A stretch of 57,733 nt of DNA from a virus, in IMG/VR virus record IMGVR_UViG_3300015202_000010, positions 1 to 57,733 of that record. One strand, 5' to 3'. Position 1 is the stretch's first letter. Each line of letters opens with the position of its first letter. This document shows, one piece after another, positions 1 through 57,733 of this stretch. The notes beneath the pieces are model-generated. The model worked only from the letters and a program-made list of their open reading frames with translations. It was not told where the DNA came from and made no database searches. Both the position numbers and the translations under genes were made by a program.

Positions 1-204
1 CACGACGAAGTTCCATGGTGCGCTTGTTGCGCAAATGCGGCCCTTGAGATCAACGGATTCATCGGAACCGGGCGAGCGGACGCTTTATCTTTTGCGACTT
101 GTGGTGACGCTTCTGAACTCAAATACGGAGCCATCATTGTCATTCAACATCCAAAAGGCGGACACCACGTCACATTCTTTTCGAAATGGGTAGACCAAAG
201 CAAA
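1..204. repeat. Terminal direct repeat, left copy
   Basis: Identical to 57530-57733 except for one base (G at 78, T at 57607). The difference is silent (GCG versus GCT, Ala) in the endolysin frame. This is most simply the overlap of a circular or circularly permuted assembly, not a biological long terminal repeat. Confidence 0.95.
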
Positions 205-345
205 GGTCTCATCGAGCTTCTTGGCGGGAACCAGTCGGACGCCCTGAAGAAGAGCGTTTTCAATGTTTCTGGCAACAAACTCGGACACGACGAGATCATT
301 GCGACCAGATGGCCGAGACCAAAGGTTAATTTAACACCAGCTTAA
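1..345 (+). CDS. Endolysin, C-terminal part (gene crosses contig ends)
   Basis: Frame 1 is open from base 1 and stops at TAA 343-345. Because bases 1-204 repeat 57530-57733, this is the continuation of the frame that starts at ATG 57410; the joined product is about 154 aa. The motif WCACCAN supplies a candidate catalytic Cys, GHHVTFF a His, and GGNQSDALK matches the end of the TIGR02594/CHAP-like peptidase family found in phage lysins. Its role would be peptidoglycan cleavage at lysis, which fits the membrane-protein and lipoprotein genes that follow. No signal peptide is present, so a holin or similar would be needed for export. Family assignment is from motif recognition only. Confidence 0.85.
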   Translation, partial: HDEVPWCACCANAALEINGFIGTGRADALSFATCGDASELKYGAIIVIQHPKGGHHVTFFSKWVDQSKGLIELLGGNQSDALKKSVFNVSGNKLGHDEIIATRWPRPKVNLTPA

Positions 346-402
346 AGCATTTTTAAAATCGTTCGCGTAAAATGAATTTAAACAACCAATAAGAGGAGTT
401 CT

Positions 403-888
403 ATGAAATCAGCATTCGCATTTTTACTTGTCGCCTTTGTCGCTGGGAGCGCGTTTGCGCAAACAGCACCTTCACCCGCACCTTTGGCTCCAGTCGCAGC
501 ACCAGTTGCGTCTCCGGCTCCTGTCGCGGCTTCTGTTCCCGATACTGCACCGTCTCCAGTCATGGTTAAAGATATAAACGCAGCACCTCCAACTTGGATT
601 CAAGATTTAGCCGTTTCGATTAAATCACTTCCAATTGTTGGACCGATCATAGTGAAAGCTTTGAATTGGCTCGCGGTTATTGTTTCTATTTTGACTGCGT
701 TGTGTGCTTTTTTGATGGTCGCGATTAAGGCTCTTTCAAGCATTTTGAATATCGCTTCTTTGACAAATTTCGCAGCGACTTTGCAAGCGTTTCAAGACGG
801 TAAAATCATGTACTACTTGAAATATTTCTCGGCTTTCAACGCACAAAAGCCAGACGCTCCGGCAGCGGACGTTACGAAAGCAGCATGA
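403..888 (+). CDS. Lysis-cassette membrane protein, holin-like candidate
   Basis: 161 aa. The first ~20 residues form a clear signal peptide or signal anchor ending AFAQ. A Pro/Ala-rich linker follows (residues ~20-60), then a long hydrophobic stretch (~82-112) that can span the membrane once or twice, and an Ala/Pro-rich tail. An AAGAGGAG ribosome site lies just before the ATG. It sits 57 bases after the endolysin stop and overlaps the next gene by ATGA. Position and topology fit a holin or inner-membrane lysis protein; the long periplasmic Pro/Ala arm would also suit an inner spanin. No specific family recognised. Confidence 0.7.
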   Translation: MKSAFAFLLVAFVAGSAFAQTAPSPAPLAPVAAPVASPAPVAASVPDTAPSPVMVKDINAAPPTWIQDLAVSIKSLPIVGPIIVKALNWLAVIVSILTALCAFLMVAIKALSSILNIASLTNFAATLQAFQDGKIMYYLKYFSAFNAQKPDAPAADVTKAA

Positions 889-1067
889 GTGAATTAGCCG
901 CTCTCTTAAAATTATTACCGATCTTTTTGGGAATCGTAAAATCATTGCAAAAGGCAATCGACGAAGCTCAGACGGATAGAAAGGTTGCCGATGATCTTAA
1001 AGCCATCCAAGCCGCTATCGACGCGAAAGATCCTGCTGCTCTTAAGCATATCTTTTCTAATCAGTAG
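885..1067 (+). CDS. Small lysis-cassette protein
   Basis: 60 aa, overlapping the preceding gene by ATGA. The N-terminus (residues ~4-22) is hydrophobic and the rest is a charged helix. The lipoprotein gene at 991 begins inside its 3' half in another frame, the arrangement seen for Rz/Rz1 spanin pairs. At 60 aa it is short for an inner spanin, so this role is only suggested by the nesting. It could also be a small holin or antiholin. Confidence 0.6.
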   Translation: MSELAALLKLLPIFLGIVKSLQKAIDEAQTDRKVADDLKAIQAAIDAKDPAALKHIFSNQ

Positions 1068-1218
1068 TTGTGCTCATCAACCAGTCGTGACGACTTTTGA
1101 TGTTGACTGGAAATTTGAAGATCAAGGTGCCGGTAAGCAACCTTTATTGTGTCTTGAAACTGCCGACGTTAAAAAACTTCGGGAGTTACTGATTAGGTGT
1201 GAGTCGAATTCTAAATAG
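991..1218 (+). CDS. Rz1-like outer-membrane lipoprotein (o-spanin candidate)
   Basis: 75 aa from ATG 991, preceded by AAAGG at good spacing; a TTG at 985 is a weaker start. Residues ~13-27 are a lipoprotein signal with a lipobox ending LISSC, so the mature protein starts with a lipidated Cys. The mature part is about 50 aa and soluble. The gene starts inside the frame of 885-1067, as lambda Rz1 lies inside Rz. It is the last gene before a terminator. Fusion of outer and inner membranes at lysis is inferred from position and lipobox, not from homology. Confidence 0.7.
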   Translation: MILKPSKPLSTRKILLLLSISFLISSCAHQPVVTTFDVDWKFEDQGAGKQPLLCLETADVKKLRELLIRCESNSK

Positions 1219-1281
1219 TTTCTGAGATCTCGTTTGTTGAAAGCTCCCTTTAAAGCCCTCAACAAAGCCTACCGAGATCGG

Positions 1282-1328
1282 GGGAGTCCAGTTCGCAGGC
1301 TTGACGTGTTCTGGGGCTCCCTTTTTTT
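1282..1328 (+). terminator. Rho-independent terminator of the late/lysis operon
   Basis: GGGAGTCC (1282-1289) pairs with GGGCTCCC (1314-1321), eight pairs including one G-T, followed directly by seven T (1322-1328). It lies between the lipoprotein gene and the convergent minus-strand gene ending at 1327. The loop of about 24 bases is long. Confidence 0.75.
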
Positions 1329-1752
1329 ATCCTTTGTTTGGCAATCGGCCTTTAAACATAAAACGATTCGTGCCGATCTTTAAAATCTCACCATCGCTTA
1401 GGGTGCCTTCAATTGCAGATATTTTGTGATCTGTGTTTTGTCTCATATACTCGATACTTTTTACAAAACTCTCTTCATTTTTACTCGTGCTATCCAATCT
1501 GGTTTTGATTGCGATAAGCTCCTCTCGAGTCGTGTGAAGGATCGTCGCCAAACCCATTTGAACTTTCTTATGATCTCTGATTTGTTCGTTCAAACCTGAA
1601 ACTTCTTTCAATACTTTATCTACTTCGAGCTTTTTGATTTTCTCCTGAGATTTTGACCAGACTTTTATGAGTCCCCAAGCCGCGCCGAAGATCGCTCCTA
1701 TTACGGGTGCTGCGATCTCGAATAAGTTCATGGCTTGCTCTAGAATTTTCAT
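1327..1752 (-). CDS. Membrane-anchored coiled-coil protein
   Basis: 141 aa. One transmembrane segment near the N-terminus (residues ~9-32), then a long Lys/Glu-rich helical region (~35-120) likely to form a coiled coil. GAGG lies seven bases before ATG 1752. It is the last gene of the leftward operon. Topology resembles inner spanins or small phage membrane proteins, but it is transcribed away from the lysis genes, so I assign no function. Confidence 0.7.
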   Translation of the reverse strand: MKILEQAMNLFEIAAPVIGAIFGAAWGLIKVWSKSQEKIKKLEVDKVLKEVSGLNEQIRDHKKVQMGLATILHTTREELIAIKTRLDSTSKNEESFVKSIEYMRQNTDHKISAIEGTLSDGEILKIGTNRFMFKGRLPNKG

Positions 1753-1780
1753 ATTAAAACCTCATGTATTAAAATACATC

Positions 1781-1996
1781 TTACCGAGGGAGCGCAGCGT
1801 TTGTAAACGTACCGAGATGCTTTTGTATTCGATGGGTCTCGCAAAGTTCATCAACCGCGAGATAAAAGTCCTGACTCAGCTTGTTTTTCACTTTGCTTTG
1901 ATAAATGTTGAGCTGTTGTTTTACGATCGAGGGTGCATAGCCGTTCTCGATGAGGGCGCGAAACTCACAAAACAGTCTTTTCTCATTCGATGTCAT
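1781..1996 (-). CDS. Hypothetical protein
   Basis: 71 aa when started at ATG 1996, which has GGGAGA upstream; the longer open frame to 2065 has no such site. It overlaps the preceding gene by 14 bases. The product is charged and helical, begins MTSNEKRLF and has no recognised domain. Confidence 0.65.
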   Translation of the reverse strand: MTSNEKRLFCEFRALIENGYAPSIVKQQLNIYQSKVKNKLSQDFYLAVDELCETHRIQKHLGTFTNAALPR

Positions 1997-2192
1997 ACTC
2001 GTCTCCCAAAATTTCCTGCAATTTCCTATTGAAACTCTCTCTAGATCCTTCGACTCGACCGGCACCCTTGAATTCTAAGATAAGATCTCTCTGATTGACG
2101 GCCTCCACGAGCGCCGCAAGCAGCCTCTCGTTGGCTAATTTCAAAACCTTGATGTCTTTCTTCAAAATCTCGTAATTCATCGCTGTGTTCAT
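1983..2192 (-). CDS. Hypothetical coiled-coil protein
   Basis: 69 aa, coupled to the upstream gene by an ATGA overlap at 2189-2192. The first half has heptad-like Leu spacing and could form a coiled coil. No domain recognised. Confidence 0.65.
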   Translation of the reverse strand: MNTAMNYEILKKDIKVLKLANERLLAALVEAVNQRDLILEFKGAGRVEGSRESFNRKLQEILGDEYDIE

Positions 2193-2443
2193 TTATGCTT
2201 CTTTGCGGGGAGAGTTTTTGGCAAATTGCTTTCGCATTTCTTCGCGCTTAACTCAGAAAGCTCGTTTGAAAGACGAATGTTCTCTTTAAACCAGAAATCA
2301 CAATTGTTTTGTTCGATCTTTGAGATTGCCGGCTCGAGTTTTATCGGCTCAGGCTCTATTTTATGAAAATTGAATATCGCCATACAAAAAAACAGCAACG
2401 CGATCGAGAATCCACAAATCAAAACAGATATATGAGGCTTCAC
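2189..2443 (-). CDS. Small single-pass membrane protein
   Basis: 84 aa. One hydrophobic segment at residues ~5-26, then a Pro/Glu/Lys-rich soluble part with two Cys. Overlaps both neighbours by ATGA. This could be a periplasm-facing anchor protein; nothing more can be said. Confidence 0.65.
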   Translation of the reverse strand: MKPHISVLICGFSIALLFFCMAIFNFHKIEPEPIKLEPAISKIEQNNCDFWFKENIRLSNELSELSAKKCESNLPKTLPAKKHK

Positions 2444-2691
2444 GCTCTGAAACCTTTCGGTGGCGCGATTAGTTTGCTCTCCTCTTTCTTCACAACTTTC
2501 ACCTCGTGAACACTCACTCCATCAACTTCTATTCCGTGGTGCTTTAACAAATGCTCAAGCGTCACGTTCACAATAAGAACCTGCGCTGCTCCTTGAACTC
2601 CCCAAGCGTTAATCACATTCAAAAGCTCGTTCGCTTTCGCCTCAACATCTGCTGTTGGTATCTGTAAATTGATCGGCGTTCTTTTCTCCAT
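2440..2691 (-). CDS. Hypothetical protein
   Basis: 83 aa from ATG 2691, chosen over the longer frame to 2790 because AAGGAG precedes it and because it overlaps the upstream stop in TAATG. Begins MEKRTPINLQIP. Soluble, helical middle, Lys-rich end. Unrecognised. Confidence 0.65.
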   Translation of the reverse strand: MEKRTPINLQIPTADVEAKANELLNVINAWGVQGAAQVLIVNVTLEHLLKHHGIEVDGVSVHEVKVVKKEESKLIAPPKGFRA

Positions 2692-3428
2692 TATGCTGGG
2701 TCTCCTTTTTGAGAAAAATACTTCATGATGAAAGGTCGGTAAGCTTCGCTTATCTCCGGGTTCCCGCCTGATGCTGCCCGATGATACCAAGCGAGAGCGC
2801 CCATGACTGTATTATTTTCGCCCATCTCTGTGTTTCCTAAGTTTTTACGACGGCATTTCGTATAAGCTAATCTGCCGAGCCAAGACCAAAGCGTCGGCAT
2901 CGTCTCAACGGCCTGTAGAAATCTCATGATCGCATTGTTGTCGTCCACGTCATCCGGATTCGTCGTCATCAAAGCTCCGATCCAGCACCAAAGAAAGTTC
3001 AGATCGAAAATGTATAACAAAGGGTATAACCAGCTCGTCTTAAAAGCGCGAATGTAAAGAGAGAAAGTCAAAAGCATCGGAATGTCTGCGTTTTGGTATG
3101 TGAAACCACGTTTCCATTGCTGCTCGAAAAGTCTGTTCAAAGGATCGGTCAAACCCATAGAGCCCATGCAGATAATGTTAGGATCGGTTTGGTCACGCGA
3201 CATATCTTTTAAGTCAGGATACTGAGGGCCACGAATCCAAAGGCCCGGTTGGACTTCTAGGATCTTTACGGCCGCAGGATAATCAATCAAAGCTTGCGGA
3301 TAGTAATTTACCGCGTCTCCGAAAAGCCAATTCTTCTTTTGAGTAAAATAATAGAAACCCTCGCGCTGAGCGGTGTCGCCGGTATCCTGATCGTTCTGAC
3401 AAATTAAACCTTGAGGCGTTCTGAACAT
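2691..3428 (-). CDS. Conserved phage protein with GDTAQREG and SRDQ motifs
   Basis: 245 aa, ATG 3428 with AGGAG seven bases upstream. GDTAQREG near residue 17 and SRDQTDP near 78 recur, as I remember, in uncharacterised proteins of other phages. Aromatic-rich, with a hydrophobic stretch (~118-155) that may associate with the membrane. It is the largest product at the distal end of the leftward operon. Function unknown. Confidence 0.7.
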   Translation of the reverse strand: MFRTPQGLICQNDQDTGDTAQREGFYYFTQKKNWLFGDAVNYYPQALIDYPAAVKILEVQPGLWIRGPQYPDLKDMSRDQTDPNIICMGSMGLTDPLNRLFEQQWKRGFTYQNADIPMLLTFSLYIRAFKTSWLYPLLYIFDLNFLWCWIGALMTTNPDDVDDNNAIMRFLQAVETMPTLWSWLGRLAYTKCRRKNLGNTEMGENNTVMGALAWYHRAASGGNPEISEAYRPFIMKYFSQKGDPA

Positions 3429-3437
3429 AAAAAACTC

Positions 3438-3671
3438 CTATTGAAAAAGATCTGTTTGTCGAGAATCGTGCATGACGAAAGATTTATCTCCCTGAATTAC
3501 AATCACCGAGTCGGAGTCTTTAAGATCCTCAAGAATTCCATCGACAACAACTTTCTTCATCGCGTCGGCTTGTCTTTTCGCTCTCTTCGGATACCAAAAA
3601 TGCCGATCCAACTCATTCACCATGAAGTAAATAAATAAGACGATTTCAAACCAGTGATCTAAGATTTTCAT
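3438..3671 (-). CDS. Small membrane-associated protein
   Basis: 77 aa with one N-terminal hydrophobic segment (residues ~7-20) and a charged remainder. ATGA overlap with the upstream gene at 3668-3671. No family recognised. Confidence 0.6.
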   Translation of the reverse strand: MKILDHWFEIVLFIYFMVNELDRHFWYPKRAKRQADAMKKVVVDGILEDLKDSDSVIVIQGDKSFVMHDSRQTDLFQ

Positions 3672-3877
3672 TCACACTCCAGTTGAACTTTGATTGCGTC
3701 GAGTTTCAGTTTCATTAACTCTCGAATATTTTTCGCACAATCGCAAGCCGCTCTTACCGTATCTGGATCATACTTCATCACTGATGGGTCTGGCTTGTTG
3801 GCGGTTAGCCCTTTCATCAATGAGAAGAGATGCTGTGCTGATTCGTCGATTAAGCTCATCGAGACTGATCGAACCAT
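3668..3877 (-). CDS. Hypothetical protein overlapping the end of 3768-4490
   Basis: 69 aa from ATG 3877, preceded by GAGAGA. The same frame stays open to 4294, but that extra part lies wholly inside the gene at 3768-4490 and reads like a shadow (Ser/Thr/Glu-rich). The chosen part begins MVRSVSMSLIDE, is helical, contains a CDCAKN motif and ends coupled by ATGA to the next gene. The 110-base overlap with the upstream gene is long. Start uncertain. Confidence 0.5.
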   Translation of the reverse strand: MVRSVSMSLIDESAQHLFSLMKGLTANKPDPSVMKYDPDTVRAACDCAKNIRELMKLKLDAIKVQLECE

Positions 3878-4490
3878 TTTTGAAGTCTCTCTCGGATTTA
3901 TGGAGACCGATCGTTGGGTCTCGTTTTCTACGAGTTTTATAGATTTGTTCTCTGATAGTTTCTTTGTTTTTTGCATATCGCTCTCTGTTTCTTTCGTTTG
4001 AAAGCTCGGCGTTTCTTTGACGACGCTCGTTTCGCTTTTTGTTATAAATCTCTTTGTTTTTAAAATATTGCTGTCGTTTTCGCTCACGCTCTCTCTCGAT
4101 GAAAGCAGGATCGTTTCGCCTGGCGAGCATTCTGAGTCGCTCTTTCTCTCTAAAGACAGGATCTGTGGCGTTTCGTATACGTTTTCGCTCTCGGTCGGAG
4201 GCTCGACGTTTCTCGATAGCTTCTGGAGATCTAAAGGCTTTTTTTTTAAGCTGCTTCTCTTTGTCGTGTCTGAATCCACCGGCCCAGGGATCAAATTTAT
4301 GATCTTCTGGAGGAGGCTTTATTGTAGGTTCTACAATAATTTCTTTCGATTCTTTGTTGGTATTTTCACCAACCCACTTTGGACCAAGCTCAAGACACAA
4401 TTTCGAATGATACTTTTGTTTGCTGCTGACAAGGCATCGAAACACCTTACCGCAAGACAAACAATTTCGATTCTCCATTACGACTTCCAT
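3768..4490 (-). CDS. Zinc-finger-like, Arg/Lys/Glu-rich protein
   Basis: 240 aa. The N-terminus has a CLSCGK ... H-x3-C pattern (residues ~9-32) that could bind one zinc. After a Pro-rich linker the protein is very rich in Arg, Lys, Glu and Asn (~80-190), with repeated KNKE/RER segments like those after the zinc motif in many small phage HNH-like or nucleic-acid-binding proteins. ATG 4490 overlaps the upstream stop as TAATG; ATG 4478 is an alternative. DNA or RNA binding is inferred from composition. Confidence 0.6.
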   Translation of the reverse strand: MEVVMENRNCLSCGKVFRCLVSSKQKYHSKLCLELGPKWVGENTNKESKEIIVEPTIKPPPEDHKFDPWAGGFRHDKEKQLKKKAFRSPEAIEKRRASDRERKRIRNATDPVFREKERLRMLARRNDPAFIERERERKRQQYFKNKEIYNKKRNERRQRNAELSNERNRERYAKNKETIREQIYKTRRKRDPTIGLHKSERDFKNGSISLDELNRRISTASLLIDERANRQQARPISDEV

Positions 4491-4681
4491 TATTTGAATT
4501 TCTCAATGTGAATGTAAGGTATGTGAGCGACTCCGAAAGCTTGAAGTAGAAACAAAATCAGCATCAAGACTGAAATACCGTAAATGAGTTGTCTGAAAAT
4601 CTGAGGCATAGGAATCAGGCCGATCAAAAATACAATAAATCCTGTGATTGCGATGTAAAGAATCAGGTTGATGAAATTCAT
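4490..4681 (-). CDS. Two-helix membrane protein, Thivi_2564-like
   Basis: 63 aa. Two transmembrane helices with a short IPMPQ turn between them and a LLQAFGV ending, a pattern matching the small Thivi_2564-type membrane proteins found in phages and proteobacteria. ATGA overlap with the upstream gene. Possibly a small pore or lysis-related protein, but the family is uncharacterised. Confidence 0.65.
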   Translation of the reverse strand: MNFINLILYIAITGFIVFLIGLIPMPQIFRQLIYGISVLMLILFLLQAFGVAHIPYIHIEKFK

Positions 4682-4905
4682 GCGTTCCCCTTTGGTTTGA
4701 AATCTTTTGTTTCGAAGCCATTATCTCTAAAAATCTGCATTTTCATATTATTTTTTTGAAAATAGCCGTCGATGATCGCGTAGGCTATGACCGAGTATTC
4801 TTCAATACTCATTCCCAATGATTTTGCAGCGCCGGTCAGAGACTTATTCACTTTCTCCCAAACCTCGGGAGTCATTGCGATCGTTCCTTCAACTTGTTTT
4901 TTCAT
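4678..4905 (-). CDS. Hypothetical protein
   Basis: 75 aa, ATGA-coupled on both sides. The region around TIAMTPEVWEKVN followed by SLGMSIEEY resembles a ribbon-helix-helix layout (short strand, then two helices), so DNA binding is possible. Assignment is weak. Confidence 0.6.
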   Translation of the reverse strand: MKKQVEGTIAMTPEVWEKVNKSLTGAAKSLGMSIEEYSVIAYAIIDGYFQKNNMKMQIFRDNGFETKDFKPKGNA

Positions 4906-5234
4906 CGAAACCTCGGATAGTCGTTTGCGTGTGGATCGTTCACCATTTTACCGTCTACCTTGAAATACTCTCGCATCTCGTGATCTTCGGCCCTGATAAT
5001 TTGCTCTCTTACCCAATACACAAAATAGTCAAAACCGCTAATCATGCGTTGGTCGATTGTTTGGCTGAAATTGATATCAACAAGCTCTTTCGGATTGTAT
5101 GAATTCGGAGTTTTAAAAACTATGTTGAGCTGAATTGCTCCATTGAAGTTCGACTCACAGTGAAGTTTAAAATTCGGCTTGTAAGTTATCCTTTTGATCC
5201 ACTCTTCGACTGGGTGACAAACTGGTTTTTTCAT
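4902..5234 (-). CDS. Conserved phage hypothetical protein
   Basis: 110 aa from ATG 5234, which shares ATGA with the upstream stop; the in-frame ATG at 5246 has no such link. The C-terminal motif AEDHEMREYF...DPHAN looks like a conserved element of an uncharacterised phage family. His/Glu/Asp residues there could bind a metal. Function unknown. Confidence 0.65.
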   Translation of the reverse strand: MKKPVCHPVEEWIKRITYKPNFKLHCESNFNGAIQLNIVFKTPNSYNPKELVDINFSQTIDQRMISGFDYFVYWVREQIIRAEDHEMREYFKVDGKMVNDPHANDYPRFR

Positions 5235-5401
5235 TGGACGATCCAATTATGGGTAGTAAAATAGTAGTACAACATCTGCGAGACTCCGAAGCTGATCGCA
5301 ACGGCGGTAAACTGAGTCCAAGCGTGGCGGTTGATAACAACGATCCATGAGATTAAAGCCAAAAGAATTTGAAAAGCATCGAATACCCACTCGGGAATCA
5401 T
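5231..5401 (-). CDS. Small two-segment membrane protein
   Basis: 56 aa from ATG 5401, which has AAAGGA upstream; the open frame to 5488 lacks one. Two hydrophobic stretches (residues ~5-20 and ~30-47) suggest a membrane hairpin. ATGA-coupled to the next gene. Confidence 0.6.
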   Translation of the reverse strand: MIPEWVFDAFQILLALISWIVVINRHAWTQFTAVAISFGVSQMLYYYFTTHNWIVQ

Positions 5402-5409
5402 GTCGTCCT

Positions 5410-5712
5410 TTATAATATTGGTTTTGGCTCGCCCTTGAGATATTGAACCGTGATTGTTGTTCTTGAGTGACCAAGGTCTTTCACCCATTTTAAAGTTTGG
5501 TTTACCTCGCCGATCATCGCAGCAGCGAGATCTCTTTTTGCTTGTGATACTCGCAACTCTCTCTCCGAGCTGGACTCGAGAACGCTCGACTCAACGGTCA
5601 TAGCGAAAGATCCAACATATTGTTTTATCCAAGCGTAAAGCTCGACTCGAACCTCTGGATGCCTTTTTGCGATTTCATATAAACCGGCGATCGCCTCGCT
5701 CATGCTTTTCAT
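5410..5712 (-). CDS. Hypothetical protein
   Basis: 100 aa, ATGA-coupled to the upstream gene. Mostly helical, followed by a C-terminal strand region (TTITVQYLKG). No domain recognised. Confidence 0.65.
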   Translation of the reverse strand: MKSMSEAIAGLYEIAKRHPEVRVELYAWIKQYVGSFAMTVESSVLESSSERELRVSQAKRDLAAAMIGEVNQTLKWVKDLGHSRTTITVQYLKGEPKPIL

Positions 5713-5978
5713 TCTAAGTCTTTCATTTTAAGTGATTCGTTTTCAATCTTTTCAAGAGTTAGAGTCTCTTGCAATGATTCATTTTGGGCCTTGAGGGACT
5801 CGATGTAATTTAACAAGACATTGATGATGTTTACCGAGTCGTATTTTCTAGAAAGGTCTAAAAGACGATGGTATTTCTCATGGCTTTCAGAGATTGATTC
5901 GGCAGACTCATGTCTTAGGTCGTACAACTCTCGAATCTCGGCTAAAATCATCAGAGAACCATAGTCTAATGCGCTCAT
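5709..5978 (-). CDS. Coiled-coil protein downstream of a structured RNA
   Basis: 89 aa; the C-terminal half has regular Leu/Ile spacing typical of a coiled coil. AAAGGAGAGC lies directly before ATG 5978. The structured element at 6000-6125 ends about ten bases upstream of this ribosome site, so the gene is the first candidate for control by that RNA. Confidence 0.65.
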   Translation of the reverse strand: MSALDYGSLMILAEIRELYDLRHESAESISESHEKYHRLLDLSRKYDSVNIINVLLNYIESLKAQNESLQETLTLEKIENESLKMKDLE

Positions 5979-5999
5979 ATGCTCTCCTTTTTAAAAATT

Positions 6000-6125
6000 G
6001 GGTGCTCGTGCTTTCGGTTAAGACCTCAGATCATCATACTCACGCGCTACCCGGCTAACTCGCGTTTCCGGACGGGTAAGACTGTTATTCAATGCTGAAG
6101 CTCCAGCTTTCATCACAAAACACCC
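6000..6125 (-). ncRNA. Candidate structured RNA with closing stem and pseudoknot
   Basis: Within a 165-bp gap of an otherwise gapless operon. On the minus strand the 5' end GGGTGTT (6125-6119) pairs with the 3' end AGCACCC (6006-6000); with one bulged T the stem extends to about 11 pairs. Inside, TACCCG and CGGGTA (6073-6078 with 6048-6053) and ACGCG and CGCGT (6061-6065 with 6042-6046) interleave to form a pseudoknot. A G-T pair in the closing stem would be a C-A mismatch if the plus strand were transcribed, which favours minus. It is followed by AATTTTT and then the ribosome site of the next gene. Riboswitch-like leader or small RNA; no known class matched. Confidence 0.45.
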
Positions 6126-6126
6126 A

Positions 6127-6145
6127 AATATTATTAAATAATATT
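6127..6145. repeat. AT-rich inverted repeat
   Basis: AATATTAT, three bases, then ATAATATT: a perfect 8-bp inverted repeat overlapping the stop codon of the gene at 6144-6551 and abutting the structured RNA candidate. It could mark a promoter/operator or weak terminator. Confidence 0.5.
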
Positions 6146-6551
6146 ACTTAATGCGTTTCTCTACGGCTTCGACTGTTTTTTGAGCGATAGCGAAAATGCG
6201 AGCAATCAAACGCTCTGGCTTTGCACTCGCTTGAGTTTTTTGCATCTCAACGATTCTCTCGAGACCAATAACTGCTTTGTTCAAGAAGTTTTGAGTCGAG
6301 CGAAAGTCTCTCTGACTGTCGTTTGCGTGTTCACAGTTGCGTTTCATTTCAACTGTGTTTTCTTTCAAACGAGTTTGCGCCGTTTTAAGAGCTGCGCGAA
6401 GCGTTTGAACTTGGTCAACCGATCCACGTTTTGAACTCAAAACGATTCCCGGTTTAGCGACAACTTGGCGAGCTGCTTTTTTTGGAGCGGCAACTCGTCC
6501 TGGAGGTCGGCGGTTAGATTTGCGTGATGTTGTTACTGCGTCTGTTCTCAT
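6144..6551 (-). CDS. Basic hypothetical protein
   Basis: 135 aa. The first ~40 residues are very basic (Arg/Lys/Pro/Ala), then a helical region follows. AGGAGAG precedes ATG 6551, although the start lies 38 bases inside the upstream gene. A basic tail plus helices suggests nucleic-acid binding, but no family is recognised. Confidence 0.65.
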   Translation of the reverse strand: MRTDAVTTSRKSNRRPPGRVAAPKKAARQVVAKPGIVLSSKRGSVDQVQTLRAALKTAQTRLKENTVEMKRNCEHANDSQRDFRSTQNFLNKAVIGLERIVEMQKTQASAKPERLIARIFAIAQKTVEAVEKRIK

Positions 6552-6864
6552 GGTTCTCTCCTGCTCGTTTGAGCGGTTTATAGTGAATTGATTCTACTGC
6601 TTTTCTAAAACAATCTTGCAATCCTTGGGCCGCCAAGACAAGTTCCGTGAACGGCATTTCGTTGCGGTGGCTCATCAGCATTTCGATATGGTGCTGTAAA
6701 TCAATGAGACTGCTGAGGGTCTCAGGGTAAACTTCGGTGATACCGGCCTCGTCTGAAAATTGGATGACGTCGTAAACACGATAATCCTCGGTGATAAAAC
6801 CAAATTTCTTTTCATTCATAAGAGCAGCAACCTCGTTTTCGTCTTTGCATTGAATAAAACTCAT
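6514..6864 (-). CDS. Hypothetical protein
   Basis: 116 aa from ATG 6864 (ATGA overlap with the upstream stop). Acidic N-terminal half, then a helical part with two His. Overlaps the next gene by 38 bases. Unrecognised. Confidence 0.6.
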   Translation of the reverse strand: MSFIQCKDENEVAALMNEKKFGFITEDYRVYDVIQFSDEAGITEVYPETLSSLIDLQHHIEMLMSHRNEMPFTELVLAAQGLQDCFRKAVESIHYKPLKRAGENHENRRSNNITQI

Positions 6865-7088
6865 CTCTGTGCCCAAACGACTTGTTCTTGAATCAGCTTT
6901 TCGTTTTGATAAAGTTCGACTTTGCCGACTCCTTGAGTCTCTTGATATTCGATTTTAAATGGTAAAAGTCCGTCATCGTAAGCTTTCAGTAGTTTTCGCT
7001 CCGGTGGTCTCGACAAAATCATGGTCGCCAAAAGTCCAGAAGTCAGACCAACAAAAGCTCCGACAAAAAATAAAAGTGCGTCCCTCAC
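6861..7088 (-). CDS. Small single-pass membrane protein (GTG start)
   Basis: 75 aa from GTG 7088, which has TTGGAG five bases upstream and overlaps the stop of the tiny gene at 7085-7177. The longer frame to 7148 would need TTG and lacks a ribosome site. One transmembrane segment (residues ~5-25) followed by a soluble strand-rich part. Confidence 0.6.
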   Translation of the reverse strand: MRDALLFFVGAFVGLTSGLLATMILSRPPERKLLKAYDDGLLPFKIEYQETQGVGKVELYQNEKLIQEQVVWAQR

Positions 7089-7177
7089 ATCAACTCCAAA
7101 ATCAAAAGTATAAAACAAGCTCCTAAGACGATAAAACCCGCAGTCCAAATTGGATGATGCGAAGTAAACTCAATCAC
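7085..7177 (-). CDS. 30-aa transmembrane peptide
   Basis: GTG 7177 overlaps the upstream stop as GTGA, and its own TGA (7087-7085) overlaps the next GTG start, again as GTGA. The product is about 30 aa with a single transmembrane helix (WTAGFIVLGACFILLILEL). Tight coupling on both sides is the main evidence that it is translated. Confidence 0.5.
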   Translation of the reverse strand: MIEFTSHHPIWTAGFIVLGACFILLILELM

Positions 7178-7533
7178 TCAACACCAAAATGAGCCATTGC
7201 CATTACAACTGCACTGAAGATGTAATCTTTCACTCGCTGGTTTTCTGGGAGAGCGTCGTATTTTACTAGGCAGGGGTGAGTTTTCTTTTCAAAATCCTTT
7301 TTCTCCCCGTAAACCCAACCGTTTTCGATCTTCTCTTTCATCCAAGACTCGTGAAGGTCTTTCGGGAGCATCGTGCACTCAGATTGAATCATTTTGTAAA
7401 CGCCATGCTTTGCTGAAACCTGTATCTCGAGCGGTGTAATCTCCCAATCGACCTGGCTCGTGTCGCCGGTTGTTTCGCAATATGCTTTGTTGGCTTGGTG
7501 GCAGACTTTTGCGATTTGATTGATGTTCATCAT
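7174..7533 (-). CDS. RyR-domain protein
   Basis: 119 aa. Residues ~60-110 carry the hallmarks of the RyR (ryanodine-receptor repeat) domain: LHESW, GWVYGEKKD, KTHPCLVKYDALPE and a closing helix. RyR domains occur in many phages and bacteria and may bind a nucleotide-like ligand; their phage role is unknown. The N-terminal ~55 residues are a separate helical part with two Cys. ATGA overlap with the upstream gene. Confidence 0.8.
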   Translation of the reverse strand: MMNINQIAKVCHQANKAYCETTGDTSQVDWEITPLEIQVSAKHGVYKMIQSECTMLPKDLHESWMKEKIENGWVYGEKKDFEKKTHPCLVKYDALPENQRVKDYIFSAVVMAMAHFGVE

Positions 7534-7736
7534 TTTTTCACCGCTAACAAATCGACCTCATCGTTGTCGAGGCATAAAACTGGATTGAATCCATCGGCGT
7601 TGTAAATGATCGAGAAGCTTCGAGCATCGTTCTCGGTTTTAAATTGCATCGCTTTTGTGATGTCGGTGTCGTATTTACCTCGACCAGAAATATAAACCGG
7701 AGAGTCGCCGTCTTTTATCAAAATCCAATATTTCAT
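7530..7736 (-). CDS. Hypothetical protein
   Basis: 68 aa, ATGA-coupled on both sides. Strand-rich start (MKYWILIKDG) and one Cys. A small ferredoxin-like fold is possible from the alternating pattern, but nothing is recognised. Confidence 0.65.
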   Translation of the reverse strand: MKYWILIKDGDSPVYISGRGKYDTDITKAMQFKTENDARSFSIIYNADGFNPVLCLDNDEVDLLAVKK

Positions 7737-8227
7737 TTTGTTACTCCGGCCTTTTTCAACAAAGATTCTTTTTTATCCTTCTTTACGGTGGCGTCGTGGT
7801 CTTGATCTTTCATTGTCGGCGGTGGCGTTGGTTTCGGGACCGCATAAACCGGCATCGCTCCGCTGAATCGTAAATTGACCTCTCGGACCTTGCCGGAGAT
7901 TCGTCGATCCAAGCCGGTCTGACGAGCGTTCATGAAGTCAAAGTCGGTTCTCATTTTTTTGATCTCAAGGTTTTGATCGTAAATTTGCGCTTTGAGGGAG
8001 GCGATGCTGTCTCCGAGATTTTTAGATATTTCCAAAACGCTCGTTTGGATTCCCTCGACGTCTTTGCCTAATTTCTCCATATCAGTTTTTGATATGGTGG
8101 GCGCGACCGCAACCGGCCTCACCTCTTCGGGCTGCTCTCGCAAAAAAACAGAAGCGAACATCATCAATGCACCCGCTCCGAAAAATATCCAAAAACCCAT
8201 TCGCTGCCTCCAAGGTATGTTTTTCAT
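7733..8227 (-). CDS. Membrane-anchored coiled-coil protein
   Basis: 164 aa. N-terminal transmembrane segment (residues ~11-30), a long helical region (~48-115) and a Pro/Lys-rich tail. AAGGGG precedes ATG 8227. Topology suggests a protein anchored in the inner membrane with a periplasmic or cytosolic coil. Confidence 0.65.
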   Translation of the reverse strand: MKNIPWRQRMGFWIFFGAGALMMFASVFLREQPEEVRPVAVAPTISKTDMEKLGKDVEGIQTSVLEISKNLGDSIASLKAQIYDQNLEIKKMRTDFDFMNARQTGLDRRISGKVREVNLRFSGAMPVYAVPKPTPPPTMKDQDHDATVKKDKKESLLKKAGVTK

Positions 8228-8302
8228 AAATGCCCCTTTAAGAAACTTGTACCAAGGCGGGTTTTGGTGGGCAACAAAATAATCATGATTTTTAGCAATC
8301 TT

Positions 8303-8434
8303 TCACATCAGCAGCATCGCCAGCGTCGGAAAAAGAAAAAGCCAAAAGGCAATCCATCGGAGGCTGCACCCGATATAGAGCGCGACGCCGACCGACGACG
8401 CCCAGGTCAAAATAAGAGCGTGTTTGACCTTCAT
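8303..8434 (-). CDS. 43-aa membrane protein
   Basis: Starts at ATG 8434, sharing ATGA with the upstream stop (8433-8431), and stops at 8305-8303. The product begins MKVKHALILTW and is almost entirely hydrophobic, with two short helices around a CSLRW turn. The ORF at 8292-8540 in another frame is Arg/Ser-rich and probably a shadow. Confidence 0.55.
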   Translation of the reverse strand: MKVKHALILTWASSVGVALYIGCSLRWIAFWLFLFPTLAMLLM

Positions 8435-8649
8435 TCTTCGCCGAGCGTGACCGGCTCCTCGTCTCCGAGCATATAAATTGTATTCTGGGTCTCGACCAAC
8501 TTCTTCTCGAGGTCTTGCTTGATGATGTTGCTGGACTCAATTTTCGCTCCGTCTGGTCCCATCGGGTGTCCGTAAACTTTGCCGATAATTCGATTGTCTA
8601 AAATGAACCATTGCTCAATTCTCACCACGGGTTTCGGATTTGCTTTCAT
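8431..8649 (-). CDS. Conserved phage hypothetical protein
   Basis: 72 aa. The pattern VRIEQWFILDN..IGKVYGHP followed by VETQNTIYMLG resembles a small family I associate with phages (QW, VYGHP, VETxNSxYxLG). GGGAGTGAAGC lies before ATG 8649. Function unknown. Confidence 0.7.
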   Translation of the reverse strand: MKANPKPVVRIEQWFILDNRIIGKVYGHPMGPDGAKIESSNIIKQDLEKKLVETQNTIYMLGDEEPVTLGEE

Positions 8650-8697
8650 GCTTCACTCCCTTTTGGGTCATGATAGTACGATAAAGCAAAAAGCCCA

Positions 8698-8934
8698 CTA
8701 TTTTTTACCCTTCAATTCCTTTTTCATAGACTCATAAAAAATACCACAGGTCTCGCCCATCAAGCTGGCGACTGAGCTGAGTTGGTCTCCGGCCTTAAAA
8801 TATTTCTGATGAAAGTCGCCTCTGAATCCAACGTAAATGTAGGTCATGGAGACTGGTATGGTGAGAGTCGCAATCGCGTGAGAGTCCATTTTCTTTTCGT
8901 AAACGACGCATTCTGTTGGATGTAAGGTAATCAT
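8698..8934 (-). CDS. Hypothetical protein
   Basis: 78 aa, ATGA-coupled to the upstream gene. Strand-rich with a Lys-rich C-terminus. No domain recognised. Confidence 0.6.
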   Translation of the reverse strand: MITLHPTECVVYEKKMDSHAIATLTIPVSMTYIYVGFRGDFHQKYFKAGDQLSSVASLMGETCGIFYESMKKELKGKK

Positions 8935-9229
8935 TTATCAGCTCTTAGTTTTTCGATCTCTTCACGAGCCGAAGCGAGTCCGTATCTTGCGGTCGTATGA
9001 CATTTTGATAGGTGCTCATCTATTGCCTTTAGCGCAATGTTTAGCTGCTGTTTGGAGTTGTCATAGATTGCAGACATAAAATCATGGCAGGTGTCGAAAC
9101 CTTCGGCGAGTCCCGGCAAAAACTCTCCGTTGTCGTCGCGGCAAAATATAAATTGCCGGAGTCTACGGCTGAGTCTCTCTTCGAGTAGCTTTCTAAAATT
9201 TCGTAAGCTTCTTCCAAATCCGTTTTCAT
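8931..9229 (-). CDS. Probable single gene broken by a -1 frameshift near 9143
   Basis: ATG 9229 has AAGGAG upstream and opens a frame beginning MKTDLEEAYEILES that runs to 9041, but past about residue 29 it reads like junk. The -1 frame runs on from the same point without stops (reading CRDDNGEFLPGLAEGFD) to TGA at 8931. Joined at the four-A run 9143-9146 (plus strand), they give a natural 99-aa protein. Either one base is missing (sequencing or mutation), or ribosomes shift here. If separate, the downstream part would need TTG 9119. Confidence 0.5.
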
Positions 9230-9251
9230 AATTTCTCCTTATTTTTAGATT

Positions 9252-9341
9252 TCATCTCGCCATACCGGTAATTATCAAAAATGCAATCAGTCCAAAGACG
9301 TTTATCGACAAAGATACTCCTAAAATAATGTGCTCGATCAT
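9252..9341 (-). CDS. 29-aa transmembrane peptide
   Basis: ATG 9341 overlaps the upstream TGA (9340-9338) as ATGA. The product begins MIEHIILG and is a single hydrophobic helix. The longer open frame to 9434 is not needed. Confidence 0.5.
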   Translation of the reverse strand: MIEHIILGVSLSINVFGLIAFLIITGMAR

Positions 9342-9571
9342 TCTGCCCTCTCTATTTCTTCTCGCATCGCTTGCGCGAGAGCTTTCTCGGTCGTAAGTCT
9401 TATTCTCTCGTGAGTCTGCCAATGCGTTTTGCACGGAGAATCTTCTTGAAATTTATCTTTATCGTATCTAATAACATTTGCATCGTGCGCTTCGTTGAGA
9501 GCCACGCTGAGTGCTAAAGTCAATTTTCTCAATCGTGCATAATGAAATCGGACCTGCTTCGGCGTCGCCAT
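9338..9571 (-). CDS. Hypothetical helical protein
   Basis: 77 aa from ATG 9571, whose A overlaps the upstream stop (TGATG). Begins MATPKQVRFHYARL. Basic, helical. Unrecognised. Confidence 0.6.
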   Translation of the reverse strand: MATPKQVRFHYARLRKLTLALSVALNEAHDANVIRYDKDKFQEDSPCKTHWQTHERIRLTTEKALAQAMREEIERAE

Positions 9572-9942
9572 CAGAAAAGCTCCGCTTGCTCGGTCTGATG
9601 AAATCCTTTGCCGTCGCAATATTTGCATGGGACTCTTTTTGATTTTTTAAAATTGATGGGTAGATTTTTCGTGCAATCCCAAAGTATGACGGTCATCCCG
9701 GTAACGGAGCAAATTCTTTTGCCGACCTCGGTAAAAACTCCCATGTCTCTCAACTCTGTAAATCTAGCTCGAGATTGAGTGATGTTTCGCATCGGAGATC
9801 CTTGATTCATTATTTGAAAAGCTTCTGCGGACGTGATCGGACCGTTTTCGTATACAGTTTTGTATACTTGCCATCGTCTCGCGCTCAAAAGACCGTTCTC
9901 TTTAATTGTGTTGTAAGCTTCGATGCTCGTTTGTCTCGTCAC
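9571..9942 (-). CDS. Winged-helix protein with C-terminal zinc motif
   Basis: 123 aa. Residues ~20-95 look like a winged helix: RWQVYKTVYENGPIT, a helix, then SRARFTELRDMG as recognition helix and a wing. The C-terminus has CKYCDGKGF, half of a zinc knuckle. Such proteins are frequent in phage replication regions and bind DNA, possibly as regulators. ATGA overlap with the upstream gene. Confidence 0.65.
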   Translation of the reverse strand: MTRQTSIEAYNTIKENGLLSARRWQVYKTVYENGPITSAEAFQIMNQGSPMRNITQSRARFTELRDMGVFTEVGKRICSVTGMTVILWDCTKNLPINFKKSKRVPCKYCDGKGFHQTEQAELF

Positions 9943-10190
9943 TCGTCTTTCTCCTCAATTGTAGATTGTAAAAGGTCGTAAGCTTGGCCCATAGTTTTTA
10001 CTCTCTCGCGCAAAGCCAAAACCTCTAAGTTTCGCGCTCTCCAACCGTTTCTAAAACCCTCTTCGTAAAACTTATTCGCTCCGCAACGGTTGTCGTCGCA
10101 ATAATAATGAAGATCGCCTGGGCTTTTGCAAAGCTTCTCGAGTTTCGCCTCATTCATTATTTGATTGCGTCTTTGCTGGCTGCTGCTCAC
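9939..10190 (-). CDS. Hypothetical protein (GTG start)
   Basis: 83 aa from GTG 10190, which shares GTGA with the upstream stop and has GGAG upstream; ATG 10157 lacks a ribosome site. A Cys/His cluster (LCKSPGDLHYYCDDNRC) could hold a metal. Helical end. Confidence 0.6.
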   Translation of the reverse strand: MSSSQQRRNQIMNEAKLEKLCKSPGDLHYYCDDNRCGANKFYEEGFRNGWRARNLEVLALRERVKTMGQAYDLLQSTIEEKDE

Positions 10191-10492
10191 TCGTTCTCCG
10201 ACTTTTTATTAGACTCCCAAATCCATCGAACCGGCTGAGTGCAATCAGGGCAATGATCGAGCCTTCTGGGAATATCTTTTTTTATGTAATCTTTGAACTT
10301 ATACTCGGTGTAAATCTCTTCCACTTTCGTTTTGGAGTTGATTTTCTTATTCACCTTGAATTCGTATCTCGTGCATTTTGTCGATGTGCAAATAGCAACC
10401 AAAGTCTTTGTCTTTCCTAAAGCGATCGCTCCGAAATGCTCAGAGCCTTTGTTTGTGAGTCCGACAGACTCTAAATAAATTGCTTGTGACAT
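10187..10492 (-). CDS. Zinc-ribbon-like protein
   Basis: 101 aa. Cys pairs in ICTSTKC (residues ~34-40) and CPDC (~81-84), about 40 residues apart, suggest one zinc ribbon. Lys-rich middle. Possibly nucleic-acid binding; no family named. Confidence 0.6.
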   Translation of the reverse strand: MSQAIYLESVGLTNKGSEHFGAIALGKTKTLVAICTSTKCTRYEFKVNKKINSKTKVEEIYTEYKFKDYIKKDIPRRLDHCPDCTQPVRWIWESNKKSENE

Positions 10493-10501
10493 TGTTTCTC
10501 C

Positions 10502-11605
10502 CTAGTAACTTAGTTTTGTGTAAGGAATTTTACCGGTAGCGAGCGCGAAAATAATCGACTTCGCTTGATCCTCGGTGAGACCTTCGACGTTTTGGTTTAT
10601 TGCGGCCAAAATCTCATTATTGACCTTTTTCTTGTGCTCTCGATCGGCGAGACGTTTTTTCTCGGCCAATAAAACTGCCTCTTTTTCTCGCTCAACTTTC
10701 GCTCTCTCGGCCTCCACCGCTGCGACTTTATCGCGCTCGGCTTTCTCCTCGGCGTCTCGGGCTCTGACCTCGGCGTCGATCTTGGCTTTTTCAGCGGCGT
10801 AGATGCGAGCCTCTTGGTCTTGTTTGTCTTTTAGAGCCTTCTGGCGCTCGATTTCTGCTGCCAACGCAACTTTCTCCGACTCAACCCTGGCGAGACGTTC
10901 AGATTCGATTCTGGCGCGTTCTGCGGCTTCTGCGGCGATCTTGTCGTCACGCTCTTTCTGGACGCGAGCGGCTTCGGCGGCGCGGAGTCTCTCTAGCTCG
11001 AGTTTCTCGGCCTCCTGTTTCTGCTTTTGAGACAGAAGATCCTTCAGCTTCGATAAAGCCTCCTCGTAAGCCGTTTTCGCTCTCATTTCGAACTCATCCC
11101 AAAGCTCATTGCTCTGACTTCGCTTCGTCAAAAGGTCGATGTCCTCCTGAATATTCACAGAGCTGACCTTCGTGAAATTCTCAGAAAGGTATTTTGCTGC
11201 GTCCGCTATGACTTTGAGCTGTGCTTCAAACCCAGCGATGCGTTTCTCTTCTTTCGTCTCCCAAAGAGTAAGAGGCTCTCGAACCTCGTCTTTGAGTTTG
11301 TCTAGCTCGTCGCGAGCAATTTTTCTCTCGCCGTTGATGGCGTCGAGTTTTTTCTTGGCGTCCTCGCCGAGTTGTTTACCCAGGTCGTCTAAATAGGTTT
11401 TTGACCTGGCAACCTTGTGCGCGAGCGATGCGACTTCTTTTCGGCCTTTTGGTGTTGAGATGTCGAGTTTTATCGCTTTTACCTCAACCTTGATTTTCTC
11501 GAGGATGCTTTGAATTTTTCCGGAGCTATAAATCTCGGCTGGAGTCATCGTCTCGATAATCGCAAGTTGGCTTATTGTTTTTGTTACTTCTTGGTCAGTC
11601 ATCAT
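10502..11605 (-). CDS. Coiled-coil protein of the recombination block
   Basis: 367 aa. Residues ~95-320 are extremely Ala/Glu/Lys/Arg-rich and form a long TolA-like coil. The C-terminus (NNEILAAINQ ... LTEDQAKSI) is a small globular motif typical of phage proteins encoded next to recT/exonuclease genes. ATGA-linked to the HNH gene upstream. Likely accessory to recombination or replication; the exact role is not established. Confidence 0.7.
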   Translation of the reverse strand: MMTDQEVTKTISQLAIIETMTPAEIYSSGKIQSILEKIKVEVKAIKLDISTPKGRKEVASLAHKVARSKTYLDDLGKQLGEDAKKKLDAINGERKIARDELDKLKDEVREPLTLWETKEEKRIAGFEAQLKVIADAAKYLSENFTKVSSVNIQEDIDLLTKRSQSNELWDEFEMRAKTAYEEALSKLKDLLSQKQKQEAEKLELERLRAAEAARVQKERDDKIAAEAAERARIESERLARVESEKVALAAEIERQKALKDKQDQEARIYAAEKAKIDAEVRARDAEEKAERDKVAAVEAERAKVEREKEAVLLAEKKRLADREHKKKVNNEILAAINQNVEGLTEDQAKSIIFALATGKIPYTKLSY

Positions 11606-11850
11606 GCTCTCCGAATTTTTTTGACGTTGAATATTTCCACAAATACGAATCCGCGAGACTCGATGCTCGCTTTGACTTTTGGAAATCTCTCACAAAACTT
11701 AAACCAACCGATTTGACCGCTTTCGATATGGTGCCGACGACAGAGCGGAATCCATTCGTTGTCGTCCCAGCTAGATCCACTTGCCCTCGTGAGAATATGG
11801 GCTCTGTCAACGACTCCATGCTGCCCGCACGCTTCACAAAGTCCCTCCAT
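11602..11850 (-). CDS. HNH-type nuclease, DUF968-like
   Basis: 82 aa. CEACG near the N-terminus, RAHILTR, and PLCRRHHIESGQIG give the Cys/His set of a compact HNH nuclease like the DUF968/putative-HNHc phage proteins linked to recombination. It lies between the RecT-like gene (17-base overlap) and the coiled-coil gene (ATGA). Probably a DNA nuclease acting on recombination intermediates, not a homing enzyme, because it is embedded in the operon. Confidence 0.7.
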   Translation of the reverse strand: MEGLCEACGQHGVVDRAHILTRASGSSWDDNEWIPLCRRHHIESGQIGWFKFCERFPKVKASIESRGFVFVEIFNVKKIRRA

Positions 11851-12613
11851 GTTCGGCCTCGGGCTTTTTCATCATCGCTTCGATTTTCTCGAGAGTTGGA
11901 TTTACGTCTTTCATCAACTCTCCGGTTTTTGGATCTGGCATATTATTGACGTCGTACTCCATAATCTGAACGCCCGAGATAACTTCTGGGGCCGCGTCTT
12001 TTATACACCAACCTCGAGTTCGCATTTGCAACATTCTACCCGGATAAGACTTCCAAATATTTTTCGACCATAAACCGGCTCGCTCGGCGTCCGGCTTAGT
12101 GAAAGATCTTTCGATAGGATCTTTGCCGACAATTTTAATCACACAAGTCGCGCCCCAAGGCTCCACTCCAAGATTTTTATTCTCTTTTGTGATCTCGAGA
12201 TAATTCTTGTCGTAAACCGATTCTTTGATCCATTCGAGTTTGTTCGATCGGTTCAAAAGAGCGAGCGGTAATTCACCCCAAATGGACAAAAGACCGTTCA
12301 CGATAAAACATTGTCGAATTCCGACGACGGGATCAATCTCAAAACGCTTCAAAAATTGAAAGGCCATCATGACCTGAATCGGTTTCGTGAAAACTTTCGG
12401 GACCGCGCTCGATGCGATCATCATGTCGGCGAGTCGAAACTCTTCGTTCGAGTCCTTGAGATCGAGTAAACCTTTTTCGTTTAGTCCGATAACAGATTTC
12501 GGAGCCTTGGCTTTTTGCGTAGGCGGTGCCGGCTTTTCTTCTGGTTTCTCTTCAGGCGTGACCTCTTCGTCCATGAAGGGGACTTCTTCGTCTTGCATTT
12601 GTTCTTCGCTCAT
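11834..12613 (-). CDS. recT: RecT-family single-strand annealing protein
   Basis: 259 aa. After a Pro/Glu-rich, probably disordered start (1-40), the RecT pattern appears: ADMMIASSAVPKVF, an IDP..GIRQ..IVNG..S segment, and FTKPDAERAGLWSKNIWK...RMLQMRTRGW (residues ~171-202). Anneals complementary single strands during phage recombination. The exonuclease partner is the next gene upstream. AAAGGAG before ATG 12613. The C-terminal ~40 residues are acidic. Confidence 0.8.
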   Translation of the reverse strand: MSEEQMQDEEVPFMDEEVTPEEKPEEKPAPPTQKAKAPKSVIGLNEKGLLDLKDSNEEFRLADMMIASSAVPKVFTKPIQVMMAFQFLKRFEIDPVVGIRQCFIVNGLLSIWGELPLALLNRSNKLEWIKESVYDKNYLEITKENKNLGVEPWGATCVIKIVGKDPIERSFTKPDAERAGLWSKNIWKSYPGRMLQMRTRGWCIKDAAPEVISGVQIMEYDVNNMPDPKTGELMKDVNPTLEKIEAMMKKPEAEHGGTL

Positions 12614-12631
12614 AATTTTCTCCTTTGTTTT

Positions 12632-13471
12632 TTATTCTTTGCCATATTTCTCTGCGAACCAATCTCCCGCACTCACCATCGTCGGTCTTGGATCATAACA
12701 AGGCCAGATCCCGCTCGCTTTCGCGTCTGCATAGTTTTTTACAAGTCTGTCGCGGTGAAATTTAGAAACCTCTAAATCAGCTTTCTCCATCACCTTCACG
12801 CTGATTCCGTAAGGCGGCTCTTTCTCGATGAAAAGAAAGTTGAAAGAGTCCGGCATACAAACTCCGGTGGCCTCCGCGCCAGAAGAATAATGTCCGGCCT
12901 GTAGAAAATATAAAAGGTCATCCGAGAAAACAGCTTTCCATGCGTTCTCTGGTTTTGCGTCTCGAGTTGTTTTGATGTCGACAGGAATGCCGTCTGTGGT
13001 GATGAAATCGTATCGAGCCTTGCAGAGAATGCCGGTCTTTGGGTCCTCCCAATATAAACAAACCTCGCGCATTCCCGTAGTCAAAAGCGGAGCCGCTGTC
13101 TCGTGATTCGAGATCGCGTTCAGCATTCCCGTGATCTGAGTCATCCACTCTTCTTTCACGACGATGTCGCCCTCTTTCAAGTTGAAATCAAACTCGGCAT
13201 CAGCGGACTTACCAACATTCGTGCGTCGGTCAAACTTTGGCTTCACCTTCATGAAATCTTTAAATCGAGACGGCTCCAACAGAGCGGCGTGAAAAGCAGA
13301 TCCAAAAAGCAAAGCCTCGGTCGGCTCTTTCTCGTCTTGTTTGTCCAAATACGCTTTCGCGTGCGCCGGAGAGTCGTGAAGTTTTTTGATGAGAGAAGCG
13401 TTCAGCGCATCGACTTTCGCATACTCCTCGTAAGATTGGTCTTGAATCAATTTTCCTAACTGTAATTCCAT
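12632..13471 (-). CDS. RecE/ExoVIII-like PD-(D/E)XK exonuclease
   Basis: 279 aa. GSAFHAALLEP (57-67), then KARYDFI (D155), PVDIKTTRDA (D165, K167) and YFLQAGHY (Q191) match the Cas4/RecB-type nuclease core of exonuclease VIII (DUF3799). It would resect double-stranded ends to give the single strands used by the RecT protein encoded next. Starts directly after the upstream stop, with AAGGA upstream. Confidence 0.82.
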   Translation of the reverse strand: MELQLGKLIQDQSYEEYAKVDALNASLIKKLHDSPAHAKAYLDKQDEKEPTEALLFGSAFHAALLEPSRFKDFMKVKPKFDRRTNVGKSADAEFDFNLKEGDIVVKEEWMTQITGMLNAISNHETAAPLLTTGMREVCLYWEDPKTGILCKARYDFITTDGIPVDIKTTRDAKPENAWKAVFSDDLLYFLQAGHYSSGAEATGVCMPDSFNFLFIEKEPPYGISVKVMEKADLEVSKFHRDRLVKNYADAKASGIWPCYDPRPTMVSAGDWFAEKYGKE

Positions 13472-13714
13472 TTAGTGTGTTCCTTTCGATAACTCTCGGT
13501 CGATCATCTCGCTCATTTCTTCGTCGGTAATTTGCGCGACCCAAGTTGGTTGTTGTTGATTCACCTGAATCATCATCCGACTTAAAAAAGACATTGAAAC
13601 GTCTATGTGCTGGCCGCAATCATCGCAGTCGGCTGCGTGTTCGTTGAAAGTCGTCACCATCATCATCAAAATGTCTAGATCGGCGCGATTAATTTGTATC
13701 TGTGCTGTTATCAA
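13472..13714 (-). CDS. Hypothetical protein
   Basis: 80 aa, coupled by a 4-base overlap to the Bro-N gene. Met-rich helices and a CDDCGQH segment that could bind a metal. Lies between the antirepressor-like gene and the exonuclease. Unrecognised. Confidence 0.6.
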   Translation of the reverse strand: MITAQIQINRADLDILMMMVTTFNEHAADCDDCGQHIDVSMSFLSRMMIQVNQQQPTWVAQITDEEMSEMIDRELSKGTH

Positions 13715-14565
13715 TGGGACACCTCTTGTGCGAATGATGAAACGTGGCTTATTTTTTTAATATAAAAGCGCCCGATCTTAGGATGGATATAAATGTAATT
13801 CTGTTGAGTTTGCTTTTTAAGAGCGGACTCTCTGACGAGGCGATTTCTTGCCTCTTTAAGACCTTCTATTTGAAAAACCTCTTTTGCGTAAAGTTTGCCC
13901 TTTTCGTCTGTGTATTTATAAACCGATACAGAGTGGGCGATGTGGTGTAAAAATGCCGAGATGTTTTGAGTCGTAACCGAGTCTTGAAAAATATTCGTTC
14001 GAATCCACTCGAGAGTCTCGCAGCCTTGTGGAAATTGATTCACCTTCTCGATTTTGAGCTGACTTTGAAGCTGTTCGTATTTAGCGTCAACTCTTTGGGA
14101 GACCTCAGAGATTTGGTCTTGCGCCTTTTGAGCCACTTGCTCAACTTTTATTTCGACCGATGACATTCTTCGCTCTTGCTCCTGAAGAGCCTGTGCTGAC
14201 GCAATAATCATATCAAGCTGTGACATAGGTTTTACAGCGTAAGATCCAGTTTTGCGGATAGTTGGCAAAACTTCTTTAGTCACCCACCGTCGAAATGGCG
14301 CCGCTTGCGGCTTATTGGATCTCATAATCAAGGTATATAGCCCTGACTCGTTAACCGATAACTTCTTTTGCGCACCCCCAAGGGTATCGGAAAACACGAT
14401 ACCCTTTTCGTCGTCATCAAGACGCGAAACGGCGTCACTGTGATTCTCGATTCCAATTATTTCGCAAATATTCGATGCCTCCCACCAAGGGTTTCCGCTC
14501 TCATCAAGATGTATCTTTACTTTGCTTCCTTCAAAAATCAGTTCCTGCGTCATTACTTCGTTCAT
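13711..14565 (-). CDS. Bro-N domain protein (antirepressor-like)
   Basis: 284 aa. Residues ~8-110 form a Bro-N domain (WWEASNICEIIGI, a DDDEKG turn, ESGLYTLIMRSNKPQA, FRRWVTKEVLPTIRKTG). A coiled linker (~115-175) leads to a C-terminal domain that may be another DNA-binding or effector module. Such proteins act as DNA-binding antirepressors or regulators in phages. No repressor gene is recognisable in the window. ATGA with the upstream gene. Confidence 0.8.
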   Translation of the reverse strand: MNEVMTQELIFEGSKVKIHLDESGNPWWEASNICEIIGIENHSDAVSRLDDDEKGIVFSDTLGGAQKKLSVNESGLYTLIMRSNKPQAAPFRRWVTKEVLPTIRKTGSYAVKPMSQLDMIIASAQALQEQERRMSSVEIKVEQVAQKAQDQISEVSQRVDAKYEQLQSQLKIEKVNQFPQGCETLEWIRTNIFQDSVTTQNISAFLHHIAHSVSVYKYTDEKGKLYAKEVFQIEGLKEARNRLVRESALKKQTQQNYIYIHPKIGRFYIKKISHVSSFAQEVSH

Positions 14566-14975
14566 AAAACTCCCATGTGTTTTTTAGCATCCATAATTTT
14601 CTTCTCTTCCATCTCTTTCGGACTCAAATCAAAATACCCGGCGGCTCTCAATAAAATTTGTCCAATAGCCGTATCAAAAAGTCTGTCCTCGTCTCGCTTC
14701 AATTGTTTTCTCTCTGATGGAGACGGCTCCTTTGAGAAAAAAACATCGTGCCACTCGCTATTGATCAGAATACGGCGCATGATTTCGTACAGTTCTCGGC
14801 CCTCTCGGGCTCGCAAAAGTCGAGGGCTTTGGTTCAGGTGGTAAAACTGAATCGCCGCCTCCCCCAGAAAGTCGTCGAGCGTGTATTGCCCAGTCTGGGT
14901 GAAGAGGACGATCAAGCTCCTCAAAACCTCCAGCTCTCGATTGGTTGGCAACTCCGATGTTGTATTCTTTTTCAT
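14562..14975 (-). CDS. Hypothetical protein overlapping the helicase 3' end
   Basis: 137 aa from ATG 14975 (begins MKKNTTSELP; AAAGGGAAC upstream). The first 72 codons overlap the helicase gene in another frame (218 bases). The product is a normal-looking charged helical protein; the overlapping helicase tail is low complexity, so this frame looks the more constrained. Function unknown; position suggests a replication accessory. Confidence 0.6.
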   Translation of the reverse strand: MKKNTTSELPTNRELEVLRSLIVLFTQTGQYTLDDFLGEAAIQFYHLNQSPRLLRAREGRELYEIMRRILINSEWHDVFFSKEPSPSERKQLKRDEDRLFDTAIGQILLRAAGYFDLSPKEMEEKKIMDAKKHMGVL

Positions 14976-15846
14976 AAGTTCCCTTTCTCGGACTAAAAAT
15001 AACTTTCGCCGAAAATCTTGTAGCGGTTCCGTCGATACGATTTTTCGGAACTCGAAAATAAGTTTCAAAGCCTTGACCGTCTGGAGTCATCTGCCCTGGC
15101 GCGATCGTAATTATCTTTGTTGCGATTTTATAGAAATCACTCGAGCCATGAAACTCCTCCAAGCCGCTTACGAGATCGTCATTGTAGCGGTCTTTCTTTC
15201 GAAGGTGTCCGATGAGAACGATCGGCTTTTGTAACTCGAGCGCAAGGGTTCTCGCGGTTTTCATGACGTTTTTGATTGCGCGGTTTTCGTTGTCGTCGTC
15301 GAAATCAAAATAATGAATGTGATCGACAATAATCAAATCCGTATCTTGCGCGATACTCATAACTTGTTTTACGAACTCGTCAGATCCGAAATCTCCGTTT
15401 TTGTAAAAAAGAAAAATATCTCGATAAGCTTTTTCAAAAAATTCGTTTGCGGTTTTTTCGTATTCTTCCATCTCGCCAATCAAATGTCCCATGACCCAAT
15501 TTCTAAAATTGAGAGGTTTCGACAGAGGTTTTCTAACAGGATCGCGATAATATAAATCCGCGACCATCGGATATTTCATACGCTGCTCGATTTCATTTTC
15601 GCTCGCCTCGAGAGCCATAAAGTGAACTTTCTTTCCGGCAGCAATGTTGGCGATCGCAAGGTTACAACAAAATTGAGTTTTACCCGCGCCGCTCGGTGCT
15701 CCGACGCCGATCAAGTCAGCCGGTAAAATACCGCCGGTCGCCTCGTCTAGAAAACAAACTCCGAAACTCAAAATTCTTTTGGGGAGAAGTCGGCGCTCCT
15801 CGAGTTCTGAGTAGGCAGCATCACTTACTGGTCGAAAATTTGTCAT
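14758..15846 (-). CDS. DnaB-like replicative helicase (RecA-fold ATPase)
   Basis: 362 aa. Walker A GAPSGAGKT (49-57), an EAS element after the second strand (~80), Walker B DLIIVDHIHY (170-179), a GHLRKKDR sensor-like segment and KNRIDG, as in DnaB C-terminal domains. It lacks the DnaB N-terminal domain, as many phage DnaB-like enzymes do. Unwinds DNA at forks. The last ~70 residues (Pro/Gly/Arg-rich) overlap the next gene and look secondarily acquired. ATGA overlap with the upstream initiator-like gene. Confidence 0.82.
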   Translation of the reverse strand: MTNFRPVSDAAYSELEERRLLPKRILSFGVCFLDEATGGILPADLIGVGAPSGAGKTQFCCNLAIANIAAGKKVHFMALEASENEIEQRMKYPMVADLYYRDPVRKPLSKPLNFRNWVMGHLIGEMEEYEKTANEFFEKAYRDIFLFYKNGDFGSDEFVKQVMSIAQDTDLIIVDHIHYFDFDDDNENRAIKNVMKTARTLALELQKPIVLIGHLRKKDRYNDDLVSGLEEFHGSSDFYKIATKIITIAPGQMTPDGQGFETYFRVPKNRIDGTATRFSAKVIFSPRKGTYEKEYNIGVANQSRAGGFEELDRPLHPDWAIHARRLSGGGGDSVLPPEPKPSTFASPRGPRTVRNHAPYSDQ

Positions 15847-16628
15847 GGGTTAAATCCTTTTGGTTTTTGAGGAGGCGGCGTTGTGCGTTTGTCCCAACCG
15901 CGAGTGAGCCAGCCGGTCATGAAAGTCTGCCATCCGCGCTGAGTTTTTCGATTGGCCTTCGGATTGTTGATGAGCCACATATGGGCTTTCGTAATTTCTT
16001 TGGCGATGAAATCTTCGGTAAATGATTTGTGCCAGGTCGCGAAGAGATCGTCCGGCATCTTGGAAACGAATTGCTCGGGGCTTTCAAAAACCCAAGTGAG
16101 TTCTTTACTCCTCGTTTTGGACGCGCCCTTTTTTTTGGGCTCGACTTTCGGATCGGTTTCTGGCGCGTCCGAAGATTGAGATTGAGATCCAGATTCTGAT
16201 TCGGATTGAGATCCAGATACAGATGAAGATGAAGATGAAGATGAAGATGGTTGAAAGGGCTTCGATTCGCTTGAATTGGCTTGAGCTAAGTCATCGGATT
16301 TATTAGACCGCGCAGCGGCGGACTTTTTGCCACCTTTGCTGCCATTCACTTTCGCTTTCTTCAAATAGCTGTATTCTTTTTCGGAGCCTTTGATGTAAAT
16401 CCCACCATCAATTTCGACCGCAAGCTCGCAGCTTAAAAAAGCGTCCGAGTGTGGCATTAATTTGAATTGTTTTTTGTTGATTCGGTTGTCTCTTTTTTCG
16501 GCCTCCTGGCCTAATTTCCAGAAATGCAACGCAAGACCGTCCGCAACGTATTCGTCACCCACAGCTTTGATTAAAAGTCGTCGTCTTGGGTCAACCCACC
16601 AGCGATCGTCGATGTTAATTCTTGCCAT
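15843..16628 (-). CDS. Replication initiator/helicase-loader-like protein
   Basis: 261 aa in three parts. N-terminus (1-105) begins MARINIDDRWWVDPRR and looks like a winged-helix replisome organiser. Residues ~110-165 are a Ser/Glu/Gln tract encoded by short DNA repeats. The C-terminus (~175-250) contains WLINNPKANRKTQRGW and a closing WLTRGWD, as at the end of phage O-like or helicase-loader proteins. It would recruit the helicase encoded immediately downstream. Assigned by layout and position. Confidence 0.65.
   Translation of the reverse strand: MARINIDDRWWVDPRRRLLIKAVGDEYVADGLALHFWKLGQEAEKRDNRINKKQFKLMPHSDAFLSCELAVEIDGGIYIKGSEKEYSYLKKAKVNGSKGGKKSAAARSNKSDDLAQANSSESKPFQPSSSSSSSSSVSGSQSESESGSQSQSSDAPETDPKVEPKKKGASKTRSKELTWVFESPEQFVSKMPDDLFATWHKSFTEDFIAKEITKAHMWLINNPKANRKTQRGWQTFMTGWLTRGWDKRTTPPPQKPKGFNP
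16171..16250. repeat. Hexanucleotide-like microsatellite (GAAGAT/GAGATT units)
   Basis: Degenerate GAGATT, GAGATC and GATTCG units pass into perfect GAAGAT repeats (about 16221-16248). On the coding strand they make the Ser-rich linker of the initiator-like protein. Length could vary by slippage without breaking the frame. Confidence 0.7.
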
Positions 16629-16639
16629 TTTTCTCTCCT

Positions 16640-17050
16640 CTAGTTGTCGTCGGCGTGGTCAGAAACAGTTTCAAAAACTTTTCTCAACGCTTTTTCTTGT
16701 TTGTAAGTTAGATGACCAAATTTCTCGAAGCTCTTCATAACGCTATCGACGAATGACATATCAAAGCCCTTCCAAGCGTTTTCTCGAATGAAAAAGACCA
16801 TGTCCTCGACACTGTTTTCATCGGGGACGACTCTCTCTTTCGGAGCCTCTCTTTTTTGTTTAGGAGGCTCGTAATTATTTTTAAAATTAGGACGTCGATC
16901 GACGTTACCGAAGATTATTAAATCCCAAGTCATATCGTTTTTCTTCAAAAGATCATTCGCAATGCGGATTGCCGAGAGTGCCTCATGATCCTCGGGAGAG
17001 GCCGTGAGCTTCAGAAGTTTTATAATTTTTTCTGTATGTGAAAAACTCAC
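16640..17050 (-). CDS. DUF2786-like protein, first gene of the replication operon
   Basis: 136 aa. Residues ~7-45 (EKIIKLLKLTASPEDHEAL... ANDLLKKNDMT) match the DUF2786 pattern seen in phage and bacterial proteins of unknown function. GTG 17050 is used; its ribosome site GAGAGG lies inside the 3' arm of a hairpin (17056-17093), so translation may be controlled. Followed by the initiator-like gene. Confidence 0.7.
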   Translation of the reverse strand: MSFSHTEKIIKLLKLTASPEDHEALSAIRIANDLLKKNDMTWDLIIFGNVDRRPNFKNNYEPPKQKREAPKERVVPDENSVEDMVFFIRENAWKGFDMSFVDSVMKSFEKFGHLTYKQEKALRKVFETVSDHADDN

Positions 17051-17055
17051 GTTTC

Positions 17056-17093
17056 CTCTCGAGAAAGTCTTTACTTTCAGACCACTTCGAGAG
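17056..17093 (-). promoter_or_regulatory. Hairpin hiding the ribosome site of the 17050 gene
   Basis: CTCTCGA (17056-17062) pairs with TCGAGAG (17087-17093); inside, GAAAGT (63-68) pairs with ACTTTC (73-78) around a four-base loop. On the minus strand the GAGAGG ribosome site of GTG 17050 is part of the 3' arm. Confidence 0.5.
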
Positions 17094-17146
17094 AGAAGAT
17101 TTAGAACCGATGGCTCTTAAATCAGTCAGATGAAGTGGAGCTGTTG

Positions 17147-17177
17147 CCTAAGAGGGAATTCCAGTTCCTGTCTTAGG
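17147..17177 (-). promoter_or_regulatory. Second hairpin in the 17050 leader
   Basis: CCTAAGA (17147-17153) pairs with TCTTAGG (17171-17177) and GGAA pairs with TTCC inside. It lies in the 230-bp noncoding leader between the modification operon terminator and the 17050 gene. Function unknown. Confidence 0.45.
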
Positions 17178-17214
17178 TTTCAGAAGAGAGGGGATGCAGC
17201 CCCCCCAAAACTGA

Positions 17215-17242
17215 ACGATAAACTTGCCTGACTTTTCAGCAA
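17215..17242 (-). promoter_or_regulatory. Possible promoter of the leftward replication operon
   Basis: Minus strand TTGCTG (17242-17237), 16 bases, TATCGT (17220-17215). Only a moderate match to sigma-70, but it is placed between the upstream terminator and the leader hairpins. A start near 17208 would give a leader of roughly 160 nt. Confidence 0.3.
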
Positions 17243-17261
17243 AAAAAAAGCGTTATTTTAA

Positions 17262-17286
17262 GAAAAATTAGCCTTTAAAAAAGGCT
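17262..17286 (-). terminator. Intrinsic terminator of the modification operon
   Basis: On the minus strand AGCCTTT (17286-17280), three T, AAAGGCT (17276-17270), then AATTTTT. It overlaps the stop codon of the glycosyltransferase gene and separates the three-gene operon from the replication operon. Confidence 0.75.
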
Positions 17287-18058
17287 AAATCTCCGGCTCT
17301 GCCTCTTTTTCGGGCGATTTTGGCAGCAAAGCTTTCCAATTGAATCGAATCTCGTGTTGGCCGTGCTCTTCGACGAATTTAATTTTGCAAGCATCGGGGT
17401 AACGGTTCTTTACGCGCTCACAAGCCTCCATAACTCGCTCTCGAGCGGCGTAAACATGCTCGGCCCCACCGGACATCGACTTCATTTTGTGCTCGAAGGT
17501 GACGAGATTTGTGCGAACGACTTTGTAGCCGTTTTTGATGAGCCGCGCCGACATCTCCCAGTCTCCGAAAATCCATAACTCCTCATCGAAAAATCCGACG
17601 TCTCGAATAGCCTCCGCGTCCATTAAGTAGATACCCCAAGATCCGACCGGAGAGTCGTAAGCCTTTTTAGCGGCCCAAGAATTTGCGGCGAAACTTACGG
17701 TCCATTGCGCGGCTCCGGCGGCCTTCATCAGCTCGAGATTTTTATTCAAAACTTCCGTTACCTCTTCGAATTGAATTCTTTTGAATTTCTCATCTATGTT
17801 GTCTCTCGCTCGGAGACCGAGAACGTCATCGTCGGTGAAGCAGAAATATTTCTCGCCGTTTTCGAGGGTGTATTTTACGAGCTGATTCATCATCCCAGAG
17901 AAACCCATCCCGTTTTTTGGATGAACGACAAATTTCACGTGAGGGTGCAAGAATTTATAGTCCGCTATCTCTTTGGGCTCGACGAAAACGATAGGATCTG
18001 GAGCCCATTTCAAAAGAGGTAAAGACGTTCTAGAAAGACTCCCAGTCAAAAGTTTCAT
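17285..18058 (-). CDS. GT-A glycosyltransferase, TET-associated type
   Basis: 257 aa from ATG 18058, which has AAGGA upstream; the frame open to 18175 overlaps the previous gene and is not needed. FTDDDV (residues ~74-79) is the metal- and sugar-nucleotide-binding DxD of a GT-A fold, and WIFGDWEMSARLI (~162-174) is a likely acceptor/catalytic segment. Starts two bases after the stop of the TET/JBP-like gene, which suggests it glycosylates the hydroxymethyl base made by that enzyme, as in base J and TAGT systems. No membrane segment. The sugar donor cannot be told from the sequence. Confidence 0.75.
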   Translation of the reverse strand: MKLLTGSLSRTSLPLLKWAPDPIVFVEPKEIADYKFLHPHVKFVVHPKNGMGFSGMMNQLVKYTLENGEKYFCFTDDDVLGLRARDNIDEKFKRIQFEEVTEVLNKNLELMKAAGAAQWTVSFAANSWAAKKAYDSPVGSWGIYLMDAEAIRDVGFFDEELWIFGDWEMSARLIKNGYKVVRTNLVTFEHKMKSMSGGAEHVYAARERVMEACERVKNRYPDACKIKFVEEHGQHEIRFNWKALLPKSPEKEAEPEI

Positions 18059-18060
18059 TT

Positions 18061-18939
18061 TTATTCCTTGTCGTAAAGTGGTTCGCCAGGCTTTTTGTTT
18101 TTTGCGCGCATAAGTTCGGTATGAGGATCTTTGCAGAGTTGCAGTCTCTCTCTGAAATACAAAACCAAAGAACATCGAACCGATTTTGGACTCAATCTGA
18201 GAATCTGGGTATTGCCGTGAAACTCGTGGGCGTCGAACATCACAAAATCCAAACTATCGAGCTTCACCGCTATTCGCCAATCCGGCAGAACGAGATGACC
18301 TCCAACAGAAGCGCCTTCTTTGATGACGATCATGTTGCTGAAACCCTCTCGTAAATCACCCGCGTCTTTGTGTGCGGCCGTACGAAAGTTTTTGTTCACG
18401 GTGACGGTGGTGTAAACGGTTCCGGGTATGACCCAAGCTGGATCCGTTATTTTGCAAAAGTCTTGTTGGTTTTGAAATCTATCGGGAACGTATTTCTCAA
18501 AAAGTTTCGCCGTCCCTTGAAGCATCGGAATGATACGCTCAAATCTATCAGGATGTTTCGCATTCCAAGCGCAAGATCTCGCGTAAGGAAGTCTCGCCGA
18601 TCGGTCCATGTACCCGATCACGTCGCTTACAACCTGCCAATTTTTAGGAACGAGCATTTGACTCGATTTGGTGCCGTCCGCTTTTTGATAGGGAGAAGAT
18701 TCAATGCCGATCGCGGTCGAGCGGTTTTTGTTACCGCCGTTTATCGTCTTGATTTCTTTCCAAGCGTTCGCCGCAATTTGTGGCTCGATGGCTTTTTTCA
18801 ACAGGATGAGAAGCGGCTCTCCTCCAGGTTTATAGACGATCGTATCCTCATCTAATAGAAGATCGTAATTCGACTCGTCCATAAACTGCATCGACCAATC
18901 TTTATTTAGACTTGGGGACTCTAGCTTTATGCTCCGCAC
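18061..18939 (-). CDS. TET/JBP-type 2-oxoglutarate/Fe(II) dioxygenase
   Basis: 292 aa from GTG 18939 (GAGG upstream); ATG 18891 or 18882 would give a shorter start. Iron ligands appear as H190 and D192 in AAHKDAGD and H241 in HEFHGN; R255 in RCSLVLYFR is the expected 2-oxoglutarate anchor. The GGHLVLPDWRIAVKLDSLDF segment is the strand pair of the TET/JBP jelly roll. Phage members oxidise 5-methylcytosine or thymine in DNA to hydroxymethyl bases. No cytosine-5 methylase is visible in the window, so thymine oxidation is worth considering. Confidence 0.78.
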   Translation of the reverse strand: MRSIKLESPSLNKDWSMQFMDESNYDLLLDEDTIVYKPGGEPLLILLKKAIEPQIAANAWKEIKTINGGNKNRSTAIGIESSPYQKADGTKSSQMLVPKNWQVVSDVIGYMDRSARLPYARSCAWNAKHPDRFERIIPMLQGTAKLFEKYVPDRFQNQQDFCKITDPAWVIPGTVYTTVTVNKNFRTAAHKDAGDLREGFSNMIVIKEGASVGGHLVLPDWRIAVKLDSLDFVMFDAHEFHGNTQILRLSPKSVRCSLVLYFRERLQLCKDPHTELMRAKNKKPGEPLYDKE

Positions 18940-19585
18940 GCAATGCCTCGATTACTGTATCTGTTACGTTTTCAGTTTTGTAAATCTTAGCGAGATCGGT
19001 TGCCTTCACCATGAATTCAGCAAACGCCTCGGCTCCGAAATAAAGTTGAACCTGCTTCACGCCCTCGGAGCCGCTTTTCATTTGTCCGTTTGGACCGGCG
19101 GTTTCAGGAGACGGCAAAGCGTCGTGTTTGATTCCATCGAAAAGATTGCTGAGAGCGCCCATATCTAATTCTGGGAATTGAAAAGACGCCGAAAGCTCCT
19201 CGAGTGAAATCGAATTCTCTTTCATGAAATCGAAGAGTTTGTCTTTCTCGACTTTACCGTATTGAGACGCTCCGGCCAGAACTCGGAGTTTCGCTTCTTT
19301 AAAACTTTTCGCCTGAATGTAAACGACAGGGAGGGGAGGAATCTGAAACTTCTCGATTTTCTCCATCTGCGCGACTGTTCGGACACGCTGATGACCGTCG
19401 ATGATGTAAACTTTGTCTTTCTCTTTCCAGGCGTGAACGACAAAGCCAAAACCGTTGTCGATAATATTTTTTCGGAGTTTTTCATACTCGTCTTTGCCGA
19501 GACTTTTCATGTCGTTCTGAAAGGGCTCGAGCTTCGCGTGAGGAATATGATCTTTTGTATCGACTGTAATTCGGATGGATTTCAT
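18902..19585 (-). CDS. ParB/sulfiredoxin-fold protein
   Basis: 227 aa. VYIIDGHQRVRTVAQ (residues ~59-73) is the DGH(x)R signature of the ParB N-terminal fold; GASQYGKVEKDKL follows, then a C-terminal part of unknown type. ParB-fold proteins recur beside TET/JBP and glycosyltransferase genes in phage base-modification clusters and may be nucleotide-binding or ATP/CTP-dependent partners. First gene of the operon, AAAGGAG before ATG 19585, 38-base overlap with the dioxygenase gene. It is not accompanied by ParA, so plasmid-type partition is unlikely. Confidence 0.75.
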   Translation of the reverse strand: MKSIRITVDTKDHIPHAKLEPFQNDMKSLGKDEYEKLRKNIIDNGFGFVVHAWKEKDKVYIIDGHQRVRTVAQMEKIEKFQIPPLPVVYIQAKSFKEAKLRVLAGASQYGKVEKDKLFDFMKENSISLEELSASFQFPELDMGALSNLFDGIKHDALPSPETAGPNGQMKSGSEGVKQVQLYFGAEAFAEFMVKATDLAKIYKTENVTDTVIEALRAEHKARVPKSK

Positions 19586-19666
19586 AAATCTCCTTTAGAG
19601 ACGTTTATCAAATCACCGGCCTCCCGAAAAGGTCAAGCAAACCGTCGAAATGACACAACATAAAAA

Positions 19667-19709
19667 TCATGACAAAAAGCTTGACTTAAATCATGATTCA
19701 GGCGATACT
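19667..19709 (+). promoter_or_regulatory. Rightward early promoter P1 with twin TCATGA boxes
   Basis: TTGACT (19681-19686), 17 bases, GATACT (19704-19709). TCATGA boxes at 19667-19672 and 19691-19696 lie 24 bp apart, one upstream of the -35 and one in the spacer. The layout is repeated at P2. Transcription would enter the small gene at 19731. Confidence 0.6.
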
Positions 19710-19730
19710 ATAAATATAGGAAGGCTTCAA

Positions 19731-19925
19731 ATGAACGAAAAATTCTTAAAAATCGAGGAGTTAATTTTAGGGCTCGAGTCTGAGGACGAGATCATAGACG
19801 TCTTGGAGCAGTTGGCCCACCAACTCGCTCGCCAGAACGACCAGACCGCGAGCCGCTTTTCATCGAGCGTTCATTTTTATCTCCGAAAAGCCATCGCAAA
19901 AGCCCACGAAAACAAGGGAGAGTAA
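19731..19925 (+). CDS. Small acidic early protein
   Basis: 64 aa from ATG 19731, with AGGAAGG upstream; the frame is open from 19650 but that part contains the promoter. Begins MNEKFLKIEE; helical. First gene behind P1. Unrecognised. Confidence 0.65.
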   Translation: MNEKFLKIEELILGLESEDEIIDVLEQLAHQLARQNDQTASRFSSSVHFYLRKAIAKAHENKGE

Positions 19926-19926
19926 A

Positions 19927-20205
19927 ATGAGAATCCAAATTAAAAAAGTCGATATGAACGGTTTTTGCGGTCGAGAGAATCACCCAGAGAAATCCGACGA
20001 GGGCAAAGTTTGCAGAGTTTTATGGGTTGAGAGCGAGGCTTATATCGGATGCAAACCGATCTCAAAAAGCGAAATCGAATACACTCCGGAATTATCGAAA
20101 GATCCTGAATATTATGTTGTCGTAATTTATCACGTCATCACGGACGACTCGAAGGAGACTCCGCTCGAGATTTTAGACCACGAGATGGAGGTTTTTTGTG
20201 GCTAA
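19927..20205 (+). CDS. Hypothetical early protein
   Basis: 92 aa, starting two bases after the previous stop, with AGGGAG upstream. CGRENHP and several acidic stretches. No domain recognised. Confidence 0.65.
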   Translation: MRIQIKKVDMNGFCGRENHPEKSDEGKVCRVLWVESEAYIGCKPISKSEIEYTPELSKDPEYYVVVIYHVITDDSKETPLEILDHEMEVFCG

Positions 20206-20473
20206 AACTCCCGAAACGAGACTCGAAAAATTCGAGCTTTTAAAAGAACACCCGATGATTTTCAGTCTTTTCAAGAAAATCTCTAAACGAGAGCACGACC
20301 TGTGCTTGGAGTTTTTAAAAGCGACGGAGAGCCTGAATAATGACGACTTTGCTCTGAAATGTAATCGCTGGTATCTGAACGAGGAGAAGCCTAAAAACTA
20401 CTCTACGATGTGGGCGATCGTCTCCCAGTGCCAAATAAATCTTTTCAAAAGAAAAAGAAGGCCCAACGAGTGA
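20198..20473 (+). CDS. Hypothetical early protein (GTG start)
   Basis: 91 aa from GTG 20198, overlapping the previous gene by 8 bases, with GGAGG upstream. Basic, helical. Last gene before P2. Confidence 0.6.
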   Translation: MAKTPETRLEKFELLKEHPMIFSLFKKISKREHDLCLEFLKATESLNNDDFALKCNRWYLNEEKPKNYSTMWAIVSQCQINLFKRKRRPNE

Positions 20474-20489
20474 TCTCCAATCGAGACTC

Positions 20490-20532
20490 TCATGATAAAA
20501 AGATTGCTTAAAAGCATGATTTATGAGATGAT
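20490..20532 (+). promoter_or_regulatory. Rightward early promoter P2, near copy of P1
   Basis: TTGCTT (20504-20509), 17 bases, GATGAT (20527-20532). TCATGA at 20490-20495 and GCATGA at 20514-20519 are again 24 bp apart. P1 and P2 share the order box, AAAAAG, -35, box, -10, then a TAAATATA...GGA tract before the ribosome site. Confidence 0.6.
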
Positions 20533-20551
20533 AAATATATAGGAGGCGACG

Positions 20552-20758
20552 ATGGGCGATTTTATAGTTTTTATAGCGAGCGGACTCATCTCGGCGACTC
20601 CGGTTCAAACGAACCAAACTCATTTCGCGACAGTCGAAGCGAATCAGACCGCCGAGCAGGTTGCAAAAGCCGATTGTGACGATTTCGAGATAGTTGAAAA
20701 AGGCACCGTCCTCGGAGACACAAAAACCGTTCGTTGGATTTGTGGATCAGAGAAATAA
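20552..20758 (+). CDS. Small early protein with hydrophobic start
   Basis: 68 aa, AGGAGG upstream. The first ~15 residues (MGDFIVFIASGLI) are hydrophobic, perhaps a weak export signal; the rest is acidic with two Cys. First gene behind P2. Confidence 0.6.
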   Translation: MGDFIVFIASGLISATPVQTNQTHFATVEANQTAEQVAKADCDDFEIVEKGTVLGDTKTVRWICGSEK

Positions 20759-20772
20759 TGGAGGAGACTTTC

Positions 20773-20937
20773 ATGGACCGACTTGAGTTTTTAAGAAACG
20801 AAGTAAAGAAATTGAATCTCGATGAGACGAAAAACACTTTCATTAAAAAGGCTATATTATGGCAACTCGGCATTTTGACGACCTTAGAAATAAGCAAGAG
20901 AGTTACAGAGATCGCGAAACAGGAGGGATGGTTATGA
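20773..20937 (+). CDS. Small helical early protein
   Basis: 54 aa from ATG 20773 with GGAGGAG upstream; ATG 20758, overlapping the previous stop, is possible. Begins MDRLEFLRNE. Overlaps the next gene by ATGA. Confidence 0.6.
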   Translation: MDRLEFLRNEVKKLNLDETKNTFIKKAILWQLGILTTLEISKRVTEIAKQEGWL

Positions 20938-21284
20938 GTTACAAGCGAGTCGTCCCGAGAGATTTTTTCAACGAGTCGAAGCTTTTGAAATGTCTCGGAC
21001 AATTTGAGCTTTGCGTTCTCGATAAAAAAGTCGGAGGACTGAAATTTGAGATCGACTTCGACCACAAGGCTTTCGATATTTGCCAAAACGAACACACCGG
21101 AGACCTTTTTGTCTTGAATTATACCGTGATGCTCGATGGGTTGTTTCTTTATTTATATATCCCCTACAACTCGAAAGAAAATTACCCTCTCGAGGGAGTG
21201 TATAAAGGAGATATTTACAATATTTTTGATGAGACCGGTAAATTTTTGCCTAACTTTGGAGTTTCAAATGAAAAACATTCTTAG
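20934..21284 (+). CDS. Hypothetical early protein
   Basis: 116 aa from ATG 20934 (AGGAGGG upstream, ATGA overlap). Strand-rich, begins MSYKRVVPRD. No family recognised. Confidence 0.65.
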   Translation: MSYKRVVPRDFFNESKLLKCLGQFELCVLDKKVGGLKFEIDFDHKAFDICQNEHTGDLFVLNYTVMLDGLFLYLYIPYNSKENYPLEGVYKGDIYNIFDETGKFLPNFGVSNEKHS

Positions 21285-21579
21285 AAAATTATTTTCAAAA
21301 CCAAAAACAGATTCAAACTTGAATATTTTTGATATCGTCTCGGCACTCGAGCAGAAAAATCACTTTGACAGCTTAAGTTCTTTTCAAAAGAGAGCGATGA
21401 CAAACGGAGTCGAGACTCTCAGGGCCCTAGAAGAACTTGTGTTTCATTTTGATGTAAACGGAGACCTCTCGTCTAAAGAGCTTGCGGCCTATGAAAACGC
21501 GGTAAGAGTCGTCATGAAGGTAAAACAGGATCTCGTCAGCGATCTCGAGTTCGATAAATTATATAGAAGAAAGGCTTAA
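21268..21579 (+). CDS. Hypothetical early protein
   Basis: 103 aa from ATG 21268, with TTTGGAG upstream and a 17-base overlap with the previous gene. Helical, begins MKNILRKLFS. Unrecognised. Confidence 0.65.
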   Translation: MKNILRKLFSKPKTDSNLNIFDIVSALEQKNHFDSLSSFQKRAMTNGVETLRALEELVFHFDVNGDLSSKELAAYENAVRVVMKVKQDLVSDLEFDKLYRRKA

Positions 21580-21583
21580 TTTT

Positions 21584-21907
21584 ATGATGATACCATTTCA
21601 CGACATTTGGGAAATATCCGAATTTCTCCACGCGAGATATTCTCAATACGAGGCTCAAAAAAATATCGCCAAGCGAAATCTCGAGACGTACGAGAATGTG
21701 ATTTTGATGGAGCCTGATAACGATATTCTCTGCGACCTTTGCAACTCGGAGATCGACACGCCACAAGTTATTTTGGTCGATTATGGGACTCGCGCCTTTT
21801 GTGCGGAGTGCTTCAACAAACATTACGCCTCAAAGCCTCAGAAATATAAAACGCTAAATCCTGACGGCACACTCTCTGCGAAAGTTTTTGACTCGGCGGA
21901 CACATGA
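21584..21907 (+). CDS. Zinc-binding early protein
   Basis: 107 aa. CDLCNSE (residues ~50-56) and CAECFNKH (~73-80) form a four-Cys zinc site. N-terminal half helical. ATGA overlap with the next gene. Possibly a transcription- or nucleic-acid-linked factor; inference only. Confidence 0.65.
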   Translation: MMIPFHDIWEISEFLHARYSQYEAQKNIAKRNLETYENVILMEPDNDILCDLCNSEIDTPQVILVDYGTRAFCAECFNKHYASKPQKYKTLNPDGTLSAKVFDSADT

Positions 21908-22095
21908 GCTTTTTACGTATTATAAAAACTCACGTTGACGGAAAAGGTGAGTTGCATTTAAACAAAAGCATGACAAAGGTCATGATTCAGCTTATAGAAA
22001 CAATGGAGCTTGAGATTATAAATCTCCGAAGGCAGTTAGGACTTGTTAATGAAAAAGAAAGCATTGAAGAAAGCGGAGACTCCAAAAAAAGTTGA
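21904..22095 (+). CDS. Small early protein
   Basis: 63 aa, ATGA-coupled to the zinc protein. Helical with a Leu-rich segment. Its last 47 bases overlap the small gene at 22049. Confidence 0.6.
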   Translation: MSFLRIIKTHVDGKGELHLNKSMTKVMIQLIETMELEIINLRRQLGLVNEKESIEESGDSKKS

Positions 22096-22174
22096 GTCGA
22101 ATGAGTCCAAGATGAAAGAAGTTGAAAAATTTAACCCAGAATTCGTTAAATATTTAAGAAAAAAAGGGATGTAA
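22049..22174 (+). CDS. 41-aa Lys-rich protein
   Basis: ATG 22049 has TTAGGA upstream; stops at TAA 22172-22174, two bases before the next gene. Begins MKKKALKKAETPKK; very basic. Uses a different frame from 21904-22095 over the shared bases. Confidence 0.55.
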   Translation: MKKKALKKAETPKKVESNESKMKEVEKFNPEFVKYLRKKGM

Positions 22175-22176
22175 AA

Positions 22177-22377
22177 ATGGCAAAGTTAAAACCGAAAATA
22201 AAAGAGAAGCTCGTCCCGATTCAAGTCAAAGTCAGCGAAGCCTTTTGGCACCCGATACTTGAGGAGATCTACCGTCTCAATTTATCACAAAAAGAAGCGA
22301 TCATGCACGGAATGAAACTGTTCATGATGGAGGCCAACCCTGAGCGCGCCAAAAAGCTAGGTTACAATAACGATTAG
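22177..22377 (+). CDS. Small DNA-binding-like protein
   Basis: 66 aa. After a basic start, VKVSEAFWHPILEEIYRL followed by SQKEAIMHGMKLF resembles a ribbon-helix-helix: one strand, two helices. Could be a regulator acting on the P1/P2 boxes, but this is speculation from position. Last gene of the rightward early operon. Confidence 0.6.
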   Translation: MAKLKPKIKEKLVPIQVKVSEAFWHPILEEIYRLNLSQKEAIMHGMKLFMMEANPERAKKLGYNND

Positions 22378-22474
22378 TCCAGTTTTGGGTAGGCGTCTCG
22401 ATTTCATTTTCAGAGACTTCAGTTTTCTGAGACGATAACCGTACAAGTAAGCGGCTGTTCTTTTGTTTTTCCAT
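22322..22474 (-). CDS. Possible 50-aa antisense gene
   Basis: Minus-strand ATG 22474 is preceded by AAAGGAG at ideal spacing, a strong ribosome site in an otherwise empty stretch. The frame (begins MEKQKNSRLL) runs 33 codons and then 17 more antisense to the previous gene before TGA at 22324-22322. Real translation is plausible, but nothing else supports it. Confidence 0.35.
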   Translation of the reverse strand: MEKQKNSRLLVRLSSQKTEVSENEIETPTQNWTNRYCNLAFWRAQGWPPS

Positions 22475-22494
22475 TTTGTTCTCCTTTAGTTTTG

Positions 22495-22530
22495 TAGGGA
22501 GCTCGAGAGATCTGGCTCCCTATTTTTTTT
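22495..22530 (+). terminator. Intrinsic terminator of the rightward early operon
   Basis: TAGGGAGC (22495-22502) pairs with GCTCCCTA (22515-22522), then eight T (22523-22530). Stem of eight pairs and a 12-base loop. Confidence 0.85.
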
Positions 22531-22551
22531 GGCCCATGCTAACCTCGTATC

Positions 22552-23004
22552 ATGGCGCATCAAGCGAGTAAAAACAGATCCATCGGTGCGGTTTTTGAAA
22601 AGTTCTTTCAGACGCAATCGCGTTTGCGCGGAGTTTTCTGCGAGAAGAACCATCTCACCGCGAGAATCATGGGTTTCTCAGGACAGCCAAAGATCCTCAA
22701 ATCGAATTTAGACTTCACTCTCATTTACGAAGGACGAGTCGCTTTCATCGACTGTAAGACTTTTGCCGGCGACCACTTCACCCACTCTCAAATTGATCCA
22801 GACCAGCTCAAAAAGGCTATGCTCTACAATGACCTCAAGGTCGTCTCCGGTTTTTGCGTTTGGTTCCAGAAATCTGGAGTAGTCGCCTTCTACGATGGCC
22901 GCCAAATCAATTTCGCTGGCGCTAGGACACGTTTCGAGGCGTCGGACGCACTTTACTCGGCTCGGTTCGACCAATTCGATATACGAGTCGTCCTGCGAGC
23001 TTAA
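22552..23004 (+). CDS. RecU-like Holliday-junction resolvase
   Basis: 150 aa. GAVFEKFF (residues ~12-19), LDFTLIYEGRVAFIDCKTF (~53-71, giving D and D-x-K) and SQIDPDQLKKAM (~78-89) fit the RecU/VRR-type PD-(D/E)XK resolvases. It would cut four-way junctions formed during RecT-driven recombination or clean up concatemers before packaging. It starts 22 bases after a terminator with no clear ribosome site, so its own start signal is unclear; a leaderless transcript is possible. Confidence 0.7.
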   Translation: MAHQASKNRSIGAVFEKFFQTQSRLRGVFCEKNHLTARIMGFSGQPKILKSNLDFTLIYEGRVAFIDCKTFAGDHFTHSQIDPDQLKKAMLYNDLKVVSGFCVWFQKSGVVAFYDGRQINFAGARTRFEASDALYSARFDQFDIRVVLRA

Positions 23005-23110
23005 AAGTTGTCTCAAAGTTGACAATTTCTTGTCAGACAATTTCCACAAACTTGCCACAAAATTGCCTTATTAGAGATTATTAGATGCAGCAGTCTCTCA
23101 GCAGAGAAAT

Positions 23111-23167
23111 CCTACAGTTTGTAGGGTTTTACATTTATTTCGAAGCCGATTTCCTACAATTTGTCGG
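23111..23167. promoter_or_regulatory. Two related palindromes, operator-like
   Basis: CCTACA-GTT-TGTAGG at 23111-23125 and CCTACA-ATT-TGTCGG at 23153-23167, 42 bp apart (about four helical turns). The same half-site in duplicate suggests a dimeric DNA-binding protein. Confidence 0.5.
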
Positions 23168-23431
23168 ACTTTTTTTGCAGCAGACATCGAGACGCTTGTC
23201 GATCCGTAAGTGCGCAAGTCTCTAACTATCGAAAGTCACGAGGAGAATTATGGAGGTTTGTGCAAAATTTTGTCGAAAACGCTCTTAAAAACCCAAAAAT
23301 CGCGAGGATAGCAAAGTCAAAACTAGAGATCTCCCGGCAAATTAATTTTCTTTCGGTCGAGATCCCCAGTCGCAACAGAATCAGTTGCCTGATCTTATTT
23401 TCCAAAATAGAAGTGATGAGAGAGTCAGCGT

Positions 23432-23617
23432 GTGAAGCTGTGGCGAAGTGGAAATGGTGCGATGAGCGCCACGTACATCCTAGAGAACCACTGGAGACAC
23501 ACAGAATGCCTTATTGAAGGGCTGAATCGTTCTGGGTGCCAAGAGCATTTTAAAAACGACAAGACACCCGACAGCCGGAGTCGCGACCTGTACTCTCAAC
23601 ATTTTGTTGCCTTTTAA
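23432..23617 (+). CDS. Weak candidate ORF in the noncoding region
   Basis: 61 aa from GTG 23432 with only GAGAG-type purines upstream. The translation (MSATYILENHW part) looks protein-like but matches nothing. A hairpin follows the stop. It may instead be part of a noncoding control region. Confidence 0.3.
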   Translation: MKLWRSGNGAMSATYILENHWRHTECLIEGLNRSGCQEHFKNDKTPDSRSRDLYSQHFVAF

Positions 23618-23642
23618 AAGCAACATTTCACGCATACTTATG

Positions 23643-23682
23643 CAAAATTGGTCAAAATTGGTCAAATTTGGTCAAAATATGT
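23643..23682. repeat. Four tandem 10-bp repeats (iteron-like)
   Basis: CAAAATTGGT twice (23643-23662), CAAATTTGGT (23663-23672), CAAAATATGT (23673-23682). A 10-bp period places every copy on the same face of the helix, as in iterons or co-operative operators. Confidence 0.7.
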
Positions 23683-23801
23683 AAAGCTGAAGTGAGAAAT
23701 TTCTCGAGAAAACATCTGTCAGGTCGATTGAGATAATTTTGGGCGTGAAATGTAAAGCGCACGAAATTTATGCGCTCAACACTATATTATAGTTCTATTC
23801 A

Positions 23802-24044
23802 CTATTTTTTTGCGGGAGCGGGAGTGGCTTGAGGGGCAACGGCAGGCATATTCGTCGTACCAGCTTTCGGATTTTCTGGGAGAGCCTCGGTCACGGGCCA
23901 TTTCTTATGAGACTTCATCGCGGCCTTGCACTCGGCCAGGTTCTTTTTAGTCATGCGATCCTTACAACCATTGTCCGTCCCAAAAGCCCAACCTTTGCAG
24001 ACACAAAGCAAACTAAACATCAAAAGCGTAAAAATTGACTTCAT
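23802..24044 (-). CDS. Small secreted protein (moron-like)
   Basis: 80 aa with a strong AAGGAG and a Sec signal peptide (residues 1-20, ending KGWA). The mature part has Cys in NGCKD and LAEC, likely a disulfide in the periplasm, and ends in a Pro/Ala-rich tail. A lone minus-strand gene between plus-strand genes, as cargo (moron) genes often are. It could alter the host envelope, for example superinfection exclusion; no family recognised. Confidence 0.65.
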   Translation of the reverse strand: MKSIFTLLMFSLLCVCKGWAFGTDNGCKDRMTKKNLAECKAAMKSHKKWPVTEALPENPKAGTTNMPAVAPQATPAPAKK

Positions 24045-24131
24045 TTAAAATCTCCTTGTTTGACTGCATTTTAATCACGTTTTTATGAAAAAAGGCTAAT
24101 CAATTTTGTATTTTCGTCCTATAAAAACTTC

Positions 24132-24584
24132 ATGGCAAGACACGGACTTTTAACTGGACCATTGAGATTGAAAAACGCAAGACTTCATAGGGTTTGGAGG
24201 GGAATGAAAACCAGATGCGCTCCTCAAAATGAAAACTATGGCGGCAGAGGAATCAAAGTTTGCCCAGAGTGGAGAGCAAGCTTTAAAGCGTTTCATAATT
24301 GGTCACTGTCGAACGGATACGAGGAGACTCTCACCATAGATCGAATCGACAACAACGGAGATTACGAGCCCTCAAATTGTCGTTGGACGAATAGTGAGAC
24401 CCAAAACAGAAATAGGCGCAACACGATTAGATTTCATGGAAAAACAATTCAGGAGTGGGCGTCTCAAACTGGATTATCAGCAAGCTTGATAACTGTTCGA
24501 GTCTATAATCACGGCTGGAGCTTTGAGCGCGCTTTATCTCAAACTCCAAAAGCATACACAAAAAAGTGCAATATTGAACTTTAG
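24132..24584 (+). CDS. AP2/HNH-type phage DNA-binding protein (homing-like)
   Basis: 150 aa. The pattern RVWRGMKTRC, NYGGRGIKVCPEW, SNGYEETLTIDRIDNNG and EPSNCRW is the hallmark of a widespread phage family related to AP2/HNH homing proteins. The C-terminal part (~100-145) resembles a NUMOD-like helix-turn-helix. Isolated, without a clear operon partner, ending in a 4-base convergent overlap with the next gene: typical of a selfish insert. Confidence 0.75.
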   Translation: MARHGLLTGPLRLKNARLHRVWRGMKTRCAPQNENYGGRGIKVCPEWRASFKAFHNWSLSNGYEETLTIDRIDNNGDYEPSNCRWTNSETQNRNRRNTIRFHGKTIQEWASQTGLSASLITVRVYNHGWSFERALSQTPKAYTKKCNIEL

Positions 24585-24796
24585 CGATGGTGGCTAAACG
24601 TAAACTCGACCGAGTGCCGTTGTTTGTTTGGATGGATCGTAATGTCAAACTGGGTATCGACCTCTAAGAAAAACCGCTTCGCGATCGGAGCGCCCTTATC
24701 TCTTAGGATCTGAAAATACGTCTGCACGATATTAACCGACTGTTTCGAGGACGTGAGCTCTTCGTCCGTTACCTCGAATCTTAATTCTTCTTGCAT
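24581..24796 (-). CDS. Hypothetical protein
   Basis: 71 aa on the minus strand, converging with the previous gene (4-base overlap). No clear ribosome site. Begins MQEELRFEVTDEEL, His-rich end. Lies just upstream of the late operon on the opposite strand; function unknown. Confidence 0.5.
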   Translation of the reverse strand: MQEELRFEVTDEELTSSKQSVNIVQTYFQILRDKGAPIAKRFFLEVDTQFDITIHPNKQRHSVEFTFSHHR

Positions 24797-24970
24797 ACGA
24801 AAGTTTTACACCCACGATCTTCGTAGATCAACATTGGACTTCTCATCATGCTTTCGCTCATGATATTCTGGACGCAACCGATATAGAAATCTAATTGCCT
24901 AATCTTTCGCGACCTGACAGCTTGAAAGGTCTAGGTCAATAACCCAGATGAACAGGGAAAGAGCAGAACC

Positions 24971-25387
24971 ATGCCGAAGGGTATTCCGCCAAAAGAGCAC
25001 CAATTCAAACCGGGTCAATCCGGCAACCCGCTCGGAGCCAAACTCCACAACAAGGCACACAAGCAACTCAAGAATCTGACCGAGGCCGAGATGATCGAAA
25101 TCGGCTCGATGGTTTTGAAGGGCTCGATCGAAGATCTTAAGGCCGTGCTGAAAGATCCGAAAGCGTCTGGACTTAAGTGCATGATCGCCGGTGTAGCGGT
25201 TCGAGTCATCATGAAGGGCGACGCTCACGGTATGGATTTACTGCTGAACCGTCTCATTGGTCGGTCAAAGCAGAAAATCGAGATCAGCGGTCCCGAGGGA
25301 GATCCTATTCAGACGACCAAGGTGACGATGCAAGAACTTCTCAAGCGTCGCGCTAAACTGGCTCGAGTGATTGATAGTGAGGGTTAG
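24971..25387 (+). CDS. terS: Terminase small subunit, DUF5681-type start
   Basis: 138 aa. FKPGQSGNPLG near residue 12 is the DUF5681 signature found in many terminase small subunits. The helical middle and a basic C-terminus fit DNA recognition for packaging. First gene of the late operon, directly before the large subunit (17-base overlap). AGGGAAAGAG lies upstream. Confidence 0.75.
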   Translation: MPKGIPPKEHQFKPGQSGNPLGAKLHNKAHKQLKNLTEAEMIEIGSMVLKGSIEDLKAVLKDPKASGLKCMIAGVAVRVIMKGDAHGMDLLLNRLIGRSKQKIEISGPEGDPIQTTKVTMQELLKRRAKLARVIDSEG

Positions 25388-26867
25388 TAAAAAGACGGTC
25401 GAAGAATTAAAGAGCCTCTTAGATTGCGAGGAAGAAATCGCGATCATGATGGCTCGGACATCTCTTCACGCTTTTACAAAATGGACAAACGAAAATTATA
25501 AAACGAATTGGCACCACAAATTGATTTGCGACAAGCTCGATCAAATCGTGGACGGAGGTCTCAAGAGACTGATGATCTTCACGCCGCCTCGTCACGGTAA
25601 ATCCGAACTCGTATCTCGAAGATTCCCGGCTTACCTTCTCGGTCGTAATCCAAAATCCAATATTATCTCTGCGTCCTACTCTGCCGATCTCGCAAGCTCA
25701 ATGAATCGAGACGTTCAGAGAATCATGGACTCAGCCGAGTATGCCGAGATTTTTCCAGAATCATCTCTCAACAAATCAAACGTGCGATCGACAGCGCAAG
25801 GATCTTATCTCAGAAACTCGGACGTGTTTGAAGTCGTCGGGCACGGCGGTGTTTATTTATCTGCGGGTGTCGGCGGTGGTATTACTGGGCGCGGTGCAAA
25901 CTACGCGATCATTGATGACCCGATCAAGAACCAAGAAGAAGCCGACTCTCACGTTTACCGCGAGAAAGTTTGGAATTGGTATGCGTCCACTCTTTACACT
26001 CGATTGCAAAAACCCGGCGTTGTCATTCTCACTCTCACAAGATGGCACGAGGACGATCTCGCAGGGCGACTCCTCGCTCTCGCAAAGGCCGATCCCAAAG
26101 CCGATCAGTGGGAGGTTTTAAATTTACCGGCGCGATACGAGCAGGCCGGAGCTTACCCTCTCGATCCGAGACAAGAAAACGAGCCGCTTTGGAATTCTGA
26201 TTTCGGAGACGACACCCTCAACTCGATTCGCGCATCGGTCGGTCCTCGAGTATGGAATGCTCTCTATCAACAAAGACCTTCTTCTATCGGTGGGAACATC
26301 GTTCAAAGAGTTTGGTGGAAAACCTACAAAGAATTACCCGCGCTCTTCGATCAAATGATTATCTCTGCCGATTTGACTTTCAAAGATGGGCAGAAGAATG
26401 ACTTCGCTGTTTTTCAAGTTTGGGGTCGAGTTGGATCTCAAAAATATCTCATAGACCAAGTTCGGGCGCGCATGGGATTCACCGGACAACTCTCGGCGCT
26501 GAAAGCTCTGTCTGGAAAATGGCCCGACGCTCAAGGAAAATATATTGAGGACGCGGCCAACGGTGCGGCACTCGTAGATTTTTTAAAGAAAGATGTTTCT
26601 GGACTCATCGCAGTTCCGGCGAAGGGATCTAAGATTGCCCGGGCAGAAGCGATCGCGCCACAAATCGAGGCCGGCAACGTATTCCTGCCAGAACCCTCGA
26701 CAGCGCCGTGGATAAATGATTACATCGAGGAATGGGCAGCATTTCCTAACGGTATGAACGACGACCAAGTGGACGCGACTTCACAAGCCTTGAAAGTGAT
26801 GTCACAATCCATCGTGGGAGATTGGGCTCCTATGAGCATAACAAAACAATCTAGATGGAGTAAATGA
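25371..26867 (+). CDS. terL: Terminase large subunit
   Basis: 498 aa. ATPase: TPPRHGKSEL (Walker A, 71-80), YAIIDDPIKN (Walker B, ~178-187), TLTRWHEDD (motif III region, ~221-229). Nuclease: ISADLTFKD (~331-339), ending with NDDQVDATSQAL carrying a late Asp. The motor pumps DNA into the prohead and cuts the concatemer. The start is TTG 25371 or GTG 25377, both inside the small-subunit gene. Confidence 0.92.
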   Translation: MIVRVSKKTVEELKSLLDCEEEIAIMMARTSLHAFTKWTNENYKTNWHHKLICDKLDQIVDGGLKRLMIFTPPRHGKSELVSRRFPAYLLGRNPKSNIISASYSADLASSMNRDVQRIMDSAEYAEIFPESSLNKSNVRSTAQGSYLRNSDVFEVVGHGGVYLSAGVGGGITGRGANYAIIDDPIKNQEEADSHVYREKVWNWYASTLYTRLQKPGVVILTLTRWHEDDLAGRLLALAKADPKADQWEVLNLPARYEQAGAYPLDPRQENEPLWNSDFGDDTLNSIRASVGPRVWNALYQQRPSSIGGNIVQRVWWKTYKELPALFDQMIISADLTFKDGQKNDFAVFQVWGRVGSQKYLIDQVRARMGFTGQLSALKALSGKWPDAQGKYIEDAANGAALVDFLKKDVSGLIAVPAKGSKIARAEAIAPQIEAGNVFLPEPSTAPWINDYIEEWAAFPNGMNDDQVDATSQALKVMSQSIVGDWAPMSITKQSRWSK

Positions 26868-28330
26868 TGGCAGATCCTAAAGAGCAGATCATTGATATGC
26901 GAGAGCTTGGCTCAACCGGCCTGAAAAGATACTCCGGTTTCATTTATGAAGCTTTCTTAAAAGAACTTACAGGTTGGAATGCGATAGCGATTTACAAAGA
27001 GATGACCGAGAATGATCCGGTTGTCGCTGCTATGATTTTCACCATCACGATGCTCTGCCGACAGGCCAGTTGGACCGTAAAAAAAGCCAGCGATCAACAG
27101 TACGATGTCGAGGCCGCTGCTTTCTTAGAGTCTTGCATGAGCGATATGTCTCACACCTGGGTCGATATGATTGTCGAGATTCTCTCGATGCTCCAATACG
27201 GTTTCGATGCGCAGGAAATTGTTTACAAACGACGATGCGGAGACATCGAAGATCCTTCAATGAGATCGAAATATAAAGACGGTCGAATCGGTTGGAGAAA
27301 GATCACCACTCGCGCACAAGAAACAATTTGGCGATGGAGATTCGACGACAACGGCGGCATTCAAGGTTTTGAGCAGATCGCTCCTCCGACATTCAAAAAC
27401 ACATTCATTCCGATGGAGAAAGTTCTTCTCTTCAGAACGACCTCTCATAAAAACAACCCAGAAGGTGCGAGTATCTTGCGCGGCGCTTACCGACCTTGGT
27501 ACATGAAAAAGAATATCGAGAATATCGAGGCGATCGGTATCGAAAGAGATCTAGCCGGACTTCCGATGGCTCTCGTCCCGCCTGAGTTACTTTCTGCCGG
27601 AGCGAGCAATCAACAAAAAGCCATCCTGGCGAACATCCGAGAGATCGTACAGAACGTACGCCGTGACGAGCAGGAGGGAATCGTATTTCCTTTGGCATAC
27701 GATGCGAACGGCAAGCAACTCTATGACTTCAAGCTCCTCTCATCAGGAGGCTCTCGTCAGTTCGACACGAATAAAATTATCGAGCGATACGACCAAAGAA
27801 TCGCGATGACTTGCCTTTGTGATTTCATCTTACTCGGACACGCGCAATCGAACGGTCTTAACTTAGCGGTTCAAAAGACCTCTATTTTTACCGGCGCGAT
27901 CAAAGCGTATCTCGATGTCGTTGCGGACACCTTCAATCGTTACGCCGTGCCTCGCCTCTTCAAGATGAATCCAGACATGCAAATCTCCGCTTACCCGGAG
28001 CTCGTTGTCGGAGACGTCGATGAAGTCAACCTCACGGACATTGCAAATTACGTTCAGAAAATCTCGATGGCTGGCGCTCCACTGTTTCCGAACATTGATC
28101 TTGAGAAACATCTCGCGAAGATTGCGGGATTCCCTGAGCCGATGACTCCAGAGGATCAAGAGAAGAATAAAAATCTAGAGATCGTGCCGGAGGATTCAGA
28201 GATCCCAGATAAGGTGACAGAAATTCCTCCAGATGCAGAGTCAGGATCGGACGCGAACAATCTCGGATTTAACGATTCGACTTTTACTACGAACACGATC
28301 ACGACAAACGCCGGAGTTAAGCAATTGTGA
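26864..28330 (+). CDS. Portal protein (DUF935/Mu gp29-like)
   Basis: 488 aa. ATGA overlap with the terminase. WNAIAIYKEMTENDPVVAAM, then AAAFLESCMSDM and LSMLQYGFDAQEIVYKRR, follow the DUF935-type portal layout. A dodecamer at one vertex for DNA entry and tail attachment is the family role. The C-terminal ~60 residues are acidic and probably disordered. Confidence 0.85.
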   Translation: MMADPKEQIIDMRELGSTGLKRYSGFIYEAFLKELTGWNAIAIYKEMTENDPVVAAMIFTITMLCRQASWTVKKASDQQYDVEAAAFLESCMSDMSHTWVDMIVEILSMLQYGFDAQEIVYKRRCGDIEDPSMRSKYKDGRIGWRKITTRAQETIWRWRFDDNGGIQGFEQIAPPTFKNTFIPMEKVLLFRTTSHKNNPEGASILRGAYRPWYMKKNIENIEAIGIERDLAGLPMALVPPELLSAGASNQQKAILANIREIVQNVRRDEQEGIVFPLAYDANGKQLYDFKLLSSGGSRQFDTNKIIERYDQRIAMTCLCDFILLGHAQSNGLNLAVQKTSIFTGAIKAYLDVVADTFNRYAVPRLFKMNPDMQISAYPELVVGDVDEVNLTDIANYVQKISMAGAPLFPNIDLEKHLAKIAGFPEPMTPEDQEKNKNLEIVPEDSEIPDKVTEIPPDAESGSDANNLGFNDSTFTTNTITTNAGVKQL

Positions 28331-29211
28331 GAAAAAGCAGATCGAAGGTAAAAAAGCCTGCGCATCTGAACAAACAGGAGGCCCTCACTCAACAAATGGG
28401 TAAGGTCGTCCAAGTCAATTTACTCAAAGGCATAAAAACATGGAGGGACAAAATCTCTCCAGACGCGCTTCATAAAGCCTGGCAATCGAGGGACTATAAA
28501 AAACTCGAGAAAGTAATTCCTTGGGATAAACTTCCGAGCGAGTTAAAAGAAGTCGATGGTTTCGAGGAGAAGTCCCTAAATAAAACCGCAGCTTTTGAGA
28601 TTCAGGGCTTACCCGCTCCGATCAAAAACAATCTCCGGTGGGATACAAAAAACCCAGAGATCACAAAATATCTCGATAAACAATCTGGCGAGAGAATCAC
28701 TCTCATAAAAGACTCGACGATGGAGACGCTTCGTCAGTCCGTAAAAAACACATACGATAAGGGCTGGACTCCGAGAGATGTCGCAAACTCGATCAAAGAC
28801 AACATCGGGCTCCTACCTCAGCACGCTCGAGCGGTGGATAATTATCGCAACGGACTCATATCAGAAGGCATGAAAAAAGACATGGCAATTGAGCTTTCCT
28901 CAAAGTATGCCGAGAAACTTTTGAATTATCGGGCGATGATGATTGCTCGGACTGAAACTAGACTTGCGAACCAGTACGGACAACTTTCTGTTTGGAATGC
29001 GGCCAAAAAACAAGGTCTAATGGATGGAGCAAAGAAAACTTGGGTGGTCGATGGAAATCCATGCGACATCTGTGATCCGATGGATGGTATATCCGTGGAC
29101 ATTGATGACGTTTGGGATCTCGATACCGGTGATGAAGTGGACGTCCCAACGGAGAGCCACCCTCACTGCGAATGCAACATGGTAATTACTTTCGGAGATG
29201 ATGATGAATAA
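28327..29211 (+). CDS. Minor head protein, Mu gpF/SPP1 gp7-like
   Basis: 294 aa. The C-terminal region has IARTETRLANQYGQLS and a metal-binding-like CDICDPMDG ... ESHPHCECNM segment, the signature of phage Mu F-type head morphogenesis proteins. Overlaps the portal gene by ATGA, the standard order. Confidence 0.85.
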   Translation: MRKSRSKVKKPAHLNKQEALTQQMGKVVQVNLLKGIKTWRDKISPDALHKAWQSRDYKKLEKVIPWDKLPSELKEVDGFEEKSLNKTAAFEIQGLPAPIKNNLRWDTKNPEITKYLDKQSGERITLIKDSTMETLRQSVKNTYDKGWTPRDVANSIKDNIGLLPQHARAVDNYRNGLISEGMKKDMAIELSSKYAEKLLNYRAMMIARTETRLANQYGQLSVWNAAKKQGLMDGAKKTWVVDGNPCDICDPMDGISVDIDDVWDLDTGDEVDVPTESHPHCECNMVITFGDDDE

Positions 29212-30736
29212 TAAAAAGTGGGCGGTTGACGCTATAACCAAACTCGAAAAGCTTAAAGCTAAAAAAAAGCAGGCGACAAATGTTGACGCCGATAAAGCCA
29301 ATGCGGGTTCGCAAAAAGCCAGCCGCCCACCTATAAAAAAAAACGTCTCTGGAGTGCACGTTCCTTCAACGGACTGGCGAGTAAGAAAGGCCGATCCCGC
29401 TACCGCTGATGATGCTGAACCTTTAGAGGACGACGACCAGGAAAGACTCGAGCAACAAGCTCGCGGCGGATACCTCGAGGATACAGACCAGGAGCTCCCG
29501 CCAGTAAATAAAGGTGGACCTGGTTCAGGCCCTTCGGGTGGCGCGGTGAAAGTTTACGGCGACAAAAACGGTGGATTCACGCAAGATAAAAGCAAGGCAC
29601 ATTTATTTTCAAACAAAGGAAATGCCGACAAGCAAGCGCAACTCCTGAGTCAATCTCGCGGCGGCAGCAAACATATTCAAGATTTCAAATCTGAGCCTCA
29701 TAGTGCGGGAGCGTATCACATGGTAACTGCAATTTATAAAGGCGACATGACCGTAAAAGGTGGACCAGGCTCCGGCGGTCCGGACATCGAAACCGAATCA
29801 ATCGACATGCCTCAATCTCCGCACATCTCAGTCGGCACTCGAAAAGGTGTTTTGGAGAACATGGATTATCACGAGGACGAGATTCCTCTCGATAAAATCA
29901 CTCACGTCGGACAGAAGAAGTTCGTTCCCGCGAAACTAGACAAAATGCTGTTGAATTACGGTAAGGTCCGAAAGATGCCGATTGACGTTCTGAAGGTCGG
30001 AGACGATTACCACGTTATTGATGGACATCACCGATTTCTAGCGGCCAAAAATAATGAAGAGCCGACAATCAATGCGCGCGTGAGAGTAAAATCAATGACT
30101 GCAAAATCAGCATTAACACTTGGTCAAAAACTGATGGGCATGGTAAAAAAAGGTGGACCAGGATCTGGTAGACCAGCAGGTGGCGGAGCCGGTGGGAAAC
30201 AAAACCCTGCCCCAGCATCGAAACCATCTACGCACCAAGGTAAAGCACCACACTCAAACCCGCATAAAGATAAGGGCCACGGAGGGCACAGCGAGGCTCA
30301 CGGAGGAGCCCACTTTGATCCTTACGCGCAACTCGCCGACACCGCCCAAAAATCCGATCGCACAAAGATCATGAAAGCTGACGCGGCCAAACAAATTGTT
30401 TACGGCGTCGTCTTAACTCCTGACGAACTCGACACGCAAATGGAATACATGAGCGCGGAAGATATAGAGAAAACCGCTCACCAATATATGGAGAAATCTC
30501 GAGTTGTTGGAAAAAATCACACGAACACAGTCAAAGCGGTTCCGGTCGAGAGCTACATTGCTCCGTTTGACTTCACGATGGACGGTGGTCAGTATGGATC
30601 TCAATTCGTGAAAAAAGGTGCGTGGGTTCTTGCGGTGAGAATTTTAGATCCGAAAGAATGGCAGAAGGTCGAGGACGGAGACTACACAGGCTTCTCTATC
30701 GGAGGCTTTGGTCTGCGGATTCCTGGACAACTATAA
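29204..30736 (+). CDS. XkdF-like prohead protease with two extra domains
   Basis: About 510 aa; three ATGs in a row at 29198-29206, the third best spaced from GGAG. Numbered from 29198: GGPGSG motifs at 106-111, 188-193 and 319-324 split the protein. Segment 1 (~112-187) is unknown. Segment 2 (~194-318) contains HVIDGHHRFLAAK, a ParB-like fold. After a His/Gly/Pro-rich linker, residues ~393-512 match XkdF-type putative head proteases (VVGKNHT, WVLAVRILDPKEW, GDYTGFSIGG). Capsid maturation is the likely role of the last domain; the extra domains may be cargo carried into the head. Confidence 0.7.
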   Translation: MNNKKWAVDAITKLEKLKAKKKQATNVDADKANAGSQKASRPPIKKNVSGVHVPSTDWRVRKADPATADDAEPLEDDDQERLEQQARGGYLEDTDQELPPVNKGGPGSGPSGGAVKVYGDKNGGFTQDKSKAHLFSNKGNADKQAQLLSQSRGGSKHIQDFKSEPHSAGAYHMVTAIYKGDMTVKGGPGSGGPDIETESIDMPQSPHISVGTRKGVLENMDYHEDEIPLDKITHVGQKKFVPAKLDKMLLNYGKVRKMPIDVLKVGDDYHVIDGHHRFLAAKNNEEPTINARVRVKSMTAKSALTLGQKLMGMVKKGGPGSGRPAGGGAGGKQNPAPASKPSTHQGKAPHSNPHKDKGHGGHSEAHGGAHFDPYAQLADTAQKSDRTKIMKADAAKQIVYGVVLTPDELDTQMEYMSAEDIEKTAHQYMEKSRVVGKNHTNTVKAVPVESYIAPFDFTMDGGQYGSQFVKKGAWVLAVRILDPKEWQKVEDGDYTGFSIGGFGLRIPGQL

Positions 30737-30782
30737 TAGCGGTTGCGAACTTTAACTATCTTTGTCAGAATGAGGTTTATTC

Positions 30783-31907
30783 ATGAAAAAATTGATTGAT
30801 CTAGATCCCGCAGAGGTTAGCCTGGTGACTAGAGGCGCTAACAAACGCAAGTTTCTGATTTGGAAAGACGAAACAGGCGCACCCGAGGAAGAGGACATGC
30901 CAGAAAACATTCCCGATCACGCGAATCCAGATATCCCAGTTCAAGATCCACAACAAATTGCAGAAGATCACGGAGTGCCCCCGGTTCCTTTAAGCGCCCG
31001 AGCAATGGCAGCCGTTCAGGCAGTCGTAAGAATTTTAACACCATTTAAAGGCGAGATTACAGATTCTGATCTAGACCAAGCAATGTCAGACAGCGGAGTA
31101 GTCAACCAGGAGGACAACACAGTGGCAGCACCAGTAAATCCGAAAGCAGCACCCAAAGATCCAAAACAGATGCCTGGCAAAAATCCAGCACCACCTCAAG
31201 TCGCAGCTCAGAAAGACGATATGGATGGTGGAGACGTCGAAATGTCAGCCGATGAGGATGACGATGCAGACGACATGGACCAAGACATGATGGATCAGAT
31301 GAAGGCTTGTAAATCAGATGATGAAATTTTAAAAGTGGCTAAGAGTTTCCTAAACAAATCACAGGGAGGACAATCTGTGGACAAAAAATCGGTAATGAAA
31401 TCCGATGGCACAATTGACATGACGGCAGTCCCAGAGGCAGTTCGTCCGGCGGTTGAGGCTATCTATAAATCACAACAAGAACTCGTTGCAAAAAACGCAG
31501 ATCTTGAAACTCAGTTAAAGACTGAAAGACACGAGCGTCGCGAGAAGGAATTCATCGCGAAAGCAGAGTCTTTTGTTCATTACACTGGAGACAGAAAAGA
31601 GTTGGCAACACAACTCATGGCGCTTGAAGATTCAAGCAAACCTCTTTACGAGAGTTTCGTAAAAAATCTTGAAGGTCTTGAGAGTGAAAAAGCAATGATT
31701 CACAAATCAGCAACTCAAGAAATCGGTAGCGGCATGAGCGCAGGCTCAACAGATGCTTCTGCTAAAATCGACGCGGCTGTTGCAGCGATCGTTACAAAAT
31801 CAAATGGCGGTTTGTCTAAAGAACAAGCTTACAGCCAATTCATCACTTCTGCTGAAGGCCAAAAATTATACTCTGAATACAAAGGTTCTCGTAAAGGAGG
31901 CATCTAA
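30783..31907 (+). CDS. Scaffold-like protein with XkdF tail motif
   Basis: 374 aa. The first 27 residues (EVSLVTRGANKRKFL) are the motif that normally ends XkdF proteins, so the classic protease gene seems split between this one and the gene before. The middle is Pro/Asp-rich and disordered; the C-terminal half is helical (~220-350) and typical of a scaffold. Lies directly before the capsid genes. Confidence 0.7.
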   Translation: MKKLIDLDPAEVSLVTRGANKRKFLIWKDETGAPEEEDMPENIPDHANPDIPVQDPQQIAEDHGVPPVPLSARAMAAVQAVVRILTPFKGEITDSDLDQAMSDSGVVNQEDNTVAAPVNPKAAPKDPKQMPGKNPAPPQVAAQKDDMDGGDVEMSADEDDDADDMDQDMMDQMKACKSDDEILKVAKSFLNKSQGGQSVDKKSVMKSDGTIDMTAVPEAVRPAVEAIYKSQQELVAKNADLETQLKTERHERREKEFIAKAESFVHYTGDRKELATQLMALEDSSKPLYESFVKNLEGLESEKAMIHKSATQEIGSGMSAGSTDASAKIDAAVAAIVTKSNGGLSKEQAYSQFITSAEGQKLYSEYKGSRKGGI

Positions 31908-32311
31908 TGTTTCAACCAGCTTATGAAATTCCAGGGTTCATGTTAGGTGTTATACCGGCGAATGCAGATATGTCTGCTGAAGCTACAAACCAGTTTTGCG
32001 CGGTAGACGTAATCCCAGCGACAGGTGCAGGTCTTAGCGGACCAGCAATTGCTCTCTCGGGTGCGGGTGCGGCGATTTTGGGAATTCTCCAAAACAATCC
32101 ATTTCTCGGTGAAGCCGCTGAAGTTATGGTTGCAGGCGTGAGCAAAGCTCGTTTGTCTGGCACCGTGGCTGAAGGCGCTCTTCTCATGTGTGATACTGCC
32201 GGTAAATTGCTCGTCGCCACTTCTGGCAATCAAGCAATTGCAAAAGCATTATCATCAGGCGTTTCGGGTGATGTTTGCCCGGTTCTTTTAAAATCTTACG
32301 GAAAGGTGTAA
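31907..32311 (+). CDS. Capsid decoration protein, DUF2190-like
   Basis: 134 aa. Small Gly/Ala-rich beta protein (GVIPANADM ... LSGTVAEGALLMCDTAG ... AIAKALSSG) just before the major capsid gene, as for capsid cement proteins of the DUF2190 kind. One-base overlap with the scaffold gene. Confidence 0.7.
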   Translation: MFQPAYEIPGFMLGVIPANADMSAEATNQFCAVDVIPATGAGLSGPAIALSGAGAAILGILQNNPFLGEAAEVMVAGVSKARLSGTVAEGALLMCDTAGKLLVATSGNQAIAKALSSGVSGDVCPVLLKSYGKV

Positions 32312-32314
32312 TAG

Positions 32315-33277
32315 ATGTCTCAACCAACTCGTTCAGATGTTCACGTAAATAAACCGCTGACGATGATGTCTATTGCGTACATCCAGGACTCAAAGGATTT
32401 CGTAGCAGACAAAATTTTCCCAGTGGTTCCAGTTCAAAAACAATCTGACCGTTATTTCTCATACGATAAAGGTTACTGGTTCCGCACTGGCGCACAGAAA
32501 CGCGCACCAGGCAGTGAATCAGCAGGCGGCGGATTCCACGTTGACAACACTCCTTCATATTTTTGCGACGTTATCGCTCATCACATGGATGTTGATGATC
32601 AAACTCGCCAAAATGCGGACGAGCCAATCAACATGGATCGCGATGCGACCCAATTCGTAACTCAACAACTTTTGTTGAAACGCGAAATTGATTTCATGGC
32701 AAAATACTTTGCTGCGAACATCTGGACAGGTCACGCTGGTGGTGATTTCACTCCTGCTTTGACTTGGGATAACGCTGCTTCTTTGCCGATCAACGACATC
32801 GACAATTTGAAGTCTGAAGTTAAATCTAAAACAGGCCGCATGCCGAACACTCTCACGGTTGCTCGTGACGTGTTCACAATGTTGAAGAACAATCCTTCAA
32901 TCCTCGATCGCATCAAGTACACTCAACGCGGACTCATCACTGAAGATTTGCTTGCATCTCTTTTCGGTGTTGATAAATTCCTCGTTGCCGATGCAGTCTT
33001 GAACTCGGCTCAAGAAGGTCAAGCAGACAGCTTGAATTTCATCGTTTCGAAGAAGGCTCTATTGACTTACGCAGCTCCGGCTCCGTCAATCATGCAACCT
33101 TCTGCTGGTTACACTTTCTCTTGGACTGGATTATTCGGTGCTGGCGCTTACGGCAACCGCGTTTCTTCATTCCGCATGGAGCATTTGAAATCAGATCGCA
33201 TCGAAGGTGAGATGGCTTACAACCAAAAAGTTGTTGGCGCTGACCTCGGTGTTTATATCCCGCAAGCGATTGCATAA
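32315..33277 (+). CDS. Major capsid protein (HK97 fold)
   Basis: 320 aa. Position after scaffold and decoration genes; FVADKIFPVVPVQKQSDRY, a DNAASLPINDID segment, TGRMPNTLTVARDVF and a VYIPQAIA end match capsid proteins of this type in other myophages. Codon use is noticeably richer in GCT/CGC than in flanking genes, as expected for a highly expressed protein. Confidence 0.88.
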   Translation: MSQPTRSDVHVNKPLTMMSIAYIQDSKDFVADKIFPVVPVQKQSDRYFSYDKGYWFRTGAQKRAPGSESAGGGFHVDNTPSYFCDVIAHHMDVDDQTRQNADEPINMDRDATQFVTQQLLLKREIDFMAKYFAANIWTGHAGGDFTPALTWDNAASLPINDIDNLKSEVKSKTGRMPNTLTVARDVFTMLKNNPSILDRIKYTQRGLITEDLLASLFGVDKFLVADAVLNSAQEGQADSLNFIVSKKALLTYAAPAPSIMQPSAGYTFSWTGLFGAGAYGNRVSSFRMEHLKSDRIEGEMAYNQKVVGADLGVYIPQAIA

Positions 33278-33483
33278 TGTACATTGCCTGTCGAGATTTA
33301 AACCTCGGAGGCAAAGAGCCGGTTCGCAAAGGCGAGCCGGTTGATACGTCGGCTATGCACCACATGGCCGTTCGTTCGTTACTCAATATGGAGTGGATCG
33401 TTAAAGTAGACGACGAGTCTCCTAAGCCAGAGCTAGAAGCTCAACCTCAAAAGGCGAATAATAAAAGTAAAAAACGGAGGTAG
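33277..33483 (+). CDS. Small head-region protein
   Basis: 68 aa, one-base overlap with the capsid gene. Ends in a Lys-rich tail. Genes in this place often encode head-tail adaptor or decoration parts; not recognised. Confidence 0.6.
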   Translation: MYIACRDLNLGGKEPVRKGEPVDTSAMHHMAVRSLLNMEWIVKVDDESPKPELEAQPQKANNKSKKRR

Positions 33484-33486
33484 CCA

Positions 33487-33945
33487 ATGTGGAAATATTC
33501 AGGCGATCCCTCAGCAAATCCCAAAGACGCAGTTCGATTTATTATAGGCGACACGATGGAGTCAGATCCTTTATTGACTGACGAAGAAATCACTTACCTG
33601 TTGAATATCTATAATGGCGCTCCGATGAATGCATCCATACGCGGATGCGAAATGATTATGGCAAAATTCTCAAGACTCGCCGACGAAACGGCAGGCCAGG
33701 TCAAAGTTTCTTATTCTCAAAAAGCAAAACAATACGCAACGATGAGAGACGCTCTAACCATGAGACTCGCCGTTGAGGATATGATCCCTTCTGCGGGAGG
33801 CATTTCTGTTTTGGGCAAAATCCAAAACAATGCGAACCCAGATCTTGTAAAACCTGATTTTAAAAAACACATGATGGAAAATAAAGAAGTAGCTCCTTGG
33901 GTAAACGGACCGGGAGACGATTGTGGCGAGAAAAGCGGAGATTGA
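33487..33945 (+). CDS. Head-tail connector-like protein
   Basis: 152 aa. Helical start (DAVRFIIGDTMESDPLLTDEEI) typical of gp6/DUF-type head completion proteins. CGGAGG ribosome site. Position after the capsid supports an adaptor ring. Confidence 0.7.
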   Translation: MWKYSGDPSANPKDAVRFIIGDTMESDPLLTDEEITYLLNIYNGAPMNASIRGCEMIMAKFSRLADETAGQVKVSYSQKAKQYATMRDALTMRLAVEDMIPSAGGISVLGKIQNNANPDLVKPDFKKHMMENKEVAPWVNGPGDDCGEKSGD

Positions 33946-34126
33946 GAAATTTGTTTCTGGAGACCATTGTTCATGTTGCGGAGTTAAATTAAACGACGAC
34001 GAAGAGCAACGATGGCTTATGGTCAGAGAGATATATTTCGCGGGACCACTTCGAGGCGCTGAGAAAAAGAAGATCTTCGTTCACGTGAAGTGCATGAGGA
34101 TCATAAATCACGGAGTTAAGCACTAG
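33923..34126 (+). CDS. Small Cys-rich protein
   Basis: 67 aa from GTG 33923, overlapping the previous gene by 23 bases. HCSCCGVKL plus later His/Cys (VHVKC) suggest one zinc. Unusual in a head-tail gene string; function unknown. Confidence 0.6.
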   Translation: MARKAEIEKFVSGDHCSCCGVKLNDDEEQRWLMVREIYFAGPLRGAEKKKIFVHVKCMRIINHGVKH

Positions 34127-34591
34127 ATGCCGACGACAGTTAAGAACGGTGAAGCATTTAAAAAGTTCGTTGCCGAGATGAAAAAGGCAAAGGACTGCTA
34201 CGTCGCAATCGGATTGCACGAGGACGCTGGCGAATATAAAGACGGCACGTCTGTCGTCAATGTTGGACTCTGGAATGAGTTCGGCACTGACAATATTCCC
34301 GAGCGAGCCTGGATGCGTACGACGATCGACGAGAATCAAGGTGCATTGGAAGAGTTTAGAAAGGGCTTGATCGAAAAGGTGCAGGCTGGAAATCTAACCG
34401 TTCATCAAGCTCTAGAAAAAATCGGAATGCGTATCCAGGTTCTTTTGCAAAATAAAATAGGATCCAACATGGAGCCAGAAAACGCTCCGAGCACTCTCAA
34501 AGCAAAGGCCCGAGCCGGACAAGGCTCTCGAACTCTCATCGCCACGGGTCTGATGCAGAGATCAGTCACATACAAGGTTTACGGCGCATGA
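34127..34591 (+). CDS. Tail completion protein (HK97 gp10/Mu G-like)
   Basis: 154 aa. VGLWNEFGTDNIPERAWMR is the NEFGT..IP.R signature of this family; a helical middle and TGLMQRSVTY end follow. Joins head and tail during assembly. Confidence 0.8.
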   Translation: MPTTVKNGEAFKKFVAEMKKAKDCYVAIGLHEDAGEYKDGTSVVNVGLWNEFGTDNIPERAWMRTTIDENQGALEEFRKGLIEKVQAGNLTVHQALEKIGMRIQVLLQNKIGSNMEPENAPSTLKAKARAGQGSRTLIATGLMQRSVTYKVYGA

Positions 34592-34947
34592 AACGAATGC
34601 AGGGCAAAGTATTTTTGATGAATTCAATGGGTCAAGCCGACGTGTTCACGGTTCACCGAGCAGCGACTGTCGTTTGGGTCGATGGCATTCCTCAAGAGAC
34701 CGCTGTTAACACTTACCAAATGACCGGCAACATCCAACCTCTCCCTGGTAAGGATTTATTGCTCGTTCCCGAGGCTCAAAGAACTAAAGAGAACAGAATT
34801 ATATTCACCGAACAAAACGCTAAAACACCCCTGTTGAACGACCGAGTCTGTATCGAAGGCGCTTTTTACCAAGTGCAAGAAGTCGCCAACTGGGGAACAT
34901 ACTCACGATTGAGAGTTACGAAGGAAGATGCAAAAGCTGGACGTTGA
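34588..34947 (+). CDS. Head-tail joining/neck-like protein
   Basis: 119 aa, ATGA overlap. Beta-rich, with an NIQPLPGKDLLLVPE segment seen in phage stopper-type proteins. Assigned mainly by order. Confidence 0.65.
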   Translation: MKRMQGKVFLMNSMGQADVFTVHRAATVVWVDGIPQETAVNTYQMTGNIQPLPGKDLLLVPEAQRTKENRIIFTEQNAKTPLLNDRVCIEGAFYQVQEVANWGTYSRLRVTKEDAKAGR

Positions 34948-35470
34948 TTTTGCGACATTCAGGAGAGTGATTTGCGAACAGGTGAGACTCATCACGGGAT
35001 GCGTTTGCATAAAAGAGGAGCCGAATCAGTCGGACGCTCCGCGCCCTGACCTACCATATTTCGGTTACAAAATTACCAGTCCAGGCGTCCCGATGGGCGA
35101 TGCAAATTTTCAAGACTCAAACGGTGGACAAGACTTTAGCTACGGTACGCAGATGAAAATGAGCGTTTCGTTTCACTGTTATGCGCTCGATCAAGACGAA
35201 GCCTATAATAAAATGATGCTCTTCCAAATGGCCCTCAATACGAATCCAATCCAAGAGAGCTTTCGCCGAAAAGGTCTAGCTATCTGGGACTGGGGAACGG
35301 TTGCAGATTTGTCGGCTTTGTTGAATACTGGGTATCAAGGCAGAACACAGTTTGACGTGCAATTTGGTTATGCGGCGAATTTGATCTCGACAGTCGGCAC
35401 CATCGACACGATCGACATTACCGGACACGCTGACCAAAATGAAATTGATTTAGAAATTATAAAACCTTAG
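34928..35470 (+). CDS. Tail terminator-like protein (LIC_12616 type)
   Basis: 180 aa. RPDLPYFGYKITSPGVPMG and MKMSVSFHCYALD followed by a LLNTGYQGRTQFDVQFGY end match LIC_12616-type proteins located before DUF3383 sheaths. It would cap the tail tube. Confidence 0.75.
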   Translation: MQKLDVDFATFRRVICEQVRLITGCVCIKEEPNQSDAPRPDLPYFGYKITSPGVPMGDANFQDSNGGQDFSYGTQMKMSVSFHCYALDQDEAYNKMMLFQMALNTNPIQESFRRKGLAIWDWGTVADLSALLNTGYQGRTQFDVQFGYAANLISTVGTIDTIDITGHADQNEIDLEIIKP

Positions 35471-35480
35471 GAGCAAAAAC

Positions 35481-36809
35481 ATGGGTGCAATTGATCAAAT
35501 CGTAAATATTCAGATCTCACAACAAACCGCTGCCGTCCCACAAGAAGGCTTCGGAGTTCCACTCATCATGGGGCCTTCAAACAGATTCTCGGATCTCGTT
35601 CGATATTACACAGACCCAGCGGATATGCTTGCCGATGGTTTTTTAACTTCTGATCCTGAGTATGTAAAATGCGTTGAGGCTTTCGAGCAAGATCTTCAAC
35701 CAACGCAAGTCGGCATTGGAAAATACAGCGCAGCCGTCGCGCAAGTCGAGACAATCACTCCAGACGTTTCATCACAAACAGTTCAAGTTTATTCGATCAC
35801 AATTAACGGAGTCGCTTACGCTTTCACTTCTGATTCTTCTCCGACTGCTGCGGAAGTTGTTGCGGGTTTGATCGCTCTCATCAATGCGGATGCAAATTGT
35901 GCCTTCGCAGCGACCGGAACAACGATTCTCGTCCTCACGGCAAAACAAGCCGGTGCTGGCGGAACATTTGTTCTTACTTCAAATTTAAACGGCGTTCAAA
36001 CGACTGCAAATCACGGTATCGTTACCGACATCGTAGCTCTCCAAGCTGTTTCTGATATCTGGTACGGCCTCGCGATCTGCTCTGCCCTCGCCTCAGACAT
36101 CGAACAAGTTGCTTCTTATATCGAAACACAATTAAAAATCTTCATCGCTGTAACTGGTGATGCGGCCGTAAAAAATCCTTCAAGCACAACTGACGTTGGC
36201 GCGATCTTGATGGGTAAATCTTACAAGCGCACCGCTCTGGTTTACACAGCGAATCCGCGATCAGGATTAGAGGCTTCATGGTTGGGCGGCGTTCTTCCGA
36301 CAACTCCAGGATCTTCTACATGGAAATTCAAAGGCGCAAAAGGCATCACTACAGATAAATTCTCTCAATCAGATCGCAATGCTTTGATCGGTCAACCTGG
36401 CGTGCCAGGCAAGAACGTAAACATTTTTGAAACTGTTGGCGGACAAAACATTTTCGAAGAGGGTTTCATGTGCGGAGGTCAGTTCATCGACATCACTGTC
36501 GGTATCGACTGGTTGAAATCAACGATGCAAAACAATGTTTTCTCTTTGCTCGTTCAGAACGAAAAAATTCCATACACAGACATCGGCGCGGCGATCATTG
36601 AAAATGCAGTTCGACAAACTCTGAAGCAGGGTGATGACGATACCGGTAGCGGACTCATCGACCATACTTCAATCGTTGTTTCTGCGGCTCCGGTTCTCTC
36701 TCAGCCAACTGCTGACCGAGCGAACCGAATCTACCGTGGTATCAACTGGTCTTGTCGTTTGGCAGGAGCGTTTCATTTCATCGTAATCAAAGGCGTTGTA
36801 ACAGTTTAA
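35481..36809 (+). CDS. Tail sheath protein (DUF3383)
   Basis: 442 aa. IDQIVNIQISQQTAAV at the start and a C-terminal domain (~190-440) with KNVNIFETVGGQNIFEEG and YRGINWSCRLAGAFHFI fit DUF3383 sheaths. Residues ~90-175 look like an inserted beta domain. This makes the phage a myovirus. Confidence 0.88.
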   Translation: MGAIDQIVNIQISQQTAAVPQEGFGVPLIMGPSNRFSDLVRYYTDPADMLADGFLTSDPEYVKCVEAFEQDLQPTQVGIGKYSAAVAQVETITPDVSSQTVQVYSITINGVAYAFTSDSSPTAAEVVAGLIALINADANCAFAATGTTILVLTAKQAGAGGTFVLTSNLNGVQTTANHGIVTDIVALQAVSDIWYGLAICSALASDIEQVASYIETQLKIFIAVTGDAAVKNPSSTTDVGAILMGKSYKRTALVYTANPRSGLEASWLGGVLPTTPGSSTWKFKGAKGITTDKFSQSDRNALIGQPGVPGKNVNIFETVGGQNIFEEGFMCGGQFIDITVGIDWLKSTMQNNVFSLLVQNEKIPYTDIGAAIIENAVRQTLKQGDDDTGSGLIDHTSIVVSAAPVLSQPTADRANRIYRGINWSCRLAGAFHFIVIKGVVTV

Positions 36810-36825
36810 TTTATAGGAGCATTTC

Positions 36826-37248
36826 ATGAGCGTTAAATCATACGATCCAGGTCAAGTTGCAGTCATCGTTGGCGGCAAAATCATTAGCGGCTTCTCAGAA
36901 GGCACTATGGTTAAAGCATCAAGAAACGATGCGGCCTATTCTTTAAAAGTCGGAGCGGACGGCGAGGGAACTCGCACCCGATCTAGAAACACTTCTGGAA
37001 AGCTTGAGTTCAGTCTCATGCAGTCCTCTGACTCGAACGATTATCTTTCAAGTCTCGCTCTCGCGGACGAAGCTTCAAACGCCGGCACGGTTGCTTGTCT
37101 TATCAAAGACGGCTCTGGTCGATCGGTTTGGGGCGCTCTCACCGCTTGGGTTCAAAAACTTCCAGACGCTGACTTGGCGAAAGAAGTTCAAACCAGAACT
37201 TGGGTTTTAGAGACCGACAACATCACGATTTTTATTGGCGGTAACTAA
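36826..37248 (+). CDS. Tail tube protein (DUF3277)
   Basis: 140 aa. SYDPGQVAVIVGGKIISGF, then GADGEGTRTRSRNTSG and a WVLETDNITIFIGGN end are the DUF3277 pattern. Directly after the sheath, as expected. Confidence 0.88.
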   Translation: MSVKSYDPGQVAVIVGGKIISGFSEGTMVKASRNDAAYSLKVGADGEGTRTRSRNTSGKLEFSLMQSSDSNDYLSSLALADEASNAGTVACLIKDGSGRSVWGALTAWVQKLPDADLAKEVQTRTWVLETDNITIFIGGN

Positions 37249-37697
37249 TGGCTAATGAGCTAATCAAGAAAACCATAGACGGTCACGATTACGAGTTCTC
37301 AATCTTTGGAGCGAAGAAATCTATCAAGGTTTTAGTTCGCCTGTCGAAGATTCTCGGAAAGCCGTTTGGTCTTTTGATGGGTTCATTCAAAGGCCCTGGC
37401 AAGATGTTGGAGAGAGAAGTAGATACCGACCTGATGAGTTTAGCGTTCTCCGCTTTGACTGATAATTTAGATTCAGACGAAGTGATTGATATCTTAGAGA
37501 CTCTCGTGGCCGGTGATTACATTCTTTGCGACGGCAAAAAAGTTATTTTCGATACTCATTATGAAGGTCGTCTCGATCACCTAATGAAAGTCGTTATGAT
37601 TGCCCTCGAGGTGCAATACGGAAATTTTTCCGGCGCCATATCCGACCTCCGGCCAGTAAAAAAGAATCATCAGACGATGCAGGAAAATCAAACGTAG
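37248..37697 (+). CDS. Tail assembly chaperone, short form
   Basis: 149 aa ending at TAG 37695-37697. Helical protein between tube and tape measure. Contains the slip site A AAA AAG (37658-37664) in frame zero near its end. Most ribosomes make this form; a fraction would shift to the longer form (37664-37846). One-base overlap with the tube gene. Confidence 0.85.
   Translation: MANELIKKTIDGHDYEFSIFGAKKSIKVLVRLSKILGKPFGLLMGSFKGPGKMLEREVDTDLMSLAFSALTDNLDSDEVIDILETLVAGDYILCDGKKVIFDTHYEGRLDHLMKVVMIALEVQYGNFSGAISDLRPVKKNHQTMQENQT
37658..37664 (+). other. -1 programmed frameshift site A AAA AAG
   Basis: Codons GTA-AAA-AAG in frame zero give the X XXY YYZ heptamer A AAA AAG, the E. coli dnaX-type slip sequence. 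After the slip the next codon is GAA at 37664, and the -1 frame stays open to 37846. Confidence 0.85.
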
Positions 37698-37846
37698 ATT
37701 GGGTTATTTGGAGGCCCGTAATGGAGGGCCTCGACACACTCTCGAATGTTCAAAACGTGTGGAGTATAACGGATCTTTATGATGCACACGAAGCTTTAGA
37801 TATTAAGGCCGAAATTGAGGCCCATGCACGAGAGGCGGCTAAGTAG
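37664..37846 (+). CDS. Tail assembly chaperone extension (-1 frame)
   Basis: Sixty codons in the -1 frame, ending at TAG 37844-37846. Joined to the first 139 codons of 37248 it gives about 199 aa. The segment DWVIWRPVMEG ... LYDAHEALDI is typical of the second tail chaperone reading frame (gpT-like). Its end overlaps the GIY-YIG gene by eight bases. Confidence 0.85.
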   Translation, partial: ESSDDAGKSNVDWVIWRPVMEGLDTLSNVQNVWSITDLYDAHEALDIKAEIEAHAREAAK

Positions 37847-38429
37847 CACATGACAACTTTCTTTTCTCCCAAGCCTTTTTGCAAGTCTCTCTTTGTTCAT
37901 TGGACATTTTCTTGCCTTTATTCCAAGACGGTTTCCCTCTTCTTGCAGCAGCCATCTTTTCAATTGTTTCTGAAAAATCTTTTCGTTTTTTTCGATCATA
38001 AACGACTGGATTGTCCAATCGAATTTTTCTCATTTTATCTCGGAACTCGATCGATCGCTTCAATCCTATTTGACCGACGCTTATCTTTTTTTTCGTATTT
38101 TCACTATGCTTTCTTCCTGAGTGAGATCGACTCATTTTTTTCAAAGTTGATTTATGCGTTTGAAAACCTTTCGAGCCTCCGCTTTGTAAGTTGTAGCCTT
38201 TTGACTGATTTGTTGAGTCGAACTTCAAAACAAAAACAGCCTCTTTTTCAAATGCCTCAGACTTCGAATTTGTTTCGAATAAAACTTCAACTTGAAAAGA
38301 TCCATCAAAGATTTGGGGACGTTCGTTTTTATGTTCGGACATCCTCTTTTTTAAGTTTGAAGTGCATCCGATGTAAGATTTTCGACTCTTTAAATTCAAT
38401 ATACGGTAGACTTTATATCTCATGGGCAT
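37839..38429 (-). mobile_element. GIY-YIG homing endonuclease gene
   Basis: 196 aa on the opposite strand to all late genes around it. KVYRILNLKSRKSYIGCTSN is the GIY-YIG nuclease start; NUMOD3-like repeats follow (TLKKMSRSHSGRKHSENTKK, RRGKPSWNKGKKMS). Weak ribosome site. It sits between the tail chaperone and the tape measure, normally adjacent, so it is an insertion by a homing element. Confidence 0.88.
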
Positions 38430-38483
38430 CGTATAGGACGTTATCTATGACAGGTCAATCATTTTTGGGGGTGCCAAATTAAC

Positions 38484-40022
38484 GTGCGAGAAATGTTGAC
38501 CACATGGAATTTTCAGATCAACCACGAGCCTCTCGAAAAGGTTGAAAAAAGTCTTGATGCAATTAAGGAGCGACTCGATTTCTTGGCCGCCGGAGAAGTC
38601 GCAAAAGGTCTCTTCGAAATGGTCGAGAAGTTCGGCCAAATGGCAGAGCAACTCCACCTCGCAAGCGCATCCGCAGGTCTCACTGTCGAAGAAATGCAAC
38701 GCCTCTCATTCTCCGCTCAACAAGCCGGAGTCTCAGCAGAATCCGTTTCGACAGGGATGTTCCGACTCTCGCGCGCGCTTTACAGTGCACGTCAAGGAAA
38801 CGAAGAAGCCCTAAAATCATTTTCAAAACTTGGAATTAGTTCCGACCAACTCACACAATTTAAGACGGCGAAAGACGCTCTCGGGGCAATCTCGGATAGA
38901 ATGCACACCATCAAAGACCCGATCGAGAAAGCCGCTCTCTCAATGGCCCTTTTGGGCCGTGGATCGAGGGACATGGTTGGATGGTTGTCTCAAGGCTCTG
39001 CCTCAATTAAGGCGACCGGAGACAAAGCGTATGTGCTCTCAGAGGATCAGGTCGAAGCTCTCGTGAGTGCCGAGCACACGATGGGTGCATTCTGGAATAT
39101 GATAAAGAACATTGCAGGATCTATCGCTGCTAATTTCGCGCCAGTCCTCGAGCGAGCCGTTCACACCGTCATGGATTTTGTTGCCGCAAATAAACAACTT
39201 ATTGAAAACAATGTGGAGAATTGGCTGAAGGGCCTCGCTTTCATGTTTGGTTTCATCGTCGGCGTCATCGAGAGTGCGGTTTATTGGTTCCTAAAGCTCG
39301 CTCATGCTCTTGGCTTCGAGGATCATATTCTCCAAGCCATCGGACTCTTCGCCGGACTCGTCACGGGAATCCTCGCGTTTAAAACGGCAGCTATGGTGCT
39401 CTCTCCGGTCATCTCTGCGGTATCGAGCGCGTTTGGTATTCTGCAAAAAGCCGTGGGTGCAATAAAATGGATCTGGGGATTCTTCGAAGGACTCGCTGCG
39501 GTAATCGGAGTATCGACCGGAGCCTTAATCGGTATCATCGCCGCCGTGGGCGCTCTCGTCGTCATCGGTCATGACTTATGGCAGGTTTTTCACAACGGCA
39601 AAAGTTTTAAAGACACTTGGATCGGTCAGGGTGCAAAATATATCCAGGATTTGATCGAGAAGTTCACCGGACTTAAACAAATTTTTGGGATGGGTGACAG
39701 TGATAAAAAATCAGCAGAGGAGAACACACCAGGAGCCGGTGTCCTTAAAGGAATTTCTCAAACGCAGGCATTCGGAAATTCTCTTATGCCTAATCTTACT
39801 GGCAATCCTGCTTATGGAAGTGCAGCACTGACTCCTGACTTTGGATTCGGTGTTACTCCGGCGACCTCACAAAATCAGATCAACGCTCCAGTCACAATCA
39901 ACGTTCCTCCAAACACTCCTCCTGAGCAGGTTGGAAAGCACGTTCAAATGGGAATCAAAGATCATCTCGACAGCGTGATGAGAGAAACGAAACGCAGTCT
40001 CACTCCGGCGGTGGCTCACTAA
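38484..40022 (+). CDS. Tape measure protein
   Basis: 512 aa from GTG 38484; ATG 38493 or TTG 38496 are alternatives, and the true start may have been altered by the GIY-YIG insert. N-terminal coil, LTVEEMQRLSFSAQQAGVS repeat-like helices, hydrophobic segments (~250-370), and a disordered end. By the usual ratio of about 0.15 nm per residue the tail would be roughly 75 nm long. Confidence 0.85.
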   Translation: MREMLTTWNFQINHEPLEKVEKSLDAIKERLDFLAAGEVAKGLFEMVEKFGQMAEQLHLASASAGLTVEEMQRLSFSAQQAGVSAESVSTGMFRLSRALYSARQGNEEALKSFSKLGISSDQLTQFKTAKDALGAISDRMHTIKDPIEKAALSMALLGRGSRDMVGWLSQGSASIKATGDKAYVLSEDQVEALVSAEHTMGAFWNMIKNIAGSIAANFAPVLERAVHTVMDFVAANKQLIENNVENWLKGLAFMFGFIVGVIESAVYWFLKLAHALGFEDHILQAIGLFAGLVTGILAFKTAAMVLSPVISAVSSAFGILQKAVGAIKWIWGFFEGLAAVIGVSTGALIGIIAAVGALVVIGHDLWQVFHNGKSFKDTWIGQGAKYIQDLIEKFTGLKQIFGMGDSDKKSAEENTPGAGVLKGISQTQAFGNSLMPNLTGNPAYGSAALTPDFGFGVTPATSQNQINAPVTINVPPNTPPEQVGKHVQMGIKDHLDSVMRETKRSLTPAVAH

Positions 40023-40705
40023 TGGGAATCATTGACCAAATCAAAGGTAGAAAACTCGTACAGTTCATCAAGAACGGCAACACCGTCATCACGATCGACT
40101 GCACCCTCAAGCAATCTCACTCTCGTAAATCGACTCCGACCAAATTTCAAATTGAAACTGGCGAGACGATTTCAGATCATATCGTTTTAGATCCTTTCAA
40201 ACTCACTCTCGAAGGAGTCATCACAGACTCTCCTCTCTCGATAAAAAGCGCGGTCATTACCTCTGGAGCTGCGGCAATCGGAAACAAGATAGCCGGAAAT
40301 CTAGGGACGACTCTCGCGGTTGGAGGAGTCGCTCTCGCAAATGTTCTCAAAAAATCCTCAAGCCCTTCTGCGGCAGCATTTGTAAATTTGCTTCAGCTTC
40401 AGGAGGACAAAGAACCTTTCGACGTTCTGACTTCTCTAAAATTGTACAAAAATATGTGGATCTCCAACATCAGCGTCCCTCGCGACGATAAAACCGGATA
40501 CGCTCTGATGTTTACGGTCGAGTTGGAGCAGCTTCTTTTGGTAACTCCTGAGACAGTGAACATTCAGAAGTTCTCGAAAGCAGATCTCGCAGCCGACGAA
40601 GCCAACAAAGGAAAACAAGAAGCCAAGAATGCACTTTTAGACGAGTATAACAGAGGAAATAATTTAGCTAAGTCTCTGGCTCAAGTTCCGGGAGCTTCAC
40701 AATGA
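40022..40705 (+). CDS. Dit-like baseplate/tail protein
   Basis: 227 aa. FQIETGETISDHIVLDPFKL is the motif of Dit-like tail proteins that cap the tube end. Follows the tape measure with a one-base overlap. Confidence 0.75.
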   Translation: MGIIDQIKGRKLVQFIKNGNTVITIDCTLKQSHSRKSTPTKFQIETGETISDHIVLDPFKLTLEGVITDSPLSIKSAVITSGAAAIGNKIAGNLGTTLAVGGVALANVLKKSSSPSAAAFVNLLQLQEDKEPFDVLTSLKLYKNMWISNISVPRDDKTGYALMFTVELEQLLLVTPETVNIQKFSKADLAADEANKGKQEAKNALLDEYNRGNNLAKSLAQVPGASQ

Positions 40706-41028
40706 CAACAGTTCAAACTATTCCTGCAAAAAACGATTTACCTTGGTACAAATTCAAGATTGCTTTGTCTGGAATAATTTACACTTGTCGATTTAGATTC
40801 AACACTCGAATGAACCGTTGGATGATTGATCTTTGCGACTCAGCCGAGAATGAAATCATAAACGGACTTCCTCTTTTAATTTCCAGAAATATCACCGGGC
40901 AATTCGTCATAGCTGGCTTGCCAACAGGAGTTATTTTTGTCACAGACGATACCGGACAAGATCAACAGCCGACTCGATATTCATTTAACCAAGACAAGAC
41001 TCTCTTTTATGTGGACTTGAATGCATGA
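40702..41028 (+). CDS. Baseplate plug protein, Pam3 gp18-like
   Basis: 108 aa, beta-rich. IYTCRFRFNTRMNRWMIDL is typical of the small plug/hub-adaptor proteins of compact baseplates. ATGA overlap on both sides. Confidence 0.75.
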   Translation: MTTVQTIPAKNDLPWYKFKIALSGIIYTCRFRFNTRMNRWMIDLCDSAENEIINGLPLLISRNITGQFVIAGLPTGVIFVTDDTGQDQQPTRYSFNQDKTLFYVDLNA

Positions 41029-41882
41029 GTTTATTCAATCGACAGTACGCAGTTACAATCGGTCTGCCAGGACAAGAAGGTTATCAATACACCGATCTGC
41101 GCGTTACTTTTGATATCACAAAGACCTCAGAATCGACTTCGAACAAAGCAAAAATCGCTCTCGTCAATCTCAACAAAGAATCCATCTCTAAGTTCACAAA
41201 AGGTTATTTGATCCGTCTAGAGGCCGGTTACGATGACCTGATAGAAACTGTTTATTTAGGCGATGTGGTGAGGGCTACGAGTGAGAGACATGGTGCGGAC
41301 GTCATCACAACTTTCGAGTGCGGAGACGGCGAGCATCAATTGGTGAATGCGGTTTTCGATCGGTCTTATCCTCCAAATACAAAATACGTCGACATCATAA
41401 CCGACCTTGCCAAAGCTCTCGACGTCGATATTGGAACCGTCATCGGAATTCAAAATAAATCTTTGGGATCTGGTTTTGTTTGCACCGGAAGTGTGCGAAG
41501 AAATCTCAATCAACTTCTCAAAAATCAAAAATTAGAGTGGTCGATTCAAAACGGCGCTCTGCAAATTCTTCCCATCAGCAGTCACGTCGGAGAAGAGGCG
41601 ATCTTAATTTCAAAAGAGACCGGACTCATCGGCGTACCCTCAGAGGGAACAGACTTTTATAAATTCAACTCTCTCTTAAATCCAAAATTGATCCCTGGCC
41701 GAATTGTTCAATTGACCTCGAGTACTCTCAACGGAGTTTTACGAATCCGTAAGGCACAGTTCGAGGGAGACTCGAGCGGTCAGAAGTGGGACGTCGTTGT
41801 CGAAGCGGTGAAAATTCCTTTCAAGGCAATTCCTCCGCAAAACGTCGGTACTGACTTCATCACGGTGGAGGGCACAGCTTGA
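41025..41882 (+). CDS. Baseplate hub protein
   Basis: 285 aa. VTIGLPGQEGYQYTDLRVTF, a YLGDVVRATSERHGADVITT segment and a DVVVEAV end match gpD/Pam3-hub-type proteins. Located between plug and spike genes. Confidence 0.78.
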   Translation: MSLFNRQYAVTIGLPGQEGYQYTDLRVTFDITKTSESTSNKAKIALVNLNKESISKFTKGYLIRLEAGYDDLIETVYLGDVVRATSERHGADVITTFECGDGEHQLVNAVFDRSYPPNTKYVDIITDLAKALDVDIGTVIGIQNKSLGSGFVCTGSVRRNLNQLLKNQKLEWSIQNGALQILPISSHVGEEAILISKETGLIGVPSEGTDFYKFNSLLNPKLIPGRIVQLTSSTLNGVLRIRKAQFEGDSSGQKWDVVVEAVKIPFKAIPPQNVGTDFITVEGTA

Positions 41883-42598
41883 GCGACTTAGACGAATACT
41901 CAGATAATCTTTACGACCCATCGACGACGAATGAAGAAGGCGAAACACCGACGCTCGAGGATGTGATTACGTCCGCGATCGACTCGAGACTTTTGGAGTT
42001 GCACACCACGATTCCATGCGAGGTTGTGAAGGTCATCAATAACTCTTACGTCGATGTTCAGATTTCTCTCATGAGACAATATACGAGCGGAGACCAAGTT
42101 AAGATTCCGGTCGTACAAAATGTTCCTATCTCTCATCCTCGCGGTGCGGATTACTGGATCAAGTTACCGATCGCGGTCGGCGATTTGGGTATGTTGCAAT
42201 TCTCTGAAAGAAGCTTAGACGCTTGGATGGTTTCTGGAGGAACGGTCAACCCAGCAGACTCTCGAATGCATCATTTGACGGATGGTATTTTTATACCAGG
42301 TCTTTACCCGATGGATAATGTCGTGGCGGGCGATCCTGGAGACCTCGTTGTGAGCAACGGCCAGTCGCAAATGGTCGTTATGAAAAGCGGCAAGTTCAAA
42401 ATAAAGAACCAATCGAACGAGCTGATTGATTTACTAGACCAAACGCTGAAGCAAATTTCTATGATCGCTGACACACTAAACCAAGACACCACGAACACAA
42501 TTTTCGGCCCTCAAAAGCTCAATATGTTCGCGAAATACGCCACGATAAAAAGCGCGGTAGACGACTTAGATTCTAAACTGGAAACTCTGAAAGGATAG
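41879..42598 (+). CDS. Baseplate spike, gp138/gpV-like
   Basis: 239 aa. An OB-like domain (IPCEVVKVINNSYVDVQISL, ~45-130), GVGD-like SIAVGDLG region, and beta-helix tail with VVSNGQSQMVVMKSGKFKI. C-terminal coil. Membrane-piercing spike at the tail tip. Confidence 0.8.
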   Translation: MSDLDEYSDNLYDPSTTNEEGETPTLEDVITSAIDSRLLELHTTIPCEVVKVINNSYVDVQISLMRQYTSGDQVKIPVVQNVPISHPRGADYWIKLPIAVGDLGMLQFSERSLDAWMVSGGTVNPADSRMHHLTDGIFIPGLYPMDNVVAGDPGDLVVSNGQSQMVVMKSGKFKIKNQSNELIDLLDQTLKQISMIADTLNQDTTNTIFGPQKLNMFAKYATIKSAVDDLDSKLETLKG

Positions 42599-42600
42599 CG

Positions 42601-42873
42601 ATGGCTCTCGTAAATACAAAAACCGGAGACGCAATTGCTGCCTATGTTCAGAGCGTAAAACCTCCTGCCGGCGCTCCTGTCACATCGGACCAACTCAAAG
42701 CAATTTGGGAGGGAGTGATGGGGATACTTTACGGTGACATTGAAACGGACGCTGATATAGTTTTAATGGCGGGTGACATTACGATTCCGGGAGTTGGTTT
42801 GAATTCGCCGGTTGGTCCAGTTACCGGAGATGCGGTCAACGCGCCCGGCACAGTTTCAGGGAGGATTAAATGA
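42601..42873 (+). CDS. Small baseplate-region protein
   Basis: 90 aa between spike and gp25-like genes. Gly/Val-rich end (ITIPGVGLNSPVGPVTG). Possibly a small wedge or tip part; unrecognised. Confidence 0.6.
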   Translation: MALVNTKTGDAIAAYVQSVKPPAGAPVTSDQLKAIWEGVMGILYGDIETDADIVLMAGDITIPGVGLNSPVGPVTGDAVNAPGTVSGRIK

Positions 42874-43250
42874 GCGATCTGCTTTTAGATTTAGATCCTG
42901 ACTCTGCGAATTATGGCGACTTCCTTTTGACGAATAATGACCTCACCATCGTCACCGATCAAAACTTAGGTATCGAGCAATTCATTTTACAGAGACTTCG
43001 CACCTATCTCGGCGAGTGGTTTATGGATCTCTCCATCGGTGTGGATTACTTCGGTCAAATCCTACTTAAGAACCCAGATATAGCGGATATCGACGCGATC
43101 ATCCAAACGACAATTTTGCAAACGCCAGGCGTAAAAGAGCTGGTAGCATATTCTTTTAATCCAAATTTTCAGACTCGGGTTTTGAGCCTCGCTTTCACTG
43201 TGAATACCATCTCAGGCGTGGTCAATTATCAAGGAGCGTTGACAGCATGA
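42870..43250 (+). CDS. Baseplate wedge protein, gp25/gpW-like
   Basis: 126 aa. NLGIEQFILQRLRTYLGEWFMDLSIGVDY is the DUF2634/gp25 core; it joins the sheath base to the wedge. ATGA overlaps. Confidence 0.82.
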   Translation: MSDLLLDLDPDSANYGDFLLTNNDLTIVTDQNLGIEQFILQRLRTYLGEWFMDLSIGVDYFGQILLKNPDIADIDAIIQTTILQTPGVKELVAYSFNPNFQTRVLSLAFTVNTISGVVNYQGALTA

Positions 43251-45361
43251 TCACATACGGACTATCGGCACTCGGCTTCAGGGCGAAACAGCAACAAGAA
43301 ATCATCAATGAGTTGAAAGTCTCAATTCAAGGTCTTTTCGGTCAGAACACCAACTTCGCTCCCCAATCTAACTTCGGACAGCTCACAAATATTTTGTCTG
43401 AACGTGAAGCCCTTTTATGGCAGCTCGCAGAGGCCGTTTACAGCTCGCAAAGTCCGAACGGAGCAGAGGGCACATCGGTCGATAACATCCTTGCATTCGC
43501 TGGCCTGAGACGTTTATCGGCCTCTCCAACTAGAACCGCATCCTCGCCTGTCACTCAATCAAACGGCATCGTGCAAAACGGTCTCGTTCTCGGAGGCGTT
43601 GCGGGAACTGTCATTTCTCAAGGCTCTATCATTCAAACAACCGGCTCGCCTCCGGTTCAATTTACTTTAGACTCGGCAGTCACTATTGCGGCGGCCGTAA
43701 ATGCAATTCAAAGTTTGTTTTTCTCGAACACTCCGAATACGGGTGCTTTTCAATTGGGTTTTCCAAACGCTCTGACGCCCTCGATGCCTTTCAACATTCT
43801 CGCGCAATCGAGTTCGTTTAAATTTGCATCGGTTCCGACCGCAGGAGCTTTTTCTCTTATGTTTGGCGTTGCCGGCGTGGGTGTTAACACGCCCTCGATG
43901 TCTTTCAACTCGAGTGCTGGACAAATTCAAACCGCAATCCAAACCATGTCAGGACACTCAACCGTTACAGTTACGGGCTCGATGTCTGCTGGTTTTGTTA
44001 TTGGTTGGGGAGCAACACCGAATCCAATTCTCTCTCTCAACACGAACACGACTGGCGTTGCGGCGACGTTTCAAAATTCATTTCAAGCAAATATTAATAA
44101 TCTTCAAGACTCTACGACAAACCTTTACCCGTTCACGGATGTTTCAGTCGTGATGGGTGCGACAGGATTCAATTTCAACTTCGGAGCGAACACTCCGGCG
44201 TCTGGACAAGCTTCTTCTGGAGATCAAGCTCAACCCATCATCACGATCTCTGCAAATAACCTGATGAACTCAACGACCGTTACGAATTTGAATATCGTGA
44301 CGAGCCAAACTGGATCTATCGCAAAAGGTATTGGATCTGCGACTTGTAAAGTTGACGGACCGAACTTTATCGGAGCTGGTGCTCTGACTGTAATCGGAAC
44401 TTCTATTTCAGGTTGGAATACGGTCAACAACGAACTCGATTGCATCACTGGATCGAATATCGAGAACGACACTCAAGCCCTCGTGCGAAGAATTAACAAC
44501 TTACAAGCTCACGCGAACGGACCTCTTCAGTCGATCATTCAAAAAGTCCGCGCAATCGCAAACGTCATCACTGCGATCGGATTTGAGAATCTCAACGAAG
44601 CCGCTTTGCAAAGAATACATTTCCCAATCCAACCAACTTCGGGAAAATACAATCTCGTCCTTCAAGGAATTATATCTGGAGACGTCGCTTACAATGCGAC
44701 AGCGGCTCAAATCCAAACGATACTGAGAGCATACTCTGGATTCGAAGATACTTTGGTAACCGGAGACGCCATCAGCGATTTCATCGTAGATTTCAACGGT
44801 TCTCTCGGTGGACAACCGGTTGCTCTCATGACGGTCACGACCAATACGACCGGCGGCGCGGTAAATGTGACTTTCGATCGTCCGGGAAAATCTTTCGAGA
44901 TCGTTGCTGATGGTGGAGACAACACCGCAATCGCAGCGACCATTTTGGGATCGAAACCTGCCGGAATTCAAACTTACGGCGGTGTCGAAGTCCCTGTTTT
45001 CGATACAGACGGCAATCAATATAATATCGAATTCTCTCGACCAACTCAGGTTCCATTTTATGTCAAAATCGTTCTTCAAACCGACTTCTTCACGGCTGAC
45101 CAGCCCGAGTTTAATCCGGCAAGCGTCACCACCATTCAACAAGACATCGTTGCTTTGGGAAATCAGTTTGGAATCGGCGGTCTCGTCATCGGAAGAGGAA
45201 CAAAAGGTCTCGTTGGAGCTTTCAACGATGTGCCGGGCATCTTAAATTACACTCTCGTTTTCGAAAGAAACACAAACCCGACAAGCGATGCGAATATTCA
45301 GGTTCAATCAGAAGAGGTTCCAGTTTTCGAATCATTTAACATTTCGGTTTCATACACATGA
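43247..45361 (+). CDS. Baseplate J-like wedge protein with inserted beta domains
   Basis: 704 aa, well above the usual 350-480 for gpJ-like proteins. The core is visible in FGQLTNILSEREALLWQ, GAEGTSVDNILAFAGLRR and NDTQALVRRINNL. Between them lie segments around 155-300 and 465-570 with GAFSL/GKYNL starts, SAGQIQTAIQTM or TAAQIQTILRAY helices and VTVTG/LVTGD strands, the pattern of a repeated beta domain. These could decorate the baseplate rim. Confidence 0.8.
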   Translation: MITYGLSALGFRAKQQQEIINELKVSIQGLFGQNTNFAPQSNFGQLTNILSEREALLWQLAEAVYSSQSPNGAEGTSVDNILAFAGLRRLSASPTRTASSPVTQSNGIVQNGLVLGGVAGTVISQGSIIQTTGSPPVQFTLDSAVTIAAAVNAIQSLFFSNTPNTGAFQLGFPNALTPSMPFNILAQSSSFKFASVPTAGAFSLMFGVAGVGVNTPSMSFNSSAGQIQTAIQTMSGHSTVTVTGSMSAGFVIGWGATPNPILSLNTNTTGVAATFQNSFQANINNLQDSTTNLYPFTDVSVVMGATGFNFNFGANTPASGQASSGDQAQPIITISANNLMNSTTVTNLNIVTSQTGSIAKGIGSATCKVDGPNFIGAGALTVIGTSISGWNTVNNELDCITGSNIENDTQALVRRINNLQAHANGPLQSIIQKVRAIANVITAIGFENLNEAALQRIHFPIQPTSGKYNLVLQGIISGDVAYNATAAQIQTILRAYSGFEDTLVTGDAISDFIVDFNGSLGGQPVALMTVTTNTTGGAVNVTFDRPGKSFEIVADGGDNTAIAATILGSKPAGIQTYGGVEVPVFDTDGNQYNIEFSRPTQVPFYVKIVLQTDFFTADQPEFNPASVTTIQQDIVALGNQFGIGGLVIGRGTKGLVGAFNDVPGILNYTLVFERNTNPTSDANIQVQSEEVPVFESFNISVSYT

Positions 45362-45963
45362 TAGTAACGAAGATAACCACGCACGTTTTAGACGGACTCA
45401 ATCGCTTGCTCCAACAATATCAGGGCAAGCCGAGAATTGAGTCTTTCTACACGTCTCACCTTCAACAAATGCAGGAGTTGGAGGACGCAATTTACGCTCT
45501 CGACGAGGGCAGATTGCTTTGGAATGGAACTTCGTCTCCGGCGGTCGGGCTTCAGCTCGATACGATCGGTCAACTGGTAGGAATTCAAAGAAACGGCCTC
45601 TCGGACGCAGAATATTTGCTGTTTATTTTTGGAAAAATCTCTGAGAACTATTCGGACACCACGATACCCACAATTTTGAGCATTATCGGATACGTTTTTC
45701 AGGCTCCGATCGTTAAAATCCAAGAGATCTTCCCTGCGGGTGTCGCGATTCAGGTTTTCGGCACTCCGATCGACCCAAGTCTTTACCCGATAGCCGTAGG
45801 TCTAGTGCGAGCTGCGCTGGGAGCGGGTATCAAATTGATTTTTGCGGGTGCATCGCCGACAGTAAATGTATTCCGATTTTATGCAGCAGACACGACGTCC
45901 AAAAATGGCTTTGGCGACGTGAACGACCCAACCGTGGGCGGAGAGTTTATTGGTGTTTTATAA
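45358..45963 (+). CDS. Baseplate protein, DUF2612-like
   Basis: 201 aa. ATGA overlap with the J-like gene. LDTIGQLVGIQRNGLSDAEY is the DUF2612 signature (gpI-like position). Connects wedge to fibre. Confidence 0.82.
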   Translation: MIVTKITTHVLDGLNRLLQQYQGKPRIESFYTSHLQQMQELEDAIYALDEGRLLWNGTSSPAVGLQLDTIGQLVGIQRNGLSDAEYLLFIFGKISENYSDTTIPTILSIIGYVFQAPIVKIQEIFPAGVAIQVFGTPIDPSLYPIAVGLVRAALGAGIKLIFAGASPTVNVFRFYAADTTSKNGFGDVNDPTVGGEFIGVL

Positions 45964-45989
45964 AAAACCTAGCGAGTGAGAGTTGAAAT

Positions 45990-48089
45990 ATGAACAGACC
46001 AGATAGTTACTTAAATTGGACCGATGGCAATTCGACGAAAGTAATCGACCCACCTTCGGGACTCAAATTTCAAGGTTGGTCTCCGGGACAAGCTCCACCC
46101 TCACAATATTTCAACTGGTTGCTATGGAAAACCGATCAATGGATTCAATATTTTGATGAGATCACAAATTCAGGTGTGCCCGAGCAAGCAATTCGACTCA
46201 TCAACGGCGGTTTTTTAGGATTCAACTCTCAATCGAATATTTTAAAGTGGAGTGATATTCTCAACATCGCAATTCCAGGCTCTCCAGACTCGGCGAACGC
46301 AATTGCGGCCGGAAATGTTACTCTCGCAGACGGTTATCTAGCTTACGTCGCCCTTGTTTTGCCGGTCATCGCTTCTGGTAACTTGGTAAACGGCTCCGAC
46401 ATGATTACGGCTCTGAATTATACCGGCAATCTCTCGATCGGAATGACAATTTTAGGAAACGGTATCCCTTCTGGCGCGACAATTCTCGCGGTCAGCACGA
46501 ATAGCGTTCAAATGTCGGCTCCGGCAACCGCAGACGTGAATAATAACGTCATGCTTTTCTCAACTGTAAACTCTCTGACGGTTCAAACCGCTCAAGCAAA
46601 TACTTTTATCCCTGACACCGATCATCTAGTCATCGCTCGACGAGTTGGCGGAAGAGTTTTCATCGGCATCAACGCGAACATCATGGTTTTGCAAAACGGA
46701 GAGTCGAAGAAACTTCTCGAGACAGGATATTTACAAACTTACGACGACGTAATCGCCGGGGAGAATATCAGTGCAGGACAAGCAGTCTACGTTTCTCCTG
46801 GAGGATCAGCCGATGGTGGCAGAACTGTTGGGCAAGCTTATCTTTTGGATTGTTCTGCTGGTAATGGTCAGAGAAGCTTCTTCGCAGGTATCGCGATCGA
46901 AACGACAACAGCGGGAAACGCACTCTCTTTAGTTTTTACAGGATTTGCTAATTTCACAAGCCTAACTCCTGGCGCGGTTTATTACGGAAGTGATACGGTC
47001 CTCGGAGGACTCACAACTCCAAAGCCGTCGTCTGTCGGCGCGAGTATCATGCCGGTTGGCGTGGCCGTCTCTGCGACAAAACTTTTGATGACCACAGCAG
47101 AGGGTGTCGTCGGTCCTCAGAATCAATCAATTTTTGAAGCCGAGAAAATCGGCGTCGGTAACGGAGTGACAACTTCGTTCCCTTTGACACAAACTCCTCT
47201 CAATCAGAACTCAACTTTTATCTTCGTTGACGGAATGCTTTTAAATCCGAGCGAGTGGTCTTTGAGCGGTTTAAATGTCGTGCTAAATACGCCTCCGGCT
47301 CCGGCCCAAGCTGTAGACGCACAATATATTCAGGCAAATCAACTCGACATCTCAGCAATGCAAGAAATCCCAACGAAAGTTGCTCCTTCGACTTACCAAT
47401 TGGCGGGAATGCCTCTCAATCAAAATTCGATGATGGTTTTTATCGACTCTTTGAGAGCTTCACCGAATGCATACAGTCTCGTTTTAGGATCGAACAGCGC
47501 GCAAATTGTTTTGAATACGGACTTAACTCCTGGACAAACAATCGAAGTTCTTTACTTCCAAAATATTGCCGGCAACGGCGGCTTCGGCACCGTGACTGCT
47601 GGATCGAATGAAGGCTCTGGACACGCTATTTTTGATACAATCGTTGCTGGTGTCATGAAGTTTTTCAGTTTAAAGGCTGGAGGCTCGACCAGTATCGCAA
47701 ACGACGGACATGGCAACTTAGTGATCTCTTCGACTGGAGGTTCAGGCGGTTCTTCCCGACAAGTGTATGGAGACCCGACCACACCAGAAACTTTCGATCC
47801 GACGTCTGGACTTGTCGCAGGTGCTGAGATGGATCAAACTTGGATCATCGAACCACCTGGCGGAGCAGTGCCTGTGACTGCCGCCGCCCAAATTCAGAAC
47901 GGCACGATTGTCGGTCAGAGATTAACATTGCGCGGACTGAGCCCGGTCAATTACTACGAATTTCAAGGGCTCGCAGGATCTGTTGTCGCCAATTTATCTT
48001 TAGACGGCAATTGTCAGGTGACCGACAACCAAGCGTTGACGGTTGAGTGGGACGGGACTCTTTGGTTTGAGGTTTGTAGACGTTCTTAA
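45990..48089 (+). CDS. Tail fibre/receptor-binding protein (no signal peptide)
   Basis: 699 aa. The N-terminus (MNRPDSYLNWTDGNSTKV, then GWSPGQAPPSQYFNWLLWKT) is a baseplate-attachment motif of fibres. Two similar modules (around FPLTQTPLNQNSTFIFVDGM and YQLAGMPLNQNSMMVFIDSL) follow, and a C-terminal module ending WDGTLWFEVCRR, shared with the next gene. Probably the main host-binding fibre. Confidence 0.78.
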   Translation: MNRPDSYLNWTDGNSTKVIDPPSGLKFQGWSPGQAPPSQYFNWLLWKTDQWIQYFDEITNSGVPEQAIRLINGGFLGFNSQSNILKWSDILNIAIPGSPDSANAIAAGNVTLADGYLAYVALVLPVIASGNLVNGSDMITALNYTGNLSIGMTILGNGIPSGATILAVSTNSVQMSAPATADVNNNVMLFSTVNSLTVQTAQANTFIPDTDHLVIARRVGGRVFIGINANIMVLQNGESKKLLETGYLQTYDDVIAGENISAGQAVYVSPGGSADGGRTVGQAYLLDCSAGNGQRSFFAGIAIETTTAGNALSLVFTGFANFTSLTPGAVYYGSDTVLGGLTTPKPSSVGASIMPVGVAVSATKLLMTTAEGVVGPQNQSIFEAEKIGVGNGVTTSFPLTQTPLNQNSTFIFVDGMLLNPSEWSLSGLNVVLNTPPAPAQAVDAQYIQANQLDISAMQEIPTKVAPSTYQLAGMPLNQNSMMVFIDSLRASPNAYSLVLGSNSAQIVLNTDLTPGQTIEVLYFQNIAGNGGFGTVTAGSNEGSGHAIFDTIVAGVMKFFSLKAGGSTSIANDGHGNLVISSTGGSGGSSRQVYGDPTTPETFDPTSGLVAGAEMDQTWIIEPPGGAVPVTAAAQIQNGTIVGQRLTLRGLSPVNYYEFQGLAGSVVANLSLDGNCQVTDNQALTVEWDGTLWFEVCRRS

Positions 48090-48110
48090 CAACAAAACGG
48101 AGTCCAAAAT

Positions 48111-48953
48111 ATGAAGGCAATTTTTTTAGTAATGTTCTTTATCGGTCTAACGGCAAACGCGGCTTCAAACCGCGTGATCTCAGCAGACCAAATCCAATCA
48201 TCAGACGCGACAAAGACTTACACTCTTCCGGCCGCAACTGATACTATCGTCGGTCGCGCAACTTCAGATACTTTGACGAATAAAACTCTCACAAGTCCTT
48301 CAATCACGACTCCAACTGGAATCGTTAAGGGTGACGTCGGTCTCGGAAACGTAGACAACACTTCTGATGCGACAAAAAACTCAGCGACAGCAACTCTCAC
48401 AAATAAATCAATTTCAGGCGCGACAAACACTCTCACTGCGATCCCAGCAGCAACCGCTCTTTCAGGGACTGTCCCTGTAGCGAATGGCGGTACGGGTTCT
48501 GCTTCTTTGACTTCAGGCTCAGTGGTTGTCGGTAACGGAGCTTCTGCGGTCAGCCTCGTTGCTCCGGGAACTTCTGGAAACGTGCTCACTTCAAACGGAA
48601 CCACATGGTCGAGCACTGCGCTCCCAGCGACGGTCCCAACTATTACTGGCTCTCAAGCGTCTCCAACTGCGATCACTGCGGCTGGCGGAGTTCCTTTTTC
48701 TGGATCAAATTATAGCAATTCAATCTACGTTTCGACTGCTTCTGGAAACGTGACCGTGACTGCGACTCCCCAAGTCGTTGCAGGTACTTTGGTGGGTCAG
48801 GTTTTGAGCATTATTGGAACCAGCGCATCGAATACAGTTACCCTTGCGGATGGCAGTGGTTTGAGCTTAAATGGACCTATCACCATTGGAAACAACAGCG
48901 CTATTATTTTACAGTGGAACGGGGCTTCGTGGTACGAGATTTCACGCCGATAA
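48111..48953 (+). CDS. Fibre-like protein with Sec signal peptide
   Basis: 280 aa. Residues 1-17 are a clear signal peptide ending ANA. The next part has KTYTLPAATDTIVGR and LTNKTLTSP repeats, standard for phage fibre shafts. The last ~60 residues (VGQVLSIIG ... WNGASWYEISRR) repeat the C-terminal module of the preceding fibre. The signal peptide would send it out of the cytoplasm, unlike a normal virion part. Paralogue of 49314-49940. Confidence 0.75.
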   Translation: MKAIFLVMFFIGLTANAASNRVISADQIQSSDATKTYTLPAATDTIVGRATSDTLTNKTLTSPSITTPTGIVKGDVGLGNVDNTSDATKNSATATLTNKSISGATNTLTAIPAATALSGTVPVANGGTGSASLTSGSVVVGNGASAVSLVAPGTSGNVLTSNGTTWSSTALPATVPTITGSQASPTAITAAGGVPFSGSNYSNSIYVSTASGNVTVTATPQVVAGTLVGQVLSIIGTSASNTVTLADGSGLSLNGPITIGNNSAIILQWNGASWYEISRR

Positions 48954-49330
48954 TTTCAAGAAGAGACAAATTTTTGTCTTTGTTTAAGCAGGCTGATCCC
49001 GCAGATTGTTGGGATTGGCTTGGACATATTGATGCTTACGGATATGGAGTTCTCAGTATTTTTGGTAAAAAATATAAAGCTCATAGAATTTCTTATTTTT
49101 TTAAAAACAACTCTTTAGATGAGAATCTTTTAGTTTGTCACTCTTGCGACAATAGAAAATGCGTAAATCCAAATCACTTGTGGCTTGGAACTAATAAGCA
49201 AAATTCTAAAGATTGCGTCGAGAAGGGTAGACATAAAAGTTGGTTCTCGAGTGATAAGTATAAGTTACTTTTAGTAACTAAACGTCATGCGCTTTCAAGA
49301 TCAAGAGACGCTGGTGGAAAATTTGTTTAA
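48914..49330 (+). mobile_element. HNH homing endonuclease between fibre paralogues
   Basis: About 118-138 aa. DCWDWLGHIDAYGYGVLSI, KAHRISYFF, CHSCDNRKCVNPNHLWLGT and NSKDCVEKGRH give the complete HNH homing pattern. GTG 48914 lies inside the previous gene; TTG 48974 after AAGAAGAGAC is an alternative start. More AT-rich than its neighbours and placed between two related genes, so likely a later insertion. Confidence 0.85.
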
Positions 49331-49940
49331 ATTATTATTTATTCTTTTATTTTCAAGCCATGCCTTCTCATCGACACTTAGAACGGTAGCTGCCGATTCT
49401 CTCACGTCGTCTGATTTAACGAAAACATACGCGCTCCCAGCGGCTTCAGACACAATTGTCGGCAGATCCAGCACAGACATTCTCACAAATAAATCAATCG
49501 ACGCGACAACGAACATCATTTCGAACCTCACAAACTCAAACCTCACTTCTTCAGCCGCAATTTCTTTATCAAAGCTCGCTCCTCTAACGAATGGAAGTCG
49601 AGCACTTTCATCTTCTGCCGGCGGTCTCATTCAAGAGTCTGCAACGACATCGACAGAGCTTGGATATTTGAGCGGCGTCACGAGTTCGATTCAAACTCAA
49701 ATAAATGCAAAATTTTCGGGAACCTTCACCCAGGAGATTCCCACGGGCGCTTGCAACGGGACAAATACGACAGTCACTTTGTCGTTCACTCCTTCGTCTG
49801 CGAATGCGGTTTCTTTATATTTAGACGGTTTCATGCTTACTCAGGGAACTGGACTTGAATACACGATCTCGGGAGCGACAATAACTCTCGCGAGCGCGTG
49901 TGGTACCGGTCAAATTTTGTATGCGAATTATACACACTAA
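49314..49940 (+). CDS. Fibre-like protein with Sec signal peptide (second paralogue)
   Basis: 208 aa from GTG 49314; the frame is open to 49287 inside the HNH gene. Residues 1-19 (MENLFKLLFILLFSSHAFS) form a signal peptide. The shaft begins like 48111 (LTKTYALPAASDTIVGR). The end (VTLSFTPSSANAVSLYLDGF ... ANYTH) is the module present twice in the 45990 fibre. Overlaps the HNH gene by 17 bases. Confidence 0.7.
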   Translation: MENLFKLLFILLFSSHAFSSTLRTVAADSLTSSDLTKTYALPAASDTIVGRSSTDILTNKSIDATTNIISNLTNSNLTSSAAISLSKLAPLTNGSRALSSSAGGLIQESATTSTELGYLSGVTSSIQTQINAKFSGTFTQEIPTGACNGTNTTVTLSFTPSSANAVSLYLDGFMLTQGTGLEYTISGATITLASACGTGQILYANYTH

Positions 49941-49952
49941 CGAGGTGGACAA

Positions 49953-52322
49953 ATGAATCGAACGATCAGCTTTTTACTCAGCTTCTTAATTGCGTTTCAG
50001 ACGAATTTCGCTCTCGCAAAGGGCAAAATTCAGAATGAAGATGTAAAATCTCTCGCTGAAATTCAAGCGGCGGTCACGACAACAGGAACTCTGACAAGCG
50101 GATCAGCTTGCGTCAGCTCTGTTGGATCTTTAACCGGACTCTCTGCCGGACTCTTCGTTTACGACACGACAGTTTCAACGGCGATTGCGGCCGGAACTAC
50201 GATCACGGCCATTCCGGGAACTTGTTCTGCCGGTCAAATTCAACTTTCTGCGAACGCGGTCGCATCTGGTTCTGCTCAAACTCTCACTTTCGGTGGTCAA
50301 GCTTCACAACTTATAAATGATTCGAAAATTTGGTTGGCGGCTCTCACGCCTTCACAGACTTTGTCTAGCGCGATCACAACGGGCTCTCTCGGCGGTGGTT
50401 CTGGCGGATCAAAAAACTACTTAACAAGCTACAAAGGAAATACCGGAAACGGAAATTTCGAATTCGGCAACACGACTGGATTTACTTTAGGTCACGTTGC
50501 TTTGACTAATAATTTCCCTAGCGGTACACCGACTTTCGGTTCTGGCGCTTCAGGTTCTCTTTCTTTATCGGTAACTTCTTCAAGTCCAATCGCTGGAACG
50601 TATTCAGGAATGTATATCTCAAGTGCCGCGACAGCGGCTGGAGATTTCGTCGCTTCGAATGCATACAATATTGATCTCGCAGATCAAGCAAAAGTCAGCA
50701 CATTCAAATTCTCTTATTCAATTCCATCAGGATTAACGAACGTCAATCTCTCAGGCACAAGCGCGAACTCGTATGGCGTCGCAATCTATGACGTAACGAA
50801 CGCTGTTTTTATTCAACCAGCAGGAACATTCAATCTAGTTCAGGGAACCGGAATCGGAACTGCGGTTGGAACTTTTCAAACAAGTTCAAATGGAACTGCA
50901 TACAGAATCGTCGTCTATAATGCGAATGCGACTGCGGGCGCTGCGACTCTTTCGTTGGATGATATTTCTGTTGGTCCACAATCTTTTAATCAAACTCAAA
51001 TCGGAGTTGTTGGTCAAATTATCGCGACTGGATCGGTAACTCCTCCGGTCGGATATTTATACGCGAATGGATCTGCTGTTTCTAGATCTCAATATGCGGA
51101 TTTATTTTCGGTAATCGGAACAACTTACGGTGTTGGTGACGGATCTACCACATTCAATTTACCTAATTTACAAGGTGTTTTCGCTCGCGGTGCTGGTACT
51201 CAGACTGTCGGCGGCATCACACAAGCTGCAACTTTAGGTGCGACTCAAGGCGATCAACTACAAGGTCACTATCATACAGGTGGTTCGATTTATAAATATC
51301 TCGGGTCGGGCGGTACTTTTAGCGTCTCAACTATAGGCGGCGCAAACGACACCAACACCTCGGTTGGTGCGCCTATAAGTGATGGCACTAACGGAACTCC
51401 GAGAACTGGTACTGAAACTCATCCAGCCAACGTCGCCGTTGCATATCACATTTGTTATTTGAAAACTGCGCAAGCAAGTTCAGACACCGACACTCGCGTC
51501 GTTGCAATTAGCGTAAATGGTTCGGCGACATTCAACGGTTCTTCTAGTGCAATTCAATATCCGATTTCTGCAACGGTCGATACTCATTCTGCTGTTGCCT
51601 CGAATCAAATCATCGTTCCTGTAAGCGGTTATTATGCGATCACAGGCACTCAATCGAACAACGTCTCTGGTGGTCAAAATAATTTCAACGTCAGTCGAAA
51701 TGGTTCTTCGATCATGGGTTGGCAGCTTAATAATAACTCTGGAAACGGAAACAGATATACGACCAGTGACGTGATTAAGTTCAATGCTGGAGATGTGATC
51801 TTATTCACAGGATGGCAAAACTCTGGTTCATCAGCAGGACAGCAAATGTCTTTCGCTATGAATAAATTATCTGGCCCATCGACGCTTTTAGCGAGCGACT
51901 CTGTTATTGAAAAATGGAATACGTCCGTAACCTCAGTTGTTGCTTCAGGTGTTGGCGTGGTTCTTTACACTAATAAAATTAAATCAACTCACGGCGCTTA
52001 TAATTCGTCCACAGGACTTTTTACAGCTCCGATTTCAGGCACCTATTTAATTGCAGGAACATTTACTGGAAATACTGTTTCTGGTTCAAATGGATTAAAT
52101 TATCTCTATTTGGAGAAAAATGCGGGACTAGATACTTTGATAGGATCATGCACGAGTAATACGATTACAACGACGTTAGCTTGTTCTGGATCAACTCTGG
52201 TTTCTCTAAATCAAGGAGAAACAGCTTCGATTGCTTTTTATGATAACTCAGCTCAAACAATTAGTGCATCAGGAACCGGATCTAACACGAATTCTATTTC
52301 AATTGTTCGCGTAGGAAATTAG
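49953..52322 (+). CDS. Collar-domain adhesin-like protein with signal peptide
   Basis: 789 aa. Signal peptide 1-22 (ends FALA). A jelly-roll, CBM-like domain (~150-330) is followed by a phage tail-collar domain (PPVGYLYANGSAVSRSQYAD, TFNLPNLQGVFARG, GHYHTGG, ~350-500), then two C1q/TNF-like domains (~510-650 and ~655-789). A phage fibre tip fused to a secretion signal. Surface or virion location is undecided. Confidence 0.72.
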   Translation: MNRTISFLLSFLIAFQTNFALAKGKIQNEDVKSLAEIQAAVTTTGTLTSGSACVSSVGSLTGLSAGLFVYDTTVSTAIAAGTTITAIPGTCSAGQIQLSANAVASGSAQTLTFGGQASQLINDSKIWLAALTPSQTLSSAITTGSLGGGSGGSKNYLTSYKGNTGNGNFEFGNTTGFTLGHVALTNNFPSGTPTFGSGASGSLSLSVTSSSPIAGTYSGMYISSAATAAGDFVASNAYNIDLADQAKVSTFKFSYSIPSGLTNVNLSGTSANSYGVAIYDVTNAVFIQPAGTFNLVQGTGIGTAVGTFQTSSNGTAYRIVVYNANATAGAATLSLDDISVGPQSFNQTQIGVVGQIIATGSVTPPVGYLYANGSAVSRSQYADLFSVIGTTYGVGDGSTTFNLPNLQGVFARGAGTQTVGGITQAATLGATQGDQLQGHYHTGGSIYKYLGSGGTFSVSTIGGANDTNTSVGAPISDGTNGTPRTGTETHPANVAVAYHICYLKTAQASSDTDTRVVAISVNGSATFNGSSSAIQYPISATVDTHSAVASNQIIVPVSGYYAITGTQSNNVSGGQNNFNVSRNGSSIMGWQLNNNSGNGNRYTTSDVIKFNAGDVILFTGWQNSGSSAGQQMSFAMNKLSGPSTLLASDSVIEKWNTSVTSVVASGVGVVLYTNKIKSTHGAYNSSTGLFTAPISGTYLIAGTFTGNTVSGSNGLNYLYLEKNAGLDTLIGSCTSNTITTTLACSGSTLVSLNQGETASIAFYDNSAQTISASGTGSNTNSISIVRVGN

Positions 52323-52342
52323 TTTTAACAAAATGAGGCTCG

Positions 52343-53746
52343 ATGAAAAAAAACATATTATATTTTATAATATATATATTGTGTTTCTCGAGCTTTCTTC
52401 GAGCTGACACTCCACCGCCGCAAAATATCTCGGTTAAAGCCGACAATATTACTTCTGTTGGCGGAATCACAATCACTCTCGGTCAAAAAACATCCGCTCT
52501 TTCATGGCCCGTCGTACTTCCAAGCGATCAATTGTGGGCCACATCTACTTTGCAAACGACTGCGAATAATTCTCTCACCTCGATAGCAACAAATACTTTG
52601 AACACGTCAAATTATTTAAGTGGTATTAGTGTCATTTCAACGGCAGCGCTTCAAACTACAGAAAACGGAATTCTTACTCAGATCGCGAACAATACGGCGT
52701 CTGCCTTAACTGACGTTACAAATAGCGGAAACATAACTTCGGCCTGCACCGTCGCTTCTTCATGCGCAGCGAGTTCTTTTGTAAATGTTGCTTCGCAAGG
52801 TCAATACACAGTCGGAATTTCAGTTACTGGAACTTTCGTTGCTGCATATTTGGTTGAAGGTCAAAATGCAGACAGCACATGGACTACGTTACCAATGTTT
52901 ATAACTCAGGCGGGTGTGGTACCATATCCTGTTTCGAATGCCCTCGCCGGTGCCGCTCAAGTAATTGTTATCGGTGGTGCGTATCAAAATATTAGAGTGC
53001 GATGTTATTCTTATACTTCAGGAACAATTTCGACGGCAATAGATGCCTCGATCGCTCAACAAGCAGTTCTATCTGCTCAACTTGGGCCTTGGTATATGCA
53101 AGGCAACGTCGCTTCTGGCACGACTGATTCTGGCAACGGAATAAAGGTTGCGGGAGTTGCTCAAGCTCAATATGCACTTCCTTCTTTTACAACTGGTCAG
53201 CGATCAGATCATCCGACAGATTTAAAAGGCAGACAATATGCAGCTCCAGATTCTGGTAAAGCAACATATTCTGCCGCCTTCACGGGAGCGACTTCAGGCA
53301 TTGCTGCGACTGATGTTTTTACTATTTTCGGTTCAGCTTCTAAAAAAGTTGTCATCACTAGAATCGGTTTCTCTGGAACCATAACGACTGCCGCCTATAT
53401 TTCTACGATCGTAAATAAAAAGACAGCGGTTAACGTCGGAGGCATCAGCTCTGCTGTCGCAATAACTCCTCATGATTCAACATCAGCGACCGCAACGGCA
53501 ACCGTACTTTCCTACACCGTAAACCCGACGACGATTGGTGCAGCTTCAGCGTTGAGATCAATAAAATGGTTTATTCCAGCTACTGGTACCGGACAAATTC
53601 AAAATGAACCTGAGTTTCAATTCAACACTTCAGGCGATAAGGGCATTGTTCTTAATTCAGCAACCGAAGGTGTCTCTATAAATATGAACGGCTCATCATT
53701 GACTGGAAACAGTATGAGTTATTTTGTAGAATGGACTGAGGAATAA
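52343..53746 (+). CDS. Phage structural-like protein with signal peptide
   Basis: 467 aa. Signal peptide 1-21 (ends FLRA), then Thr/Ser/Ala-rich beta regions, with a middle domain like those in accessory virion proteins and a C-terminal beta sandwich ending FVEWTEE. Not named. Third kind of signal-bearing protein in this run. Confidence 0.65.
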   Translation: MKKNILYFIIYILCFSSFLRADTPPPQNISVKADNITSVGGITITLGQKTSALSWPVVLPSDQLWATSTLQTTANNSLTSIATNTLNTSNYLSGISVISTAALQTTENGILTQIANNTASALTDVTNSGNITSACTVASSCAASSFVNVASQGQYTVGISVTGTFVAAYLVEGQNADSTWTTLPMFITQAGVVPYPVSNALAGAAQVIVIGGAYQNIRVRCYSYTSGTISTAIDASIAQQAVLSAQLGPWYMQGNVASGTTDSGNGIKVAGVAQAQYALPSFTTGQRSDHPTDLKGRQYAAPDSGKATYSAAFTGATSGIAATDVFTIFGSASKKVVITRIGFSGTITTAAYISTIVNKKTAVNVGGISSAVAITPHDSTSATATATVLSYTVNPTTIGAASALRSIKWFIPATGTGQIQNEPEFQFNTSGDKGIVLNSATEGVSINMNGSSLTGNSMSYFVEWTEE

Positions 53747-54172
53747 ATGCTTCAATCGACTTTCAATCCACAACGCGACACTGAGTACGACAAAACAAAG
53801 CTCGCTCTCGATGCAATGGGTGCGATGGGAGTTTGCGCGCCTGGAGTTTCAACTAATATTGATCTTCCGCTACCTGATGATGTCTTGATCGACGGAATAT
53901 CTTATAACGTGGTCGGCGGAGTTTTCGGTGACTATATAAATCTTCAAGTGATTGACCTTAATGGGACTTACACTGGCGCTCCAGGGACAGTTTTAAATCA
54001 ATTCGCAACAAAATGGTATGTGGCTCAAAATCAATCATCAGCGACTCAAATAAAATCAAAATATCCAGCTAAAATCTTAGGGGGCATGGCCCTTCGATTA
54101 ATTTACAACTCTGTCGGAGACACTCCAGCAAATGTTGCTGTAAATTACGAACTTCATAAAGTTCTAATATGA
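53747..54172 (+). CDS. Accessory virion-like beta protein
   Basis: 141 aa, starting at the base after the previous stop. Beta-rich; middle contains DVLIDGISYNVVGGVFGDYI. No signal peptide. Probably interacts with the preceding product. Confidence 0.6.
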   Translation: MLQSTFNPQRDTEYDKTKLALDAMGAMGVCAPGVSTNIDLPLPDDVLIDGISYNVVGGVFGDYINLQVIDLNGTYTGAPGTVLNQFATKWYVAQNQSSATQIKSKYPAKILGGMALRLIYNSVGDTPANVAVNYELHKVLI

Positions 54173-54690
54173 AATTACTATGGACAAAATCTCCTAACGC
54201 TGTTGACTGGTTAATAAATTTAGTAACGGCAGAAGATTGCGGTCATTTTGCAATTCTTTTTGAATCAGTGAACGGAACAGGCGTTGTTTTTGAATCAAAT
54301 TTACTTGGAACTCACCCCGCTTTTTATAAAACATGGATGGGTACCAGTAGAAAAATAATTCACTCAATAGATGTCGTCCTGACAGCAGAGCAAGAAGATA
54401 AAATATGGGACTTGTGGGTTAATAATTTCGATGGTCACGGGTACGATTTTTTTGGGTGTATTTATGTCGGACTAATGAAGCTTCGAAAGCGTATTTTCAA
54501 AAAAGAGATTCCAACAAAAAATATTTGGTCAAAGAATGGTGCATTTTTTTGCGATGTTATTTACCAGGTCCTAGACGGTATTCAATGGTTGCCAGATATG
54601 AAAGATCAAATTAACGAAATGAGTTCTCCTCACGACCTCTTTTTATTCGTCAGTCAAAATATTCACCTGATAGTGGCGGGAGCAATCTGA
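54169..54690 (+). CDS. Permuted NlpC/P60-like peptidase candidate
   Basis: 173 aa, ATGA overlap. CGHFAILFES (His early, with Glu) and FFCDVIYQVL (Cys late), plus SPHDLF near the end, are arranged as in permuted papain-like (YiiX-type) proteins. May cut peptidoglycan or another amide, perhaps at entry. Not proven catalytic. Confidence 0.6.
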   Translation: MKLLWTKSPNAVDWLINLVTAEDCGHFAILFESVNGTGVVFESNLLGTHPAFYKTWMGTSRKIIHSIDVVLTAEQEDKIWDLWVNNFDGHGYDFFGCIYVGLMKLRKRIFKKEIPTKNIWSKNGAFFCDVIYQVLDGIQWLPDMKDQINEMSSPHDLFLFVSQNIHLIVAGAI

Positions 54691-55016
54691 TGGCGATGAT
54701 AGTACCTTCAAATAAATCAATTTGTTTTGAATACTCTGTTTACTCTGGTGATTCGGCTCGTCCAGTCGCAATGAAAATTTACGACCTGAGTACCGGAACT
54801 GCTGTGCTCGTGACGACGTTAGCCATGACTCACGTTTTCAACGGCTCATATTGGGCCGCTTACGTTTTCCCCAATAGTGGAGCGAATAAGAATTATCTCA
54901 TTCAAAAGTCCGTTTTCACCGACAATACCTTTGCGACTATCGACGGAACTTATTCTCCTGGGAGTGAGATTGTTGAGGTCAACGGATTCGATAACAACCA
55001 AGGCAGAAGTGCCTAG
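54690..55016 (+). CDS. Beta-sandwich virion-like protein
   Basis: 108 aa, one-base overlap. Pattern of a small Ig-like fold (CFEYSVYSGDSARPVAMKIY). Part of the accessory virion block. Unrecognised. Confidence 0.6.
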   Translation: MAMIVPSNKSICFEYSVYSGDSARPVAMKIYDLSTGTAVLVTTLAMTHVFNGSYWAAYVFPNSGANKNYLIQKSVFTDNTFATIDGTYSPGSEIVEVNGFDNNQGRSA

Positions 55017-55029
55017 AAGGATTTAACAA

Positions 55030-56277
55030 ATGGCAGCAGTAATTAAACCCCTACTGATTGAATATCAGTCGAAGAATAATGTCACCGGCCTTACGGACGT
55101 AAAAGCGCAGGTATATCTGAATGGCGTCGCAAAAGCAGTTGGTGCATCAGCAATCGTTCTCACAGAGATCGACGCTACAAATGCTCCAGGTTTTTATCTA
55201 TTAACAATTTCCGCTGCCCTCCAAACGACTTGGGGCGTTTCAAACGCTCAAGCGAATTTCATTCACGGAGATATTGATTCAGTAACTCAACCTGCGAGTG
55301 CGCCTTTTCGCTCTCAGGTAACCGTTGCCTCTACTGATGATCTCGACACGAAATTAGGGACTCCAGCCGGAGCTTCTGTTTCTGCTGACATCCTGACTCT
55401 TTCAACAAAAGTCGGAACGCCTGCGGGAGCATCTGTAAGTGCCGACATTGCAGCCGTTAAGTCTGACACCGCCGCAATCAAAACAGATCTTGAAACCGGA
55501 GCTAATTCACTCGCGACAATTAATGCGAATATTTTAGCTTTAGCAAATGGTTCGATTGCGAACGGCGTAGGTTATGTTCTTCCGAACATGCTCATCCCTG
55601 CGAGCGGTTCGAATTCATATCGCATTCCAATCACGATCGTAAACAATGATGGCGCACTCATCGACCCGACAGGAAATACCGTCACAGTTGGTTTATTGAA
55701 TGCAGCGGGAGTTGATCGCGGTTCGTTCTTAACAGGTTCTTCCGGCTCTCCAGCTCAAATTGCAGCGACTCGAATCAGTGTTGGTCAGTATTATGTGATG
55801 GTTGCTATTCCTAGCACCGAAGTTGAAGAAGATCTTTTATTTAGTTTCGCATATACCATTGGTACGAATGCAATGGTTCGTTATGGTCAATCGCAAGCGA
55901 CGACAGATTTAGGTTCTTCAGGTTTTGCTCTGCAATCGACTTTGCTCGCAACTCAAACTGCTGTAAATGCGATCAAAGCTGACGTAGAAAATGCAACGAC
56001 TGGTCTCATTAACATCGAGACGATCGCGGCAGCAGTACAAACTTCGATCAATAACGGAACCTACGGCCTTTCGGCATTGCAAACAATTGCTGCCTCGATA
56101 CAATCGACCGTAAATAATGGTACTTACGGTAACTCAGCTCTTCAAACGCAAAACGTGGCGACTCAAGCACAGAATACTGCGTCTCAAGGATCTGGTTTTG
56201 CTACAGCAACAGATAGTTTGCACGCCTTATCTGTGTTCGTGAGATCAAATCTTTTCTCTGGCGGCAGAGCGGTTTAA
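55030..56277 (+). CDS. Virion-like protein with internal repeats
   Basis: 415 aa. N-terminal beta domain (~1-95), then the repeat LGTPAGASVSADI twice (around 110-140), a coil, a second beta domain (~185-285), and NGTYGLSALQTIAAS-type repeats (~335-385). Such proteins in other myophages follow the fibres. Possibly a coiled stalk between beta domains. Confidence 0.65.
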   Translation: MAAVIKPLLIEYQSKNNVTGLTDVKAQVYLNGVAKAVGASAIVLTEIDATNAPGFYLLTISAALQTTWGVSNAQANFIHGDIDSVTQPASAPFRSQVTVASTDDLDTKLGTPAGASVSADILTLSTKVGTPAGASVSADIAAVKSDTAAIKTDLETGANSLATINANILALANGSIANGVGYVLPNMLIPASGSNSYRIPITIVNNDGALIDPTGNTVTVGLLNAAGVDRGSFLTGSSGSPAQIAATRISVGQYYVMVAIPSTEVEEDLLFSFAYTIGTNAMVRYGQSQATTDLGSSGFALQSTLLATQTAVNAIKADVENATTGLINIETIAAAVQTSINNGTYGLSALQTIAASIQSTVNNGTYGNSALQTQNVATQAQNTASQGSGFATATDSLHALSVFVRSNLFSGGRAV

Positions 56278-56282
56278 GATAA

Positions 56283-56825
56283 TTGGGTTATTTAGGAATT
56301 CCAGAGAGAGTTTTCTACGAGTCAGCGCACTTCGTAGATGGTCTCTTAAACATTCAAGCTGTTGTTTTGAAGCCGGACGAATCTGTGTCCGGCCCTTTCA
56401 ACTTAATTGGGGCTCCGAGCGGTTTCGCCGGAGTCTATTTCTTTGATTTTTACACTCAGAATTCAGACCCTCAAGGAAATTACCTCGTAAAAATCATCTC
56501 TCCTACAGAACAAATTCAAACGAGTTATCGTTTTGGAATGAATCAAGTTCCAGCTATAGATCAATCAGCATTTCAAGCGATCGCAACTCAAATCACAGCG
56601 GCAGCAAATGAAATTCAATCACTTATTGGGAGTCTTTCGAGCATGGCGTCACCTACAGATATTAGAGGTATAGTAGAAACGGCAGATATTTTTGCAGTCG
56701 TTACGAGCGATGGTGAAAATGGCGGACCTGAGGTTGTAAACATAGAAGAAGCGGATCAAGAAAATAATTTAGAAGCGATTGTGAACGAAATTTCAATCGA
56801 CACGATCGTCACAGGAGAACAATAA
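56283..56825 (+). CDS. Virion-like protein (TTG start)
   Basis: 180 aa from TTG 56283, five bases after the previous stop. Beta domain (~1-95) like its neighbours, then a helical and acidic C-terminus. Not recognised. Confidence 0.55.
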   Translation: MGYLGIPERVFYESAHFVDGLLNIQAVVLKPDESVSGPFNLIGAPSGFAGVYFFDFYTQNSDPQGNYLVKIISPTEQIQTSYRFGMNQVPAIDQSAFQAIATQITAAANEIQSLIGSLSSMASPTDIRGIVETADIFAVVTSDGENGGPEVVNIEEADQENNLEAIVNEISIDTIVTGEQ

Positions 56826-57163
56826 TGGCAGCTAATATTATTCAGGGTGGCAAATCGGTAATCACGGTTCGTCTCTTACAGCCATCAGGAGATCCTTACG
56901 ACCTTACAAATTGCACAGCGATGCAATGCTGTTTTCAAAATGACGACGGCACAGAGGTAACCTTGGCTCTCAATTCGGGAGTTTCGATTGTTTCTGCTCC
57001 TGCCGGAAAATTAACGATCACGCTCACGTCGATTCAGAGTGCGCTTTTAAGAGTGCTTCAGTTGGCAACTTTAGAGATCGCATTCACTCTCAGCACAGAT
57101 CCAAATAATATGCTGAAAGTTCAAGTGCCACAGGCGTATAACGTCATCCAATCACAATGCTAA
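56825..57163 (+). CDS. BppU-like beta-sandwich protein
   Basis: 112 aa. KSVITVRLLQPSGDPYDLTN and GKLTITLTSIQSALL are the pattern of the N-terminal Ig-like domain of BppU-type baseplate or fibre-linked proteins. One-base overlap with the previous gene. Confidence 0.65.
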   Translation: MAANIIQGGKSVITVRLLQPSGDPYDLTNCTAMQCCFQNDDGTEVTLALNSGVSIVSAPAGKLTITLTSIQSALLRVLQLATLEIAFTLSTDPNNMLKVQVPQAYNVIQSQC

Positions 57164-57450
57164 ATTTCGAGTCTGAGGAGCAGCGTAAAGATTTCGGTGC
57201 TCTCGCGATTTGGCTTAGACAACACAGAGTCAGTGACAACGCGATTCGCTATGTAGACGTTTACCTTATGCAAAAAATGAGGGACGTCTCAGAGTGGATC
57301 ATTGAGAGCAACGCCACACAGATTACACTGTTGCAAAACGAATTAAAGTCCACGCTCGATATAGTCGAAGAGTTGAAAAACGAGATCGAACTATTAAAGG
57401 CGGCCCAAAATGAACGAAACTCCTTGGATGCTTTGGCTCCTGAGATATGA
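57157..57450 (+). CDS. Small coiled-coil protein before endolysin
   Basis: 97 aa with a strong C-terminal coil (QITLLQNELKSTLDIVEELK). Overlaps the BppU-like gene by 7 bases and the endolysin start by 41 bases. Confidence 0.6.
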   Translation: MLNFESEEQRKDFGALAIWLRQHRVSDNAIRYVDVYLMQKMRDVSEWIIESNATQITLLQNELKSTLDIVEELKNEIELLKAAQNERNSLDALAPEI

Positions 57451-57733
57451 AGGTCAGCACGAGTTAGCTGGCGACCAAGACAATCCTTTCATCATGTCAC
57501 TTTACAAATACGGCCATTATCAAGCGACGCACGACGAAGTTCCATGGTGCGCTTGTTGCGCAAATGCGGCCCTTGAGATCAACGGATTCATCGGAACCGG
57601 GCGAGCTGACGCTTTATCTTTTGCGACTTGTGGTGACGCTTCTGAACTCAAATACGGAGCCATCATTGTCATTCAACATCCAAAAGGCGGACACCACGTC
57701 ACATTCTTTTCGAAATGGGTAGACCAAAGCAAA
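57410..57733 (+). CDS. Endolysin, N-terminal part (continues at base 1)
   Basis: ATG 57410 opens a frame with 108 codons before the contig end; it continues exactly into frame 1 at base 205. The start (TPWMLWLLRYEGQHELAG) and WCACCAN are typical of TIGR02594-type lysins, where the Cys is catalytic. See the C-terminal entry for the His and Asn motifs. Last gene of the virion block and first of the lysis cassette. Confidence 0.85.
   Translation, partial: MNETPWMLWLLRYEGQHELAGDQDNPFIMSLYKYGHYQATHDEVPWCACCANAALEINGFIGTGRADALSFATCGDASELKYGAIIVIQHPKGGHHVTFFSKWVDQSK
57530..57733. repeat. Terminal direct repeat, right copy
   Basis: Same 204 bases as 1-204, with one silent difference (T at 57607). 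Shows that the unit genome is about 57,529 bp. Confidence 0.95.

Follow-up and report, generated by a model that had tools for sequence, protein, structure and literature searches.

TET enzymes usually need methylated cytosine, and a three-gene cluster in an uncultivated phage raises the question of which base a TET/JBP dioxygenase would act on where no cytosine-C5 methylase accompanies it. The cluster lies on IMG/VR record IMGVR_UViG_3300015202_000010, a virus contig that is 57,733 bases long and has no associated host genome; it was analysed over its whole length and is called the window here. A Pfam scan showed the body of a tailed phage in the contig (Mu-type portal, large terminase and Mu F), and no tRNA genes were found in the window. 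A preliminary description, made from the letters alone, had read the cluster as a compact DNA-hypermodification operon and had left three options for its substrate: cytosine methylated by the host, cytosine methylated by an enzyme among the unknown genes, or thymine that is oxidized and then glycosylated, as in base J.

The trio was found where that description had placed it, at 17285–19585, with all three frames on the minus strand and, from 5′ to 3′, in the order ParB-like protein, dioxygenase, glycosyltransferase. The ParB/Srx-superfamily protein (18902..19585, 227 aa) begins at an ATG preceded by AAAGGAG and has a DGHQR motif and a conserved C-terminal domain. The TET/JBP 2-oxoglutarate/Fe(II) dioxygenase (18061..18939, 292 aa) begins at a GTG, and the TAGT-like GT-A glycosyltransferase (17285..18058, 257 aa) at an ATG preceded by AAGGA; a plausible ribosome-binding site is present at each of the three starts. 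The genes are coupled as had been proposed: the ParB-like and dioxygenase frames overlap by 38 nt, the gap from the dioxygenase stop to the glycosyltransferase start at 18058 is 2 nt, and a hairpin resembling an intrinsic terminator (17268..17288, minus strand; a 9-bp stem, TTAGCCTTTTTTAAAGGCTAA, followed by TTTTTCTT), recognized by consensus match only, overlaps the glycosyltransferase stop codon and would close the operon. A longer, 296-aa glycosyltransferase frame starting at 18175 was rejected as an artefact of an upstream ATG, because it overlaps the TET gene and a ribosome-binding site precedes the start at 18058.

The HxD motif, distal histidine and arginine noted earlier in the dioxygenase correspond to H190-x-D192, H241 and R255, and these four residues are invariant across 88 aligned homologues. 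Pfam Tet_JBP (PF12851) matches the protein with E = 1.9e-21 (76.4 bits against a cut-off of 34.9) and is the sole domain that Pfam found in its 292 residues, with no J-binding domain of the JBP1 type. When a profile of 15 relatives was compared with the PDB, human TET2 was the first match (E = 0.0026), and in the profile alignment H190/D192, H241 and R255 fall on active-site motifs of TET2. A structural prediction without the double-stranded beta-helix iron site would have spoken against the original reading, and the prediction obtained is not of that kind: the AlphaFold2 model is confident (pLDDT 88.2, pTM 0.85), Foldseek returned NgTet1 (4lt5), TET2 (7ne3) and CcTet at the top, and the first 26 structural matches all belong to the TET family (NgTet1, TET2, CcTet and CMD1), ahead of FTO. 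Together, family and predicted fold identify the gene at 18061..18939, far above chance, as a TET/JBP dioxygenase, which would be expected to react on DNA. Two further positions were compared among TET groups. D195, three residues after the HxD aspartate, is also Asp in the 5mC-linked control group described below. R263, eight residues after the 2-oxoglutarate arginine, falls in the profile alignment on TET2 H1904, a position that we take to be a base-contact site; this column holds Arg in nearly all TETs of the window's group, Asp in most controls and, among the actinophages, Leu in most cases. In the TET tree a long branch leads to the window dioxygenase, and a scan of IMG/VR with this single protein found no relative.

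The glycosyltransferase keeps the DDD motif reported before, at residues 76–78. Its match to Pfam TAGT (PF20691; E = 4.5e-6) reaches 27.2 bits, 0.3 bit short of the 27.5 cut-off, and we therefore label it TAGT-like rather than TAGT; the profile search that had been suggested for both families thus passed the cut-off for Tet_JBP and narrowly missed it for TAGT. PHROG 842 matches the protein with E = 6.4e-12, tblastn connects it to the TAGT of phage P12024L with E = 4e-6, and DDD and other invariant positions are common to it and the TAGTs of relatives, to which its overall identity is only 13–22%. The predicted model (pLDDT 86.4) finds GT-A nucleotide-sugar transferases as its structural matches, so that GT-A fold, DDD motif and linkage to TET are all present. 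As with the dioxygenase, a single-protein scan of IMG/VR found no relative. In one related locus (L009:941-2650), a single open reading frame matches both Tet_JBP (1.1e-23) and TAGT (6.5e-30), a natural fusion that strongly supports joint action of dioxygenase and glycosyltransferase.

The match of the first gene to PHROG 1033 (ParB-like) has an E-value of 3.8e-7, weak alone, and its product does not reach the Pfam cut-off for ParB_N, the best Pfam matches being GmrSD_N (E = 0.0078) and ParBc_2 (E = 0.14). An iterative HMM search joins it to gp17 of Pelagibacter phage HTVC112P, which passes Pfam ParB_N with 40.5 bits against 26.3. The assignment to the ParB family, weak by itself, is firm through this homology, and the protein is probably the targeting partner of the dioxygenase.

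To place the cassette among its relatives, we turned to the best 80 loci of a larger set from an IMG/VR alignment search, which form 29 clusters at 80% identity, and to six named phages whose dioxygenases are related (HTVC112P, P12024L, Cr30, DLP6, C48C1 and S-CBWM1). Hosts in this group include Pelagibacter, Nonlabens, Caulobacter and Synechococcus. Among the best 80 loci, a ParB gene stands just upstream of TET in 70 of the 75 whose contigs are long enough on that side, and different genes follow TET: a TAGT-like glycosyltransferase in 32/80, an FkbM methyltransferase in 21/80, and elsewhere an ADDT/aGPT-Pplase, a P-loop kinase, a glutamine amidotransferase or a Dam-type gene. A sister TET group follows the same plan in 89 phage records, about 55 of them from mycobacteriophages, with several actinobacteria and Prochlorococcus as hosts. 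Its gene orders include ParB-TET-TAGT-PIG-L-kinase in Serendipitous, the same order in Acadian (where the kinase is the one protein that was scored), TET-TAGT-PIG-L in Altadena, ParB-TET-ADDT-kinase in Zemanar and, in Gordonia phage Wooper, ParB-TET-ADDT followed by a '5-hmU DNA kinase'. In the TET tree the control and sister groups each form one fully supported branch, and the window's group lies around both. The third gene of the cassette is interchangeable: a glycosyltransferase, an FkbM methyltransferase or an ADDT, the last a family tied to thymine hypermodification.

Several neighbours and labels met in these loci are of interest in themselves. FkbM methyltransferases that replace or join the glycosyltransferase beside TET (L002:6854-7552, L177:3033-3734 and 21 IMG/VR loci) suggest that the hydroxymethyl base, or a sugar attached to it, is O-methylated; PIG-L (GlcNAc de-N-acetylase) genes after TAGT (L170:2504-3091, L178:5685-6278) suggest an amino-sugar on the base; and GATase_6 (glutamine amidotransferase) genes after TET (L036, L045, L050 and L027), together with an ADDT on the same contig in L036, L045 and L050, hint at an amide-bearing base. 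RefSeq labels the TET/JBP protein gp2 of mycobacteriophages 'queuine tRNA-ribosyltransferase' (L170:813-1730, L171:813-1691, L172:785-1759), as does PHROG 6059, and gp2 of Serendipitous (L170) is Tet_JBP by Pfam; the TETs of Cr30, DLP6, HTVC112P and S-CBWM1 are annotated 'SNF2 DNA repair protein'. Genes called 'terminase small subunit' in Serendipitous (L170:3088-3654, 1.7e-63) and Zemanar (NC_042035.1 2875-3465, 4e-74) match Pfam Ploopntkinase3 and are probably DNA-base kinases of the hypermodification operons.

The substrate question was approached by asking which phages bring a methylase. Cytosine-C5 methylase (PF00145) was absent from the window, including the 37 other window proteins scanned with Pfam, as the preliminary description had seen, and from all 87 records of the window's TET group (the window, the best 80 IMG/VR loci of a larger set and the six named phages); it was likewise found in 0/9 cultured phages of the sister group. 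By contrast, a control TET group related to phage Melnitz, drawn from a single query and thus not necessarily representative of all methylase-linked TETs, has PF00145 in 46/48 contigs, both misses having TET at the contig edge. Because such record counts are non-independent, we compared sequence clusters, and the difference persists there (0/45 against 12/12, p = 1.4e-12). Many contigs are fragments; complete genomes are available for HTVC112P, P12024L and the cultured actinophages. The ParB gene mirrors the methylase, with matches in 70/80 loci of the window's group (best 80 of a larger set) against one weak match in 72 control loci, and ADDT occurs in 13/50 records from the window's group and its neighbours against 0/48 controls.

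Thymidylate-synthase-type hydroxymethylases (PF00303) were absent from the window and from every relative searched except Cr30, which leaves TET as the one apparent supplier of hydroxymethyl groups. Some relatives have a 5-hmU DNA kinase and ADDT/aGPT-PPlase, both absent from the window. P-loop kinases were considered as proof of a thymine substrate and dropped: weak matches to kinase family PF18751 also occur in 13 control records and in Melnitz, all with C5-methylases, and the family is not thymine-specific.

That the trio modifies the phage's own DNA is very probable, and family, fold and conserved gene neighbourhood all support the original reading as a DNA-hypermodification operon. It appears highly improbable that the cassette works on something else, such as host DNA, RNA or a glycan. 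FkbM enzymes and GT2-like transferases do also serve in glycan biosynthesis, and among the structural relatives are enzymes, FTO for one, with other methylated bases as substrates; against this, TET/JBP enzymes act on polynucleotides and the relatives' neighbours are a ParB-type protein and families that tailor DNA bases (TAGT, ADDT, 5-hmU DNA kinase). We regard it as very improbable, too, that the genes are decayed or inactive passengers, a view to which the long branch of the dioxygenase and the low identity of the glycosyltransferase might lend themselves, since the catalytic residues are all kept, the frames are intact, and ribosome-binding sites and coupling are present.

Among readings in which DNA is modified, the one that deserves most weight beside thymine is that a host C5-methylase marks the phage DNA, TET oxidizes the 5mC and the glycosyltransferase caps it, turning the host's own restriction mark to use. 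We judge this unlikely. 5mC oxidases are among the top characterized TET-family fold matches, six of ten GTDB genomes that hold a TET of the window's group have a C5-methylase, and in T6-like phages TAGT is believed to put a second glucose on glucosylated cytosine (PMC13390438). The remaining four GTDB genomes, which may be incomplete, have none, however, and across groups with very unlike hosts the phages never bring a methylase of their own (0/87, including the best 80 loci of a larger set, and 0/9), against 46/48 in the control. For M. smegmatis, host of about 55 of the phage records with a sister-group TET, recent work did not see cytosine methylation, while older reports found 5mC (PMC4938668). 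The option of host-methylated cytosine is thus weakened by the phage side of the comparison and kept alive by the C5-methylases in those six genomes. It is improbable that 5-methylated or 5-hydroxymethylated cytosine is made or obtained through an enzyme that PF00145 and PF00303 miss, with TET and glycosyltransferase acting on it, even if many left-arm genes lack a Pfam match and the virus record may be a fragment: the absence is uniform over 87 records (including the best 80 of a larger set) that comprise the complete HTVC112P and P12024L, the same HMM found the methylase in 46/48 control contigs, and few unassigned window proteins reach C5-methylase length. A methylase hidden among the window's unknown genes, the second of the original options, did not survive the search of the window and 86 related records, as far as Pfam tells.

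Thymine oxidation, as in base J, is now the best supported of the three options, ahead of 5mC made by the host. Since thymine already has its methyl group when it is synthesized, an enzyme that oxidizes it can do without a methylase, which would explain the uniform lack of C5-methylases across phages of very different hosts; and because this phage and its relatives make no methylated cytosine, thymine is the likeliest target. Several points weigh on the other side. The closest characterized structures, 5mC oxidases among them, act on 5mC; the six methylase-bearing GTDB genomes and the older reports on M. smegmatis would fit cytosine; the window has neither ADDT nor kinase, and weak PF18751 matches accompany C5-methylases in the controls; D195 is shared with the 5mC-linked group; and the literature that we found gives no measured modified base for any of these phages. 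On balance we think it probable that the trio is a post-replicative base-hypermodification cassette that protects the phage DNA, with thymine as substrate and a glycosylated, base-J-like product.

In the mechanism that we propose, the ParB-like protein would bind DNA and direct or gate the dioxygenase, which, with Fe(II), O2 and 2-oxoglutarate, would add a hydroxyl to the 5-methyl group of a DNA pyrimidine. From the missing phage C5-methylase and the partner genes of relatives, the substrate would be thymine and the product 5-hydroxymethyluracil. The TAGT-like GT-A enzyme would then move a sugar from a host nucleotide-sugar onto the hydroxymethyl group, giving a base-J-like O-glycosyl-5-hydroxymethyluracil, of which acceptor, sugar and linkage are putative and the GT-A fold of the enzyme is well supported. 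In relatives an FkbM methyltransferase or an amino-acid/kinase route would take over this last step. Site selection would fall to ParB instead of the methylase, whose motif does that job in other clusters. For this fuller picture, a phage base-J-like pathway in which ParB targets TET/JBP to chosen thymines and a TAGT-like transferase glycosylates 5-hydroxymethyluracil, within a large modular, methylase-free ParB-TET-X family, we see an even balance of likelihood.

Comparison with known systems helps to define what is particular to the window. Serendipitous gp1-gp2-gp3 have the same ParB-TET-TAGT order, closely spaced, in a genome without a C5-methylase or thymidylate-synthase-type enzyme; its TET is only about 20% identical and falls in a separate clade, and its operon continues with genes for a PIG-L deacetylase and a P-loop kinase, whereas the window has no kinase or ADDT. 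The nearest named TETs are those of HTVC112P (36–39% identity) and Nonlabens phage P12024L (33–35%), neither of which has a C5-methylase. HTVC112P gp17-gp19 share the ParB gene and end, unlike the window, in an FkbM methyltransferase; P12024L gp26-gp27 share the TAGT, a true TAGT in that phage, but lack ParB and come with a DPPY-type MTase. Clusters of the Melnitz type resemble the window in having a TET/JBP dioxygenase beside possible tailoring genes and differ from it in having a cytosine-C5 methylase and no ParB-like gene; a biochemical description of phage TET clusters with C5-methylase was reportedly given by Burke et al. 2021. For Tonitrus, thymidine hypermodification has already been proposed for a ParB-TET-aGPT-kinase operon (PMC11955845), and the trio itself is already present in cultured mycobacteriophages. 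The operons of Tonitrus and Wooper share ParB and a Tet-like protein with the window, Wooper also lacking a C5-methylase, and tailor with aGPT-Pplase2/ADDT and a 5-hmU DNA kinase in place of the glycosyltransferase. What the window holds is thus the methylase-free ParB-TET cassette in a form that ends in a glycosyltransferase, with chemistry predicted from its sequence. If thymine is the substrate, it resembles the base J pathway of trypanosomatids (JBP1/2 and JGT), in which TET/JBP hydroxylation is followed by glycosylation; it differs in lacking a J-binding domain and in having a GT-A TAGT-like transferase and a ParB-like partner. As of 2019 no phage had been reported to contain glucosylated 5hmdU (PMC6449724).

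One TET group with a methylase and no ParB, set against two others with ParB and no methylase, makes base choice by TET/JBP enzymes directly testable, and new DNA oxidases and glycosyltransferases are of practical value for the sequencing and labelling of modified bases. Should thymine prove to be the substrate, tens of cultured mycobacteriophages are ready test material, and phages would provide a prokaryotic counterpart, perhaps the source, of the base J pathway.
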